Positions 1 to 64,000 of a DNA stretch of 64,000 nucleotides are shown in pieces (within the stretch, counting starts at the first letter, position 1; every line of letters begins with the position of its first letter). Source of the stretch: Cellulophaga lytica DSM 7489 (lineage in GTDB: Bacteria; Bacteroidota; Bacteroidia; Flavobacteriales; Flavobacteriaceae); the NCBI RefSeq assembly GCF_000190595.1, contig NC_015167.1:1167501-1231500 (forward strand). The letters run 5' to 3'. The position numbers were made by a program, and so were the translations under genes. The notes beneath the pieces are model-generated. The model saw only the letters and a list, made by a program, of their open reading frames with translations, had not been told where the DNA came from and did no database searches.

Positions 1-1164
<1,164 letters not shown>

Positions 1165-1230
1165 GTTTTGTAAATATTCTTAACAACCTAAAATCGTCCT
1201 AAACTAAACTCATTCTCTTTTTTTTAATCC

Positions 1231-1254
1231 AATAATACTACAAGTAGCATTATT
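1231..1254 (-). other. Hairpin in the 16S leader
   Basis: An 11-base inverted repeat with one G-U pair (AATAATACTAC, two-base gap, GTAGCATTATT on plus) lies between the 16S gene and its promoters. No T-run follows it on the minus strand, so a terminator is unlikely. It could be a processing or antitermination structure in the rRNA leader. Its role is inference. Confidence 0.45.
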
Positions 1255-1381
1255 TTGCTGTCTCTTCAATATGTCAAATGAACTTTTAATTCTTGTAGAA
1301 ATACTAGACTCGAACTAGTTGATTTTTAATAACAAATCATTCCAAAATTTCTTATCACTTTACCCTCTCTGAAAGCGGTTG

Positions 1382-1412
1382 CAAATGTAAAACGTTTTTT
1401 TAAACTGACAAA
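1382..1412 (-). promoter_or_regulatory. Proximal 16S rRNA promoter (P1)
   Basis: On the minus strand there is a TTTG (1412-1409), a 19-base gap and TACATTTG (1389-1382), a full match to the Bacteroidota -33/-7 pattern. It lies about 215 bases upstream of the 16S 5' end. The bases after the -7 box (GCAACCGCT) recur in the distal promoter at 1609-1638. Confidence 0.75.
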
Positions 1413-1608
1413 ATAAAAATTTAATTTATTTTACTATTAGTTTCGCTTTAACAACCCTAGCAAATTGGGAATGCAAAAATAGTATTTTTAATTGCTACAA
1501 AACAAGCTTTTAGTTACTTATTTTTCAACCTTTATATTATACTAATTTTACAACTGAATCAATGAACTTTGCTAACTTTACAACTGCTTGTTTCTCCGTT
1601 AGCGGCTG

Positions 1609-1638
1609 CAAATATACTCCCATTTTTAAACACCACAA
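1609..1638 (-). promoter_or_regulatory. Distal 16S rRNA promoter (P2)
   Basis: On the minus strand there is a TTG (1638-1636), a 19-base gap and TATATTTG (1616-1609). The downstream bases GCAGCCGCT nearly repeat those of the proximal promoter 227 bases away, so the two look like duplicated rRNA promoters. Confidence 0.7.
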
Positions 1639-1884
1639 GGCTTTTTTGATTCTTTTTTTAAAGTATTTTTATTTTATGCTTTAGAGCCCTATTTTTCAGA
1701 CACTTAAAACAACACACTTTTAACCTATTTTTTACCAAGCCTAAGCTTATTATTAAAAACTAGCCTAAAACAATATTACTTTACCGCCACAAAGGCGATT
1801 GTAAGGTTAAAGAATTTACGTTTACATTAACATAAATCAGAATTAATTTCTCCTAAAAACCACAAAGCCTGTATCCAAAACAAA

Positions 1885-1914
1885 AAAAGCTTAGAGTTTA
1901 CACCCTAAGCTTTT
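1885..1914 (-). terminator. glmS terminator
   Basis: A perfect 10-base stem (AAAAGCTTAG / CTAAGCTTTT) with a 10-base loop is followed by a T-run on the minus strand, 20 bases past the glmS stop. Confidence 0.8.
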
Positions 1915-1934
1915 ATATAAATTATAATTTTAGA

Positions 1935-3782
1935 TTACTCTACTGTAACAGACTTTGCTAAATTACGAGGCTGATCTACATTACAACCTCTCATTAATGC
2001 GATATGATACGATAACAACTGTAAAGGAATAGTTGTTAATAACGGCGTAAGAGCCTCTAAAGTTTCTGGAACCTCAATTACATGGTCTGCCAATTCCTTA
2101 ACTTGAACATCTCCTTCAGTAACAACTGCAATGATTTTACCCTTTCTTGATTTAATTTCTTGAATATTACTCACCACTTTTTCATAATGCCCCTTATTAG
2201 TTGCAATTACAATTACTGGCATAGATTCATCAATTAAAGCAATAGGTCCGTGTTTCATCTCAGCAGCCGGATACCCCTCTGCATGGATATAACTAATTTC
2301 TTTTAACTTTAAAGCTCCCTCTAAAGCAACAGGGAAATTATAACCTCTACCCAAATATAAACAGTTAGGAGAATCTTTATACACCTCCGCTATTTTCTCT
2401 ATTGCATCATTAGATTGTAGAGCAACTTCTACTTTAGTTGGAATATACTCTAACTCAGTTAAGAAACTTGTAAATTGCTCATCTGTTAAGCTTCCTTTTT
2501 CTTGAGCCAATTTTAAAGCAATTAAACTTAAAACTGTTATTTGAGTAGTAAACGCTTTTGTTGAAGCAACTCCAATTTCTGGGCCTGCATGAGTATAAGC
2601 ACCAGCATTAGTTTCTCTTGCAATAGAAGAACCAACTACATTACAAACACCAAATACAAATGCTCCGTTTTCTTTAGCCAACTTAATAGCAGCCAAAGTA
2701 TCTGCAGTTTCACCAGACTGGGAAATTGCTATTAAAACATCTTTATCTGTAATAACCGGATTTCTATACCTAAACTCAGACGCATATTCAACCTCTACAG
2801 GAATACGTGCTAAATCTTCAAAAATATACTCCGCTACCAAACCTGCATGCCATGATGTACCACAAGCAACAATAATTATACGATTTGCATTTACAAACTT
2901 ATCTAAATGCTCATCTATTCCTGCCATTTTTATTAGCTTTTGATCTGCTAACAATCTACCTCTGTAAGTATCTAAAATAGCTCTTGGCTGTTCATAAATC
3001 TCCTTTAACATAAAGTGATCATAACCACCTTTTTCTATCTCCTCTAAATTCATTTGCAATTCCAAAATATTTGGATATGCAACAGCATCATTCTTAATTT
3101 TTCTTAACTTAATTTCTTTACCAAGTCTAATAATAGCCATTTCTTCATCTTCTAGATAAACAGCATTATTTGTAAACTCAATAAAAGGAGATGCATCTGA
3201 AGCCACAAAGAATTCATTATCTCCCATACCAATTGCTAGCGGACTACCTAATTTAGCCACTACAATTTCATCTGGTTTTTTAATATCAAAAACAGCTATA
3301 GCGTAAGCACCAACAACCTCATTTAAGGCTAACTGAACTGCTTTACCTAACTTTACATTTTCTTTTTTCTGAACTTCCTCTATAAGATTGATTAAAACCT
3401 CTGTATCAGTATCTGATTCAAAAGTATACCCTCTTTTGATTAATTCTGTTTTTATAGACTCGTAGTTTTCTATAATTCCGTTGTGAATAATTACCAACTC
3501 ACCAGAATTAGAATAATGTGGATGCGAGTTAACATCATTAGGAACACCGTGAGTTGCCCACCTAGTGTGACCAATACCGATTGAACCTTTAGTAGATATT
3601 GTATCCTCTGACTTCTTTTTTAAATCAGATACTTTACCTTTAGTTTTAGCTAAATTTATTTTATCTCCATCAAATAATGCAACTCCTGCACTATCATATC
3701 CTCTATACTCTAAACGTTCTAATCCTTTTATAATAATGGGATAAGCCTCTCTGTGACCTATATACCCTACAATTCCACACAT
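1935..3782 (-). CDS. glmS: Glutamine--fructose-6-phosphate aminotransferase (isomerizing)
   Basis: This enzyme makes glucosamine 6-phosphate from fructose 6-phosphate and glutamine, the first step toward UDP-GlcNAc for peptidoglycan and lipid A. At 615 residues it has normal length. It starts MCGIVGYIG, so the nucleophile is Cys2 after removal of Met1, and the class II glutamine amidotransferase domain covers about residues 1-220. Two SIS sugar-isomerase domains follow, with the CGTSWHAG and SQSGETADT signatures. The C-terminus PRNLAKSVTVE is the conserved family tail. It is transcribed alone, with a -7 box upstream and a strong terminator downstream. I saw no glmS ribozyme-like leader. Confidence 0.97.
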   Translation of the reverse strand: MCGIVGYIGHREAYPIIIKGLERLEYRGYDSAGVALFDGDKINLAKTKGKVSDLKKKSEDTISTKGSIGIGHTRWATHGVPNDVNSHPHYSNSGELVIIHNGIIENYESIKTELIKRGYTFESDTDTEVLINLIEEVQKKENVKLGKAVQLALNEVVGAYAIAVFDIKKPDEIVVAKLGSPLAIGMGDNEFFVASDASPFIEFTNNAVYLEDEEMAIIRLGKEIKLRKIKNDAVAYPNILELQMNLEEIEKGGYDHFMLKEIYEQPRAILDTYRGRLLADQKLIKMAGIDEHLDKFVNANRIIIVACGTSWHAGLVAEYIFEDLARIPVEVEYASEFRYRNPVITDKDVLIAISQSGETADTLAAIKLAKENGAFVFGVCNVVGSSIARETNAGAYTHAGPEIGVASTKAFTTQITVLSLIALKLAQEKGSLTDEQFTSFLTELEYIPTKVEVALQSNDAIEKIAEVYKDSPNCLYLGRGYNFPVALEGALKLKEISYIHAEGYPAAEMKHGPIALIDESMPVIVIATNKGHYEKVVSNIQEIKSRKGKIIAVVTEGDVQVKELADHVIEVPETLEALTPLLTTIPLQLLSYHIALMRGCNVDQPRNLAKSVTVE

Positions 3783-3821
3783 AATGTATTAGTTATTAAT
3801 TATTATAGTTAATGTTTATGG

Positions 3822-3829
3822 CAAATCTA
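3822..3829 (-). promoter_or_regulatory. glmS -7 promoter box
   Basis: TAGATTTG on the minus strand, 40 bases before the glmS ATG, fits TAnnTTTG. No clear -33 TTG stands at 19 bases. Confidence 0.5.
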
Positions 3830-3909
3830 AATATAAATGCAAAAATAAAAAGCACTTAACAGTTATAATAACCTAAAAATACTACAAAAGGTATAAGTAG
3901 ACAGAGTTT

Positions 3910-6593
<2,684 letters not shown>

Positions 6594-6630
6594 AGAAGCT
6601 GATTTTTATTTATCAAAAAAGCGTAGGATG

Positions 6631-6638
6631 CAAAATTA
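6631..6638 (-). promoter_or_regulatory. -7 box for the GT5-like/DUF4270 operon
   Basis: TAATTTTG on the minus strand lies 38 bases upstream of the ATG at 6593. It faces the panC promoter in the 105-base divergent gap. Confidence 0.45.
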
Positions 6639-6669
6639 CAAAAATTATAGAGATTAACGGTAATTATAG

Positions 6670-6677
6670 TAAGTTTG
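6670..6677 (+). promoter_or_regulatory. panC -7 promoter box
   Basis: TAAGTTTG fits TAnnTTTG and ends 21 bases before the panC ATG. No TTG was seen at the -33 position. Confidence 0.5.
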
Positions 6678-6698
6678 CTGTCGTTTTAAATTAAATTT

Positions 6699-7544
6699 AT
6701 GCATATTTTTCATAAAATAGAAGAGTTAAAAAATCATTTTTCTACCGTATCTAAAGAAGAAACTGTGGGTATGGTGCCAACAATGGGTGCTTTACACAGC
6801 GGACACATTTCTTTAGTTAAAAAGGCTTTAAACGAGAATAATTACGTAATTGTGAGCATTTTTGTGAATCCAACGCAATTTAATAACGCTGAGGATTTAG
6901 AAAAATACCCTCAAACTTTACAAGAAGATATTACTCTTTTAAAAGAAGCTTCAGACAAAATTATTGTTTTTGCACCTTCTGCTTCCGAAATCTACAACAG
7001 TAACATAAAATCTGACAGCTATAACTTTGGCGGACTAGAAAAAGTTATGGAAGGAGAGTTTAGAGACGGTCATTTTGACGGAGTAGGTACAATTGTTGAA
7101 AAATTATTAAATATTGGCAAACCAGACAATGCCTATTTTGGAGAAAAAGATTACCAACAACTACAAATTATAAAAAAACTAGTTGACATTAAAAAAATAC
7201 CAGTAAACATAATTGGTTGCCCTATAGTAAGAGAAGAAAGCGGACTAGCAATGAGCTCTAGAAACGCACGCCTTTCTGCAGAATTACGTAATGAAGCTGC
7301 CTTTATTTACAAGACATTAAAAGAAGCTAAAATAAAATTTGGCACAAAAAGTGCTTTAGAAGTAAGTAAGTGGGTTACTGCACAATTTGATAAAAATAAA
7401 CTACTAGACTTAGAATATTTTACCATTACTAATGCAGATAATTTACAAACAATAAAAAGAAAATCTAAAAATAAAAAATATAGAGCCTTTATTGCCGTTT
7501 ATGCTAATGACATAAGACTTATAGACAATATAGCTTTAAATTAA
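6699..7544 (+). CDS. panC: Pantoate--beta-alanine ligase (pantothenate synthetase)
   Basis: Joins pantoate and beta-alanine with ATP to make pantothenate (vitamin B5), the precursor of coenzyme A, in the cytoplasm. At 281 residues it has normal length. The nucleotide-binding motif [11 protein letters not shown] is at residues 26-36, and the [10 protein letters not shown] and MSSRNARL family signatures follow. The panD gene, which makes the beta-alanine substrate, starts 13 bases downstream, so the two share a pathway and probably a transcript. Start chosen at the ATG before HIFHKIEEL, placed just after a -7 box. Confidence 0.97.
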
Positions 7545-7545
7545 T

Positions 7546-7553
7546 TACCTTTG
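7546..7553 (+). promoter_or_regulatory. -7 box abutting the panD start codon
   Basis: TACCTTTG ends only four bases before the panD ATG and begins just after the panC stop. If used, the transcript would begin at or within a base or two of the ATG, giving a leaderless mRNA in addition to read-through from panC. Confidence 0.45.
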
Positions 7554-7557
7554 TATT

Positions 7558-7908
7558 ATGCAGATAGAAGTAGTAAAATCTAAAATTCACCGTGTAAAAG
7601 TTACCGGTGCAGACTTAAACTATATTGGTAGCATTACTATTGATGAAGATTTAATGGATGCCGCTAATATTATTAGAGGAGAAAAAGTGCAAATTGTTAA
7701 CAACAATAATGGAGAACGATTAGAAACGTACGCAATACCAGGACCTAGAAAAAGTGGAGAAATTACACTTAATGGAGCTGCTGCACGTAAAGTTGCCGCT
7801 GGCGATATACTTATTTTAATTACCTATGCACGTATGGATATTGAAGAGGCTAAAAAATTTAACCCTTCTTTAGTATTCCCTAATGAAGAAAATAATTTAT
7901 TAAACTAA
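7558..7908 (+). CDS. panD: Aspartate 1-decarboxylase proenzyme
   Basis: Decarboxylates aspartate to beta-alanine for pantothenate synthesis. The 116-residue proenzyme has the self-cleavage site Gly24-Ser25 (YIGS followed by [13 protein letters not shown]); cleavage there creates the pyruvoyl cofactor on the new alpha chain. The conserved [12 protein letters not shown] segment follows. It sits between panC, its pathway partner, and a membrane protein gene on the same strand. Confidence 0.97.
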
Positions 7909-7913
7909 CATAC

Positions 7914-8879
7914 TTGACCGCCTCCTTAAAAAAAACATTAAAAACAGTTTTACCAATTGCTTTTGGGCTGTTTTTAGTATGGTATTCATACAATTCTACT
8001 TCAGAAGAAGACAGAAAACAAATAATTTATTACATAAAGGAGGCCGATTTATTTTGGGTTAGCATCTCATTATTAATGGGTGTTTTAAGCCACGTTTCTA
8101 GAGCTATTAGATGGAACTATCTTTTAGAGCCACTTGGCTACAAACCTAAAATAATTAATAACATACTTATTATACTAACCTCATACTTTGCCAATTTAGG
8201 CATTCCTAGATCCGGAGAAATATTACGCGCAACGGCATTAACAACGTATGAGGATGTTCCTTTTGAAAAAGGTTTTGGAACTATTGTAACAGAGCGGGTT
8301 ATAGACCTTATTATGTTACTTTTAATTATTGTTATTACTTTTTTTTTACAGACCGATATTATTATTGACTTTTTTAAATCTAAAGGTTTTAATATCACAA
8401 AAATACTTGTACTGCTTGGTGTTGCCACCATTGGCGCTCTTGCTTTCTTTTATTTTATAAAAAAATCTACACATCCGTTTTTAGTAAAAATTAAAGACTT
8501 TGTAACTGGTCTTCTACAAGGTGTTACCAGTATTTTTAAAATGAAAAATAAATGGCCTTTTATTTTTCACACACTATTTATATGGAGTGTTTACATTGGT
8601 ATGTTTTGGGTTATAAAATTTACAGTACCAGAAACCATAGACCTATCTGTTAGTCAGCTTTTAGTTGCTTTTATTTTTGGAGCCTTTGCTATGACCGCAA
8701 CTAATGGTGGCATAGGGCTTTACCCAATTGTAGTAAGCAGCGCTTTAGCTATATTTGGCATTAGCAGTGTTTCTGGTGATGCTTTTGGTTGGATTATGTG
8801 GATTTCACAAACTTTATTAGTTGTTGTTTTTGGGGCAATATCTTTTCTACTATTGCCGTTATTAAAAAGAACCAAATAG
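7914..8879 (+). CDS. Flippase-like integral membrane protein (LPG synthase TM / UPF0104 type)
   Basis: A 321-residue polytopic membrane protein with about eight hydrophobic segments. It has hallmarks of the lysylphosphatidylglycerol synthase TM-region family: SHVSRAIRWNYLLEPLGYKP, FANLGIPRSGEILRATAL and the glycine-rich ATNGGIGLYPI segment. Members without the soluble aminoacyl-transferase domain, as here, are annotated as flippase-like; the substrate is unknown. The only start that keeps the whole first helix is a TTG 5 bases after the panD stop; the next ATG in frame falls inside the first helix. Cotranscription with panD is likely. Confidence 0.8.
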   Translation: MTASLKKTLKTVLPIAFGLFLVWYSYNSTSEEDRKQIIYYIKEADLFWVSISLLMGVLSHVSRAIRWNYLLEPLGYKPKIINNILIILTSYFANLGIPRSGEILRATALTTYEDVPFEKGFGTIVTERVIDLIMLLLIIVITFFLQTDIIIDFFKSKGFNITKILVLLGVATIGALAFFYFIKKSTHPFLVKIKDFVTGLLQGVTSIFKMKNKWPFIFHTLFIWSVYIGMFWVIKFTVPETIDLSVSQLLVAFIFGAFAMTATNGGIGLYPIVVSSALAIFGISSVSGDAFGWIMWISQTLLVVVFGAISFLLLPLLKRTK

Positions 8880-8907
8880 TTTTTTAGACTAAAGAACAAA
8901 CCCAAAA

Positions 8908-10041
8908 ATGAAAAAAATTACCTTAACCTTTGCCCTATTTATAGGGTTAAACGCATTTGCACAAGTAAAAACAGAAATTTTTGAATCTTTTAAGCTTCAA
9001 CAAAAAAGAGACATTAGTTATTACATTCCTGAAGAATACAATGAAGAAGACCAACATACACTAATTGTTGTTTTAGACGCAGAGTATTTATTTGATGACG
9101 TTGTAGCCAAAGCTAAATTTTACAGCAGATTTCATGGTATGCCACCTGCAATAGTGGTAGGTATTCATCAACAAGCACAGCAAGCACGTTTTAAAGATTG
9201 TTCTTTTAGCGAAGACAATGGCTTACCTACTGAAGAAGGAAAAGCTTTTTTTGAATTTTTAGGGATGGAAGTTGTTCCCAATATAGAAAGCACCTATAAC
9301 ATTTCACCTTTTAAAATGATTGTAGGCTATGACATTACAGCTAACTTTGAAAACTTTTATCTATTTAAAGAAAATCCACTTTTTAGCTCATACATAAGTA
9401 TATCACCAACTTTAGCACCAGAAATGGAATCTAGAGTTGCCAATAGAATTGGAGTAATAGACAAACAAATTTTTTATCATTTAATTGTAGAAAAAAATAG
9501 AAACGCTAAAGAGCTAGCAGAACTTAACACATCTTTAAAAACTATAGAAAAGGAAACTTTTAAATATTATTTTGATGTGTACGATACAGACCACACCTCT
9601 ATAGCTACATATGGTTTAGGAAAAGCTTTTGATGATATTTTTGAAATATTTAAACCAATTAGCCCTAAAGAATATAAAACTAAAATTTTAACATCAGAAG
9701 AGCCTGCTTATGCATATTTAGAAACCAAATACAACATTATTAAAGAAACATTTGGTTTTACAAAAAGAGTAGATCTTAATGATGTTATGGCTATTTATTC
9801 TGCAAGTAAAAAGAAAGAGGACCCAGAATCTTTAAAAGAATTATCTGATTTGTGTAAAAAAGAATTTCCAGATACTATGCTAGGTTTTTATTTTGAAGGA
9901 GAGTACTTTGAAGAGATTGGAGAACCAAAAAAAGCACTACGTACTTTTGAAAAAGCCTTTGGAATGGATGAAATAGACTTTTTAACCAAAGATATGGCTT
10001 TAGAAAAAATTGATGCTTTAAAAGCCGATTTTGGCTACTAA
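8908..10041 (+). CDS. Secreted alpha/beta-hydrolase-fold protein, probably without esterase serine, with TPR-like C-terminus
   Basis: A 377-residue protein with a cleavable signal peptide (cut after NAFAQ). Residues about 20-250 look like the esterase D/Fes-type alpha/beta hydrolase fold: YYIPEEYNEEDQHTLIVVLDAEYLF, and a C-terminal DTDHTSIATYG where the catalytic histidine is expected. The nucleophile elbow, normally GHSxGG, reads VGYDITANF, so Ser is replaced by Asp142. A helical region near 300-377 (YFEGEYFEEIGEPKKALRTF) resembles a tetratricopeptide repeat. It may be a non-catalytic binding protein; the fold is a family-level inference and the missing serine is directly visible. Confidence 0.7.
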   Translation: MKKITLTFALFIGLNAFAQVKTEIFESFKLQQKRDISYYIPEEYNEEDQHTLIVVLDAEYLFDDVVAKAKFYSRFHGMPPAIVVGIHQQAQQARFKDCSFSEDNGLPTEEGKAFFEFLGMEVVPNIESTYNISPFKMIVGYDITANFENFYLFKENPLFSSYISISPTLAPEMESRVANRIGVIDKQIFYHLIVEKNRNAKELAELNTSLKTIEKETFKYYFDVYDTDHTSIATYGLGKAFDDIFEIFKPISPKEYKTKILTSEEPAYAYLETKYNIIKETFGFTKRVDLNDVMAIYSASKKKEDPESLKELSDLCKKEFPDTMLGFYFEGEYFEEIGEPKKALRTFEKAFGMDEIDFLTKDMALEKIDALKADFGY

Positions 10042-10100
10042 AAACAAGCGCACAAAAGCACTATTTTTAAACTTAAAAAATAAAATTATAAACTTTATAG

Positions 10101-10108
10101 TACCTTTG
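10101..10108 (+). promoter_or_regulatory. radA -7 promoter box
   Basis: TACCTTTG matches TAnnTTTG and ends 22 bases before the radA ATG. The -33 position has no TTG. Confidence 0.5.
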
Positions 10109-10130
10109 GCTAAAACCAATAAATTAGGTA

Positions 10131-11492
10131 ATGGCTAAAACAAAAACAGCTTTTTTTTGTCAAAATTGTGGCACACAATATGCTAAATGGGCGGGACAAT
10201 GTGGCGCTTGTAAAGAGTGGAACACTATTGTTGAAGAAGTTATACAAAAAGAAGAAAAAAGCAGTTGGAAAACACCTAGTAACACCCCTAAAGTTGCAAC
10301 TAAACCTTTACGTGTTAAAGAAATTAGTACAGAAAAAGAATTACGCCTAAATACCTATGACCTTGAGTTTAACAGGGTTTTAGGTGGCGGCTTGGTTCCT
10401 GGCTCATTAACACTTTTGGGGGGAGAGCCCGGAATAGGAAAAAGTACACTATTACTACAAATTTCACTTAAATTACCTTATAAAACATTATATGTATCTG
10501 GAGAAGAAAGTCAGAAACAAATAAAAATGAGGGCAGACCGTATTACCACAAATAATGATACGTGTTTTATACTTACAGAAACCAAAACACAAAATATTTT
10601 TAAACAGGTTGAAGCTATAGAACCAGATATTTTAGTTATAGATTCTATACAAACACTCCACTCAGACTACATAGAGTCTGCCGCAGGTAGCATATCACAG
10701 ATTAGAGAATGTACTGCAGAACTTATAAAGTTTGCAAAAGAAACAAATACTCCCGTTATTTTAATTGGTCATATTACAAAAGATGGCACTATAGCCGGAC
10801 CAAAAATTTTAGAACACATGGTAGATACTGTTTTACAATTTGAGGGGGACCGAAATTATGTATACAGAATTTTACGTGCATTAAAAAACAGGTTTGGCTC
10901 TACAGCAGAATTAGGAATTTATGAGATGTTGGGTAGCGGTTTACGCGAAGTAAACAATCCTTCAGAGATTTTAATTTCTAAAAATGACGAAGGCCTAAGC
11001 GGAACAGCTATTTCTGCCTCTATAGAAGGTATGCGCCCTTTAATGATAGAAATACAAGCCCTTGTTAGTACTGCTGTGTACGGAACACCACAAAGGTCTA
11101 CAACAGGTTTTAATGCAAAAAGACTTAACATGTTATTAGCCGTTTTAGAAAAACGTGCTGGTTTTATGCTTGGTGCAAAAGATGTCTTCTTAAATATAAC
11201 TGGAGGTATTTCTGTAGATGACCCTGCTATTGACCTAGCTGTAATTGCAGCAATTTTGTCTAGCAACTCAGACATTGCAATTCCTAAAGGTGTATGTTTT
11301 GCCGCTGAAGTTGGTTTAGCAGGAGAAATTAGGCCCATACAACGCGTAGACCAACGTATATCCGAGGCAGAAAAACTTGGATTTACAGCCATATTTGTAT
11401 CCAAAAACAATAAAATCACCTTAAAAAATACAGTTATAAAAGTACACTTGGTCTCAAAAATTGAAGATGTAGTAAGAAGTTTGTTTAATTAA
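10131..11492 (+). CDS. radA: DNA repair protein RadA (Sms)
   Basis: A RecA-like ATPase that helps process recombination intermediates and branch migration. At 453 residues it has normal length. The N-terminal C4 zinc finger (CQNCGTQYAKWAGQCGAC) is intact. Walker A GGEPGIGKST lies at residues 97-106, the RadA-specific KNRFG motif at 252-256, and a Lon-protease-like C-terminal domain follows (GISVDDPAIDLAVIAAILSS). It has its own -7 box and a strong terminator 15 bases past the stop. Confidence 0.97.
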   Translation: MAKTKTAFFCQNCGTQYAKWAGQCGACKEWNTIVEEVIQKEEKSSWKTPSNTPKVATKPLRVKEISTEKELRLNTYDLEFNRVLGGGLVPGSLTLLGGEPGIGKSTLLLQISLKLPYKTLYVSGEESQKQIKMRADRITTNNDTCFILTETKTQNIFKQVEAIEPDILVIDSIQTLHSDYIESAAGSISQIRECTAELIKFAKETNTPVILIGHITKDGTIAGPKILEHMVDTVLQFEGDRNYVYRILRALKNRFGSTAELGIYEMLGSGLREVNNPSEILISKNDEGLSGTAISASIEGMRPLMIEIQALVSTAVYGTPQRSTTGFNAKRLNMLLAVLEKRAGFMLGAKDVFLNITGGISVDDPAIDLAVIAAILSSNSDIAIPKGVCFAAEVGLAGEIRPIQRVDQRISEAEKLGFTAIFVSKNNKITLKNTVIKVHLVSKIEDVVRSLFN

Positions 11493-11506
11493 ACAACTGC
11501 AAACAA

Positions 11507-11539
11507 AAAAGAGGCTGCACAATATGTACAGCCTCTTTT
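11507..11539. terminator. Bidirectional terminator between radA and the aldo/keto reductase gene
   Basis: An 11-base perfect stem (AAAAGAGGCTG / CAGCCTCTTTT) lies between two convergent genes, with A-run and T-run on the outer sides so that it can serve both strands. Confidence 0.85.
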
Positions 11540-11562
11540 CTATTTTACTTGTCTATTAAATA

Positions 11563-12609
11563 TTAAGGAGCTGGGTTGGGTATTTGCTTATGTATAGCCT
11601 CTATACCTTCTAAAACCTCATCTGTTAATTTTACATTTACGCTTCCAATATTTTCCTCTAGTTGCTTTAAATTTGTAGCTCCTATAATTGTACTTTTTAC
11701 AAACGGTCTAGAGTTTACGTATGCCAATGCCATTTGCGGTAAAGACAAGCTGTGCTCACGGGCTAAATCACAATACATTTGTGTTGCCTTCTGTGCATTT
11801 TCTCCACTATATCTGTTGTAATTAGGAAAAAGAGTTACCCTTGCATTTGCCGGTTGCAAACCTCCAAGGTATTTACCACTTAACACACCAAAACCTAATG
11901 GAGAATACGGTATTAAAGCAACATCTTCCCTCATTGATATTTCTGCTAAACCAACTTCAAAAGTTCTATTAAGCAAACTATAAGGGTTTTGTATAGTAGA
12001 CATGCGCGGCAATCTTCTGTGCACTTTACTTTCCTCTAAAAAACGCATAGTTCCCCAAGGGGTTTCATTAGACAAACCAATATGCTTAATTTTTCCGTCA
12101 TTTACTAAATCGCCTAAAGTATCTAATACTTGGTGAATATTATCTTCCCAAAAGTCATTTATTTTATGCTCATAACCTCTTTGCCCAAAGTAATTTGTTT
12201 GCCGTTCTGGCCAATGCAATTGATACAAATCTATAACATCTGTTTGTAAGCGTTTTAAACTGTTTTCTACTGCAGAAATTAACCCTTCTTTTTGGAAACC
12301 AGTTGTTCTTATATGCTTGGTAAAATCTGCTTTACCTGCAATTTTAGAAGCTAATACTACTTTGTCTCTGTTACCAGTTTCTTTAAACCACTTACCAATA
12401 ATTTTCTCTGTCTCTGCATACAACTCTGCCTTTGCCGGTACAGGGTACAATTCTGCAGTATCAAAAAAATTAACTCCTTGTTCTAAAGCATAATTCATTT
12501 GTTCAAATGCCTCATCAATATTATTTTGTCTGCCCCAAGTCATTGTGCCTAAGCAGATTTCACTTACCTCCAAATTAGTATGTGGTAATTTTGTGTATTT
12601 CATAGTCAT
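11563..12609 (-). CDS. Aldo/keto reductase (Tas-like)
   Basis: A 348-residue NADPH-dependent oxidoreductase of the aldo/keto reductase superfamily. The catalytic tetrad region is visible as GVNFFDTAELY (Asp and Tyr) and the NADPH-binding tail as STIIGATNLKQLEENI. The length and the LPHTNLEVSEICLGTMTWG start resemble E. coli Tas. The substrate cannot be read from sequence. Two possible starts lie two codons apart (MTM); the first is used here. It is monocistronic as far as I can see. Confidence 0.9.
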   Translation of the reverse strand: MTMKYTKLPHTNLEVSEICLGTMTWGRQNNIDEAFEQMNYALEQGVNFFDTAELYPVPAKAELYAETEKIIGKWFKETGNRDKVVLASKIAGKADFTKHIRTTGFQKEGLISAVENSLKRLQTDVIDLYQLHWPERQTNYFGQRGYEHKINDFWEDNIHQVLDTLGDLVNDGKIKHIGLSNETPWGTMRFLEESKVHRRLPRMSTIQNPYSLLNRTFEVGLAEISMREDVALIPYSPLGFGVLSGKYLGGLQPANARVTLFPNYNRYSGENAQKATQMYCDLAREHSLSLPQMALAYVNSRPFVKSTIIGATNLKQLEENIGSVNVKLTDEVLEGIEAIHKQIPNPAP

Positions 12610-12712
12610 TAATATGGTAAAAATTCTTCATGTTCTTAACCAAAGCTATGGAAATAAATACTCTAATCAAACATATATATTGGCATTTATCTTAGATTTT
12701 ACAATAAAAAAA

Positions 12713-12742
12713 CAGCGTTTATCTAAGTTAAGACAAACGCTG
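12713..12742 (-). terminator. Terminator of the cytochrome c lipoprotein gene
   Basis: CAGCGTTT pairs with AAACGCTG across a 14-base loop, with a T7 run after it on the minus strand, 27 bases past the stop at 12769. Confidence 0.7.
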
Positions 12743-12768
12743 CTTTTAAAAAGTTAAGTAAGATTTTT

Positions 12769-13251
12769 TTATAACGTCCTGAAATACTCAGTTATAGCTC
12801 TTGCTTCATCTTCTGTTAATCCTTGGTTGGTCATTAAAGCATTATTATACTCTTTAAATAACGCTTTAGCTATTGGATCTTCTTTTAACATCCCATCAGG
12901 ATTTAAAATCATATTCATAACCCATTCTGGGCTTCTTCTATCCAAAACACCTTTTACAGCAGGACCAATTAAACGCATATCTGTTGCGTGGCATGCCACA
13001 CATTTAGAGCTAAAAATAGACTCCCCTGTTGCTGCCATTTCTTTATCTATTTCTGCACCTAAGTCTAAAGATTTTATAGGGCCAACACCTTTGTTGTCCA
13101 TATCTACAGGAACACCCTCTTGTTTTGCTGCTGATTTATCTTCTTTTTTGGTTCTGTTCATTTCAAAACCATCGGATTTTTTATCCTCTTTTTTGTCGCC
13201 ACAACTCGCCATAAATACGCCTGCAACTAAGATTAAAAGTAATTTTTTCAT
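12769..13251 (-). CDS. c-type cytochrome lipoprotein
   Basis: A 160-residue exported monoheme cytochrome c. The signal peptide ends in a lipobox (VFMASC, Cys17) and is followed by a charged linker rich in Lys and Asp. The heme-binding motif CVACH is near residue 86 and the likely Met axial ligand lies in the C-terminal part (NNALMTNQGLTEDEARAI). Small cytochromes like this pass electrons to terminal oxidases or periplasmic enzymes; the partner is not evident here. A hydrolase gene lies 41 bases upstream on the same strand. Confidence 0.88.
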   Translation of the reverse strand: MKKLLLILVAGVFMASCGDKKEDKKSDGFEMNRTKKEDKSAAKQEGVPVDMDNKGVGPIKSLDLGAEIDKEMAATGESIFSSKCVACHATDMRLIGPAVKGVLDRRSPEWVMNMILNPDGMLKEDPIAKALFKEYNNALMTNQGLTEDEARAITEYFRTL

Positions 13252-13292
13252 GTGTTTAAGTTTTAAAGCACTAATATAAGCAATACTCTTAT

Positions 13293-14255
13293 TTAAACCT
13301 GCTCTTCTAAAAATTTAACTGCCCTTTTTTCTGCATACGTAACATTATTGTCGCCATAGAACCCTACATGTCCTCCGTACAACGGCATTTCTAAATACAA
13401 ATTGCTATTTTGCTCTGCTTCTTTAATAGGGTAACAAGCTTCCCCTAAAAAAGAATCATTTTTTGCATTTAAAATTATTGTAGGCACATCTATTTCTGAC
13501 AAAAACTGCAAGCAACTTGCCTTAGTATAATAATCTAAAGCATTTAAAAAACCATTTGCTTTACTAGTGTATACATCATCAAAATCTTTTAAAGTTTTAA
13601 TTCTATTTATTTCTGATGCATCAATTTTATCTGGATATTGCTCATGTTTTATTCGCAACTTTTCAAGCAAACGTTTTTTAAAATTAGCAGCATACAGCAT
13701 ATTTTTTGGCTTTAGCAATTCTTCTAAAGAACTAGCCAAGCTACAGGGAACAGAAACACCTATGCCAGCTTTAATTTCTGGTGGTCTTTGTCTATTCTCT
13801 CCTAAATATTTTAAAATTAAATTACCTCCTAAACTAAAACCTTGCAATACTATTTTAGAATATGTTTTTAAACCTAAAATATGCTGCACAACGGCACCTA
13901 AATCTTCTGTAGCGCCAGAGTGGTAAGACCTAAATAACACATTAGTTTCTCCACTACAACCTCTTAAATTTACCGCACACACATTATAATTACATAGCAA
14001 AAGCTCTCTTGTTGCTCCTAAAATGTATGGTCTTTGTGCGTTACCCTCTAAACCGTGTACAACTATAGCAACTTTAGCCGTTTTTGTAGATGTAAAACTC
14101 CAATCTAAATCTAAAAAATCACCATCATATAATTGTATGCGTTCTCTTTTTTGCATTGGCATTTTTACAGACCTAAACAAGCCTGTGTATAATGTTGAAA
14201 AATGCCCACTTTTAAAAAGCAGAGGAGGATTGTAAGCTGGTTGTAATATTGGCAT
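13293..14255 (-). CDS. YheT-like alpha/beta hydrolase
   Basis: A 320-residue hydrolase of the YheT/UPF0017 (AB hydrolase 4) family. The oxyanion region VVHGLEGNAQRPY, the nucleophile elbow GFSLGGN, the acid segment ILNAKNDSFLG and the final GGHVGFYG histidine are all present, so the triad looks intact. The natural ester substrate is unknown. It starts only 4 bases after the end of the upstream flavin oxidoreductase gene, so the pair is probably an operon. Confidence 0.88.
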   Translation of the reverse strand: MPILQPAYNPPLLFKSGHFSTLYTGLFRSVKMPMQKRERIQLYDGDFLDLDWSFTSTKTAKVAIVVHGLEGNAQRPYILGATRELLLCNYNVCAVNLRGCSGETNVLFRSYHSGATEDLGAVVQHILGLKTYSKIVLQGFSLGGNLILKYLGENRQRPPEIKAGIGVSVPCSLASSLEELLKPKNMLYAANFKKRLLEKLRIKHEQYPDKIDASEINRIKTLKDFDDVYTSKANGFLNALDYYTKASCLQFLSEIDVPTIILNAKNDSFLGEACYPIKEAEQNSNLYLEMPLYGGHVGFYGDNNVTYAEKRAVKFLEEQV

Positions 14256-14259
14256 TATA

Positions 14260-15234
14260 TTATTTAGGGTATACTTCTAATAATTTCTTTTGCTCTTCAA
14301 TAGCCTCTACAAATTCAGTTTTTAAGGTAGCAACCAATTCGGTTACAGGAACAGCATTGCTAATGTTAGTTACACCTTGCCCAGCAGACCAAATTGTTTT
14401 CCATGCTTTAGCTTCGGTATCCATCTCTTTACCAAAATCTATTTTAGTATCCTTTTTTAAATCTTCTTCTGTAATACCAGCGGCTTTTAAACTTGCACCT
14501 AAAAAGTTGGCATGTACACCAGATATAGATGCTGTATAAACAACATCACTAGCGCCAGCATCAATTATCATTTTCTTATAATCTTCTGTGGCCTTACTTT
14601 CTACAGTATTTATAAAACGAGTCCCCATATAAGCAACATCTGCACCCATTTGCCTTGCAGAAGCTATATCTCTTCCTGTACTAATACAACCAGATAATAT
14701 AACCGTTTTAGTAAAGAACTTTTTAATCTCTGCAACCAAAGGCATAGGATTTAATGTACCTGCATGACCACCTGCACCAGCAGCAACAACTATTAAACCA
14801 TCTACCCCAGCTTCTGCAGCTTTTTCTGCGTGACGCTTTTTAATAACATCATGAAAAACAAGACCTCCATAACTATGTACTGCATCTACAACCTGTGACA
14901 CAGCACCTAATGATGTAATAATTAATGGCACTTTATGTTTTATACATAACATAAGATCTGCCTCTAGCCTTGGGTTAGTTTGGTGTACAATTAAATTAAC
15001 CCCAAACGGAGCAGCTTTTTTACCTGTTTCTTCTTCAAAAGCTTTTAACTCTTCTTTAATTTGAATTAACCATTCTTCAAAACCCTCACTTGTTCTTTGG
15101 TTTAAAGCAGGAAAAGTACCTACTATTCCGTTTTTACAACATTCTATAACCAACTTTGGTCCTGAAATTAAAAACATTGGTGCGGCTATAACCGGTAAAG
15201 AAAGATCTTTTACAAATGGGGCTACTGTTCTCAT
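14260..15234 (-). CDS. Nitronate monooxygenase-family flavin oxidoreductase
   Basis: A 324-residue FMN-dependent TIM-barrel enzyme. The N-terminal LPVIAAPMFLISGPKLV, the central GAGGHAGT phosphate-binding loop and ADVAYMGTRFINTVES are family hallmarks of nitronate monooxygenases and related NAD(P)H:flavin oxidoreductases such as FabK. It probably oxidises small nitronates or reduces quinones; sequence alone does not decide. It is the first gene of a likely pair with the YheT-like hydrolase. Confidence 0.88.
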   Translation of the reverse strand: MRTVAPFVKDLSLPVIAAPMFLISGPKLVIECCKNGIVGTFPALNQRTSEGFEEWLIQIKEELKAFEEETGKKAAPFGVNLIVHQTNPRLEADLMLCIKHKVPLIITSLGAVSQVVDAVHSYGGLVFHDVIKKRHAEKAAEAGVDGLIVVAAGAGGHAGTLNPMPLVAEIKKFFTKTVILSGCISTGRDIASARQMGADVAYMGTRFINTVESKATEDYKKMIIDAGASDVVYTASISGVHANFLGASLKAAGITEEDLKKDTKIDFGKEMDTEAKAWKTIWSAGQGVTNISNAVPVTELVATLKTEFVEAIEEQKKLLEVYPK

Positions 15235-15366
15235 GAATATGGTTTTTAGTTAATACTATAAATTTAGAAATTTAACTACTTTTTATAAAGTAATATGTTT
15301 AAGTTTCTCAAAACTATAGTATTTTTATCATTTATTATGCATGCATAACAATTAATTCTAAAAAAT

Positions 15367-15846
15367 ATGTACTTAAAAGAGTTTGAAATTAGATGGAGTG
15401 ATATTGATGCTAACTGGCATTTAGCCAATTCTGCTTACGTTAATTTTATGAGCCAAACTAGAATGGGCTTTTTAATGGAACTAGGCTTTAACCAAAAGAC
15501 TATGGCAGACCATAAAATTGGACCTGTAGTTTTTTACGAACACATTTATTATTTTAAAGAAGCATTTTTTGGCAAACCTGTAAAAGTATCTTTAGAATTA
15601 ATGGGATTAAGTGAAGACGGTAAATTTTTTAAATTTCACCATAATTTTTTTGACTCTAAAGGAAGAAACTTTGCACATTGCGAAATTTTAGGAGCATGGA
15701 TAAATCTACAAACAAGAAGTTTAACCGGCTTGCCTGAAGAGTTTTTAACAGCTTTCTCTAAAGTAGAAAAGTCTAAAGATTTTAAAACACTTACCAAAGA
15801 AGACACCCGTAAGCACGCTAAACAACCAAAAGATTTAGTTATTTAG
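15367..15846 (+). CDS. Acyl-CoA thioesterase (4HBT hotdog fold)
   Basis: A 159-residue hotdog-fold protein of the YbgC/4-hydroxybenzoyl-CoA thioesterase type. The N-terminal motif RWSDIDANWHLANSAYVNF carries the catalytic-loop aspartate and the asparagine that begins the long helix. It likely hydrolyses acyl-CoA or acyl-ACP thioesters in the cytoplasm. It overlaps the convergent transporter gene by 4 bases, so their 3' ends interlock and no terminator separates them. Confidence 0.88.
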   Translation: MYLKEFEIRWSDIDANWHLANSAYVNFMSQTRMGFLMELGFNQKTMADHKIGPVVFYEHIYYFKEAFFGKPVKVSLELMGLSEDGKFFKFHHNFFDSKGRNFAHCEILGAWINLQTRSLTGLPEEFLTAFSKVEKSKDFKTLTKEDTRKHAKQPKDLVI

Positions 15847-16742
15847 GTTAGTTGCTTTGGCCTTGGCTTTTTAGTTGCTAAATACAAGCCCACAATAACC
15901 AAAAGCGTACCTACAACTTTAACCAGTGTTAAGCTATCTTTACCTGTAGCAACAGCAAACAATATACCTATTAATGGTTGCGCATAAGAAAAAGCACTAA
16001 CCGTAGATGCTTTTAACTGAGACAACCCAAATACATTAAACAAATAAGTTAAAAATGTAGTGCCAATTATAACAAATACAATGGAGCCAATACCGCTTGC
16101 TGGTATTGTACCCCATTGTATTTGATTAAACTCTGCTATTGTTACAGGAAAGCACAATACCAAACCTATTGTAAAAAGCCACTTTAACAGTGTAAACATA
16201 TGGTACTTTTCTAGCAGTTTTTTTATTAAAATTAAATAAGTTCCAAAGCTCACAGCATTAACCACAAATAAAATATTACCTAACGGAATATTAGGCGCAT
16301 CTTGCCTTAACTCTGCTCCATAAAGAATTAAAAACAAAGCACCCACAAGTCCTAACACTATACCCAGGCCTTTTTGCATTGTAACATTCTCCTTAATAAA
16401 AATAGCAGACATTACAACTACTAATATTGGGACTATAGTTATTAAAACAGCACTATTAATTGGTGTAGATAATTCCAGTCCCTTAAAAAAAGTAAGCATA
16501 TTTATTCCCATACCAGTTAAGGCGCAAACAAAAAGTCGTCCCCAATCTTTACGTTCTATTTTTTGCTTAGGAATAAAAAAAGAACACATCCAAAACAAAA
16601 AAGAGGCACCAAGTAAGCGCACCATAATAAATCCAAAAGGTTTAATATAAGTTGGCATAACCCCCTTGGCAATGGTATGGTTTAATCCATAAATTGTAGT
16701 GGCCCCTAAACAAGCTAATATGGCTAATGTTCTTTTACTCAA
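15843..16742 (-). CDS. EamA/DMT-family transporter
   Basis: A 299-residue membrane protein with ten hydrophobic segments arranged as two EamA repeats (LGATTIYGLNHTIAKG near the start; AFSYAQPLIGILFAVATGKD in the second half). Drug/metabolite transporters of this type export amino acids or other small metabolites; the substrate is unknown. Its ATG overlaps the stop of the Spx/ArsC-like gene by 4 bases, a sign of translational coupling. Confidence 0.9.
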   Translation of the reverse strand: MSKRTLAILACLGATTIYGLNHTIAKGVMPTYIKPFGFIMVRLLGASFLFWMCSFFIPKQKIERKDWGRLFVCALTGMGINMLTFFKGLELSTPINSAVLITIVPILVVVMSAIFIKENVTMQKGLGIVLGLVGALFLILYGAELRQDAPNIPLGNILFVVNAVSFGTYLILIKKLLEKYHMFTLLKWLFTIGLVLCFPVTIAEFNQIQWGTIPASGIGSIVFVIIGTTFLTYLFNVFGLSQLKASTVSAFSYAQPLIGILFAVATGKDSLTLVKVVGTLLVIVGLYLATKKPRPKQLT

Positions 16743-17092
16743 CTGTGTATTTTTTCTTTTGCTGCCGCTACAACTTTTTTACTATTACCAACAAAAACAG
16801 CATTATTTACTATAATAACTGGTCGTTTTAAAAAAGTATAATGTTCTAATATTAAGTTTTTATAATCTTCTTCTTGCAGCTCTTTTTGCGCAAGACCTTT
16901 TTCTTTATACAACCTTGCTCTTTTACTAAATAAAGCCTCATAACTACCCGTTAAAGCATACATTTCTTTTAACTGTTCTTCAGTTATTTCCTCGGTTTTA
17001 ATATCCTGCAGTACAAAACCATCTAGAGGTTGTAATTCTTTTAAAATTCTTTTACAAGTATCACAGGTACTTAAATGATATATTTTCTTCAT
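16739..17092 (-). CDS. ArsC/Spx-family thioredoxin-fold protein
   Basis: A 117-residue thioredoxin-fold protein starting MKKIYHLSTCDTCKR, with CxxC at positions 10 and 13 and the C-terminal RPVIIVNN segment typical of the ArsC/Spx/YffB family. A longer frame runs 20 codons upstream to 17152, but those residues are hydrophobic and unlike the family, so the ATG at 17092 is chosen. The CxxC is Spx-like; the third arsenate-reductase cysteine is not evident, so true arsenate reduction is uncertain. Confidence 0.87.
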   Translation of the reverse strand: MKKIYHLSTCDTCKRILKELQPLDGFVLQDIKTEEITEEQLKEMYALTGSYEALFSKRARLYKEKGLAQKELQEEDYKNLILEHYTFLKRPVIIVNNAVFVGNSKKVVAAAKEKIHS

Positions 17093-17191
17093 TTTTATTA
17101 AACGATTTAGAATATTATTTAGAAACAAAAAACTAAGTACAAAGAAACCCAATTTGGTTGAATTGTACTATTTTTATCAAAAAACATAATT

Positions 17192-17653
17192 GTGGAATAT
17201 TTACTTGACAACTCTAAGCAAATTAGAAAAATACTATTAAAAATTTTAGATGAAACCCCTAAAGATTTATTATTAGAAATTCCTAAAAACTTTAATAATA
17301 ATATTTGGTGGAACATTGCGCATGTTGTAGTTACACAACAACTACTTGTTTACAAATTTAGCGGTATGCCTATGCTGGTTTCTGATGAAATGGTGGAAAA
17401 ATACAAAAAAGGTACTTTTCCAGATGGCACAGCTACAGATGAAGAAATAACACAAATTAAAGATCTTTTGTTTAGCACATTAAAGCAAACTGAAAAAGAT
17501 TATAAAGCTGGCAATTTTAAAAGCTACACTGCTTACACTACAAGTTTAAACATTACTTTAAGCAACGTTGTAGAAGCTATGAAATTTAATGCTCTACATG
17601 AAGGCATACATATAGGCGCTATACTTGCATTAAAAAGAAACATTGCTGCCTAA
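17192..17653 (+). CDS. DinB-family putative metalloenzyme
   Basis: A 153-residue four-helix protein of the DinB/YfiT type. The metal-binding histidines appear to be in WWNIAHVVVTQQLLVY and in HEGIHIGAILALKRN. DinB proteins include thiol S-transferases; the exact substrate here is unknown. The start is GTG. No upstream ATG exists in the 100 bases between the divergent genes, and a TATTTTTA box lies about 15 bases before it. Confidence 0.85.
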   Translation: MEYLLDNSKQIRKILLKILDETPKDLLLEIPKNFNNNIWWNIAHVVVTQQLLVYKFSGMPMLVSDEMVEKYKKGTFPDGTATDEEITQIKDLLFSTLKQTEKDYKAGNFKSYTAYTTSLNITLSNVVEAMKFNALHEGIHIGAILALKRNIAA

Positions 17654-17660
17654 CAAACAA

Positions 17661-17695
17661 AAGAGTAATCTTTAACTAAGGTTACTCTTGTTTTT
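17661..17695 (+). terminator. Terminator of the DinB-family gene
   Basis: AAGAGTAA pairs with TTACTCTT over a 13-base loop and is followed by GTTTTT. It overlaps the stop codon of the convergent lipoprotein gene. Confidence 0.7.
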
Positions 17696-18431
17696 CTCCT
17701 TTTACAACTAGCATTTTATTTATTTCTGCATACGGTAACAAAACTTCTATTTGGCCATCTGCATAAGACCCAACTTCATAAGTATTATATAACAACTTTA
17801 ATCCTTTTTTTGTGTAACCTATATTATTTGGCAAGGTAAACACCTCTTCTTCAAACATAAATCCTGTATCGTTAATAGGTACATTTGCCGGAATTTTTTC
17901 TTGCAATCTAAAAGTAGACTCTGCTATATTGTAAAATTCTTCTTTGCTAGAAAACAATTCTTCATTTTGTATTAGCTCTCCTTTTACAACATCAAAATTT
18001 AATAAAATACTAGATTCATAACCGTGAGCCCCACCTGTAAACTCATATGTTTCTAAATCTATAGTAATTATTTTATCTGTTTCATAAATAACTTTACCAT
18101 TTATAGTTGCCTCCCACCTTGTAGCATCCCCTGGTAATTTTTCTTTTACACTTAAAAACTCGTCGTTTAAAGAAGATATGGCATCATCTATATTATCAAC
18201 AACCACTTCATCATCAAAAATTAAAAGTGATATTATTTTATCTTTTATAGTTTTATTAATTGTTTCACTAACTTTTGATTTTTTTATTGCCTTAGGAACA
18301 TTAATTACAACTAGCGGCTTATTAACTTCTTTTTCTGTACTAATTTTTAAGGTTTCAAAAGAAATTTCTTTTTTATTATTACAGCCAATTAAAACAATTA
18401 TAAAAAAGTATAAGAAAAATTTATTATTCAT
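17682..18431 (-). CDS. DUF3298/DUF4163-family lipoprotein
   Basis: A 249-residue lipoprotein; the lipobox FIIVLIGC puts the lipidated cysteine at residue 17. The central region shows the DUF4163 part followed by DUF3298 with the signature YEFTGGAHGYESSILLNFD. This architecture is shared with the RsiV anti-sigma factor ectodomain and many periplasmic proteins of unknown role. No sigma factor gene is nearby, so a regulatory role is not suggested. It converges on the DinB gene. Confidence 0.8.
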   Translation of the reverse strand: MNNKFFLYFFIIVLIGCNNKKEISFETLKISTEKEVNKPLVVINVPKAIKKSKVSETINKTIKDKIISLLIFDDEVVVDNIDDAISSLNDEFLSVKEKLPGDATRWEATINGKVIYETDKIITIDLETYEFTGGAHGYESSILLNFDVVKGELIQNEELFSSKEEFYNIAESTFRLQEKIPANVPINDTGFMFEEEVFTLPNNIGYTKKGLKLLYNTYEVGSYADGQIEVLLPYAEINKMLVVKGEKQE

Positions 18432-18456
18432 AGTTAAATAAGATTGTGCAAGCGCA

Positions 18457-18486
18457 TTGTATTCTACAAAGATAACGATACATTTG
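18457..18486 (+). promoter_or_regulatory. Promoter of the trans-sulfuration enzyme gene
   Basis: TTG (18457-18459), a 19-base gap and TACATTTG (18479-18486) form a full Bacteroidota-type promoter ending 18 bases before the GTG start. Confidence 0.75.
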
Positions 18487-18504
18487 TGTTATAAATAAAG
18501 AAGT

Positions 18505-19659
18505 GTGGGCAAAAATAATTTAAAATTTAACAGCAAAACCATTCACGGAGGTCAGGAGCCAGATAAAGCATACGGAGCTGTTATGCCTCCTATTTACCAA
18601 ACATCTACTTACGCGCAAACCGCCCCGGGTAAACATAATGGATATGAGTACTCTAGAAGTGCTAATCCTACCAGAACTGCCTTAGAAAAATCTTTAGCCA
18701 GTATAGAAAATGGCAACTACGGTATTGCTTTTGGAAGTGGTATTGCTGCTATAGATGCGGTTATAAAACTTTTAAGCCCTGGAGACGAAGTTATTTCTAC
18801 TAGTGATTTGTATGGTGGCAGTTACCGCTTATTTAAACAAGTTTATGAGAAATTTGGCATTACATTTCATTTTGTTGATATGGCCAATGTAAATAATATA
18901 GAAAACTACGTTACCAATAACACAAAACTTATTTGGGTAGAAACACCAACAAACCCAATGATGAATATTATTGACATTGTTGCGGCAAGTAAAATAGCTA
19001 AAAAACACAGTATACCACTGGCTGTAGACAATACATTTGCCACTCCTTATTTACAAACTCCTTTAGATTTAGGCGCAGATATTGTTATGCATTCTGCCAC
19101 AAAATATTTAGGCGGACACAGTGATGTTGTTATGGGTGCATTAATTGTAAACGACAAAGAATTAGCAGAAAAATTATACTTTATACAAAAAGCCAGCGGT
19201 GCAATTTGTGGCCCAATGGATAGTTTTTTAGTTTTAAGAGGTATAAAAACATTACATGTTAGAATGCAACGCCATTGTGAAAACGGAAAAGCTATTGCCT
19301 ATTACCTAAAAAACCACCCAAAGGTGGAAAAAGTTTTTTGGCCAGGTTTTGAGTCGAGCCCAAATTATGAAATTGCTAAAAACCAAATGAAAGATTTTGG
19401 TGGTATGCTATCTTTTATTCCTAAAGGAGCTAATTATAATGATGCCATTGAAATAATTAAAAAGCTACAAGTTTTTACCTTAGCAGAAAGCTTAGGTGGA
19501 GTAGAGAGTTTAGCAGGTCACCCGGCAAGTATGACACATGCAAGCATACCTAAAGAAGAAAGAGAAAAAAGTGGAATTGTAGATGCTTTAATACGACTTA
19601 GTATAGGTATTGAAGATGAAAACGACCTAATAGAAGACCTTGAACAGGCCATTGGATAA
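18505..19659 (+). CDS. Cystathionine gamma-synthase/lyase-type PLP enzyme
   Basis: A 384-residue PLP enzyme of the trans-sulfuration family, acting on cystathionine or homoserine esters in methionine and cysteine metabolism. The PLP-binding lysine is Lys200 in MHSATKYLGGHSDVV; the family start (TIHGGQEPDKAYGAVMPPIYQTSTYAQ) and the ESLGGVESLAGHPASMTH segment are intact. Synthase and lyase activities cannot be separated by eye. The start is GTG, supported by the well-placed promoter 18 bases upstream. The gene stands alone before gdhA. Confidence 0.92.
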   Translation: MGKNNLKFNSKTIHGGQEPDKAYGAVMPPIYQTSTYAQTAPGKHNGYEYSRSANPTRTALEKSLASIENGNYGIAFGSGIAAIDAVIKLLSPGDEVISTSDLYGGSYRLFKQVYEKFGITFHFVDMANVNNIENYVTNNTKLIWVETPTNPMMNIIDIVAASKIAKKHSIPLAVDNTFATPYLQTPLDLGADIVMHSATKYLGGHSDVVMGALIVNDKELAEKLYFIQKASGAICGPMDSFLVLRGIKTLHVRMQRHCENGKAIAYYLKNHPKVEKVFWPGFESSPNYEIAKNQMKDFGGMLSFIPKGANYNDAIEIIKKLQVFTLAESLGGVESLAGHPASMTHASIPKEEREKSGIVDALIRLSIGIEDENDLIEDLEQAIG

Positions 19660-19709
19660 TATTTTTATCAAATTTTTAAAAAAACACGGTGTAAATTATA
19701 TAAATAGTA

Positions 19710-19717
19710 TAATTTTG
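19710..19717 (+). promoter_or_regulatory. gdhA -7 promoter box
   Basis: TAATTTTG lies 47 bases before the gdhA ATG. The -33 region lacks a TTG at the expected spacing. Confidence 0.5.
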
Positions 19718-19740
19718 CCGTTATAATTTTAATTCAATAA

Positions 19741-21108
<1,368 letters not shown>

Positions 21109-21125
21109 AACATAACATATATTTT

Positions 21126-21163
21126 AAAAGCTCCATTAAGTTTTCTTGATGGAGCTTTTTTAT
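21126..21163 (+). terminator. gdhA terminator
   Basis: A 15-base stem (AAAAGCTCCATTAAG / CTTGATGGAGCTTTT, one G-U pair) with a TTTT loop and a following T-run, 17 bases past the gdhA stop. Confidence 0.9.
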
Positions 21164-21223
21164 TTTCAATCTAAAAATAATAATTCTTCAAATCACTATA
21201 TTTACAATACCTAAAAACAACTA

Positions 21224-21943
21224 ATGCAAGTAACCACAAAAGCTATTGTACTTTCAGCGCTTAAATATGGCGACAATAGTTTAATTGTTAAAGCATATAC
21301 ATTATCAGACGGTCTAAAGTCTTATTTATTAAAAGGAGTTTTATCTTCTAAAAAAGGAAAGGTAAAAGCAGCATACTTTCAGCCGCTAACACAATTAGAG
21401 CTTATTGCAGTACATAAAAACAAGGGTACTTTAGAAAGTGTTAGAGAAGCCAAAACAAGTTACCACTACCAAACACTACACAGTAATATTGCTAAAAATG
21501 CAATGACTCAGTTTTTAGCAGAAATGTTAAGCAACAGCTTGCTAGAAGAAGAGCCTAACGAAAACCTTTTTAATTACATAGAGGCTGCTTTACAATGGCT
21601 AGACACAGAATCACAAATAGCAAATTTTCACCTTCATTTTTTGCTGAGCATTACCAAATATTTAGGCTTTTATCCTGACAGCAAAAACAATAGTTTTTTA
21701 TATTTTGATTTGCTTGAAGGAGGCTTTACCAACAAACCCTCTTTAAACCCAGTTATACAAGGCACAAATTTAAATTACTTTAAAACCTTCTTAGGCATAA
21801 ATTTTGATGCAATACATACAATCAAAATGAACAAAACTGACAGACAAGAGTTGTTAAAATCGCTTATTTTATATTTTGAATTACACTTACAAGGATTTAG
21901 AAAACCAAAGTCTCTTGTTATTTTAAATGAAATTTTTCGTTAG
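21224..21943 (+). CDS. recO: DNA repair protein RecO
   Basis: RecO works with RecF and RecR to load RecA on SSB-coated single-stranded DNA. The 239-residue protein shows the N-terminal OB fold (TTKAIVLSALKYGDNSLIVKAYT, then GLKSYLLKGVLSSKKGKVKAAYFQPL) and the helical C-terminal domain. The usual zinc-finger cysteines of the middle part are absent, as in many Bacteroidota homologs. The downstream TonB receptor gene starts at or right after its stop. Confidence 0.9.
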   Translation: MQVTTKAIVLSALKYGDNSLIVKAYTLSDGLKSYLLKGVLSSKKGKVKAAYFQPLTQLELIAVHKNKGTLESVREAKTSYHYQTLHSNIAKNAMTQFLAEMLSNSLLEEEPNENLFNYIEAALQWLDTESQIANFHLHFLLSITKYLGFYPDSKNNSFLYFDLLEGGFTNKPSLNPVIQGTNLNYFKTFLGINFDAIHTIKMNKTDRQELLKSLILYFELHLQGFRKPKSLVILNEIFR

Positions 21944-21944
21944 T

Positions 21945-24356
21945 ATGCGTACTGCTTTATTTATACTTTTTTTATTAATTTTTACTGGTGCTTTTGCTCA
22001 GGAAGTTGTTATTGTAGACCAAGATACTCAAGAACCAATACCAGATGTTGCTATTTTTAATATTGATAAAACAAAAACAGCTTTAACTGCTAAAAATGGC
22101 AGTGTAGATCTATCAATTTTCAGCAAAAATGAAAAGATAATTTTAAAACATATTGGTTATCAAACTAAAAAAACAACAAAAAATTTACTACTTAAAAGAG
22201 GCAAAACTATTTATATGGTGTTAACCGCAGAGGAGTTAGATGGTGTTGTTATGTCGGTTTCTAAATGGGAACAACAAAAAAAAGATATTCCGCAAAAGGT
22301 TGCCTCTATTACCACTAAGGCTATATCATTTACAAACCCACAAACTGCCGCAGATGTTCTACAAAACAGCGGAAAAATATTTGTACAAAAAAGTCAGCTT
22401 GGTGGTGGCAGCCCAATGATTAGAGGTTTTGCTACAAACAGATTACTAATTTCTGTTGACGGCGTACGTATGAATAACGCTATTTTTAGAGGAGGAAATT
22501 TACAAAATGTAATTTCTATAGATCCGTTTTCTATACAAAATACAGAGGTCATTTTTGGACCTGGCTCTGTTATTTACGGTAGTGATGCCATTGGTGGTGT
22601 TTTAAATTTTTACACCAAAAAACCAAAACATTCAAAAACTGAAGAGGCTTTTATTACTGGCAATGCTACTTACAGGTTTTCATCCGCAAATACAGAAAAC
22701 ACAATACATGCAGATGTTAATTACGGCAAACAAAATTGGGCTTTTTTAACCAGTATTAGTTACACCAATTTTGATGATTTAAAAATGGGTAACAACGGTC
22801 CAGATTCCTATGTAAGAAACAACTATGTTACCACAATAAATGGAGTAGACCAATTGGTAGAAAATAGCTCCCCTAACAAACAAGTTGGGTCTGGCTACAA
22901 CCAAATAAATGCAATGCAAAAAATTGCTTTTAAACCTAATGACAATTGGAATTATGACCTTGGTCTTTATTTTTCAGAAACATCGGACTACGGGAGGTAT
23001 GACCGCTTAATTAGACCAACTAGTGACGGTGATGGTTTACGCTCTGCAGAATGGTATTACGGGCCCCAAGAGTGGTTTATGGCAAAAATAGGCTTGCAGC
23101 ACCAAGGCAAAGGAAGGTTTTATGATAGGCTAAAAATTAACACAGCTTACCAACATTTTGGCGAAAGTAGAAATGACAGAAATTTTGGATCTACTACGTT
23201 AAGTAGCACAAAAGAAAACGTACATGCACTATCTACAAATATAGATTTAGAAAATAAACGTATTGGGGATTTACGCTTGTATTATGGTGTAGAGTATGTA
23301 TTTAACAAAGTAAACTCTAATGGTTTTGAAACAAATATTGAAAATAACCAAGTTACAAATGCTGCATCTAGGTACCCAGATGGCGCTACTTGGCAAACAA
23401 CTGCTGGTTATATAAACTCTGAGTATAAAGCACAGCCAAACCTAACCTTACTGTCTGGCTTACGCTATAGCCACGTTTGGATTAATGCTGAATTTGATAA
23501 AACTTTTTATCCTTTTCCTTTTGATGATGCCAATTTAAATACAGGGGCTTTAACAGGTAGTATTGGTTTAAGCTGGTTTCCTAAAGAAAACTTACAAATA
23601 ACCTTTAATGGTTCTACGGGCTTTAGAGCTCCTAATATAGATGATGTTGGTAAAATATTTGATTCTGAACCGGGCTCTGTAGTTGTACCCAACCCAGATT
23701 TAGAAGCGGAATATGCTTATAATGTAGACTTAGGTATACAAAAGAATTTTAATGACAAAGTAATTGTAAACGCTACTGGTTTTTACACCTATTTAGTAGA
23801 TGCTTTAGTACGCAGAGATTTTACTTTTAACGGTGAAACAGAAATAGAATACCACGGAGAATTAAGCAACGTACAAGCAATACAAAATGCAGCAAAAGCT
23901 TATGTTCATGGTGTTGAGTTTGGTGTAGACGCTTATTTTACAGAACATCTATCATTAAGCTCTAACTTAACATTTACAAAAGGTATTGAAGAAGAGGAAG
24001 ATGGCACAGAGTCTCCAGGAAGACACGTAGCACCAACTTTTGGAGATGTGCATTTGATATGGAAAAACGATAAATTAAAAACCGATTTATTTTTCAACTT
24101 TAATGGTGAGGTATCTTATAACGACTTATCTGACTCTGAAAAGAGTAAAGATTATATATATGCTTCAGACAAAAACGGCAATCCTTACAGTCCAAATTGG
24201 CAAACAATAAACTTTAATGCCAGTTATCAAATTACAAATAACATAAAAGCTACGTTAGGCTGGGAGAACATAACCAACCAACGCTACAGAACATACTCGT
24301 CTGGTATTGTTGCGCCAGGCACAAACCTAATTTCATCTATTAGTTATCAATTTTAA
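21945..24356 (+). CDS. TonB-dependent receptor, hemoglobin/heme type
   Basis: An outer-membrane active-transport barrel of about 803 residues. After a signal peptide cut near GAFAQ comes a short carboxypeptidase-like regulatory domain (IVDQDTQEPIPDVAIFNI), then the plug (AADVLQNSGKIFVQKSQLGG, RGFATNRLLISVDGVRMNN, GPGSVIYGSDAIGGVLNF) and a 22-strand-type barrel ending in SYQF. The plug wording resembles heme/hemoglobin receptors, though colicin-type siderophore receptors are similar. An in-frame ATG at 21927 lies inside recO; the ATG at 21945 gives a standard signal peptide and is preferred. It may be cotranscribed with recO. Confidence 0.88.
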   Translation: MRTALFILFLLIFTGAFAQEVVIVDQDTQEPIPDVAIFNIDKTKTALTAKNGSVDLSIFSKNEKIILKHIGYQTKKTTKNLLLKRGKTIYMVLTAEELDGVVMSVSKWEQQKKDIPQKVASITTKAISFTNPQTAADVLQNSGKIFVQKSQLGGGSPMIRGFATNRLLISVDGVRMNNAIFRGGNLQNVISIDPFSIQNTEVIFGPGSVIYGSDAIGGVLNFYTKKPKHSKTEEAFITGNATYRFSSANTENTIHADVNYGKQNWAFLTSISYTNFDDLKMGNNGPDSYVRNNYVTTINGVDQLVENSSPNKQVGSGYNQINAMQKIAFKPNDNWNYDLGLYFSETSDYGRYDRLIRPTSDGDGLRSAEWYYGPQEWFMAKIGLQHQGKGRFYDRLKINTAYQHFGESRNDRNFGSTTLSSTKENVHALSTNIDLENKRIGDLRLYYGVEYVFNKVNSNGFETNIENNQVTNAASRYPDGATWQTTAGYINSEYKAQPNLTLLSGLRYSHVWINAEFDKTFYPFPFDDANLNTGALTGSIGLSWFPKENLQITFNGSTGFRAPNIDDVGKIFDSEPGSVVVPNPDLEAEYAYNVDLGIQKNFNDKVIVNATGFYTYLVDALVRRDFTFNGETEIEYHGELSNVQAIQNAAKAYVHGVEFGVDAYFTEHLSLSSNLTFTKGIEEEEDGTESPGRHVAPTFGDVHLIWKNDKLKTDLFFNFNGEVSYNDLSDSEKSKDYIYASDKNGNPYSPNWQTINFNASYQITNNIKATLGWENITNQRYRTYSSGIVAPGTNLISSISYQF

Positions 24357-24372
24357 AAAGCTTTGACATAAA

Positions 24373-24404
24373 AAAAGCCCGATTAAATTAATAATCGAGC
24401 TTTT
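24373..24404. terminator. Terminator between the TonB receptor and the helical lipoprotein genes
   Basis: AAAAGCCCGATTA pairs with TAATCGAGCTTTT (one mismatch) across a seven-base gap, between convergent genes. Confidence 0.8.
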
Positions 24405-24426
24405 AAAGTATATTTAAAAATATATC

Positions 24427-24882
24427 TTAGTTAGTCATTTTAGTTGCATATTCTTGCAATTCTTTAGACTTAGCCGTCAAATACTCAGTTAACTTTTTAG
24501 CATCATCAGCAGAAAGGTTTTTCATAACCTCTTGAGATTTAGTAGCTAATTCTTGTCCTTTTGTTCCTAAAGCAGCAAAAGCAGTCATATCTTTACTTTC
24601 AGCAGCTTCTTTATATTCACTAACGTATTCGTCATATGTTTTAACGTATTCTGCTACTGCAGCGTCATCAAAACTTGGAATACCGTCTACCATTTCTGTA
24701 GCAGTTTCTTTTACCTCTTCAGCAGCTTTACTAGTTTCATCAGCAACTTTGTCTGCAGCTTCTTTAGCATTATCTTCTACTGTTTCTGCAGCTTCTTTAG
24801 CTTTGTCAGTAGCTTCTTTACAAGATACAAATGATACGCTAAAAGCTAACATTAATGCAGAACCTAAGATTAATTTTTTCAT
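24427..24882 (-). CDS. Helical, LEA-like lipoprotein of unknown function
   Basis: A 151-residue lipoprotein (lipobox VSFVSC, Cys21). Residues about 22-65 are an alanine/glutamate/lysine-rich amphipathic helix with repeated AKEAAD/KAAEEV units, resembling LEA or apolipoprotein-like repeats. The rest is also predicted helical with no known motif. I do not recognise a family with a defined role; the composition suggests an elongated coiled-coil anchored in a membrane. A possible -7 box lies 74 bases upstream. Confidence 0.7.
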   Translation of the reverse strand: MKKLILGSALMLAFSVSFVSCKEATDKAKEAAETVEDNAKEAADKVADETSKAAEEVKETATEMVDGIPSFDDAAVAEYVKTYDEYVSEYKEAAESKDMTAFAALGTKGQELATKSQEVMKNLSADDAKKLTEYLTAKSKELQEYATKMTN

Positions 24883-24955
24883 TCTTTTTAGTTTTTATTG
24901 TTTGTTATAATATATGTTATACCTAATTTACGTTAGAAAACATAATTTAGATGTA

Positions 24956-24963
24956 CAAACCTA
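24956..24963 (-). promoter_or_regulatory. Possible -7 box for the helical lipoprotein gene
   Basis: TAGGTTTG on the minus strand, 74 bases before the ATG at 24882. The -33 element is not at the usual spacing. Confidence 0.4.
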
Positions 24964-25184
24964 AAAAAACTTTGGCAATTATGTTAACAAAAACATAAAA
25001 ATATCAGCAAATAGCTTAAAAATAATGTTTTATAAACGTTAAAAAAATAATTACTTCACTTACAAAAAGCATCTGTTTTACTCACGCACAATTTTTTACA
25101 CACCAAAATATCAGTAAAAAAAAAGAAAGAATTAAAAAGGGGCCTCTTTTGCTTTTGAAAAAGTGTTTTTTACACAAAATTCAT

Positions 25185-25192
25185 TAGTTTTG
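25185..25192 (+). promoter_or_regulatory. ileS -7 promoter box
   Basis: TAGTTTTG fits TAnnTTTG, 33 bases upstream of the ileS ATG. The -33 region shows GTG in place of TTG at 19 bases. Confidence 0.55.
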
Positions 25193-25225
25193 CAAACTTA
25201 AAATGTAGTACCAGAAGCACTTAAT

Positions 25226-28200
25226 ATGAAGTTTGAGGAATATAAAGGATTAGATTTACCTAAGGTAGCAGAAAACATACTAGAATATTGGAAAGAGAAT
25301 AACATTTTTGAAAAAAGTGTTACCAATAGAGAAGGCGGAGAAGGATATGTATTTTTTGAAGGCCCACCATCTGCAAATGGTATGCCAGGTATTCACCACG
25401 TTATGGCACGTACCATTAAGGATATTTTTCCTCGTTATAAAACAATGAAAGGTTACCAAGTTAAGCGTAAAGCTGGCTGGGATACACACGGCCTACCTAT
25501 AGAACTTGGAGTAGAAAAAGAACTAGGAATTACCAAAGAAGATATTGGCAAAAAAATATCTGTAGAAGAGTACAATGCCGCTTGTAAAAAAGCTGTAATG
25601 CGCTACACAGATGTTTGGAACAAAATGACTGAACAAGTTGGTTATTGGGTAGATATGAACGACCCTTACATTACTTACAAGTCTAAATATATGGAGTCTG
25701 TTTGGTGGTTGCTAAAACAAATTTATAGCAAAGACCTAATTTACAAAGGCTACACAATACAACCATATTCCCCTAAGGCCGGCACAGGACTTAGCTCTCA
25801 TGAGCTAAACCAACCAGGTACCTACCAAGATGTTACAGATACTACGGTAACTGCACAGTTTAAGGCTCATAAAGAAACCTTGCCAGAGGCTTTTAAAAAT
25901 GTAGACGGAGACGTTTATTTTATTGCCTGGACAACAACTCCTTGGACATTACCATCTAACACTGCTTTAACAGTTGGTCCTAAAATAGATTATGTTTTAG
26001 TACAGACTTTTAATCAATATACTTTTGAGCCTATTAAAGTTATACTTGCAAAAAGCTTAGTAGGGAAACAATTTAGCGGTAAGTTTATTGTAGCAGAAAG
26101 TAGCGAAGATTTAAAAAGCTACAGCTCAACAGACAAAAAAATACCTTACCAAATTATAGCAGAGGTAAAAGGTACAGATTTAGTTAATGCTACTTATGAG
26201 CAGCTTATAGACTACGTACTACCTTACCAAAATGCAGAAAATGCATTTAGAGTTATTTCTGGCGACTTTGTTACAACAGAAGATGGTACTGGTATTGTAC
26301 ATACCTCACCAACTTTTGGTGCAGACGATGCTATGGTTGCTAAACAAGCAACTCCAGAAATACCACCAATGTTGGTATTAGATGAAAATGACAACCCTGT
26401 TCCTTTAGTAGATTTACAAGGTAAGTTTAGAAAAGAACTAAAAGAATTTGGAGGCAAATATGTTAAAAATGAATATTACGCAGATGGCGAAGCTCCTGAA
26501 CGTTCTATAGATGTAGAAATTGCTATAAAATTAAAAGAAGAAAACAGAGCTTTTAAAGTTGAAAAATACGTGCACAGTTACCCTAACTGTTGGCGTACAG
26601 ATAAACCTATATTATACTACCCATTAGACTCTTGGTTTATAAAGGTTACAGACGTTAAAGAAAAAATGTTTAGCCTTAATGAAACTATAAACTGGAAACC
26701 GAAATCTACTGGAGAAGGCCGTTTTGGCAACTGGTTGGCTAATGCAAATGATTGGAACCTATCTAGATCTCGTTACTGGGGTATTCCATTACCAATTTGG
26801 AGAACAGAAGATGGTAAAGAAGAAATAATAATTGGTTCTGTACAGGAACTAAAAGAAGAAATGGCAAAAGCGGTTGCTGCTGGCGTTCTAGAAAAAGATA
26901 TTTTTGAAGACTTTGTTGTTGGTGATATGTCTGAAGAAAACTATGACAAAATAGATCTTCATAAAAACATTGTAGACCAAATAACATTGGTTTCTGCTAG
27001 CGGAAAGCCAATGAAAAGAGAAAGTGACCTAATTGACGTTTGGTTTGACAGTGGCTCTATGCCTTACGCACAATGGCACTACCCTTTTGAAAACAAAGAA
27101 CTAATAGATGAAAACAAAGCATATCCTGCAGATTTTATTGCAGAAGGTGTAGACCAAACACGTGGTTGGTTTTATACACTGCACGCAATATCTACAATGG
27201 TTTTTGATTCTGTTGCATATAAAAATGTAGTATCTAACGGTTTGGTTTTAGATAAAGACGGTAAAAAAATGTCTAAACGTTTAGGCAATGCTGTAGATCC
27301 GTTTGAAACTATGAACCAGTTTGGACCAGATGCCACACGTTGGTATATGATTTCTAACGCAAACCCTTGGGACAACTTAAAGTTTGATTTAGAAGGTATA
27401 GCAGAAGTAAAAAGAAAATTCTTTGGTACATTATACAATACCTACTCTTTCTTTGCTTTGTATGCTAACATAGATAAGTTTAGTTACTCTGAAAAAGATG
27501 TTGCTTTAAACGAGCGTCCAGAAATAGACCAATGGATTTTATCAGAGTTACATACCTTAATAAATAAGGTAGACCAAGCCTATGCAGATTATGAGCCTAC
27601 CAAAGCAGCAAGGCTAATATCTAACTTTGTGCAAGAAAACCTAAGTAACTGGTATGTTCGTTTATGTAGAAGACGTTTTTGGAAAGGAGATTACCAACAA
27701 GACAAAATATCTGCATACCAAACATTATACACTTGTTTAGAAACTGTTGCTAGACTAGCATCACCTATAGCTCCGTTCTTTATGGACAGACTTTACAAAG
27801 ATTTAACCCAAGCAACCACTAAAGAAAAAGCTGAAAGTGTACATTTGGCAGACTTTCCAAAATACAATCAAGCCCTTGTAAATAAAGAGCTAGAAAGTAA
27901 AATGGAAAAAGCGCAGACCATATCATCATTAGTATTGTCTATTCGTCAAAAAGAAAAAATAAAAGTACGTCAACCATTACAAAGAATAATGGTTCCTATA
28001 CTAGACGAAAAACAAAAACACGAGATAGAAGCTGTTGCCGATTTGATAAAATCTGAGGTAAACGTAAAGGAAATTGAACTTTTAGATGATGCTTCTGGCA
28101 TATTGGTAAAGCAAATAAAACCAAATTTTAAAGTTTTAGGTCCTAAGTACGGAAAAGATATGAAGCTGATTGCCAAAGCAGTAGGTGATTTAGATCAAGA

Positions 28201-28627
28201 TGACATCCAAAAAATTGAGCAAAATGGCGAAATAATTATTGTTATTGAGAATAAAAGTATTAATTTACAGTTACAAGATGTAGAGATTTTGTCTCAAGAC
28301 ATAGAAGGCTGGTTAGTTGCTAGTTCAGGCAGTTTAACTGTTGCTTTAGATGTTACAATTAGTGAAGATCTTAGAAAAGAAGGTATTGCTAGAGAACTAG
28401 TAAATAGAATTCAGAATTTAAGAAAAGAATCTGGTTTTGAAGTAACTGACAAAATTGATATTAAAATATTAAAAGATGGTTATGTAGAAAATGCTGTTGC
28501 AGACAACATAACATATATTAAAACTGAAACATTAACAGCGGAACTTAATTTTGAGGAAAAACTGGACAATGGCACAACAATTGCTTTTGATGAAGTAAAT
28601 ACAAAATTGTTTATCCAAAAACATTAA
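25226..28627 (+). CDS. ileS: Isoleucine--tRNA ligase, type 2 (IleRS2), with GIHH signature
   Basis: Charges tRNA-Ile with isoleucine and edits valine. At 1133 residues, with eukaryote-like wording (EGPPSANGMPGIHHVMARTIKD), it belongs to the type 2 class, which is naturally mupirocin tolerant. The class I HIGH signature reads GIHH at residues 55-58, with the first and third residues swapped. KMSKR is intact at 681-685, and the editing domain (TTPWTLPSNTALTVGP; GTGIVHTSPTFGADD) and anticodon domain are present. No C-terminal zinc-binding cysteine cluster was seen. It leads a plus-strand set with the DksA-like gene and lspA. Confidence 0.96.
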   Translation: MKFEEYKGLDLPKVAENILEYWKENNIFEKSVTNREGGEGYVFFEGPPSANGMPGIHHVMARTIKDIFPRYKTMKGYQVKRKAGWDTHGLPIELGVEKELGITKEDIGKKISVEEYNAACKKAVMRYTDVWNKMTEQVGYWVDMNDPYITYKSKYMESVWWLLKQIYSKDLIYKGYTIQPYSPKAGTGLSSHELNQPGTYQDVTDTTVTAQFKAHKETLPEAFKNVDGDVYFIAWTTTPWTLPSNTALTVGPKIDYVLVQTFNQYTFEPIKVILAKSLVGKQFSGKFIVAESSEDLKSYSSTDKKIPYQIIAEVKGTDLVNATYEQLIDYVLPYQNAENAFRVISGDFVTTEDGTGIVHTSPTFGADDAMVAKQATPEIPPMLVLDENDNPVPLVDLQGKFRKELKEFGGKYVKNEYYADGEAPERSIDVEIAIKLKEENRAFKVEKYVHSYPNCWRTDKPILYYPLDSWFIKVTDVKEKMFSLNETINWKPKSTGEGRFGNWLANANDWNLSRSRYWGIPLPIWRTEDGKEEIIIGSVQELKEEMAKAVAAGVLEKDIFEDFVVGDMSEENYDKIDLHKNIVDQITLVSASGKPMKRESDLIDVWFDSGSMPYAQWHYPFENKELIDENKAYPADFIAEGVDQTRGWFYTLHAISTMVFDSVAYKNVVSNGLVLDKDGKKMSKRLGNAVDPFETMNQFGPDATRWYMISNANPWDNLKFDLEGIAEVKRKFFGTLYNTYSFFALYANIDKFSYSEKDVALNERPEIDQWILSELHTLINKVDQAYADYEPTKAARLISNFVQENLSNWYVRLCRRRFWKGDYQQDKISAYQTLYTCLETVARLASPIAPFFMDRLYKDLTQATTKEKAESVHLADFPKYNQALVNKELESKMEKAQTISSLVLSIRQKEKIKVRQPLQRIMVPILDEKQKHEIEAVADLIKSEVNVKEIELLDDASGILVKQIKPNFKVLGPKYGKDMKLIAKAVGDLDQDDIQKIEQNGEIIIVIENKSINLQLQDVEILSQDIEGWLVASSGSLTVALDVTISEDLRKEGIARELVNRIQNLRKESGFEVTDKIDIKILKDGYVENAVADNITYIKTETLTAELNFEEKLDNGTTIAFDEVNTKLFIQKH

Positions 28628-28632
28628 AAACT

Positions 28633-29016
28633 ATGGCGCAAGATTTAAACGTGAGATACGGTGACAAAGACTTAGAAGAATTTAGAGTTTTAATTACTGA
28701 AAAAATAAATAAAGCTAAAGAGCACTTAGAGCTTTTAAAAAGTTCTTATATGAATGATGGCAACAATGGTACAGATGATACATCGCCAACATTTAAAGCA
28801 TTTGAAGAAGGCTCACAAACAATGAGCAAAGAAGCAAATACGCAATTAGCAATTCGTCAAGAAAAATTTATTCGCGATTTAAAAAACGCCTTGTTACGTA
28901 TTGAAAACAAAACATACGGTGTATGCAGAGTAACCGGAAAACTAATTAATAAAGAACGATTAAAATTAGTACCACACGCTACACTTAGCATTGAAGCTAA
29001 AAATATGCAAAAATAA
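28633..29016 (+). CDS. DksA/TraR-like protein lacking the four-cysteine zinc site
   Basis: A 127-residue protein with an N-terminal coiled-coil and a C-terminal globule aligned with DksA/TraR proteins (RIENKTYGVCRVTGKLINKE, then RLKLVPHATLSIEAK). Standard members carry four zinc cysteines (CxxC...CxxC); only Cys98 is present. The rest of the fold wording is kept, so it is probably a zinc-free DksA-type protein that enters the RNA polymerase secondary channel, though that role is inference. It starts 5 bases after ileS and is followed by a terminator. Confidence 0.85.
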   Translation: MAQDLNVRYGDKDLEEFRVLITEKINKAKEHLELLKSSYMNDGNNGTDDTSPTFKAFEEGSQTMSKEANTQLAIRQEKFIRDLKNALLRIENKTYGVCRVTGKLINKERLKLVPHATLSIEAKNMQK

Positions 29017-29017
29017 A

Positions 29018-29045
29018 AAAAACGCCCTTTTAGGGCGTTTTTTAA
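29018..29045 (+). terminator. Terminator after the DksA-like gene
   Basis: AAAAACGCCCT pairs with AGGGCGTTTTT around a three-base loop, giving a strong hairpin with a T-run right after the stop at 29016. Confidence 0.88.
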
Positions 29046-29053
29046 TACATTAT

Positions 29054-29674
29054 ATGAAAACTACTTTATACATTTTATTACTAATTTCTTTCGGTTTTTT
29101 AAATGCTCAAAAAGTTGTAGAAAAAACAGTTTTAAATGATCATATCTCTTTAATTAATATTGATACTGAAAATTGCTACCAAGTTACTTTAGAAACAGGT
29201 AAAAATGAAGATGTTATTGTGTCTGCCAATATAGAAGGAGAATATAAAAAAGACTTAGTTTTAGAAATTAAAGAGGAAGCCGCTAGCATTTTTATTACTA
29301 CTGGTTTTAGCCCTACATTTAGCAACCCTAATGACAAACTTAGCGCACACAAAGTGATATCTATATCACTACACATTATTGTACCACAGTACAAAAATGT
29401 AAAATTGTATGGTAAAAGCTCAAACATTATAGCATCTGGTAATTACAAAAATTTAAACATTACCTTATTAGATGGTTATTGTGCATTGCAAAATATAACA
29501 GAAACTATAACCGCTACTACACAGAGCGGCAATATATTAGTTAAAAGCAATAATGCAGTTGTAAAAGCAGCAACAAAATATGGTAAAATACACCAAGACA
29601 AACTTGCTAAAGGCAACACAAATTTTAACTTATCTTCTATTACTGGAGATATACACATCAGTAAAACCAAATAA
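29054..29674 (+). CDS. Secreted beta-helix-like protein (DUF4097-like)
   Basis: A 206-residue exported protein starting MKTTLYILLLISFGFLNAQ, a clear signal peptide. The mature part is rich in short beta-strand units (VKLYGKSSNIIASGNYKNLN, ITLLDGYCALQNI, TATTQSGNILVKSNN), resembling DUF4097 or head-GIN-type right-handed beta-helix proteins. A longer frame begins at 28991 but runs through the terminator stem of the previous gene, so the ATG at 29054 is chosen. Function unknown. Confidence 0.7.
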   Translation: MKTTLYILLLISFGFLNAQKVVEKTVLNDHISLINIDTENCYQVTLETGKNEDVIVSANIEGEYKKDLVLEIKEEAASIFITTGFSPTFSNPNDKLSAHKVISISLHIIVPQYKNVKLYGKSSNIIASGNYKNLNITLLDGYCALQNITETITATTQSGNILVKSNNAVVKAATKYGKIHQDKLAKGNTNFNLSSITGDIHISKTK

Positions 29675-29679
29675 TTGTC

Positions 29680-29687
29680 TATTTTTG
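29680..29687 (+). promoter_or_regulatory. lspA -7 promoter box
   Basis: TATTTTTG lies 20 bases upstream of the lspA ATG. Confidence 0.5.
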
Positions 29688-29707
29688 CAAAATCTATCTT
29701 GTAAAGA

Positions 29708-30346
29708 ATGAGTTTAAAAAAATCTGCATTAATAGTAATACTAATTTTATTAGTAGACCAAATAAGTAAAATATACGTAAAAACTACTTTTACGTACCAG
29801 CAATCTGTAGAAGTATTTAGTTGGTTTAAAATTCTATTTATAGAAAATGAAGGCGCTGCTTGGGGTGCCAAATTAAGTGATATTTTCCCTATTGCAGACA
29901 GCACAGGAAAATTAATACTAACCGTTTTTAGACTATTTGCTGTTGCAGGTATTGGCTATTGGCTTTTTGACACTATAAAAAAGCACGCACCAAAAGTTTT
30001 AATTTTTGCAGTATCATTAATATTTGCTGGTGCACTTGGTAATATTATAGACTCTGTTTTTTATGGCGCTATTTTTGACGAAAGCTATGGCAAAGTAGCT
30101 ACTTTATTTTCAGACGATCCATATAGCAGTCTTTTTCATGGTAAAGTTGTAGATATGCTTTATTTTCCAATTGTACAAAATGCTGTTTTACCATCTTGGA
30201 TACCTGTAATTGGCGGCAATACGTTTAGCTTTTTTGAACCCGTATTTAATGTAGCAGATACAGCAATTAGTACTGGCGTTGGTATATTATTGGTTTTTAA
30301 CAAAAAAGCATTTGGCTCTAAAACTGATAAATCTGCTGAGGAGTAA
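29708..30346 (+). CDS. lspA: Lipoprotein signal peptidase (signal peptidase II)
   Basis: Removes signal peptides from prolipoproteins in the inner membrane; many lipoproteins in this window are its substrates. The 212-residue protein has four hydrophobic helices and the two catalytic aspartates in ALGNIIDSVFYG and FNVADTAISTG. It is longer than the ~160-residue enterobacterial enzyme because of an insertion after the first aspartate (FDESYGKVATLFSDDPYSSL). It lies downstream of ileS, as in many bacteria. Its 3' end overlaps the convergent formyl-THF cyclo-ligase gene by 29 bases. Confidence 0.95.
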   Translation: MSLKKSALIVILILLVDQISKIYVKTTFTYQQSVEVFSWFKILFIENEGAAWGAKLSDIFPIADSTGKLILTVFRLFAVAGIGYWLFDTIKKHAPKVLIFAVSLIFAGALGNIIDSVFYGAIFDESYGKVATLFSDDPYSSLFHGKVVDMLYFPIVQNAVLPSWIPVIGGNTFSFFEPVFNVADTAISTGVGILLVFNKKAFGSKTDKSAEE

Positions 30347-30905
30347 CACAATAATTTAACGGTATATCACTTTCATACACATCTGTTATTTGCTCTTCTG
30401 CTTCAAAAAAAGACAGTCCAATTTTTAATACGTTAGGCTTACAATCTTTTAAAAAGGCATCATAAAAACCCTTACCATACCCTATTCTATTTCCTTTTTT
30501 ATCAAAAGCTAAGAGAGGTACAAAAACAACATCAATTTTATTAGGTAATATTTCTATACCATCTACAGGTTCAGGTACATTAAAATTATTCTTTTTTATA
30601 ACCGTATTATCTGTAAGCAAAAAATTGGTAAGTGTATTATCTGCATTCATTTTAGGTAAAATAACGTGTTTATCTTTACCTTGTAATATTGTTAAAATAG
30701 TACTTGTATCTATTTCCTTTTTTTCTTCTATAGATAAAAAAATGTGATAATAATTAAAATCCCAAATAGGCATTTTTAGCAGTTGGTTTGCAATTTCTAC
30801 GCTGTAATTGTCTGCGGCATCAGCACTCATTTTTTCCCTAAGTAAAACGTACTTTGCGCGTAATTCTTTTTTTACCATTGGTTCTTTAATAGCGTTTTTA
30901 TTCAT
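30318..30905 (-). CDS. 5-formyltetrahydrofolate cyclo-ligase
   Basis: Converts 5-formyl-THF to 5,10-methenyl-THF with ATP, recycling an inhibitory folate form. The 195-residue protein shows the KKELRAKYVLLREKM start, the IDVVFVPLLAFDKKGNRIG region and the diagnostic GYGKGFYDAFL loop. The ATG overlaps the end of a 28-codon membrane peptide ORF upstream by 8 bases. A second ATG nine codons in (MVKKELRAK) is a possible alternative start. Confidence 0.92.
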   Translation of the reverse strand: MNKNAIKEPMVKKELRAKYVLLREKMSADAADNYSVEIANQLLKMPIWDFNYYHIFLSIEEKKEIDTSTILTILQGKDKHVILPKMNADNTLTNFLLTDNTVIKKNNFNVPEPVDGIEILPNKIDVVFVPLLAFDKKGNRIGYGKGFYDAFLKDCKPNVLKIGLSFFEAEEQITDVYESDIPLNYCVTPQQIYQF

Positions 30906-30984
30906 TAGATGATATAGCTTCGTAAATTACCAAAAAAATCATCATTAATAAATAAGCACCCATAGCTACAACGTATAACTCCAT
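30898..30984 (-). CDS. Putative 28-residue single-pass membrane peptide
   Basis: A short frame starting at an ATG (30984) encodes MELYVVAMGAYLL, then MMIFLVIYEAISSNE: one hydrophobic helix with an acidic tail. Its stop overlaps the cyclo-ligase start by 8 bases, an arrangement often seen in translationally coupled pairs. A perfect 15-base palindrome lies 18 bases upstream. It matches no family I know, and a chance frame of this length is possible. Confidence 0.35.
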   Translation of the reverse strand: MELYVVAMGAYLLMMIFLVIYEAISSNE

Positions 30985-31001
30985 GCTTTTCAAAATTTTA
31001 G

Positions 31002-31016
31002 GATTACAATGTAATC
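31002..31016. promoter_or_regulatory. 15-base perfect palindrome, possible operator
   Basis: GATTACAATGTAATC is a perfect inverted repeat (7+1+7) in the gap between the cyclo-ligase/peptide genes and uvrC. Size and symmetry suit a dimeric repressor site. No regulator gene lies next to it. Confidence 0.4.
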
Positions 31017-31032
31017 ATTTTTTTTTACAAAA

Positions 31033-31066
31033 ATCGATTAAGAGTGCATTTTTATCGATTAAAAGT
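31033..31066. repeat. Two 13-base direct repeats spaced 21 bases
   Basis: ATCGATTAAGAGT (31033-31045) and ATCGATTAAAAGT (31054-31066) differ by one base and start 21 bases apart, two helical turns, so they face the same side of the DNA. They could be paired activator sites. Confidence 0.45.
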
Positions 31067-31231
31067 ATAGTTAATAAAGATAATACTACTTTTTACAGGA
31101 GAAGTACCTCAATATATAAAACTTTTACAACATACAGTAAAATCTATATTTAATTGTTAAAAAAGCGTTAGTACAAGTAAAAAGACTAAGCTAAAACCAG
31201 CACAATCAAAAAAAGAGATTATTTTTACTCT

Positions 31232-33022
31232 ATGCCGCAAGAAATATCCATAAAATTACAATTAAGTACATTACCTAATAGTCCAGGAGTGTATCAATTT
31301 TACGATAAAGAAGAGAAAATATTATATGTAGGTAAGGCTAAAAACTTAAAAAAAAGAGTAAGCTCTTACTTTAACAAAACACATGATAATGGCAAAACTA
31401 AGGTTCTTGTAAAAAAAATAGTATATATTAAACATATTGTAGTAGACACAGAGTCTGATGCGCTATTACTAGAAAACAACTTAATAAAAAAGTACAAACC
31501 TAGGTATAACGTTTTACTAAAAGATGATAAAACATACCCTTGGATTTGCATAAAAAATGAGCGTTTTCCGCGTGTATTTTACACAAGAAACTTAATTAAA
31601 GATGGGTCTGAATATTTTGGACCTTACACAAATATGAAAACCGTTAGGGTTTTACTGGACTTAATTAAAAGTGTATACCCGTTACGCACTTGCAATTATG
31701 ATTTGTCTGCAGAAAAAATTAACGCACACAAATACAAAGTTTGCCTAGAGTATCATTTAGGTAATTGCAAAGGCCCTTGTGAAGGTTACCAAACTACAGA
31801 AGAATACCAAAGACAAATTGTAGAAATTAAAGACATTTTAAAAGGCAACTTTAAATCGTCTTTACATTATTTTAAAACTCAAATGAAATTTTTAGCTTCG
31901 GAAATGAGATTTGAAGAAGCACAAGATTTTAAAGAGAAAATTGAGGTTTTAGAAAACTATCAAGCAAAAACTACTATTGTAAATCCTAAGATTAATAATG
32001 TAGATGTTTTTTCAATTATATCTGATGAGAGCTACGCTTACATTAATTTTTTACAATTGTCTCACGGAGCAATTATTAGATCTCACACACTAGAACTAAA
32101 GAAAAAGCTGAATGAAACTGATGAAGAACTTCTTCAATTAGGAATTATAGAAATTAGACAACGTTTTAAGTCGCACTCTAGAGAATTATACCTGCCTTTT
32201 CCTGTAACTGTAGACCGCAATTTAAAAGTTACAATACCCAAACTTGGCGATAAAAAAAGAATTCTAGAGTTGTCTGAAAGAAACGCAAAGTATTTTAGAA
32301 TGGAGCGTTTTAAACAATTAAAAGTTACAGATCCGGACAGGCACACAAACCGTATAATGGCGCAAATGAAAAAAGATTTACGTTTGTCTGAAGAACCAAG
32401 ACACATAGAGTGTTTTGACAACTCCAACATACAAGGCACAAACCCGGTTGCAGCCTGTGTTGTATTTAAAAATGGTAAACCTGCAAAAAAAGAGTATCGC
32501 CATTACAACATAAAAACTGTTGTAGGGCCAGATGATTTTGCCTCTATGGAAGAGGTTGTTTTTAGACGTTATAAAAGATTATTAGAGGAAGAACAGCCTT
32601 TACCACAACTAATTGTTATTGATGGCGGTAAAGGACAACTATCTTCTGCTCTTAAAAGTTTAGATGCCTTAGAATTAAGAGGAAAAATAGCAATTATAGG
32701 CATTGCAAAAAGATTAGAAGAAATTTATTTCCCAGGAGATTCAATTCCGTTATATTTAGATAAAAAATCTGAAAGCTTAAAAATAGTACAACAACTACGT
32801 AATGAAGCACATAGATTTGGCATCACTTTTCACAGAAAAAAACGCAGTAATGCTGCTATAAATTCTGAGTTAGAAGGAATTGAAGGCGTTGGAGAAAAAA
32901 CCGCTACAGATCTTTTAAAATCGTTTAAATCTGTAAAAAGAATTAAAGAAGCCAGTATAGAGAAACTTGCCGAAGTTGTAGGGATGTCTAAAGCTCAAAA
33001 AATATATAACACCTTTCATTAA
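31232..33022 (+). CDS. uvrC: Excinuclease ABC subunit C
   Basis: Makes both incisions in UvrABC nucleotide excision repair. The 596-residue protein has the GIY-YIG domain at the start (NSPGVYQFYDKEEKILYVGK), a cysteine-containing central region (CLEYHLGNCKGPCEGY), a UvrB-interacting UVR segment (EMRFEEAQDFKEKIE), the RNase H-like domain with IECFDNSNIQGTNPVAACVV and IVIDGGKGQL, and C-terminal helix-hairpin-helix motifs (EGIEGVGEKTATDLLKSF). All parts are intact. The patatin-type gene follows 8 bases later. Confidence 0.97.
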   Translation: MPQEISIKLQLSTLPNSPGVYQFYDKEEKILYVGKAKNLKKRVSSYFNKTHDNGKTKVLVKKIVYIKHIVVDTESDALLLENNLIKKYKPRYNVLLKDDKTYPWICIKNERFPRVFYTRNLIKDGSEYFGPYTNMKTVRVLLDLIKSVYPLRTCNYDLSAEKINAHKYKVCLEYHLGNCKGPCEGYQTTEEYQRQIVEIKDILKGNFKSSLHYFKTQMKFLASEMRFEEAQDFKEKIEVLENYQAKTTIVNPKINNVDVFSIISDESYAYINFLQLSHGAIIRSHTLELKKKLNETDEELLQLGIIEIRQRFKSHSRELYLPFPVTVDRNLKVTIPKLGDKKRILELSERNAKYFRMERFKQLKVTDPDRHTNRIMAQMKKDLRLSEEPRHIECFDNSNIQGTNPVAACVVFKNGKPAKKEYRHYNIKTVVGPDDFASMEEVVFRRYKRLLEEEQPLPQLIVIDGGKGQLSSALKSLDALELRGKIAIIGIAKRLEEIYFPGDSIPLYLDKKSESLKIVQQLRNEAHRFGITFHRKKRSNAAINSELEGIEGVGEKTATDLLKSFKSVKRIKEASIEKLAEVVGMSKAQKIYNTFH

Positions 33023-33030
33023 ATAAAAAA

Positions 33031-35292
33031 ATGAAGAAAACAATAGTTATTGTAACGCTACTTTTAATTAGCTGCACAGCTTTAGCTCAAATAAAAGCAC
33101 CTAAAGACAGTGTAAAAGTTGGCTTAGTACTTAGTGGTGGTGGCGCTAAGGGGTTGGCACATATTGGCGCCCTAAAAGTTATTGAAGAAGCTGGTGTTAA
33201 AATAGACTACATTGGAGGAACAAGTATGGGTGCTATTATTGGCGCCTTGTACGCATCTGGTTATTCTGCAAATGAACTAGATTCTATTTTTAAAAGTGTA
33301 GATGTATCTTTACTTATACAAGATAACCTGCCAAGAGGAGCAAAAACTTTTTATGATAAAGAAGACGCAGAACGCTACGCTTTAAGTTTGCCTTTTAACA
33401 ATTTTAAAGTTTCGTTTCCTTCCGCAATATCTAGCGGACAAAACATTTACAACTTACTTGTTAAGCTACTGTACCACGTTAAAGACACTAAAGATTTTAA
33501 CCAGCTGCCAATTCCTTTTTTTTGCATAGCAACAGATGTAGAAACTGGGCAAGAAATTTTATTAAACAAAGGATATTTACCTGAAGCTATTATGGCAAGT
33601 GGCACCTTCCCCTCTTTATTTGAGCCTGCTGAAATAGACAATAAAATATTAATAGATGGTGGAGTAGTAAACAATTATCCTATTAAAAAATTAAAAAAAT
33701 TAGGCGCAAATATTGTTATTGGTATAGACGTACAAGATGGTTTAGCAGACCGAGAGAAGCTTAGCTCTGGCACAGAGGTTTTACTACAAATTAACAATTA
33801 CAGAACTGTTAATGATATGAAAAGTAAAGCTAAATTAACAGATGTGCTTATAAAACCATCAATAGAAAAATATTCTGTTATAGATTTTGACCTTGGATCA
33901 GAAATTATAGCATCTGGAGAAGCTGCTGCCCAAAAAAAAATAAATGATCTTAAAAACATTGCCAAACAACGTGGTATTGTAACAGAACAAAAACAGTGTA
34001 TAAAACCACACGACTCTATTACCATAAACAGACTAATTATTTCTGGCAATGAAGACTACACAAGAGCTTACATTAAAGGTAAACTAAGGTTAGATTTAGA
34101 CAAACAAATATCTTTTAACAAACTACAGCAAGGCATTAACAACTTAGCTGCCACTAATAATTTTAAAACAATACGCTATACATTAGACACCAGACCATCT
34201 TTAGACTCAGAGGAAGATGAACTTGTTTTAAAATTAAAAATAAAAGAAAATAAAAATAAAATGTTTATTAAAATGGGTGCTCATTATGATGATATTTATA
34301 AAAGTGCAGCCATTATAAACCTCACTAAAAAAAATATTTTTTTACAAGATGATGTTGGCTCTTTTGATTTTATTCTAGGAGATAATATTAGGTACAAAAT
34401 GCAATACTACCTAGATAAAGGTTTTTACTGGAGTTTTGGACTAAATTCTACTTTTAATGACTACAATTACGAAATAGATTACAACATTATCAAATCTAAT
34501 TTTGTTGTTCCAGACACGGGTATTAACAACATTAACATAAACGCTACTAACCTCACAAACCAGGCGTATATACAAACCGTTTGGAACGAAGAATTTGCCT
34601 TTAGTTTAGGTGCAGAACATAGGTTTTTAAAATACACTTCGCGAACGCTACAGCAAGATGATACTGAAAACAACGAAGACTTTAGAACCATTTTTGAAAA
34701 AAGTAACTACTATAGCACATTTGCCAAGTTAAAACTAGACACCTACAATGATAAATATTTCCCAAGCAAGGGAGTATATTTTAATGGCGACTTACATTTT
34801 TACATGTTTTCATCAGACTACAACAATAACTTTAAAGAGTTTTCTATTGCACAAGGCACTGTTGGTACCGCTTTTCCTATTGCCAATAATTTATCTTTAA
34901 ACATAGAAGCTGGTGGTGGATTTAAACTAGGAAATTCTAATGTTAGATCTTTAGACTTTATTATGGGTGGTTACGGAAACAATTTAGGAGACGGCTACGT
35001 TTCCTTTTTAGGGTATGATTTTATTAGTTTAACTGGTAATAGTTATATAAAAGGACTTACTAGGTTAGATTATGAGTTTAGCCCCAAAAATCATTTATTA
35101 TTAGCCGCAAATTTTGCCAACATAGATGATGATATTTTTAGAACCGCAGAGTGGTTTAAACTGCCAGATTATACTGGTTATGGTGTTGGTTACGGATTTG
35201 AATCCTTTTTAGGACCAATACAAACAATATACTCTTGGTCTCCAGAAAAAAACAAAGGAAGACTATTTTTTAGCATAGGTTACTGGTTTTAA
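33031..35292 (+). CDS. Patatin-like phospholipase with outer-membrane barrel
   Basis: A 753-residue exported protein. After the signal peptide (cut near ALAQ) comes a patatin domain with an intact Ser-Asp dyad: oxyanion loop SGGGAKGLAHIGAL, nucleophile GGTSMGAIIGAL and DGGVVNNYP. A POTRA-like segment follows (RLIISGNEDYTRAYIKGKLR) and then a BamA/surface-antigen-type barrel ending in FFSIGYWF. This matches type Vd (PlpD-like) proteins, which display or release a lipase; in Bacteroidota the patatin domain may stay periplasmic. It is the second gene after uvrC. Confidence 0.9.
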   Translation: MKKTIVIVTLLLISCTALAQIKAPKDSVKVGLVLSGGGAKGLAHIGALKVIEEAGVKIDYIGGTSMGAIIGALYASGYSANELDSIFKSVDVSLLIQDNLPRGAKTFYDKEDAERYALSLPFNNFKVSFPSAISSGQNIYNLLVKLLYHVKDTKDFNQLPIPFFCIATDVETGQEILLNKGYLPEAIMASGTFPSLFEPAEIDNKILIDGGVVNNYPIKKLKKLGANIVIGIDVQDGLADREKLSSGTEVLLQINNYRTVNDMKSKAKLTDVLIKPSIEKYSVIDFDLGSEIIASGEAAAQKKINDLKNIAKQRGIVTEQKQCIKPHDSITINRLIISGNEDYTRAYIKGKLRLDLDKQISFNKLQQGINNLAATNNFKTIRYTLDTRPSLDSEEDELVLKLKIKENKNKMFIKMGAHYDDIYKSAAIINLTKKNIFLQDDVGSFDFILGDNIRYKMQYYLDKGFYWSFGLNSTFNDYNYEIDYNIIKSNFVVPDTGINNININATNLTNQAYIQTVWNEEFAFSLGAEHRFLKYTSRTLQQDDTENNEDFRTIFEKSNYYSTFAKLKLDTYNDKYFPSKGVYFNGDLHFYMFSSDYNNNFKEFSIAQGTVGTAFPIANNLSLNIEAGGGFKLGNSNVRSLDFIMGGYGNNLGDGYVSFLGYDFISLTGNSYIKGLTRLDYEFSPKNHLLLAANFANIDDDIFRTAEWFKLPDYTGYGVGYGFESFLGPIQTIYSWSPEKNKGRLFFSIGYWF

Positions 35293-35435
35293 TTTACCAA
35301 TTAACTATAAGCAAACCTAAGGTTCATCTATTTTTACGATATTTGTAAGAACAAAACTGTTTTATGTTATTATTTAGAATTGATATTACCGCCCATCTTA
35401 GGGCAATGTGGTGAAGCAAATGTTTTAAACCTGTA

Positions 35436-35461
35436 TTTCATCTTTCTGCTAAAAGATGAAA
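35436..35461 (+). other. Hairpin in the hppD upstream region
   Basis: TTTCATCTTT pairs perfectly with AAAGATGAAA around a six-base loop, followed by a short T-run (ATTTTATC). It may be a weak terminator for the patatin gene or a leader structure of hppD, whose ATG is 43 bases on. A weaker GCCC/GGGC hairpin lies at 35391-35404. Confidence 0.4.
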
Positions 35462-35503
35462 ATTTTATCATATCAAATTATATAAACTTTAAAACAAAAT
35501 ATT

Positions 35504-36646
35504 ATGTCAACATTAGACAATACATCGCTTAAATTACCAAAAGAAAATTTAGAAGCAGAAGACTTTTTACCATTATTAGGAACAGACTATGTAGAACTTT
35601 ATGTAGGTAATGCAAAACAAGCAGCACATTATTATATGTCTGCATGGGGTTTTCAGCCACTAGCATACGCTGGCCTAGAAACTGGTTTAAAAGACCGTGT
35701 ATCTTACGTAATAGAACAAGGTAAAATTAGGTTAGTACTAACCTCTCCTTTAAATTCTGGAGGAGATATAAACAGGCATATTGACGCTCATGGAGATGGC
35801 GTAAAAACAGTTGCCCTTTGGGTAGATGATGCTACAAAAAGTTATAAAGAAACAACTAGCAGAGGTGCAGAAAGTTATTTTGAACCAAAAAAAGAAGAAG
35901 ATGAAAACGGAGAAGTTGTTTTCTCTGGAATACATACTTATGGTGAAACTGTACACGTTTTTGTAGAAAGAAGCAATTACAAAGGTATATTTTTACCAGG
36001 TTATAAAGCTTGGAACCCACATTATAAGCCTGCAGATACCGGCTTAAAATACATAGATCATATGGTAGGTAATGTAGGGTGGAATGAGATGAACAAATGG
36101 TGTGAGTTTTATGCTAAAGTAATGGGGTTTGCACAGCTTGTTTCTTTTGATGATAAAGACATATCTACAGAATACACTGCTCTAATGAGTAAGGTTATGA
36201 GTAACGGTAATGGCCGTATTAAATTTCCAATTAACGAACCTGCGGAAGGAAGAAAAAAATCTCAGATTGAAGAGTACATAGATTTTTATAACGGAGCAGG
36301 TGTACAACATATGGCATTAGCTACAGATAACATTATAGAAACTGTAACTGCATTAAGAGATCGTGGCGTAGAATTTTTAACTGTTCCTAGCTCTTATTAC
36401 GAAGATGTTTTAGACAGAGTTGGTGAAATTGATGAGGACTTAGCACCTTTAAAAGAACTAGGCATTTTAATAGATAAAGATGATGAAGGCTACTTATTAC
36501 AAATATTTACGAAGCCTATTTTAGACAGACCAACAATGTTTATAGAAATTATACAAAGAAAAGGCGCAAAGTCTTTTGGTAAAGGAAACTTTAAAGCGCT
36601 ATTTGAAGCCATAGAAAGAGAGCAAGAATCTAGAGGAACCCTTTAA
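35504..36646 (+). CDS. hppD: 4-hydroxyphenylpyruvate dioxygenase
   Basis: Non-heme iron enzyme that turns 4-hydroxyphenylpyruvate into homogentisate in tyrosine breakdown. The 380-residue protein has two vicinal-oxygen-chelate domains: the N-terminal LGTDYVELYVGNAKQAAHYY and the catalytic C-terminal half starting near YIDHMVGNVGWNEMNKWCEF. The first iron histidine is in IDHMVGNV, the second in GAGVQHMALATDNI and the glutamate in MFIEIIQRKGAKSFGKGNF. Tryptophan 2,3-dioxygenase is encoded 1.1 kb downstream, so this area handles aromatic amino acid catabolism. Confidence 0.96.
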   Translation: MSTLDNTSLKLPKENLEAEDFLPLLGTDYVELYVGNAKQAAHYYMSAWGFQPLAYAGLETGLKDRVSYVIEQGKIRLVLTSPLNSGGDINRHIDAHGDGVKTVALWVDDATKSYKETTSRGAESYFEPKKEEDENGEVVFSGIHTYGETVHVFVERSNYKGIFLPGYKAWNPHYKPADTGLKYIDHMVGNVGWNEMNKWCEFYAKVMGFAQLVSFDDKDISTEYTALMSKVMSNGNGRIKFPINEPAEGRKKSQIEEYIDFYNGAGVQHMALATDNIIETVTALRDRGVEFLTVPSSYYEDVLDRVGEIDEDLAPLKELGILIDKDDEGYLLQIFTKPILDRPTMFIEIIQRKGAKSFGKGNFKALFEAIEREQESRGTL

Positions 36647-36736
36647 CAAAACCGCTATATTATTATGAATGCAGTAATTTTTGCATTTAAAAGCTAAAGT
36701 AGTGTTAACACTTTAGTTAAAGTAAGTTAAAACCAA

Positions 36737-36766
36737 TTATTACTCTGAATTAATGTAGTACTTTTG
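36737..36766 (+). promoter_or_regulatory. Promoter of the candidate small RNA
   Basis: TTA (36737-36739), a 19-base gap and TACTTTTG (36759-36766) match the Bacteroidota promoter with one -33 mismatch. The predicted start, about 36,771, coincides with the 5' edge of the first RNA hairpin. Confidence 0.6.
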
Positions 36767-36770
36767 ACGG

Positions 36771-36875
36771 CATAAGGGGTGGTTCCCTTATTAACTTTAA
36801 GTATTGGTTTTTCATAATTTAAAGTTTGGTTGGTTATTTAGGAAAAGCCCAGTTTTAAGACTGGGCTTTTTTTTA
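36771..36875 (+). ncRNA. Candidate three-hairpin small RNA (about 105 nt)
   Basis: Hairpin 1 is ATAAGGG / CCCTTAT with loop GTGGTT (36772-36791). Hairpin 2 pairs AACTTTAA (36793-36800) with TTAAAGTT (36819-36826) over an 18-base loop. Hairpin 3 is a perfect 10-base terminator stem (36843-36852 with 36861-36870) with a T-run. A well-formed promoter ends just before hairpin 1. The layout is that of an independent small RNA between hppD and a DUF3108 gene. It might belong to a described flavobacterial RNA class such as Flavo-1, but I cannot confirm that by eye. It lacks the GGAA-loop signature of SRP RNA. Confidence 0.6.
36843..36875 (+). terminator. Terminator of the candidate small RNA
   Basis: AAAAGCCCAG / CTGGGCTTTT, loop TTTTAAGA, then a continuing T-run to about 36874. 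It is separated from the hppD stop by nearly 200 bases, so it fits the small RNA better than hppD. Confidence 0.9.
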
Positions 36876-36962
36876 TGCAATACTTTGGAACAAAAATTGT
36901 TTAAATAATTGTAAAGACATTTAATTGTATTTTCAATTTTAGTAATTTTACATCATAACGAT

Positions 36963-37742
36963 ATGAAAAAAGTATACATAACCCTTTTATTACTAGCAAC
37001 TTTTTCTGCTAACTCCCAAAATACGCACAGTGCGTTTAAAGCAGGAGAATGGCTACGCTTTAGAATTCATTACGGAATTTTTAATGCTAGTTACGCCACA
37101 CTACAAGTTAAAAATGACAAAATAGACAACAAATCTGTTTACCACGTTGTTGGCAAAGGAAGAACCACAGGTTTAGCACGTGTATTTTTTAAAGTAGATG
37201 ATACTTACGAGAGCTATTTTGACAAAAATAATGGCAAACCCTATAAATTTGTTAGAAAAGTAAGTGAAGGTAGCTACACCTTAGATTTAGATATAGATTT
37301 TGATTATAAAAACAAAAAAGCTACTCTAAACGATCATAAAAAAGATAGAAAGTTAGACTTTTCTATAGATCATAAAATACAAGACTTAATATCTGCTTTT
37401 TACTATCTTAGAAACAACTATAAACCAGAAGATTTAAAAAAAGGGGAATTTGTTGTTTTAAATTTACTTTATGATGATGATGGTATTTTTAAGTTTAAAC
37501 TTAAATATTTAGGAAAAGAAACTTTAAAAACTAAATACGGTAAAGTAGAATGTCATAAATTTAGACCCTACGTAGAGTCTGGTCGTGTTTTTAAAGAACA
37601 AGAAAGCTTATCACTATGGGTTTCTAATGATGACAATAGAATTCCTATTAGAATAAAAGCAGACCTAGCTGTTGGCTCTATAAAGGCAGACCTAGATGGT
37701 TATGCCGGATTAAAGCATCAGTTTAAAATAATAATGGACTAA
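36963..37742 (+). CDS. DUF3108 domain exported protein
   Basis: A 259-residue protein with a signal peptide (ending near SANSQ) followed by a single beta-rich DUF3108 domain: FKAGEWLRFRIHYGIFNASYATLQV near the start and YGKVECHKFRPYVESGRVF in the second half. Function of this periplasmic family is unknown. The tryptophan 2,3-dioxygenase gene starts 6 bases after its stop, so they are likely cotranscribed, which does not by itself indicate shared function. Confidence 0.82.
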   Translation: MKKVYITLLLLATFSANSQNTHSAFKAGEWLRFRIHYGIFNASYATLQVKNDKIDNKSVYHVVGKGRTTGLARVFFKVDDTYESYFDKNNGKPYKFVRKVSEGSYTLDLDIDFDYKNKKATLNDHKKDRKLDFSIDHKIQDLISAFYYLRNNYKPEDLKKGEFVVLNLLYDDDGIFKFKLKYLGKETLKTKYGKVECHKFRPYVESGRVFKEQESLSLWVSNDDNRIPIRIKADLAVGSIKADLDGYAGLKHQFKIIMD

Positions 37743-37748
37743 CATTTA

Positions 37749-38714
37749 ATGGACAATAAAGAAAAGATAGCGTCTCAAATTTTAAAATTAGAAGAAAAAT
37801 ACAAAGGATCTGGACAAGATTTAAGCTCATACCTAGATGGGTTACTTTATGAAAAATACCTTACCTATTGGGATTATATTCATTTAGACACGCTTTTAAG
37901 TTTACAAATACCAAGAACACATTTTCCGGATGAGGAAATTTTTATAATGTATCATCAAATAACGGAATTGTACTTTAAGTTAATTTTACATGAGCAAAAG
38001 CAAATTGTAGATGACAAATCTCAAGATGTTGATTTTTTTATAGAAAAGGCCAATAGAATAAACAGCTATTTTAAAGTTCTTATATCTTCATTTAGTATTA
38101 TGATTAATGGTATGGATAGAGAGCAATTTTTAAAATACAGAATGGCGCTATTGCCAGCTAGTGGTTTTCAGTCTGCACAATACAGAATGATAGAACTTTA
38201 TGCTGCTCCTTTAGAGAACTTAGTTCATAAAACAAAAAGAGAACAGTACTCATCAGAAAACAGTATTGAAGAACTTTATGAAGAAATTTACTGGAAAAAC
38301 GGAGCTACAGACAAAGATACCGGAGAAAAAACACTAACACTTAAACAATTTGAGTACAGGTACACACCGCGTTTAATACGTATTGCCAACCAAGTAAAAG
38401 ACAATACAATTTATCACAAATACCTTGCCTTGCCTAAAAAAAGTCAAGAAAACAAGGAGTTAATAAGCGCATTAAAAGCATTAGATATAAATGCAAATGT
38501 AAATTGGCCACTAATGCATATGGGCTCTGCTTACAAATATTTAGCTAAAGATAAAGAAGCTATAGATGCTACCGGAGGAACCAATTGGAAACAATATTTA
38601 CCTCCAAGTTTTCAAAAAGTAGTGTTTTTCCCTTATTTATATACAAAAGAAGAGTTAAATAATTGGGGAAAAGAATGGATAGACCATATCTTTAACCCCG
38701 AAAAATCTAAATAA
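37749..38714 (+). CDS. Tryptophan 2,3-dioxygenase family protein
   Basis: Heme enzyme that opens the indole ring of tryptophan to N-formylkynurenine. The 321-residue protein shows MYHQITELYFKLILHEQ, where canonical members have HQxYELWFKQ, the LLPASGFQSAQYR segment, and the C-terminal heme-ligand region (WPLMHMGSAYKYL, then DATGGTNWKQYLPP). It is divergent from proteobacterial KynA but the key segments are kept. Its stop overlaps the next ATG by one base. With hppD nearby, it suggests aromatic amino acid degradation. Confidence 0.88.
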   Translation: MDNKEKIASQILKLEEKYKGSGQDLSSYLDGLLYEKYLTYWDYIHLDTLLSLQIPRTHFPDEEIFIMYHQITELYFKLILHEQKQIVDDKSQDVDFFIEKANRINSYFKVLISSFSIMINGMDREQFLKYRMALLPASGFQSAQYRMIELYAAPLENLVHKTKREQYSSENSIEELYEEIYWKNGATDKDTGEKTLTLKQFEYRYTPRLIRIANQVKDNTIYHKYLALPKKSQENKELISALKALDINANVNWPLMHMGSAYKYLAKDKEAIDATGGTNWKQYLPPSFQKVVFFPYLYTKEELNNWGKEWIDHIFNPEKSK

Positions 38715-40003
38715 TGCAAAAATTTCTTCTTACACTTTTAACAATTTCTATTTTTATCTCTTGCAAGGATAGCAAGGTAAAGCCTAATAACAACATCCCA
38801 GAAGTAGAAACTATAGAAAAACCTGTAGTAGCAATGGAGTATGGTTTTAACCTAGATAACTTTACTGTTTTACAAGACACAATTAGAAGCGGCGATAGTT
38901 TTGGAGAGTTAATGACTAACAATAAAGTAGATTATCCAAAAATTTATAAAATATCTGAAGAATACAAAGATAGTTTTGATGTACGCCGTATTAGAGTTGG
39001 CAAACCTTATGTTATTTTAAAATCTAAAGACACTACACAAACTGCACAATATTTTATTTATGAAAACGACCGTATTAATTACACGGTTGTAGACCTAAGA
39101 GACTCTGTAAACGTTTATAAGAAAAAGAAAAAAGTTACCTACGTAGAGCGCGAGGCATCTGGTATTATAAACACATCTTTATCTGAGGCTATTTTAGAAC
39201 AAGGCATAGATTACAATATAACTAATAATTTATCTGAAATATATGCTTGGTCTATAGATTTCTTTAGACTACAAAAAGGAGACAAGTTTAAGGTTATATA
39301 TAAAGAACGTTATATTAATGATAGTATTTATGCCGGATCTGAACCAATAGAAGCTGCCTACTTTGAGCATAATGGCAAACCTTTTTATGCTTTTGAGTAC
39401 GTAACAGACTCTCTAAAACAAATAGCAGATTACTATGACCAAGAAGCAAACAACTTAAGAAGAGCATTTTTAAAAGCTCCTATTAAGTTTAATTACAGAA
39501 TATCTTCTCGTTACAATTTAAAAAGAAGAATTAAATATTATGGCTACAAGGTAAGGCCACATAAAGGTACAGATTATGCTGCAGCAATAGGAACACCAAT
39601 TATTGCTACTGCAAATGGTACTGTAGTAGAATCTACAAGACGTGGTGGCAATGGTAAATTTGTAAAAATTAAACACAACGGTACATATAGCACGCAGTAT
39701 TTACATATGAAAAACCAAAACGTTAGAAAAGGAGACTACGTTTTACAAGGAGATGTAATTGGTTGGGTAGGTATGACAGGTAATACTGGTGGTCCTCACG
39801 TTTGTTATAGGTTCTGGAAAAATGGAAGACAAGTAGATCCTTTAAGAGAAAAACTACCAACTGCAGAAGCAATTGCCGACAGTTTAAAAACTGGTTATTT
39901 GGAATATATTAAACCAAAAATGTCTCAGTTAGATAAAATTGTTTTTCCTAAAAAAATAATTACTCAAGAAGAAGATAAAGAAGAAAACATAATTAATCCA
40001 TAA
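38714..40003 (+). CDS. M23-family peptidoglycan peptidase lipoprotein with an HxC zinc motif
   Basis: A 429-residue lipoprotein (lipobox ISIFISC). Residues up to about 270 form a POTRA/Csd3-like N-terminal region with a LysM-like or inhibitory role. The LytM/M23 domain carries HxxxD as HKGTD (283-287) and GPHVCYRFWKNG in place of the standard GPHLHYE, so the last zinc histidine is Cys364. Cysteine can bind zinc, and I recall similar wording in related Bacteroidota proteins, so activity is possible. It would cleave stem-peptide crosslinks in the periplasm. It overlaps the dioxygenase gene by one base; pgi follows 2 bases later. Confidence 0.88.
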   Translation: MQKFLLTLLTISIFISCKDSKVKPNNNIPEVETIEKPVVAMEYGFNLDNFTVLQDTIRSGDSFGELMTNNKVDYPKIYKISEEYKDSFDVRRIRVGKPYVILKSKDTTQTAQYFIYENDRINYTVVDLRDSVNVYKKKKKVTYVEREASGIINTSLSEAILEQGIDYNITNNLSEIYAWSIDFFRLQKGDKFKVIYKERYINDSIYAGSEPIEAAYFEHNGKPFYAFEYVTDSLKQIADYYDQEANNLRRAFLKAPIKFNYRISSRYNLKRRIKYYGYKVRPHKGTDYAAAIGTPIIATANGTVVESTRRGGNGKFVKIKHNGTYSTQYLHMKNQNVRKGDYVLQGDVIGWVGMTGNTGGPHVCYRFWKNGRQVDPLREKLPTAEAIADSLKTGYLEYIKPKMSQLDKIVFPKKIITQEEDKEENIINP

Positions 40004-40005
40004 TA

Positions 40006-41652
40006 ATGGCATTACAGAACACCAACCCTACTAAAACTGCCGCTTGGCAAAAATTACAAGAAAACTATACTAACACTAAAAATCTTAAGGTTAAAGATTT
40101 GTTTAAGGATGATGAAAATCGTGCTAAAAAACTAACCATAAAAGATAACGATTTTTTGTTTGACTATTCTAAAAACAGAATTACAGAAGATACTGTAAAG
40201 CATTTATTAGAATTAGCAAACCAGGTAGACCTTAAAGGAGCCATAGAAAACTACTTTAAAGGAGAACCTATAAACCAAACCGAAGGAAGAGCTGTTTTAC
40301 ACACTGCCTTACGAGCAAAAGAATCTGACACAGTTTTAGTTGATGGTAAAAACGTAATACCTGAAATTTATGCTGTTAAAGAAAAAATTAAAAATTACAC
40401 AGAAAGTATAATATCTGGTAAAAGCAAAGGCTACACAGGTAAAGCTTTTACAGATGTAGTAAATATTGGTATTGGAGGGTCTGATCTAGGACCAGCAATG
40501 GTTGTAGAATCTTTAAAGTTTTACAAAAATCATTTAAAAATGCATTTTGTAAGCAATGTAGATGGTGACCACGTACACCAAATACTAAAAGAACTAAACC
40601 CAGAAACTACATTATTTGTGGTAGTTTCTAAAACTTTTACAACACAAGAAACACTTAGTAACGCTACCACTATAAAAAAATGGTTTTTAAACCCTGAATT
40701 TAAAACCAAAGAAAGTGATATTGCACTACATTTTGCTGCCGTATCTACCAATGCAACTAAAATAGCAGAATTTGGCATAGATGCAAACAATGTATTTCCT
40801 ATGTGGGATTGGGTTGGCGGACGTTTTTCTTTATGGAGCGCCGTAGGTTTAAGCATTGCTTTATCTGTAGGTTTTACCAATTTTAACAACCTATTAATGG
40901 GTGCTAACGAAATGGATGAGCACTTTAGAAATACAGATTTTTCAGAAAACATACCGGTTGTATCTGCCCTACTAACTATATGGTATAACAATTTTTACAA
41001 TGCAGAAACCGAAGCTATAATTCCTTACTCGCAGTACCTAAGTAGATTTTCTGCTTATTTACAACAAGGAATAATGGAAAGCAACGGAAAAAGTGTAGAC
41101 CGCAATGGAGACCCTGTAACATACCAAACAGGAACTATTATTTGGGGAGAACCAGGAACCAACTCTCAGCACGCATTTTTTCAATTAATTCATCAAGGAA
41201 CTAAAGTTATTCCTGCAGAGTTTATAGGCTTTAAAGAGTCTTTGTTTGGAGATCAAGATCATCAAGACAAACTAATGGCTAATTTTATAGCACAAACCGA
41301 AGCTCTTTTAAACGGAAAAACAAAAGAAGAAGTACTTGCAGAATTACAAGAAAAAGGACTTTCTGATAAAGAAATAGAAGACCTACTCCCTTTTAAGGTT
41401 TTTGAAGGCAATAAGCCAACAACTACATTACTAATAAACAAATTAACGCCAAAAAGCTTAGGAAAATTAATAGCTCTTTATGAACATAAAATATTTGTTC
41501 AAGGCATTATTTGGAATATTTTTAGCTATGACCAATGGGGTGTAGAATTAGGAAAACAATTAGCCAGTACAGTTTTAAAAGATATAAATTCTGACAAAAA
41601 TGAAACTCATGACCCATCTACACTACAAATTCTAGAGGGTTACAAAAAATAG
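40006..41652 (+). CDS. pgi: Glucose-6-phosphate isomerase
   Basis: Interconverts glucose 6-phosphate and fructose 6-phosphate in glycolysis and gluconeogenesis. The 548-residue protein is of the long, E. coli/eukaryote type. Signatures: VNIGIGGSDLGPAMV, the DWVGGRFSLWSAVGLSIAL active-site region, QGIMESNGKSV, and EHKIFVQGIIWNIFSYDQWGVELGK with the final catalytic residues. It starts 2 bases after the M23 gene and ends with a very strong terminator. Confidence 0.97.
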   Translation: MALQNTNPTKTAAWQKLQENYTNTKNLKVKDLFKDDENRAKKLTIKDNDFLFDYSKNRITEDTVKHLLELANQVDLKGAIENYFKGEPINQTEGRAVLHTALRAKESDTVLVDGKNVIPEIYAVKEKIKNYTESIISGKSKGYTGKAFTDVVNIGIGGSDLGPAMVVESLKFYKNHLKMHFVSNVDGDHVHQILKELNPETTLFVVVSKTFTTQETLSNATTIKKWFLNPEFKTKESDIALHFAAVSTNATKIAEFGIDANNVFPMWDWVGGRFSLWSAVGLSIALSVGFTNFNNLLMGANEMDEHFRNTDFSENIPVVSALLTIWYNNFYNAETEAIIPYSQYLSRFSAYLQQGIMESNGKSVDRNGDPVTYQTGTIIWGEPGTNSQHAFFQLIHQGTKVIPAEFIGFKESLFGDQDHQDKLMANFIAQTEALLNGKTKEEVLAELQEKGLSDKEIEDLLPFKVFEGNKPTTTLLINKLTPKSLGKLIALYEHKIFVQGIIWNIFSYDQWGVELGKQLASTVLKDINSDKNETHDPSTLQILEGYKK

Positions 41653-41673
41653 AAACTACCTACTAAAATTATT

Positions 41674-41715
41674 AAAATGGCGTTGATAACTTCTTGTTTA
41701 TCAACGCCATTTTAA
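41674..41715 (+). terminator. pgi terminator
   Basis: A perfect 16-base stem (AAAATGGCGTTGATAA / TTATCAACGCCATTTT) with an 8-base loop, 21 bases past the pgi stop. Confidence 0.92.
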
Positions 41716-41826
41716 CTTAAATTTATGTTATTTTTGCGTTAACTGATTTAACATTCTGTTAACGTACAAGTAGTAGAAATTATACACTTTTGTGCCGTTA
41801 ATAAAAAACTAAAGAACAAAAGAAAA

Positions 41827-44358
41827 ATGAAAAAAAAGTACTTCGTTTTTGTCGCTATGTTATTATGTACGGCATTCGCATTTTCTCAAGGAACCATCAC
41901 TGGTAAAATATTGGATGGTGATTTAGGAGGACCTCTACCAGGAGCAAGTGTAGTTGTAAAAGGAACTACAAATGGTATGGCTGCCGATTTTGACGGTAAC
42001 TTTAGCATTGAAGCACCTAGCAACTCTGGTGTATTAGTGGTATCTTATATTGGATACATCACTAAAGAAGTAAGCTTTAATGCAGTTGGAAATGTAGGTA
42101 ACATTACATTAATGCCAGATGCAGAGGCTTTAGAAGAAGTTGTTATTGTAGCTTCTGTAGCTGTAGACAGAAAAACTCCGGTTGCTGTTTCTACAATTAA
42201 AGCTGCTGACATTGAACTAAAATTAGGAACACAAGAATTTCCTGAAGTATTAAAATCTACACCTGGTGTATACGCTACTAAGTCTGGTGGTGGTTTTGGT
42301 GATGGTAGAATTAACCTTAGAGGTTTTGACTCTGAAAACGTTGCTGTAATGATTAACGGTGTACCTGTTAATGATATGGAAAACGGTAGAGTATACTGGA
42401 GTAACTGGGCTGGTTTATCAGATGTTACTTCTTCTATGCAAGTACAAAGAGGTTTAGGTGCTTCTAAAGTAGCTGTACCTTCTATTGGTGGTACAATAAA
42501 CATCTTATCTAAAACTACAGACGTAGAAAAAGGTGGAAGTATTATTGGTGGTGTTGGTAATGATGGATATCAAAAATACGGTGCTACTTTATCTACTGGT
42601 TTAATGGATAACGGATTTGCTGCTACAGTATCTGCATCTAAAACAACTGGTGAAGGTTATGTAGACGGTACGCAATTTAATGGTTTTAACTATTTTGTAA
42701 ACATCTCAAAGCAGATTAATGATAACCACAAATTATCTTTAACTTCTTTTGGTGCTCCACAAACACATGGTCAACGTCAAAACAGAAGTTCTATTGACAC
42801 TTACAGAAATGCTGAAAGTGGTATTAGATTTAACCCAGATTGGGGTTACAAAAACGGTCAAGTTACTCATATAGAAGACAACTTCTACCACAAATCTCAA
42901 ACTTCATTAAACCACTATTGGAATATTAATGACAAATCAATCTTATCTTCTGCTTTATACGCCTCTTGGGGTAAAGGTGGTGGTGGTGGTACTGCTGGTA
43001 ACACAGACTTATTTAACACTAGATTAGGTGGTTTTGATCAACCAGTAGACTTAGACAACATCGTAGAAATTAACCGTGAAAATGGCCGTCAAGGTTTTGG
43101 TTCTGATGCTTATTTAAGAGCTTCTATAAACAACCACGAGTGGTTTGGATTCTTATCTACTTACAAAAACTCTTTAACTGAAAACTTAGATTTATTAGTA
43201 GGTATTGATTTAAGAGATTACACTGGTGATCACTATTCTGAAGTTACAGATTTATTAGGTGGTAGCTATGCTTTAGATAATGACAATGAAAACAACCCTA
43301 ATGCTAGGTTACAAGTAGGTGACAAGCGTCAGTATCATAATGTTGGTAATGTAGGTTGGCAAGGTTTCTTTGCACAAGCAGAGTACTCTCAAGACAAACT
43401 TTCTGCATTTTTATCTACTGCAATATCTAATACATCATACCAAAGAATAGATTACTTTAACTATTTAGATTCTGATCCTGATCAAAAAACTGATAGATAT
43501 AACTTTTTAGGTTATAGTGTAAAAGGTGGTGCTAACTACAATATAGATGACAACCATAATGTTTTTGCTAACATTGGTTACTTTGAAAAAGCTGCAAACT
43601 TTGGTGGTGTATTTGTTGGATTTGACAACGAAAACCAAAACCCAGATGCAGAAAACCAAAAAATATTTAGTGCTGAAATAGGATACGGTTACCGTAGTGA
43701 AAAATTAGCTGCAAACCTTAACATTTACAGAACTACTTGGAATGATAGAACAGAAACAGCTACATTTAACAACCCTGATGGAACATTAGGTACTGCTAAC
43801 ATTTTAGGAGTAAATGCACTACACCAAGGTATAGAATTAGATTTTACATATAGAGCTACAGACGAGTTAACTATAACAGGTATGGCTTCTTTTGGTGACT
43901 GGAGATGGCAAAACAATGTTACAGATGTAGAAATTTTTGATGAAGATCAAAACTTAGTTAACACAGTAGATATCTACATTAAAGATTTACGTGTTGGTGA
44001 TGCTGCACAAACTACAATGGCTTTAGGACTTAACTATGAAGTTATGCCAAAAACCAACCTTATTGTAGATTACAACTACTATGATAACTTATATGCTAAC
44101 TACGATCCTAGTGACCGTGGAGATGCGTCTACTCCAGAAGCTTGGAAAGTGCCTGATTACGGTTTATTTGATGCTGGTTTAAGACACGGATTTAAATTAG
44201 GTGAGTTTGATACTACTGTTACATTAAGAATGAACAACGTATTTGACACAAGATACATTGCAGATGCACAAGATGGTGGTGACCACGATGCATTAACTGC
44301 TAGTGTTTTCTATGGTTTTGGAAGAACTTTTAGCATAAGCACAAAAATTAGATTTTAA
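41827..44358 (+). CDS. TonB-dependent receptor with carboxypeptidase-like N-domain, probably highly expressed
   Basis: An 843-residue outer-membrane receptor. After the signal peptide (cut at AFSQ) comes a carboxypeptidase-regulatory-like domain (GTITGKILDGDLGGPLPGAS), the TonB box region (EEVVIVASVAVDRKTPVAVS) and the plug (RINLRGFDSENVAVMINGVP, SIGGTINILSKT). The barrel ends in STKIRF. Gly is coded almost only by GGT and codons are uniform, unlike neighbouring genes, suggesting an abundant protein. No SusD gene follows; the partner is a four-repeat lipoprotein 20 bases downstream. Substrate unknown. Confidence 0.92.
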   Translation: MKKKYFVFVAMLLCTAFAFSQGTITGKILDGDLGGPLPGASVVVKGTTNGMAADFDGNFSIEAPSNSGVLVVSYIGYITKEVSFNAVGNVGNITLMPDAEALEEVVIVASVAVDRKTPVAVSTIKAADIELKLGTQEFPEVLKSTPGVYATKSGGGFGDGRINLRGFDSENVAVMINGVPVNDMENGRVYWSNWAGLSDVTSSMQVQRGLGASKVAVPSIGGTINILSKTTDVEKGGSIIGGVGNDGYQKYGATLSTGLMDNGFAATVSASKTTGEGYVDGTQFNGFNYFVNISKQINDNHKLSLTSFGAPQTHGQRQNRSSIDTYRNAESGIRFNPDWGYKNGQVTHIEDNFYHKSQTSLNHYWNINDKSILSSALYASWGKGGGGGTAGNTDLFNTRLGGFDQPVDLDNIVEINRENGRQGFGSDAYLRASINNHEWFGFLSTYKNSLTENLDLLVGIDLRDYTGDHYSEVTDLLGGSYALDNDNENNPNARLQVGDKRQYHNVGNVGWQGFFAQAEYSQDKLSAFLSTAISNTSYQRIDYFNYLDSDPDQKTDRYNFLGYSVKGGANYNIDDNHNVFANIGYFEKAANFGGVFVGFDNENQNPDAENQKIFSAEIGYGYRSEKLAANLNIYRTTWNDRTETATFNNPDGTLGTANILGVNALHQGIELDFTYRATDELTITGMASFGDWRWQNNVTDVEIFDEDQNLVNTVDIYIKDLRVGDAAQTTMALGLNYEVMPKTNLIVDYNYYDNLYANYDPSDRGDASTPEAWKVPDYGLFDAGLRHGFKLGEFDTTVTLRMNNVFDTRYIADAQDGGDHDALTASVFYGFGRTFSISTKIRF

Positions 44359-44378
44359 TTAAAAAAGCATATTTTAAG

Positions 44379-45512
44379 ATGAAAAAAATTATATATTCAC
44401 TTATCGCAATTGGGTTATTCTTAACCTCTTGCGACCCAATGGAAGACATTAACAAAGAGTTAGATGTTTTAAATGCTATAGATTCTGAGATAGGAAACCT
44501 TGAATATACATTTACCGAGGACGATTACAAAGATTTCTTTGAGTTTGACTTTGCTAACTTTAGTTCTGTAGATGATGCAAAAGCATTAATTCCTAATTAC
44601 TTAACAGAAACTTACCCATTTTTAGGAGTTACCTATAACAACGATAAAGAAGTTGAAGAAGTTTCTTCTGCTTTAATAACTTTTGATTGGTACAATAGAA
44701 TACCAACTTATGAAGCAGAAATTAGAGTTTTAACTGCAGAAGAGCATAATGCTATAACAGGAGAAACTTACGGTAATTTTTCTGATGAAGATCATGTATT
44801 TGATTTCTTAGCTGCTGAATACCCTGCTGCTGAAGAAGGTGATTTTGTTTCTTTACGTTATGAGTACTACGCAGGCACTACTACTGAGCTTACAGATGGT
44901 TTCTTATTTGAAAACGGAGCTTGGACTAGATATGCTGGTTTTACACCTGCAGAATATAATGAAATGGGAGAAAGCTACCCTAATTTTTCTAGCCATGATG
45001 AAGCTGCTTTAAAAATACCTGTTACTTTACCTGAGCGTTTTAAATTTGATGCTAAAGAAGCTGGTGATATTGTAGTTGCAACTTATGAGCTTTACACTAA
45101 AGTAGGAGAAGATGCAAATGGTAACGACATTAGAGGAACTGTTACTTACACTAGCAATTTTATATTTGATGGTGCTAACTGGTCTAAATACAATAATGTT
45201 GCTACAGAAACTATTCAGTTTGCACACAACGGTATTACTTGGGTTCCTGACAATACAATTAAGTACACTTTAACTGCTGCAGATTATGCCTCAGTAGGTA
45301 ATGGGCAATACAATAACTTTGATGTTAGAGAAGGTAAAGCTGAAGCTACAGTTGAATCTAGATTAGCTAAAATAAATACAATTTTGCTTGCTAATTTCCC
45401 TAATTCTGAAGAAGGTCAAAAATTCTCTGTAACTTACAGTGTATACTCTGGATCTAACGAAGTTTGGATTATGAATGTTATTTTAGAAGGTGGAGCATAC
45501 GTTCTACAATAA
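44379..45512 (+). CDS. Lipoprotein of four diverged repeats, partner of the TonB receptor
   Basis: A 377-residue lipoprotein (lipobox LFLTSC, Cys18). From about residue 40 it is built from four diverged units of about 80-95 residues, each opening with an [FL]T-x(2)-[DEH]Y-like motif (YTFTEDDYKDFF, RVLTAEEHNAI, AGFTPAEYNEMG, YTLTAADYASVG), then a YxNFs motif and a VxYxxY strand, with units 2 and 3 also showing F-x-nGxWxxY. I know no named family for it. Codon use is as biased as in the receptor upstream, so the two are probably coexpressed and may form a surface complex. A strong terminator follows. Confidence 0.75.
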   Translation: MKKIIYSLIAIGLFLTSCDPMEDINKELDVLNAIDSEIGNLEYTFTEDDYKDFFEFDFANFSSVDDAKALIPNYLTETYPFLGVTYNNDKEVEEVSSALITFDWYNRIPTYEAEIRVLTAEEHNAITGETYGNFSDEDHVFDFLAAEYPAAEEGDFVSLRYEYYAGTTTELTDGFLFENGAWTRYAGFTPAEYNEMGESYPNFSSHDEAALKIPVTLPERFKFDAKEAGDIVVATYELYTKVGEDANGNDIRGTVTYTSNFIFDGANWSKYNNVATETIQFAHNGITWVPDNTIKYTLTAADYASVGNGQYNNFDVREGKAEATVESRLAKINTILLANFPNSEEGQKFSVTYSVYSGSNEVWIMNVILEGGAYVLQ

Positions 45513-45535
45513 TAGGCTAACATTTTAAAAAATTT

Positions 45536-45572
45536 ACCTCTATCTATACATTTAGATAGAGGTTTTTTTATA
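45536..45572 (+). terminator. Terminator of the receptor/repeat-lipoprotein operon
   Basis: A perfect 11-base stem (ACCTCTATCTA / TAGATAGAGGT) with loop TACATT and a T7 run. Confidence 0.9.
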
Positions 45573-45649
45573 GAAAAAGTTTAACGCAAAAAAACAAAGG
45601 CTTAAATTAGCTGCATACTTTTAAAGTATCAATTTTTAGTAAAGACAAG

Positions 45650-47029
45650 ATGATGACGAAATCTATTTTAAACATAAAAAAATACACTTACACTATACTT
45701 TTATCTGCAATTACATTAGGATGCAGTAGCTCTGATGGAGGCACAGAACAACCAGACCCAGAACCAACTCCTGTAAACAAACCAATTGCAGTAGATGATG
45801 AAGTAACAGGTATAGAAAATGAAGAGTTAATTATAAGTTCACTTTTAGAAAATGATTCTAGAATTGGAGCCACAATAACTTCCTTTGACGCTACCAGCAC
45901 CGGTGGCGCCACAATTATTGAAAATAGAGATGGCACATATACTTATACCCCTAAAGCAGATTTTATAGGCGTAGATACATTTACATACACAATATGTGAT
46001 ACTGAAGAAACTCCCAACTGTTCTACAGCTACAGTAACCGTTTCTATTGTAGATGAAGGAGACCCTGTAGCTATAGATGATGCCTACGCAACTGTAGAAA
46101 ATACAGCTACCACAATTACAACTGCTTTAGATAATGACACTATTATTGATGATGCCATATTAACATCTGTAGATGGTAGTGGATCTAGTGGAACTGTAGA
46201 GCTTAACAGCAACGGAGAAATTGTTTATACACCACAAAGCAACTTTACTAGTAATGATTCTTTTACATATACCATTTGTGATAATGATAAGCCTGATGCT
46301 ACTTGCTCAACAGCAACAATTACTATTACAATTGCCGAAAAACTAAGTTTTAATATACCAGCAGAATTACAAGAATATTATTCTAACGTTGCTTTTTCTA
46401 ACAATGCAGAAGTTACTTTAAACGCTTTAAAAGAGCACACAACTAACAAACACACAACTATTTTATCTTACGGGCAAAGACACAATTATTTGTATAATGC
46501 AGACGAAGATGAAACTATAGCAGACAACGTAATTTTAATGTATTCCGGTGAAAGTAGAGACCACAGAGAATATCAGTCTGGCTCTAATAGTCATTCACCA
46601 CAAACATTTAATACAGAACATATTTTCCCTCAGTCTAAATTAGGTTCTAATATCGCCGTTTCAGATTTACACCATTTACGTTCTTGTGATGCTATAGTAA
46701 ATGAAGACAGAAGTAATTTTGCGTATACAAATGGATCTGGCGAGTACAAATTAATAGATAGCAACAAATGGTATCCTGGAGACGACTGGAGAGGAGATGT
46801 TGCACGTATGGTACTTTACCTAAATATTAGGTACAATGAAGATATTACGCAAGTAGGAACAATGGATTTATTTTTAGAATGGAATGCAGCTGACCCCGTA
46901 TCTAGTTTTGAAATACAACGTAACAACGTAATTGAAGAAGCACAGGGCAACAGAAATCCATTTATAGACAACCCTTATTTAGCAACAATAGTTTGGGGTG
47001 GTAACGAAGCAGAAAATAAATGGGAATAA
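45650..47029 (+). CDS. Endonuclease I-family lipoprotein with two Ig/cadherin-like repeats
   Basis: A 459-residue lipoprotein (lipobox SAITLGC). Two tandem cadherin/Big-like domains with IAVDDEVTG...LLENDSR...TFTYTICD wording (about 45-135 and 140-230) are followed by an EndA/NucM-type nuclease domain (about 240-459). The metal-binding core is NTEHIFPQSKLG, then SDLHHLRSCDAIVNEDRSN, and the end GNRNPFIDNPYLA is the family signature. It would degrade extracellular DNA or RNA at the cell surface. Start is the first of two adjacent ATGs. No type IX secretion tail was seen. Confidence 0.9.
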   Translation: MMTKSILNIKKYTYTILLSAITLGCSSSDGGTEQPDPEPTPVNKPIAVDDEVTGIENEELIISSLLENDSRIGATITSFDATSTGGATIIENRDGTYTYTPKADFIGVDTFTYTICDTEETPNCSTATVTVSIVDEGDPVAIDDAYATVENTATTITTALDNDTIIDDAILTSVDGSGSSGTVELNSNGEIVYTPQSNFTSNDSFTYTICDNDKPDATCSTATITITIAEKLSFNIPAELQEYYSNVAFSNNAEVTLNALKEHTTNKHTTILSYGQRHNYLYNADEDETIADNVILMYSGESRDHREYQSGSNSHSPQTFNTEHIFPQSKLGSNIAVSDLHHLRSCDAIVNEDRSNFAYTNGSGEYKLIDSNKWYPGDDWRGDVARMVLYLNIRYNEDITQVGTMDLFLEWNAADPVSSFEIQRNNVIEEAQGNRNPFIDNPYLATIVWGGNEAENKWE

Positions 47030-47077
47030 GCCCAAAAAACCTTATTTTTTATTACTTTTATAGTTAAACAATTTACT

Positions 47078-47515
47078 ATGTATACTACAATTTTAAACTT
47101 ACATTCTTACTTTGCTTTTATAGTTTTAGCTATCTTAATTTTAGCTGTTATAAATGCTATTTCTGGGTTAACATCTAAAAGAGATTTTAACTTAAGTAAA
47201 GACTTTAGAGTGTCATTATTTGCACTAATATTATCGCATTTACAGTTACTTATTGGCCTAATTCTATTTTTTGTTTCTCCTAACGGACTAGAAGCAATTA
47301 CAACTAACGGAATGGGCGGATTAAGTTCTGCGGCTCGTTTATTAGCCGTAGAGCATCCATTTATAAACATAATTGCAATAGTGTTTATTACAATTGGCTG
47401 GTCTAAACATAAAAAAGTAATGGAGAGTGCTAAAAAATTTAAATTAATAGCCATTTTTTATGGCTTAGGATTACTATGCCTTTTAAGTAGAATTCCTTGG
47501 GGACAATGGTTCTAA
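47078..47515 (+). CDS. Four-helix membrane protein with conserved-looking histidines
   Basis: A 145-residue integral membrane protein with four hydrophobic segments. Histidines lie at or near the helix ends (NLHSYFAF, LSHLQLLIGL, VEHPFINI, SKHKK), which could suit heme or metal binding. I recall flavobacterial homologs being labelled cytochrome B or, wrongly, ribosomal protein L27; it bears no L27 motif. Function unknown. A strong terminator follows. Confidence 0.7.
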   Translation: MYTTILNLHSYFAFIVLAILILAVINAISGLTSKRDFNLSKDFRVSLFALILSHLQLLIGLILFFVSPNGLEAITTNGMGGLSSAARLLAVEHPFINIIAIVFITIGWSKHKKVMESAKKFKLIAIFYGLGLLCLLSRIPWGQWF

Positions 47516-47539
47516 AATAGATACAAAAAACAAAATACT

Positions 47540-47575
47540 AAAAAACCAAGTGATACAATTCACTTGGTTTTTTTA
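47540..47575. terminator. Bidirectional terminator between the four-helix protein and the EEP-family gene
   Basis: A perfect 14-base stem (AAAAAACCAAGTGA / TCACTTGGTTTTTT) with loop TACAAT between convergent genes. Confidence 0.92.
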
Positions 47576-47593
47576 TACCTAAAAGCAGACAAA

Positions 47594-48655
47594 TTAATTA
47601 TCCTCTTTTCTAATTAAATAAATGTACACCGGAAAATGATCACTGTAACCTCCAGTATAACTACCTCCAGAATATGTTCTTTTAGGGTAACCTTTGTACC
47701 TACCCTTACTAGTTATTAAATATGGGGCATTATATATACACGCTTTCCAGAAAGAGTAGCTATCCTTTTGTTTATTTACCAAATTTCCTGTAAAAAATAT
47801 TTGATCAAAAACATTCCACTTATCCCTATAGGCTAAAGAACCCTCGCCTTTTCTATATAGTTCATCCATAGGATTAAACAATATACTATCTGAAACCTTT
47901 TTTAATCTACCTTCAGTTTGTAGCACCTTTTTAAAACTCTTGTTAGTTGGGTCATCATTAAAGTCGCCCATACTAATAATTTTAGCATTTATATTCACCC
48001 GCTTAACAGAGTCTATAATTCTTTTATTAAGAATAGCAGCTGCTATTCTATTAGGTCTGCTCCGCGCCTCACCTCCACTTCTAGATGGCCAGTGATTTAC
48101 AATAAAGTAAATCTCCTCATTATCTAATAATCCACCAACAATTAATTGGTCTCTAGTGTAATCTCTATAATTACTATCTTTAAATAAAAGTAGTCTATGA
48201 CTTTTAAAAGATGTTGGTATAAATGCTTGTTTTTTATATAATAAGGCAACGTCTATACCTCTTTCATCAGGAGAGTTATAATGTATAACCCCATACCCCT
48301 TATTTATTAATGCTGGTTGCTGAATTAAATCTGTTAAAACTGTATCATTTTCCACCTCACAAACACCAATTATATCTGGTGAAGAATTAGTAACACTACT
48401 ACCAATTTTAGCCAATGTAGTAGACATATTTTTAAGTTTTGCCATATACTTATCGCTAGTCCACTTATCTTTTCCTAATGGTGTACGATCATCATCAAAA
48501 GTATTAGGATTGTTAATTGTGTCAAATAAATTTTCCAAATTGTAAAAAGCAATAGTTCTAATTTGATAACGTTGCTTAGACTGAGCTATTAAAGTTATTT
48601 TAGTACATAAATAAATTATCAAGAAAAAACCTATACATTTACTAGTGATATTCAT
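47594..48655 (-). CDS. Exported endonuclease/exonuclease/phosphatase (EEP) family protein
   Basis: A 353-residue exported enzyme (signal peptide cut near LIAQ). The EEP catalytic set is complete: FYNLENLFD (Asn), VCEVEND (Glu), VNHWPSRSGGEARSR (His), ISMGDFNDDP (Asp/Asn) and GGYSDHFPVYIYL (terminal Asp-His). The substrate could be nucleic acid or a phosphodiester or lipid phosphate. It diverges from a TonB receptor gene 65 bases away, and an endonuclease I lipoprotein is encoded 565 bases beyond its 3' end, which supports a nuclease role. Confidence 0.9.
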   Translation of the reverse strand: MNITSKCIGFFLIIYLCTKITLIAQSKQRYQIRTIAFYNLENLFDTINNPNTFDDDRTPLGKDKWTSDKYMAKLKNMSTTLAKIGSSVTNSSPDIIGVCEVENDTVLTDLIQQPALINKGYGVIHYNSPDERGIDVALLYKKQAFIPTSFKSHRLLLFKDSNYRDYTRDQLIVGGLLDNEEIYFIVNHWPSRSGGEARSRPNRIAAAILNKRIIDSVKRVNINAKIISMGDFNDDPTNKSFKKVLQTEGRLKKVSDSILFNPMDELYRKGEGSLAYRDKWNVFDQIFFTGNLVNKQKDSYSFWKACIYNAPYLITSKGRYKGYPKRTYSGGSYTGGYSDHFPVYIYLIRKEDN

Positions 48656-48720
48656 TTGATTAACAATTTTTCACATAAAAATAAAGAAATTTCCTTAAAA
48701 AACTCTATTTTCACAGAGTT

Positions 48721-51453
48721 ATGCGATTGTTTATCAATATTTTATCTTTATTATTTGCAGTAAATACAGTAGCTGCTCAAGGTAAATATACCATTAAAGC
48801 AACAGTAGAAGACCCACAAAAAAAATCATTACAATTAGCTGGCACAGTAGACATACAAAATACAAACTCTACCACAAGTATTATAAATAATGCTTTTAAA
48901 ATCCCTGTTAACAAAGGCAACTACATAATAAAAATTACGGTTAAAGATTACAGCACAGTAAAGCTACCAATAACAATTACAAACGACAATATAGATTTGG
49001 GTACTATTTATTTACAGAAAGATATTACCGTTGAGAAAGTAGACAACTTAATAACCTTAACAGATGCGGCCCTATCTGAAGAAGAAACCAGTACAATTAC
49101 ATCGGGCTTATTACAAGCAACCAGAGACGTGTTTTTATCAAGAGCTGCCTTTGATTTTGGACAGGCTTTTTTTAGAGTTAGAGGATACGATTCTAAATAT
49201 AGCAAAGTATTAATAAATGGTATTGCTATGAATAATATTAGCGATGGAAGACCTCAATGGAATAACTGGGGAGGATTAAATGATGTCACAAGAAACCAAG
49301 AATTTACTTATGGACTACAACCTGCAAAGTATAGTTTTGGCGGTATTTTAGGAACAACAAATATTAATACACAACCGTCTAAAATGAGACCTGGAACAAG
49401 AGTTTCATTTTCTGCAGCAAACAGAACTTATACAGGACGCGTAATGACTACCCACACATCATCAACAAACAAAAAAGGGATAACCTACAGCATATCTGCC
49501 TCTAGAAGATGGGCAAAACAGGGATATTTAAATGGAACATTATATGATGCTTATTCAGTATTTGGCGCCTTAGAATACAAGTTAAATTCAAAAAACACAT
49601 TATTAGCAACAGCAATAGCTGCAACTAACCGTAGAGGCCGGTCTTCTGCAGTAACAGAAGAAGTCTTTTTACTAAAAGGAAGAAAATATAATCCGTATTG
49701 GGGACTACAAAACAACAAAATTAGAAATTCTAGAGAACGTAAAATTACACAACCTATTTTAATGTTTAATCATATTTACACAACTACAAACACCACTATA
49801 AATACAGGGGTTAGTTACAAATTTGGCCCACATAAAAAAAGTAGGCTAGGCTACTACAATGCTCCAAACCCAGATGCTACATACTACCGTTATCTTCCTA
49901 GTTTTTATATAAATAGTCCAATTGGCGCTAATTTTGAAAGTGCAGAAACAGCAAGACAATCGTTTATTAAAAACTCTCAAATAAACTGGGGTAATATTTA
50001 TAACGCAAATAACACTTATGAAGATGCTAAGGCATCTTATGTTTTATATAATGATGTTGTAGATGATAAAACTATAACTTTTAACTCTACGGCAAATATT
50101 ACACTTAACAAGCATTTCACTATAGATTCTGGCATATTATACAAAAACCTCAGCGCTAAAAATTATGCTATTATTGATGATTTATTAGGAGCAGAATACC
50201 ATTTGGATATTGACACATTCTCTAATACTAGCAATGATGTTAATGGAAATAACAACAAAACAAACAATCAAATTTTTAGCTATAACTACAACTTAACCGC
50301 AAGTAATTTAAATGCATTTGCACAAATAAAAGCTACGTATAAAAAGTGGTATGCATCATTAGCTATAAACACAAATACAATTAGTTACCAAAGAAATGGT
50401 TTATTTAAAAATGAACGCTACCCAGAAACATCAATAGGAAAAAGCAATAAAGTAAATTTTAATGCACTAAATTTTAAAGGATCTTTTACCTATAAAATAA
50501 ACGGGAGACATTGGGTTAATGGCAAATTTGCACTCATAAAAAAACCTCCAACAATACAAAATACCTTTATTAACCCAAGAGAAAACAATGCAGTTGTTAA
50601 CAATATTAAAAACCAAACAATTAGAACAGGAGATGTAAATTACTTTATACGCTTGCCAAAACTAACTGGTCGTGTTTCTGCATTTTACTCTCTGTTTAAT
50701 GACAAAACTGATGTTAATTTCTTTTTTGTAGAATCTGGAATTGGGTCTGACTTTGTACAGGAGGTAGTTACAGGAATAGACAAAAAACACAAGGGTATTG
50801 AAATTGGCTTGGAATATGAGCTATCTTCTGCCGTTAAAGTTACAGGCGTAGCAGCAATAGCAGACTACACCTACAATAACAACCCTAATGTTGCTATAAA
50901 TTTTGACACCACTAACAATGATGAAAATGCAATAAACTTAGAAGGGTATAGCAACTTAGGAGAAAGCAACATTAAAAATTACAAGCTTGCTCAAGGGCCA
51001 CAAAAAGCAATTGCAATAGGCTTAGAGTATAGAGACCCTAAATACTGGTGGATAAGTGGCTCTGCTAACTTTTTAGGTAATAACTACGCTAATATATCTA
51101 CCATTACCAGAACCCGTAGTTTTTACTTAAACCCAGACACCAATGAACCCTTTACAGACGCTACCCCAGAGAACGTAAACAAATTACTTGCTCAAAATAA
51201 AATGAAAGATTTTTACTTACTAAACATTGTTGGCGGAAAATCTTGGATTATAAATGGCAAATATGTTAGTGTATTTGCTAGTGTTAATAATGTTTTTGAT
51301 ACCGTTTTTAAAACTGGTGGTTATGAACAGAGTAGAAACGGAAACTATGGGCAAATGAAACAAGACAATTTAAGCACCTCCCCATCATTTGGCACTAAAT
51401 ACTGGTATGGCTATGGGCGTACATACTTTTTAAATTTAGCAATTAGCTTTTAA
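48721..51453 (+). CDS. TonB-dependent receptor of the EEP/DUF5689 locus
   Basis: A 910-residue outer-membrane receptor. After the signal peptide (VAAQG) comes a beta-sandwich N-domain (YTIKATVEDPQKKSLQLAGT), a plug with FRVRGYDSKYSKVLINGIAM and FGGILGTTNINT, and a barrel ending in YFLNLAISF. Asn- and Lys-rich, AT-rich codons contrast with the receptor at 41,827. The lipoprotein gene starts one base after the stop, giving an apparent two-gene operon that diverges from the EEP gene. Substrate unknown; nucleic-acid fragments or phosphate compounds are an inference from context. Confidence 0.9.
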   Translation: MRLFINILSLLFAVNTVAAQGKYTIKATVEDPQKKSLQLAGTVDIQNTNSTTSIINNAFKIPVNKGNYIIKITVKDYSTVKLPITITNDNIDLGTIYLQKDITVEKVDNLITLTDAALSEEETSTITSGLLQATRDVFLSRAAFDFGQAFFRVRGYDSKYSKVLINGIAMNNISDGRPQWNNWGGLNDVTRNQEFTYGLQPAKYSFGGILGTTNINTQPSKMRPGTRVSFSAANRTYTGRVMTTHTSSTNKKGITYSISASRRWAKQGYLNGTLYDAYSVFGALEYKLNSKNTLLATAIAATNRRGRSSAVTEEVFLLKGRKYNPYWGLQNNKIRNSRERKITQPILMFNHIYTTTNTTINTGVSYKFGPHKKSRLGYYNAPNPDATYYRYLPSFYINSPIGANFESAETARQSFIKNSQINWGNIYNANNTYEDAKASYVLYNDVVDDKTITFNSTANITLNKHFTIDSGILYKNLSAKNYAIIDDLLGAEYHLDIDTFSNTSNDVNGNNNKTNNQIFSYNYNLTASNLNAFAQIKATYKKWYASLAINTNTISYQRNGLFKNERYPETSIGKSNKVNFNALNFKGSFTYKINGRHWVNGKFALIKKPPTIQNTFINPRENNAVVNNIKNQTIRTGDVNYFIRLPKLTGRVSAFYSLFNDKTDVNFFFVESGIGSDFVQEVVTGIDKKHKGIEIGLEYELSSAVKVTGVAAIADYTYNNNPNVAINFDTTNNDENAINLEGYSNLGESNIKNYKLAQGPQKAIAIGLEYRDPKYWWISGSANFLGNNYANISTITRTRSFYLNPDTNEPFTDATPENVNKLLAQNKMKDFYLLNIVGGKSWIINGKYVSVFASVNNVFDTVFKTGGYEQSRNGNYGQMKQDNLSTSPSFGTKYWYGYGRTYFLNLAISF

Positions 51454-51454
51454 T

Positions 51455-52807
51455 ATGATTTTAAAAAAACACCTAACAATAAGTATCTCATTTTTTTTAA
51501 TAATAAGCTGTGTTAAGGACAAGGATTTTGACATTTCAAAAACCAAATGTTCAGAGCTGGTATACAACTTAAGCTTAATTAACTTAAACACTATTACTGA
51601 GGGAGATATTACACAAGTGCAAGAAGACATAATTATAGAAGGCTACATTGTATCATCAGACATAGAAAATAATTTTTTTGGAACAATACATATTCAAGAC
51701 AAAGCCATAGAACCTACAATCGCTATTTCTTTCCTAGTAGATTTAAGAGATTATTATTTACAATATAAACTAGGAGAAAAAGTAGCTATAAAACTAAAAG
51801 GGCTATACATAGCTAAAAAAAATAATGCTTTTGTAATTGGTGGTGTTTTTACTTCTTTTGGGAACCAGTCTGTTGGCCGGCTACCAAGTTTACAAGTGCA
51901 AGAACATATGTATGCAATATGCACCAACCAAACTGCTAAAGCTACAAAAACCACTATAGAAGATTTATCTTTTAGTATGATTAATACTGTGGTAGAACTA
52001 GATAACTTGGAGTTTATTGAGGAAGAACTAAGTAAAACGTTTGCAAACGAAAAAGAAGAAACAGAACGAGTACTTAAAGATTGCCTAGGAAACCAAATAA
52101 AACTTGTTAACAGTGGTTATGCAGATTTTGCAACTAATGTACTGCCTAATAAAAACGGAAATATTACAGCTGTTTTAATTGAAGATAAAAACGAATTAAA
52201 ACTAAAAATTAGAACAATTGCAGATTTAAGCTTTAACAACAACAGATGTCCTCCTATTGTAACCGAATTTACCTCTACTGCTATTTTTTTCTCAGAAATA
52301 GCAGACCCTAACAATAACACTGGCGCAAGGTTTATAGAGTTATACAACTCTAGCAACGAATCTTTAGACTTAAACAATTGGAAAATTAATAGGTACACCA
52401 ACGCAAGTACAGATATTAGCTCTAGCTTAGACCTAACTGGCTATAGTATTAATGCAAAAAGCACGCTTGTAATTTCTCCTAATAAGGATGAATTTATTAC
52501 TGTTTATGGCTTTGAACCAGACATAAGCATAGGAAAAAATAGTGTTGCAGACTCTAATGGTGATGATAACTTAGTGCTAAAAGATCCATTTGGCACTACT
52601 ATAGATATTTTTGGTGTTATTGGCGAAGATGGTACTAATACCAATCATGAGTTTGAAGATGGCAAAGCCCAACGTAAAGAAACTATAAGTATGGGCTCTA
52701 GCACATATATGTTTAACCAGTGGTTAATTTTTAATGACACCGGTAGCAGTAACACTACAAATACACCGCAAAATGCACCAGATGATTTTTCTCCTAAAGT
52801 GCGTTAG
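51455..52807 (+). CDS. DUF5689 plus lamin-tail-domain lipoprotein
   Basis: A 450-residue lipoprotein (lipobox FFLIISC). Residues about 40-260 fit DUF5689, an OB-like domain found beside nucleases in this phylum (VQEDIIIEGYIVSSDIENNF, LGEKVAIKLKGLYIAKKNN). Residues about 280-420 form a lamin-tail domain (TAIFFSEIADPNNNTGARFI, ELYNSSNESLDLNNWKI). Such domains are known in secreted nucleases and surface proteins. It starts one base after the receptor stop. It likely forms a receptor-associated surface binding protein. Confidence 0.82.
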   Translation: MILKKHLTISISFFLIISCVKDKDFDISKTKCSELVYNLSLINLNTITEGDITQVQEDIIIEGYIVSSDIENNFFGTIHIQDKAIEPTIAISFLVDLRDYYLQYKLGEKVAIKLKGLYIAKKNNAFVIGGVFTSFGNQSVGRLPSLQVQEHMYAICTNQTAKATKTTIEDLSFSMINTVVELDNLEFIEEELSKTFANEKEETERVLKDCLGNQIKLVNSGYADFATNVLPNKNGNITAVLIEDKNELKLKIRTIADLSFNNNRCPPIVTEFTSTAIFFSEIADPNNNTGARFIELYNSSNESLDLNNWKINRYTNASTDISSSLDLTGYSINAKSTLVISPNKDEFITVYGFEPDISIGKNSVADSNGDDNLVLKDPFGTTIDIFGVIGEDGTNTNHEFEDGKAQRKETISMGSSTYMFNQWLIFNDTGSSNTTNTPQNAPDDFSPKVR

Positions 52808-53208
52808 GCACTCAAATCATCTAACATATTTTTTAAATCTTTTGGCGTAACTGGCTTTAAAATATAATCTGTAACAATATCATAGGTCTTAACCCTCTCT
52901 ATATCTCTTGGGTCTATAGATGAACTAACTATGTAAATAACAACATCTTTTCTAATAGCCTCTGGTATTTTTACAAAATCATCTAAAAACTCCCAGCCAT
53001 TCATTATTGGCATATTAAGATCTAAAAATATTAATCTTGGTAATTTTTTTTCAACTATAGATTTTTGAGTTAATTCTTCAATAGCATCCAAACCGTTTTC
53101 AAAAACTTCAATTTCCTCAGAAAAACCTACTTCTTTCATTATACGTTTAGTGCCATAAACAAAGATTGGATCATCATCTATTATGCAAGCGCTAAAAATT
53201 TTATTCAT
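52804..53208 (-). CDS. Single-domain response regulator
   Basis: A 134-residue CheY-like receiver with no output domain. The acidic pocket (IIDDDPIF, residues 9-16), the phosphoacceptor Asp63 in FLDLNMPIMNGWEF, the conserved Ser in VIYIVSSSID and the Lys in DYILKPVTP are all present. It lies 5 bases downstream of the PAS histidine kinase gene, so it is probably that kinase's direct target or a phosphate sink. It must signal by protein contact. Its 3' end overlaps the convergent lipoprotein gene by 4 bases. Confidence 0.93.
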   Translation of the reverse strand: MNKIFSACIIDDDPIFVYGTKRIMKEVGFSEEIEVFENGLDAIEELTQKSIVEKKLPRLIFLDLNMPIMNGWEFLDDFVKIPEAIRKDVVIYIVSSSIDPRDIERVKTYDIVTDYILKPVTPKDLKNMLDDLSA

Positions 53209-53213
53209 ACAAA

Positions 53214-55412
53214 TTATTTAAAACAATTAAAATATAGTGTAAATGTTGTACCTATGTCTACAGAGCTTTCAACTTCTATCTTTCCGTTCATAGCCTCTAT
53301 TTGACTCTTGGTAATAAAAAGCCCAATACCTTTGGAGTTTTTATGCTTATGAAATGTTTTATACATTCCAAAAATTTTGTGCCTATGCCTTTTCATATCA
53401 ATGCCTAAACCATTATCAGAGAAAGTAAGTACAACTTTATCTCTTTCCCTTTTGGTTTTTACATCTATTACCAATCTGCGTTTTGGGGAACTATATTTAA
53501 TACTATTTGTAAGTAAATTTAATAAAATACTCTCTAAGTATGCAGGCACAGCACTAACTACAAACTCTTTAGGTATTTGTATGTTTAAGATAACATCATT
53601 TTCTTTTAGGTGGGCTATTATACTTTTCCTAACAGAATCAAAAGTTTCTAAAATACTTACACCCTCTAACTTACCAAGCACATTTAATTTAACACTAACC
53701 ACCTCGTTTAAATGCGTAATAGTCTCATCTAAACTATCAGAAGACTCATTTAACATATTAATTAAATTAGCCCTTTCTTCTGGGTCTGTCTCATTAATTA
53801 AAAATCCCGTAAGCATTGATAGGTTTGTAGAATGAGACCTTAAATTATGAGATACTATATGTGCAAAGTTAGTTAAACTCTCGTTTTGGTCTGCAGTAAT
53901 TTTTAATACTGATTTTACTTTGTTTTCTGCTTCCTTACGAGATGTAATATCTACCACCTGTGATATAAAGTGAGATAAGCTTCCATCTATTTTTGTTACC
54001 TTTGTTACCGATAAAATTACATAAACGGTATGTCCTTTTTTATGAAAATATCTTTTTTCTATTTGGTAATTATCAATTTCCCCTGCAATTAATTGATCTA
54101 AAAAATTTAGATCTTTTAAATAATCATCTGGATGGGTGACATCTTGAAAAGTTAAATTCATTAACTCTGCTTTAGTATACCCCAAACTATTACAAAGACT
54201 TTTATTTATTTTTAGCCATTTACCATCTAAGCCAATTAAAGCCATACCTACAGAAGAGTTGTTAAAAACTCCAGCAAAAGACTCTTTTCTTTTGTCTAAT
54301 TTTAAAACTGCATGTCTGTATTCTGTAATATCCCAATTAGCCCCTATCATTTTTACAGCACCAGTATTTTGGTCTTTGTGTAATTGCCCAATAGATTTTA
54401 TGTACTTTATACTCCCGTTTCTCTGTTTTATTCTAAACTCGGTATTAAACTCATCTTTATTCTGTATGGCATAATGCATTTCATTTATTACCCTATCTCT
54501 ATCTTCTTCTACAAGTATACTTTTCCAGGCCTTGTGTAAATTTTTTTGTGTAGATGTTTCCGCTCCGTATAAAATTAAAGTTTCATTATCGCAACTAAGT
54601 TCTTGCTTAGCTAAATCATAGTCCCAAACACCAATATTTGCTGTTTTAGTGGCAATATTTAATCTTTTTTGAACTTCAGAGTGCACTAATTCTGCTCTCT
54701 TTCTTTCATCTATATCTTGAAAAGATCCGGTTAATTTTACAGCTTTGCCATTTATATACTCTGCTCTACCAATAGCCCTAACCCATTTTTCTTCTCCGTT
54801 AACCGTAATTATTATCAACTCTTCATCCCAAGGAGTTCCGTTACTAATAGCCTCGCTTATTAAAGAAACTATTTTTTCTCTATGGTATCCTTCTTTATAA
54901 AAGTTAATTCCGGTTTCTAAATTAGGCACATAATCATCATCTAAACCGTGTATTTTTTTTGTAATGCTGGTCCAGTACACCTCATTACTTATTAGGTTTA
55001 CCTCCCAACCACCTACGTTTGCTACTTCTTGTGCTTTTAAACGGTATTCATCTTCGTTTCGCTTATGAGAAATATCTTCTCTTACTATAATTAGCCCTCC
55101 TACTTTGTCTTTCTCATTTTCCCAAGAGTTAATTTTGTAATTAAACCATTGTACTTTTCCGGTTTTATCTACAACCTTTTCTCCTTCAAAACTAATATAG
55201 CTGCCTTTTAAACAATACTCGTGTATTTTTTTTATATCATCTGTTGTGTCAGGAAAAACTTCATAATAAGACTTACCAATAATTTCTTTTTCTGTCTTTC
55301 CTATTTTACGCAACCAAAATTTAGAGCATTTTACAAAATGCATATTAACATCTAGAACACCTATCTCTATAGGTGCGTCATCAATAAATATATTTGTATG
55401 TGTTTTCTGCAA
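53214..55412 (-). CDS. Multi-PAS sensor histidine kinase, cytoplasmic
   Basis: A 732-residue kinase without transmembrane helices. About four PAS/PAC units fill residues 1-500 (for example IDDAPIEIGVLDVNMHFVK and FNNSSVGMALIGLDGKWLK; PAC ends such as ITEYRHA). The dimerisation region has NFAHIVSHNLRSHSTNLSML with the likely phosphoacceptor His522. The ATPase domain shows NLLTNSIKYSSP (N box), FSDNGLGIDM and GIGLFITKSQIEAMNG. A soluble location suggests a redox, light or metabolite signal. The receiver gene follows at once. Confidence 0.93.
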   Translation of the reverse strand: MQKTHTNIFIDDAPIEIGVLDVNMHFVKCSKFWLRKIGKTEKEIIGKSYYEVFPDTTDDIKKIHEYCLKGSYISFEGEKVVDKTGKVQWFNYKINSWENEKDKVGGLIIVREDISHKRNEDEYRLKAQEVANVGGWEVNLISNEVYWTSITKKIHGLDDDYVPNLETGINFYKEGYHREKIVSLISEAISNGTPWDEELIIITVNGEEKWVRAIGRAEYINGKAVKLTGSFQDIDERKRAELVHSEVQKRLNIATKTANIGVWDYDLAKQELSCDNETLILYGAETSTQKNLHKAWKSILVEEDRDRVINEMHYAIQNKDEFNTEFRIKQRNGSIKYIKSIGQLHKDQNTGAVKMIGANWDITEYRHAVLKLDKRKESFAGVFNNSSVGMALIGLDGKWLKINKSLCNSLGYTKAELMNLTFQDVTHPDDYLKDLNFLDQLIAGEIDNYQIEKRYFHKKGHTVYVILSVTKVTKIDGSLSHFISQVVDITSRKEAENKVKSVLKITADQNESLTNFAHIVSHNLRSHSTNLSMLTGFLINETDPEERANLINMLNESSDSLDETITHLNEVVSVKLNVLGKLEGVSILETFDSVRKSIIAHLKENDVILNIQIPKEFVVSAVPAYLESILLNLLTNSIKYSSPKRRLVIDVKTKRERDKVVLTFSDNGLGIDMKRHRHKIFGMYKTFHKHKNSKGIGLFITKSQIEAMNGKIEVESSVDIGTTFTLYFNCFK

Positions 55413-55547
55413 AGCTTAGCCTCTCTTTAATTTAAATATAGCATATTTCTAACCAAGTAAGAAATAACTTTATTTAAAAAATATTTTTTAGTGCAAAAAT
55501 GATAAAAAATATTGCAAATACCGTAAATATCAATCAATTAAAAGAAA

Positions 55548-55582
55548 AAAAGGCTGTGCTTTTGTTAAAAACACAGCCTTTT
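55548..55582 (-). terminator. Terminator of the DinB-like gene at 55607-56212
   Basis: AAAAGGCTGTG pairs with CACAGCCTTTT, extended by TTTT/AAAA inside the loop, with a T7 run on the minus strand. Confidence 0.85.
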
Positions 55583-55606
55583 ACAGTAAAACATTATAAC
55601 TATTCA

Positions 55607-56212
55607 CTAATTTTTAGGGAAATTTTCATTATTCATTATTTCTTTTATCTGTAGTGTATGTCTCTCAGAATGAGCAGAAATAAATACCATTAATTGTACA
55701 CCATCTAATGTACCAAAAGACATTTCTCCGTAATGATTTCTTAAGTTATCTTTTGTTTTTTTAGCATATTTAATATTTTGTTTTCTTTTTGCAACAAAAG
55801 CTTTAATAGTTTCTTTATGGCTGCCAAACTTACCGCTAGGCTCAATTGCAGATGGCGCTTTAGCTTTATTTTTTCTATTTAACATTACACCAATCACCTC
55901 ATCATCAGTAAATTTAACTTCTTTTCTTTTAGATGCGTCTGCTGGCACTTGCACTGCCTTTTCTACCACACTAAAAATAGAGCTCTCTGATATTGCTATA
56001 TGCTCTACGCACTCTGCTACAGACCAAGACTCTGGACTTGCTTTAAAGTTTAACTGCTCACTACTTAATCCTTTAATAGTTTTTAACAACTTTTTACTTG
56101 TCCTAGTCATTTCTGTTACTACTAACTCTTTATCTGCATTATTTAACCCTTGTTTTGATGGAACAAAACCTAATAATAGTAATGCCAATAATCCGTAAAC
56201 TAATTTCTTCAT
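55607..56212 (-). CDS. Exported DinB-like protein
   Basis: A 201-residue protein with a hydrophobic signal sequence (MKKLVYGLLALLLLGFVPSK) followed by a DinB-superfamily four-helix domain. Putative metal histidines are in SWSVAECVEHIAISESSIF and HSERHTLQIKEIM. A secreted DinB protein is less common than the cytoplasmic form at 17,192, and its substrate is unknown. Confidence 0.85.
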   Translation of the reverse strand: MKKLVYGLLALLLLGFVPSKQGLNNADKELVVTEMTRTSKKLLKTIKGLSSEQLNFKASPESWSVAECVEHIAISESSIFSVVEKAVQVPADASKRKEVKFTDDEVIGVMLNRKNKAKAPSAIEPSGKFGSHKETIKAFVAKRKQNIKYAKKTKDNLRNHYGEMSFGTLDGVQLMVFISAHSERHTLQIKEIMNNENFPKN

Positions 56213-56354
56213 TTTTTTGATTGTTTTAAGTTCTGCATTGTTTGCTGTTTTTGGTCTGATTAAATTACCTGTATAGGCACAAAAACCAATGCACTTTCTG
56301 TATTAAAAGTAGTACTTTTATGCTAGTACATCATCAGTTTAAAAAAATAATATA

Positions 56355-57131
56355 ATGAGCTCTTACAACTCTTTGCATATTACACTAGTACAAACACCTA
56401 TTGTTTGGGAAAACCCAGAAGAAAACAGAAATGTGTTATCAAACAAAATAAATGCAATAACCACTGCAACAGATCTAGTTATTTTACCCGAAATGTTTAC
56501 CACTGGTTTTACAATGAACCCATCTAAAATTGCTAAAAGTGAGGGAGAAAAAACAAGAAACTGGATGCAAACTATTGCAAAAAGCAAACAAATAGCAATT
56601 ACAGGTAGTATTCTATTTTATGAAAACAACACGTTTTACAACAGATTATTTTTTGTTTACCCTAACGGAACTTATGAAACCTACAATAAAAAACACACTT
56701 TTACACTGGCTGGTGAAGACAAGGTGTATAAAGCAGGTACCAAAAAGCTAATTGTAGATTATAAAGGATTTAAAATTTGCCCCTTAATTTGCTACGACTT
56801 AAGGTTTCCTGTATGGGCACGTAACACAGAAGATTATGACATATTACTTTATGTTGCAAATTGGCCAAAACAGCGTGTTACAGCTTGGGACACATTGCTT
56901 AAAGCTAGAGCTATAGAAAATATGAGCTATTGCATTGGTGTAAACAGAGTAGGTACAGACAACTCTGGATATGAGTACACTGGACATTCTGCTGCTTACG
57001 ACGTACTTGGCAACCAAATTTGTTTTTCTAATGATGATGAAATTCTACACACTACAATTAACAAACAACACATAATTGATATGCGTAACAAATTAAAGTT
57101 TTTAGATGACAGAGATACTTTTACCTTGTAA
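56355..57131 (+). CDS. Nitrilase-family amidase (YafV/omega-amidase type)
   Basis: A 258-residue cytoplasmic carbon-nitrogen hydrolase. The Glu-Lys-Cys triad is visible in VILPEMFTTGFTM, TYNKKHTFTLAGE and PLICYDLRFPVWAR. Wording and size match YafV-like omega-amidases, which repair 2-oxoglutaramate-type side products of transamination. Its 3' end overlaps the convergent Ig-like lipoprotein gene by 11 bases. Confidence 0.93.
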   Translation: MSSYNSLHITLVQTPIVWENPEENRNVLSNKINAITTATDLVILPEMFTTGFTMNPSKIAKSEGEKTRNWMQTIAKSKQIAITGSILFYENNTFYNRLFFVYPNGTYETYNKKHTFTLAGEDKVYKAGTKKLIVDYKGFKICPLICYDLRFPVWARNTEDYDILLYVANWPKQRVTAWDTLLKARAIENMSYCIGVNRVGTDNSGYEYTGHSAAYDVLGNQICFSNDDEILHTTINKQHIIDMRNKLKFLDDRDTFTL

Positions 57132-58731
57132 TTTGAAACGTAAGTGTTTCTTCCCAGTTAGCTCTTAAGTTTAATGCAGGTGAATAACTAACTCTTTCTG
57201 GAAATGTTTTTTGTAAATAATTACCTGTATCCCACTTTTGGTTTCCGTTGGTATCTTCTACTACTCTAACCTGGTATTCTCCTGGCTTAACATTTTTATA
57301 CACAAAAGGTTTTGGCTCTGTAGCAAATTGCTCTCTTACAAGCTTACCAGAGCCATCTATTAATTGTACAATTACTGGGTAAGTTACCTCACCAGCCAAG
57401 TTTACAGTTAGTAAGCTATTTTCTGTGGGATCTACAAAAGAAACTCGGTATTGTATGGTATCATTTACAGCATTAAAAAAGTCTGTAATTGCCTCTGGTA
57501 ATACTGTAATACTGTACTCGTTTTCTAATGGCACAACCATATCAAAATCTAACCTATTTTTTATAGTATCTAAACTAATTGGCACAAAAACAGGTAATGT
57601 ATCTTTATCTACTATTTTTATTTTTGATGTGTCTATAGACTTAATTGGTGTATTGGCTGCAACCCAAAATTGGTTTTCTAAACTAATTCTTTTATTAGAA
57701 ACAGCTGTAAATTTTAATGAGTCTGCAGGAAGTTTTCTTGTTTTAACAATAAATGTATCTAATGTTTTTTGGCGATTACTAACTACATTAAAAATTAAAG
57801 AGTCTGCCTCAAAAGGAGTAATCCAATAATTTAGAGTATCTTTTTCTAATTCTTTAGTTACTTTAGTTTTTACACTATCTGGCAAGTAACTTTTCTGAAT
57901 AATTTCAACATCACTACCATCACCATTGTACCCAAATATTATTTTATTTTTTGATGCATAACTTGGTACAGACATAGAAAAATCTGACACCTCTTTAAAC
58001 AAATCTAACACATAAATAGAATCTGTTGGTATTGTTATGTAGTGATCTAAAAAACCTATTTTATCTATACCCTGATCAAATGTATTGTTATTGCCTTCAT
58101 CCTTTAATGCAAATAAAGCATACTCACCTTCTTTAAGGTTTTTTAATGAAAAAATATTGGTGCTATCTAATGTATTAGTTATGTAATAAGGTGGCTCTTT
58201 ATAAATAGTAGAATCTGTATACGTACTGTCTACCTTGTACAGCATAACACTTACATACTCGTCTACCTTTTGTTTAAAAGCATCATTTACAACACCAGAA
58301 ATACTTAAAGAATCTATATAATCTCCTGTAGAAAAAACATAACTTAAAAAACTACTTGGGTTTCCTTCGTTATTATCCTCAATACTTTGTCCAAAATTAA
58401 ATGTGTAAGTTGTATTTGGTTTTAAAGTGTCTTTTATAGTAATTTCTATATACTTGCTAGCAGAACCCTGTGGCGTAATATCTGGCTGATATTTTAAAGG
58501 AGGAGATACAATAAGTTGCTTTTGTATATCTTTTAATTTTATATACTCATCAAACTCCAACCTAATAGTTTTAGATTTAAAATTTATGCTTTTATTAGCA
58601 GGTGTAGCCTTTATAAGCTCTGCAGGCGTAATATCTTTTGGTCCGCCAGACGGTGTTCCTCTTCTTGCACAATGCACCAATGCAAACACAACCAACACTA
58701 AAAAAAGTAAGCTAAAAATACGTCTTGCCAT
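57121..58731 (-). CDS. Ig-like domain lipoprotein (GGPKD family)
   Basis: A 536-residue outer-membrane lipoprotein; lipobox FALVHC at residue 21 followed by the phylum-typical GTPSGGPKDITP. An N-terminal Ig-like (Big_5/SbsA type) domain spans about 35-135 (FKSKTIRLEFDEYIKLKDIQ), followed by further beta-rich and CNA-B/carboxypeptidase-like modules; the C-terminus contains EYQVRVVEDTNGNQKWDTG. Function unknown, though it is widely conserved in Bacteroidota. The ComF gene ends 47 bases upstream of its start on the same strand. Confidence 0.85.
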   Translation of the reverse strand: MARRIFSLLFLVLVVFALVHCARRGTPSGGPKDITPAELIKATPANKSINFKSKTIRLEFDEYIKLKDIQKQLIVSPPLKYQPDITPQGSASKYIEITIKDTLKPNTTYTFNFGQSIEDNNEGNPSSFLSYVFSTGDYIDSLSISGVVNDAFKQKVDEYVSVMLYKVDSTYTDSTIYKEPPYYITNTLDSTNIFSLKNLKEGEYALFALKDEGNNNTFDQGIDKIGFLDHYITIPTDSIYVLDLFKEVSDFSMSVPSYASKNKIIFGYNGDGSDVEIIQKSYLPDSVKTKVTKELEKDTLNYWITPFEADSLIFNVVSNRQKTLDTFIVKTRKLPADSLKFTAVSNKRISLENQFWVAANTPIKSIDTSKIKIVDKDTLPVFVPISLDTIKNRLDFDMVVPLENEYSITVLPEAITDFFNAVNDTIQYRVSFVDPTENSLLTVNLAGEVTYPVIVQLIDGSGKLVREQFATEPKPFVYKNVKPGEYQVRVVEDTNGNQKWDTGNYLQKTFPERVSYSPALNLRANWEETLTFQITR

Positions 58732-58778
58732 AACCTAAATATTAACGCAAAGTAACAACAATTTACACAAACATAAAA

Positions 58779-59474
58779 CTATGGTACTACGGCAATTGTT
58801 GCTACATAAATTGTTACATTTTTTGCTTTATGTAATGCAGTAGCACAAGCTTCAATTGTAGCTCCGGTTGTTATTACATCATCAACCAATAAAATGGTTT
58901 TACCAGCCACATTTTCTTCATTAGTTAACTTGTATAAATCCTGATTTACTTTCCATCTAGAAAACCTATTTTTTTTAGTTAACGTTCTAGTATTAGCAGT
59001 TTTAAATAAAACATTTTCTTGGTAACTAGCATTAAAATGCAATGCCAATTCTTGCCCAAATAAGCTAACTTGGTTGTACCCTCTTTTTGTTAATTTTTTC
59101 TTATGTAGAGGTACGGGCACAACAATATCTATATCTAAACGTTCTTTAATTGACTGCGCATACCAGCGCCCAAAAAAGGTCCCTAGTTGTTGCTGATTTT
59201 TATATTTTAAATGATGAATTATGTTTTTTACCACCCCATTTTTTGTGAAAAATAAGAAAGAATTAACCTTTTTAACATTAATTCTGCCATAAAAAACACG
59301 GTCAATTGGGTTTTCATCGGTAAAATTGTACTCGGTAAGTGGTAATTCATTTCGACAAACGGTACAAATTAATCGTTCACCTTTACGCAAAGGTGTATTA
59401 CATCCAAAACACCCTAAGGGCATTAGTATTTTATTGATATGATTTAGTATATTTGACAACTTATAATGTCCCAA
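58779..59474 (-). CDS. ComF-family phosphoribosyltransferase-like protein
   Basis: A ComF/GntX-type protein linked in other bacteria to DNA uptake. It has a zinc-finger-like CFGCNTPLRKGERLICTVC near the start, an amidophosphoribosyltransferase fold, and the PRPP-binding loop ILLVDDVITTGATIEAC. The start is uncertain: the frame opens with TTG at 59474, has another TTG at 59459 and an ATG at 59423. A TAAATTTG box covers the first TTG, so a downstream start may be the true one. It diverges from the coiled-coil protein gene. Confidence 0.87.
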   Translation of the reverse strand: MGHYKLSNILNHINKILMPLGCFGCNTPLRKGERLICTVCRNELPLTEYNFTDENPIDRVFYGRINVKKVNSFLFFTKNGVVKNIIHHLKYKNQQQLGTFFGRWYAQSIKERLDIDIVVPVPLHKKKLTKRGYNQVSLFGQELALHFNASYQENVLFKTANTRTLTKKNRFSRWKVNQDLYKLTNEENVAGKTILLVDDVITTGATIEACATALHKAKNVTIYVATIAVVP

Positions 59475-59479
59475 ATTTA
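59472..59479 (-). promoter_or_regulatory. -7 box overlapping the comF-like start region
   Basis: TAAATTTG on the minus strand fits TAnnTTTG. Transcription from it would begin near 59466, which excludes the TTG start at 59474 and favours 59459 or 59423. Confidence 0.4.
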
Positions 59480-59508
59480 ACCCTACTTAAAATTACCTCC
59501 AACTTTTG

Positions 59509-60405
59509 ATGGACTCACAAGATAACAATTTAAAATACAAAGTAATTATAGCTGCGCTTGCGGCCGTAATACTGGGTATATTAATTGCTTTTTATTACAG
59601 CAACGCACAGTCCAACAGTAATATAAGTTACCTGGAACGAGAAAAGAAAATGCTTACCGATAAGCTTGCCAATATGCAAGCTAACATAGAAAGTTTATCA
59701 TCAGAAATAGAAGTAAATAAAATAGATTTAGATGTAGCAAACAATGATGTATCTAGATTATTAGACTCTATTGGGCAGTTAAATTTTGATAGTAAAAAAT
59801 ACGATCAAAACAAAAGAGATTTACGCAGGTGGCAACTTAAGTACGACAGTCTTAATATGAAATACAATGCCTTAAAATATAGCAATGTTGTTTTAAGCGA
59901 AACCGTACAAAATGCTAAAAAACGTGCAGAACAATACAAGGCTCAAGCACTTGCTGCTGCGCAGAATGAAGAAGACTTAAAAGATGCCAACAGCAAATTA
60001 AATAAAGAATTAAAAAATAAAACATATTTAAAAATTAGAAGCTCTGAGGCTCTAGCTTTTAGAGTGCGTAATGGTAGAGATATTAATACCAATAAAGCAA
60101 GTCTAATTTCTAAATTAAGAGCTTGCACTACCATTAGTGGCAACCCAAATGACATTAACATAGAAAAAAGGTTGTACTTACAATTTTTAGACCCTAACAA
60201 AAAAGTAATAGCTAACAATGCTAATATTATTAATGTAAAAGGTAATGAGTATAGCAAAGCTGTAGATATTATTTACACAGGTGTTAATGAAGAAATTTGT
60301 GAGCACATTAAGTTTCCTACAGGCGCTCTAAAGCCGGGTATGTATACTTTAAATGTTTTTGAAGAAGAAAAATTACTTTCTTCTATAGAATTTGAATTAA
60401 AATAA
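59509..60405 (+). CDS. Membrane-anchored coiled-coil protein of unknown function
   Basis: A 298-residue protein with a short cytoplasmic N-terminus, one transmembrane helix (VIIAALAAVILGILIAFYY, about 13-31), a long coiled coil (about 40-170, with LEREKKMLTDKLANMQANIE) and a beta-rich C-terminal domain (ALAFRVRNGRDINTNKASL, then PGMYTLNVFEEEKLL). I do not recognise a defined family. The ATG at 59509 is chosen over the TTG one codon earlier. It precedes glyS by 36 bases. Confidence 0.75.
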   Translation: MDSQDNNLKYKVIIAALAAVILGILIAFYYSNAQSNSNISYLEREKKMLTDKLANMQANIESLSSEIEVNKIDLDVANNDVSRLLDSIGQLNFDSKKYDQNKRDLRRWQLKYDSLNMKYNALKYSNVVLSETVQNAKKRAEQYKAQALAAAQNEEDLKDANSKLNKELKNKTYLKIRSSEALAFRVRNGRDINTNKASLISKLRACTTISGNPNDINIEKRLYLQFLDPNKKVIANNANIINVKGNEYSKAVDIIYTGVNEEICEHIKFPTGALKPGMYTLNVFEEEKLLSSIEFELK

Positions 60406-60429
60406 TTCAATCTATTAACACTAAAGTTC

Positions 60430-60437
60430 TATTTTTG
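60430..60437 (+). promoter_or_regulatory. -7 box abutting the glyS start codon
   Basis: TATTTTTG ends 4 bases before the glyS ATG. As at panD, transcription from it would give a leaderless or nearly leaderless message. Confidence 0.45.
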
Positions 60438-60441
60438 CCAT

Positions 60442-61983
60442 ATGGCAAATCAAGAAGACAAATTTAAAAAGGTTATATCTCACGCTAAGGAATACGGTTA
60501 CGTTTTTCAATCTAGTGAAATATACGACGGTTTAAGTGCTGTATATGACTACGCACAAAACGGAGCAGAATTAAAAAACAACATTAAGCAATATTGGTGG
60601 AAAGCAATGGTGCAATTGCACGATAACATTGTTGGTATAGACTCTGCCATTTTTATGCACCCAACGGTTTGGAAAGCATCTGGACACGTAGATGCCTTTA
60701 ACGACCCATTAATAGATAATAAAGATTCTAAAAAAAGGTACAGAGCAGATGTTTTAATTGAAGACTACTGTGCCAAATTAGAAAACAAAATAAATAAAGA
60801 AGTTACCAAAGCTGCTAAACGTTTTGGTGAAGCTTTTAATAAACAAGAATTTGTTACTACCAACCCACGCGTTTTAGGTTATCAAGAAAAAATTGATACT
60901 ATTTTATCTAGAATGGGTAAGTCTTTAGAAAATGAAGATTTAGCAGACGTAAAGAGTTTAATTGAAGAATTAGATATTGTTTGCCCAGTATCTGGATCTA
61001 AAAACTGGACAGATGTTAAGCAGTTTAACTTAATGTTTGGCACCAAGCTAGGAGCTTCTGCAGACAGTGCTATGGATCTTTACTTAAGACCAGAAACAGC
61101 ACAAGGTATATTTGTAAACTTTTTAAACGTACAGAAAACTGGACGTATGAAAATTCCTTTTGGTATTGCCCAAATAGGAAAAGCTTTTAGAAACGAGATT
61201 GTTGCAAGACAATTTATTTTTCGCCAAAGAGAATTTGAACAAATGGAAATGCAGTTTTTTGTGCGTCCTGGCACACAAAAAGAATGGTACGAGGCTTGGA
61301 AACAAAACCGTATTAAATGGCATTTATCTTTAGGTATAGGAGAAGACAATTACCGTTTTCATGACCATGATAAATTAGCACACTACGCAGATGCTGCCGC
61401 AGATATAGAATTTAAATTCCCGTTTGGCTTTAAAGAGCTTGAAGGTATACACTCTAGAACAGATTTTGATTTAAGTAGCCACGAAAAGCACTCTGGTAAA
61501 AAATTACAATATTTTGACCATGAAATTAACGAGAGCTATGTACCTTACGTGGTAGAAACATCTATAGGTTTAGACCGTATGTTTTTAGCTGTTTTCTCTA
61601 ATTCTCTTATAGAAGAAGAATTAGAAAACGGATCTACAAGAACCGTTCTTAAGCTACCTGCTGTATTAGCACCAACAAAAGCTGCTATTTTACCTCTTGT
61701 TAAAAAAGATGGCTTACCAGATGTTGCTAAAGAAATTATAGAGGATTTAAAGTGGGATTTTAAAGTAATATATGATGAAAAAGATGCTGTTGGTCGTCGT
61801 TACAGAAGACAAGATGCCAACGGTACTCCGTTTTGTATTACAGTAGATCACCAAACTTTAGAAGACAAAACAGTAACTATACGTCACAGAGATACTATGG
61901 AGCAAAAACGTGTGGCTATAGCAGATTTAAAATCTATTATTAACGCAGAAGTATCTATGAAAGAATGGCTTAAAAAAATATAA
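60442..61983 (+). CDS. glyS: Glycine--tRNA ligase (single-chain dimeric type)
   Basis: Charges tRNA-Gly. At 513 residues, starting EDKFKKVISHAKEYGYVFQS and EIYDGLSAVYDY, it is the alpha2 eukaryote/archaea-like class II enzyme. The class II motifs are visible: RPETAQGIFVNFLNVQ, IAQIGKAFRNEIVARQFIFR (motif 2) and VVETSIGLDRMFLAVF (motif 3). The anticodon-binding domain has APTKAAILPLVKKDGL. A strong terminator follows the stop. Confidence 0.97.
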   Translation: MANQEDKFKKVISHAKEYGYVFQSSEIYDGLSAVYDYAQNGAELKNNIKQYWWKAMVQLHDNIVGIDSAIFMHPTVWKASGHVDAFNDPLIDNKDSKKRYRADVLIEDYCAKLENKINKEVTKAAKRFGEAFNKQEFVTTNPRVLGYQEKIDTILSRMGKSLENEDLADVKSLIEELDIVCPVSGSKNWTDVKQFNLMFGTKLGASADSAMDLYLRPETAQGIFVNFLNVQKTGRMKIPFGIAQIGKAFRNEIVARQFIFRQREFEQMEMQFFVRPGTQKEWYEAWKQNRIKWHLSLGIGEDNYRFHDHDKLAHYADAAADIEFKFPFGFKELEGIHSRTDFDLSSHEKHSGKKLQYFDHEINESYVPYVVETSIGLDRMFLAVFSNSLIEEELENGSTRTVLKLPAVLAPTKAAILPLVKKDGLPDVAKEIIEDLKWDFKVIYDEKDAVGRRYRRQDANGTPFCITVDHQTLEDKTVTIRHRDTMEQKRVAIADLKSIINAEVSMKEWLKKI

Positions 61984-61999
61984 TTTTAAGTACTTATAC

Positions 62000-62044
62000 A
62001 AAAAGAGCTCACTAAAGCATTTGCCAGTAGTGAGCTCTTTTTTT
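62000..62044. terminator. Bidirectional terminator between glyS and the barrel protein gene
   Basis: A perfect 15-base stem (AAAAAGAGCTCACTA / TAGTGAGCTCTTTTT) with a 13-base loop, between convergent genes. Confidence 0.92.
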
Positions 62045-62058
62045 ATGACTTTATTTTT

Positions 62059-62577
62059 TTAAAATCTAAACCCTACAGATAAACCTGCTCTAAAAATAAA
62101 ATCGTCCTGAAATTCTTTAGGATTTATATTTCTACCAAAACCACCATTTAGCTCTAATGTAAAACGTTCGCTACGTGTTACCCACTTGTAACCACCACCT
62201 AAACCAAGAGCTACACCACTGTATTCTCCAACAATTCTAGAGCCCATATCATTGTATTTTTTTTCTCCCTTTAAATACAAACCAAAAGCTTCTGCAAAAG
62301 CGCCACTTCTAGGTAAATCTCCAAAGTAAGCCCTAAAGTTTGGTCCAAAACCAAAGCTACCATTGTAATCTTCACCGTCACCATCAAAATGAAGAATTGC
62401 ACCAACACTAGTATCATCACCTAAAAAATACTCGTATCCAAATTCTACAGAAGTTGTTGCTAAAAACATACCAATGTTAAATTTAATTTCTTGATTTTTA
62501 TCAAAATTAGAGTAAGCTTGAGCAAATGCCATTTTGGCTCCCAATAAAAATACTACTACTAATAATCCTTTTTTCAT
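62059..62577 (-). CDS. Small outer-membrane beta-barrel protein
   Basis: A 172-residue exported protein with a signal peptide (cut after AFAQ) and alternating amphipathic strands (IKFNIGMFLATTSVEFGYEY, SGVALGLGGGYKWVTR) ending in phenylalanine after the FRAGLSVGFRF strand, as in outer-membrane barrels of about eight strands. It resembles DUF3575-like or OmpX-like proteins but I cannot place it. It converges on glyS. Confidence 0.75.
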   Translation of the reverse strand: MKKGLLVVVFLLGAKMAFAQAYSNFDKNQEIKFNIGMFLATTSVEFGYEYFLGDDTSVGAILHFDGDGEDYNGSFGFGPNFRAYFGDLPRSGAFAEAFGLYLKGEKKYNDMGSRIVGEYSGVALGLGGGYKWVTRSERFTLELNGGFGRNINPKEFQDDFIFRAGLSVGFRF

Positions 62578-62703
62578 AATGTTAGTGTTTTCTATATCTC
62601 ATTTTTCAATTGGCAAAAATAGAACTTTTTGTAAGAATCTCTGTCATTCATTTTTCATAGAACCCTTTGTTTTTTCTATTTTTAACCTTTATAATTACAT
62701 ATA

Positions 62704-63468
62704 ATGAAAATAGTATCCTATAACGTTAACGGTATTCGCGCAGCAATTAATAAAGGTTTTATAGATTGGCTTACCGCTACAGACCCAGATGTTATATGCC
62801 TTCAGGAAATAAAAGCACTTAAAGAACAGTTAGATTTATCTTTGTTTGAAGAGGCTGGTTACAGCTATAACTATTGGTATAGCGCACAAAAAAAAGGCTA
62901 CAGTGGTGTTGCTATTTTATCTAAAACAGAACCAGATAATGTTACCTACGGTACAGGTATAGATTATATGGATTTTGAAGGTAGAAATATTAGAGCAGAT
63001 TTTGGAGATATTTCTATTATGAGTATGTATCTACCATCTGGTACAAATTTAGCTAGACTAGATTTTAAACTAAAATATATGGATGACTTTCAGAAATATA
63101 TTAATGAATTAAAAAAAGACAAACCTAATATTATTGTAGTAGGCGACTATAATATATGTCATGAAGCTATAGATATTCATGATCCTGTACGCAATAAAAA
63201 CGTATCTGGATTTTTACCTGTAGAGCGCGAGTGGATTGGAAATTTTATGGAAAGCGGATTTATAGATAGTTTTAGACACTTTAATAAAGAGCCACACAAC
63301 TACTCTTGGTGGAGCTACAGAGCTAACGCAAGAAACAATAATAAAGGTTGGCGATTGGATTACGGTATGGTTAGCAAAACCTTAGAAAACCGCTTAAAAA
63401 GAGCTGTTATTTTAAAAGAAGCTAAGCACAGTGACCACTGTCCAATTTTAGTAGAACTAAAAAACTAA
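62704..63468 (+). CDS. xth: Exodeoxyribonuclease III (AP endonuclease)
   Basis: Cuts DNA at abasic sites and trims 3' ends in base excision repair. The 254-residue protein begins MKIVSYNVNGIRAAINKGF, with the catalytic Glu in CLQEIKALKEQ, the Asp/Asn in VVGDYNICH, and the closing KHSDHCPILVEL. All EEP catalytic positions are intact and, unlike the EEP protein at 47.6 kb, it has no signal peptide. It runs toward the aldose epimerase gene. Confidence 0.96.
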   Translation: MKIVSYNVNGIRAAINKGFIDWLTATDPDVICLQEIKALKEQLDLSLFEEAGYSYNYWYSAQKKGYSGVAILSKTEPDNVTYGTGIDYMDFEGRNIRADFGDISIMSMYLPSGTNLARLDFKLKYMDDFQKYINELKKDKPNIIVVGDYNICHEAIDIHDPVRNKNVSGFLPVEREWIGNFMESGFIDSFRHFNKEPHNYSWWSYRANARNNNKGWRLDYGMVSKTLENRLKRAVILKEAKHSDHCPILVELKN

Positions 63469-63488
63469 ACACCTAAACCAACTTTTAA

Positions 63489-64000
63489 ATGGCACCACAA
63501 CTACTAAACCCAAAAGATTTTGAAGCCTTAATAAACGGTAAAAGAGTAGCGCTATACACTTTAAAAAATGCGCAAGGTTCTATTGCACAAATAACAAACT
63601 ATGGCGGCACTTTAGCCTCATTATGGATAAAAGACAAAAACAATAATTTTAAAGATGTTGTTTTAGGATATAAATCTTTACACGAATACCAAACCAATCC
63701 TAATGCCTATTTTGGCAGTATTGTGGGTAGATATGCCAACAGAATTGCAAAGGGTAAATTTACACTAGACAACAAAACATACAATTTAGCTGTTAACAAT
63801 GGTGAAAACCACTTACACGGTGGCACAACAGGTTTTGATGCTGTTGTTTGGGATGCTAAGCAACCTACCGGAGATACACTAGAATTAACCTACGTTTCTG
63901 CAGATATGGAAGAAGGTTACCCTGGTAACTTAGCGGTTAAAGTACAATACCACCTAACAGATAAAAATGCCATAAAAATTAAATATTGGGCAATTACCGA
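63489..64000 (+). CDS. galM: Aldose 1-epimerase (mutarotase), 5' part
   Basis: The frame begins at the ATG 20 bases after xth and stays open to the window end (170 codons). Family marks are QITNYGGTLASLWIKD, VGRYANRIAKGKF and the active-site NGENHLHGGTTGFDAVVW, which carries the first catalytic histidines. It interconverts alpha and beta anomers of glucose or galactose. The C-terminal half, with the second histidine and the catalytic glutamate, lies outside the window. Confidence 0.93.
   Translation, partial: MAPQLLNPKDFEALINGKRVALYTLKNAQGSIAQITNYGGTLASLWIKDKNNNFKDVVLGYKSLHEYQTNPNAYFGSIVGRYANRIAKGKFTLDNKTYNLAVNNGENHLHGGTTGFDAVVWDAKQPTGDTLELTYVSADMEEGYPGNLAVKVQYHLTDKNAIKIKYWAIT

Follow-up and report, generated by a model that had tools for sequence, protein, structure and literature searches.

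Most Bacteroidota lack Hfq, and post-transcriptional control in the phylum, which is mostly Hfq-free, is poorly known. According to a report on Flavobacterium psychrophilum, 85 new RNAs were mapped in this species, of which Rfp11, Rfp13, Rfp15 and Rfp18 are structured and conserved (PMC9723704). The same report states that the loss of Rfp18 lowers the levels of two metalloprotease mRNAs and that a sigma-54 regulon of chaperones and surface functions includes the RNA Rfp36, and it gives expression profiles over 32 conditions.

In this work, a small RNA gene of Cellulophaga lytica DSM 7489 was analysed within a window of 64,000 nucleotides (the whole stretch of DNA under study). It lies in a 316-base gap between an HPPD-like dioxygenase gene and a DUF3108 gene (Table 1), and it is almost certainly a real small RNA gene of family-wide occurrence. 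The RNA folds into three hairpins at -36.6 kcal/mol, compared with a shuffled mean of -20.5 (z -4.79), and none of 200 shuffles reached an energy as low. Within hairpin 2, a 3-bp inner helix is possible. Of the GGUU words, one is in loop 1, two are in the linker, and a further one lies in loop 2 in the window's class. Conservation, covariation, and a conserved promoter and upstream element all support the original prediction of a new small RNA equipped with a promoter and terminator of its own. Independent transcription is predicted from the -7 box and upstream element, which are conserved at a fixed distance, and from the Rho-independent terminator. The proposed promoter (TTA, 19 bases and a -7 box), stem 1 (ATAAGGG-GTGGTT-CCCTTAT) and terminator were all recovered at this locus. 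Hairpin 2 is likewise present, and its stem is longer than the 8 pairs originally given. Bacteroidota promoters usually carry TTG as the -33 element, and the TTA of this locus is a weak one. A simple promoter and terminator scan missed both this type of promoter and the 36843 terminator, and the terminator-like site that it did list is the stem-1 hairpin. No open reading frame of at least 60 aa overlaps the RNA on either strand, in agreement with the earlier view that it has no coding frame. A 12-codon GTG frame is found at 36779-36817; a peptide-coding reading was rejected because this frame is disrupted by 1-base length changes in other species.

Table 1. Features of the small RNA gene and its neighbours in the window.
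Feature	Position	Strand	Basis
Upstream neighbour hppD, HPPD-like dioxygenase (Glyoxalase domains, HPPD N-terminal domain)	35504-36646	+	Pfam
Upstream element TGTTAA-N6-AGTTAAAGT-NN-GTTAAAAC, direct repeats	36703-36733	+	alignment; conserved among loci
Bacteroidota sigma-A promoter: TTA (36737-36739), 19-base spacer, -7 box TACTTTTG (36759-36766)	36737-36766	+	sequence and conserved box
Small RNA gene, about 104 nt	36771-36874	+	5' end predicted from sequence; fold and conservation
Hairpin 1: 7-bp stem ATAAGGG/CCCTTAT (36772-36778 / 36785-36791), loop GUGGUU (36779-36784)	36772-36791	+	
Hairpin 2: stem AACTTTAAGT/ATTTAAAGTT (36793-36802 / 36817-36826)	36793-36826	+	fold
UUUUUCAUAAUUUA in hairpin 2 loop and 3' arm, antisense to start-codon regions	36808-36821	+	
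Linker UUGGUUGGUUA, exposed, second candidate seed	36826-36836	+	invariant or nearly invariant columns, 40 rows
Intrinsic terminator AAAAGCCCAGU-loop-ACUGGGCUUUU(U)n	36843-36874	+	sequence, fold, alignment
Downstream neighbour, DUF3108 protein	36963-37742	+	Pfam; synteny conserved
Following gene, tryptophan 2,3-dioxygenase	37749-38714	+	Pfam

The RNA is unmatched by the public RNA-family library: when the window and 31 related loci were searched with the covariance models of Rfam 15, no family passed its gathering cutoff at the RNA. With permissive settings over 36600-37000 (401 bases), the lowest E value was that of RsaF (0.0029; 27.0 of 60 bits), which covered the terminator and the DNA after it, and such sub-threshold matches are chance-like. 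Membership of Flavo-1 (RF01705), a class found in flavobacteria and raised at the outset as a possible home for this RNA, was rejected, since its model matches the RNA neither in the window nor at the 31 related loci. The Flavo-1 model matches elsewhere in one of these loci (L084, 3108-3188), about 1.3 kb from the RNA there, which indicates that the model works on such DNA. A literature search of partial coverage found no paper describing the RNA by sequence.

The distribution of the RNA was followed with several kinds of search. A DNA search of 60 genomes with 36720-36885 as the query detected the RNA in all 18 Cellulophaga genomes (the own genome and 17 others) and in three further genera of the family at E < 1e-30. 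The tally of this search was 59/60 genomes, most matches beyond those genera being short and weak; one weak match, in G024, lies at the same locus and is a diverged homolog. In many alignment rows the edges of the conserved core lie close to the predicted transcript ends, and the flanks diverge. With a first covariance model (R1), 171 of 299 family genomes had a match at E <= 0.01. The weak end of this list is mixed, as the GUGGU hairpin was present in 9 and absent in 11 of the 20 weaker matches that were read, several of them second matches in one genome. A second model (R2), built on 40 diverse sequences, matched 144 of the 150 genomes of one genus (g147, the genus holding G167), including 124/124 of those with completeness of 90% or more and contamination of 5% or less. 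Since G167 carries an RNA of the same type as named Flavobacterium contigs, we take this genus to be Flavobacterium. When 296 genomes were drawn from the whole order, R2 gave a match at E <= 0.001 in 38, of which 37 belong to the Flavobacteriaceae and one lies outside (G364, E 5.6e-4). The one second R2 match in the own genome reads as the end of a coding sequence with a terminator.

Named carriers were collected by a pattern scan that made no use of the stems and gave at least 119 stretches; 80 loci were listed from it, 24 being set aside as chance and 56 retained. Among the matches listed, the carriers are Arenibacter, Maribacter, Allomuricauda, Zobellia, Kriegella, Robiginitalea, Croceitalea, Galbibacter, Kordia, Flavobacterium, Paenimyroides, Lacinutrix, Algibacter, Tamlana, Formosa and Bizionia, in addition to Cellulophaga itself. 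Taken together, the RNA has very probably been kept at one chromosomal spot over much of the Flavobacteriaceae, in marine and freshwater bacteria. A Bacteroidota RNA as conserved as this one provides a handle by which a core regulon might be revealed in tractable flavobacteria.

The structure of stem 1 is under selection, and the case for stem 2 is weaker. In 40 diverse sequences outside the sigma-54 class described below, two-sided changes occur at 7/7 pairs of stem 1 (88% of cells paired) and at 2/6 pairs of stem 2 (81% paired). The homologs with compensatory stem changes that the original prediction called for were thus found, and the absence of homologs with preserved stems, which would have spoken against it, does not apply. 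For both stems together, cells with two-sided changes numbered 68 against a shuffled mean of 22 (0/500 shuffles as high), and pairs with such changes 9 against 7.0 (36/500 as high). When the partner was slid by 1 to 3 columns, the paired cells of the two stems fell from 85% to 65% or less. In a subset of 51 distinct 26-mers that had been gathered independently of structure, stem 1 was paired in 88% compared with 69% after shuffling (largest 73%), with 67 two-sided changes compared with 20 (largest 31; 500 shuffles each). The terminator is kept with altered stem sequences in relatives, and one of its pairs is altered on both sides in three genomes close to that of the window.

The exposed parts are constant while the stem sequences vary. 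In the 40 diverse rows, the columns GTGGT, TTTCATAA and GTT.GTTA are invariant, as are GUGGU and most of GUUGGUUA when read in the RNA, and the linker columns are invariant or nearly so. Of 143 copies, themselves collected by means of this loop word, 128 have GTGGTT in loop 1, 11 have GTGGTG and 4 have GTGGTA. The invariance is partly by construction, because the words GTGGT, CAT and GGTTGGTTA were among those used in collecting the sequences; the near-identity of four genera in the plain DNA search is free of that bias. Furthermore, the 5' arm of hairpin 2 varies and its 3' arm and loop are invariant, therefore the 3' arm and loop are probably held for more than pairing within the stem.

All pairing rules taken together, it is probable that the RNA acts by base pairing. 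As judged from these sequence features, a regulated, independently transcribed sRNA that acts in trans and blocks start regions is the reading we favour with some confidence. We hypothesize that the sigma-A promoter, activated through the upstream site, would give an RNA of about 104 nt that ends at its own terminator and exposes three constant parts, namely loop 1 (GUGGUU), the UUUUUCAUAA of hairpin 2 and the linker UUGGUUGGUUA. UUUUUCAUAA would pair over start codons of the UUAUGAAAAA type, which exported and membrane proteins often have, and GUGGUU and UUGGUUGGUUA would pair with AACCAC and AACCAACC just upstream of the start. Such pairing would block ribosome binding, and the genes affected would be those starting UUAUGAAAA or preceded by AACCAACC. 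A bolder version, which we hold only tentatively, describes an ancient, family-wide anti-start-codon RNA whose loop complements the commonest start context UUAUGAAAAA and tunes many exported proteins. Equally tentative is its evolutionary part, in which the RNA is under sigma-A activator control in most genera and was re-homed under sigma-54 with tandem amplification elsewhere.

The start regions of 1042 predicted genes from 1.26 Mb of the own genome were used to evaluate this pairing. The hairpin-2 loop has UAUGAAAAA as its complement. This word is found in 64/1042 start regions and, with 57 occurrences in register, ranks first among start contexts, ahead of AATGAAAAA with 49. The exposed UUUUUCAUAA is antisense to this commonest context, as counted in a third of the own genome. 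Shuffled controls overstate the UAUGAAAAA match because every start region has AUG, and the start-codon match could be trivial. A hydrophobic N-terminus is found in 53/72 genes starting TATGAAAAA/C compared with 325/970 others (p 3e-11). With another base before ATGAAAAA/C the share is as high (48/69), so the effect is due to the MKK/MKN start and not to the preceding base.

Further indications come from words complementary to the linker and to loop 1, which are over-represented close to starts. In the 28 bases before starts of the own genome, ACCAACC occurs 8 times with 1.1 expected and CAACCAC 7 times with 0.9 expected. Among the 70 A4C4 octamers, each of the top five either complements the linker or includes AACCAC, a post hoc result with overlapping words and counts of 4 to 6. 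Linker partners at -16 kcal/mol or lower were found in 22 start regions, compared with a mean of 8.5 and a largest value of 18 for 25 shuffled linkers. Plain TTGGTTNGTTA counts in the own genome (51) are barely above those of the reversed pattern (41). The excess of AACC words is absent in 338 genes of one genome (G629) of the genus taken as Flavobacterium, where each word occurs 0 times with 0.26 and 0.18 expected, a comparison that is underpowered. The original proposal that TTGGTT-like words serve as contact sites is plausible for the linker, because its words are among the constant unpaired parts; the TTGGTT of loop 2 is not kept outside the window's class.

The same constant words allow another reading, in which the repeated GGUU in hairpin loop and single strands captures an RNA-binding protein. 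RNAs of the CsrB type capture CsrA, whose word is GGA. By analogy with these, the four GGUU positions and the invariance of GUGGU and most of GUUGGUUA are consistent with titration; however, the loop-2 GGUU is missing in other classes and GGA occurs only once in the RNA, so we consider protein capture unlikely. Quite improbable, too, is a trans-acting sRNA with a different pairing rule, for example activation of targets or pairing by hairpin 3. Its model would be Rfp18, which is reported to be needed for normal levels of the two metalloprotease mRNAs and whose third stem-loop is the predicted pairing site (PMC9723704), but the terminator stem sequence of the RNA described here varies, unlike a seed.

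A general 3'-end module, in which GGUUGGUUA before terminators would be a genome-wide chaperone site, was also considered and rejected. Among 240 predicted terminators from 1.26 Mb of the own genome, only 2 have GGTT[AG]GTTA within 30 bases upstream, these being the RNA itself and an Hsp20 gene. At the 3' end of this Hsp20 gene (Pfam HSP20; G000:C1:101489-101499, L242), TTGGTTGGTTA stands shortly before the terminator. GGTT/GTTA-type repeats also precede a terminator in four other family genomes (L221, L223, L226 and L235), after genes that by eye resemble Hsp20, with TTTTTCATAAT in two of them. It is possible that the Hsp20-associated tails are 3'UTR-derived relatives of the RNA. In addition, a shared tail of GGTTGGTTAG plus terminator stands after what by eye seems to be one protein gene in two family genomes (L228 and L239).

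Returning to the favoured reading, that the RNA blocks start regions in trans, four candidate targets were checked by ortholog in 28 genomes of 27 genera with a closely similar RNA. Two of them were dropped: galE pairs at -20.9 kcal/mol in the own genome, at -6.4 in another Cellulophaga genome (G007) and at -14 or lower in 5/26 others, and the acyl-CoA dehydrogenase gene pairs at -18.6 in the own genome and at -14 or lower in 3/23 others evaluated, 4/28 having no start to evaluate. The orthologs of amt reached the cutoff in 8/28 genomes, and this gene is uninformative as a target. The exbB leader is markedly conserved in 28/28 genomes, and its pairing energy with the linker ranges from -11.5 to -18.8 kcal/mol; this is only modestly better than for 100 shuffled linkers, with p values from 0 to 0.22 for the 28 leaders. 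In 24 further genomes of other classes, paired with their own linkers, p ranged from 0.01 to 0.36 (100 shuffles each), and the exbB query had no match at cutoff in 6/6 genomes of the genus taken as Flavobacterium. The evidence for exbB is inconclusive, and the gene is a lead rather than a proven target. In most of the 52 genomes read (L359-L386, L483-L506), the short exbB leader (TATCTTTAACCCTATTAACTAAC...) shows strong conservation, beyond what pairing with the RNA explains.

Outside the sigma-54 class, 110/118 RNA loci have hppD upstream and/or DUF3108 downstream, and the 8 exceptions are three dispersed copies in one genome (G063), tandem copies of the Kordia type, and loci near contig ends. 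Two loci of the Kordia type (L076 and L112) each contain two DUF805b RNA motifs (RF02914) within about 1.5 kb of the tandem RNA pair. At the edge of the window a partial 16S rRNA gene is present (1-1163, minus strand).

The promoter divides the loci into two groups. Of the 116 loci not in the sigma-54 class, 115 carry an TANNTTTG-like box, in most cases at positions -20 to -28 relative to the loop, and 1 carries a sigma-54-like site. In the sigma-54 class (class C), a sigma-54-like GGYA-TTG site is present in 23/24 loci at -53 to -61, and an TANNTTTG-like word occurs somewhere in the 90 bases in 8/24. Similarly, a GTTAAA-type word lies within 120 bases upstream of the loop in 110/115 loci outside class C, mostly at -62 to -65 and/or -52 to -55, compared with 8/24 class-C loci at scattered positions. 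The upstream element is a probable activator site, to judge from its sequence and placement. The exact element GTTAAAGTNNGTTAAA was found once in each of three Cellulophaga genomes, once in G018 and twice in G254. It was rejected as a regulon mark, since one-mismatch counts in five genomes were 40 compared with 48 for the reversed pattern, and no regulon was found.

None of 25 class-C loci is next to hppD or DUF3108; these copies adjoin DUF819, alpha/beta hydrolase, 2OG-Fe(II) oxygenase or other genes. Tandem copies occur among them: Lacinutrix algicola (L171) has four, Lacinutrix sp. (L148) has two and G321 (L077) has three. Class C is taken as homologous and not convergent because of its R1 scores (best E about 3e-8 to 2e-7) and the shared order of parts. 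One genome (G183) holds both a sigma-A-type RNA (L070) and a sigma-54-driven relative without hairpin 1 (L220), so the mutual exclusion of the two versions is not absolute. This relative, a small RNA candidate at L220:1570-1654, has TTTCATA and TTGGTTGGTTAGTT before its terminator. A shorter relative of another shape was noted in G019 (L227:1483-1560), where a sigma-54-like site is followed directly by an GGGGGUGGUUUCC hairpin and a terminator.

The DUF3108 locus was inspected in 20 genomes, 17 of them with a sigma-54-driven copy or relative seen elsewhere, two (G108 and G283) chosen on kinship or score with the match unread, and one (G127) of the sigma-A type. The DUF3108 gene was present in all 20, and G127 was the only genome where R1 and R2 found the RNA at this locus. 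For the remaining 19, the top R2 matches had E values of 0.047 or worse, some of them over a terminator-like tail, and an GTTGGTTA word in one locus (L471) had no hairpins or terminator beside it. Judged by pattern only, a terminator-like tail is present in 13 of these 19 RNA-less loci (L454-L472), and in 11 an TANNTTTG box follows within 40 bases. In several of them, the tail is much like the terminator of the Flavobacterium RNA, as if the rest had been excised. It seems that, in a group of genera, the function has been transferred to new loci under sigma-54. Sigma-54 control of the moved copies would fit a role in a stress or envelope response. This apparent switch of promoter type and locus, with the old site empty, would be a clear case of an sRNA re-wired to another sigma factor.

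These loci also bear on the idea of a cis-acting leader or attenuator of the DUF3108-tdo genes. The RNA is upstream of DUF3108 in most loci, and the highest-scoring sub-threshold Rfam match was to the PyrR leader model (27.4 bits, cutoff 54, E 0.079). However, a full terminator stands 88 bases ahead of the DUF3108 start, the gene is retained in the 19 RNA-less genomes with the promoter-like TANNTTTG past the tail in 11 of them, and both the sigma-54 copies and the three dispersed G063 copies sit elsewhere, which makes a leader very unlikely. Hardly tenable is the reading of the element as no more than the end of hppD, a terminator region or 3' UTR kept as DNA or as the tail of the mRNA: the RNA lies next downstream of hppD on the same strand and the terminator-like tail is near the spot in 13/19 RNA-less genomes, but there is a separate promoter at fixed distance with a conserved upstream element, stem 1 covaries, and in RNA-less genomes the RNA part is gone and the tail stays.

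By description, the RNA resembles Rfp18, Rfp13 and Rfp15, which are reported as conserved, strongly structured and independently transcribed in the same bacterial family (PMC9723704). Because the RNA is present in 124/124 of the good genomes of the genus taken as Flavobacterium, F. psychrophilum probably has it, and the RNA may be one of the published Rfp RNAs. Rfp11 has an SM6 (ECF-type) promoter according to the same study (PMC9723704), unlike the RNA described here, which speaks against identity with Rfp11. Rfp18 is predicted to pair by its third stem-loop (PMC9723704), whereas the third hairpin here is the terminator and is variable. RybB and MicA of enterobacteria, in which an envelope-stress sRNA blocks the start regions of envelope-protein mRNAs, provide an analogy only. 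The window copy has a sigma-A promoter and so differs from the Qrr sRNAs of vibrios; it is the class-C relatives, with their sigma-54 promoters and tandem copies, that are like Qrr in these two respects.
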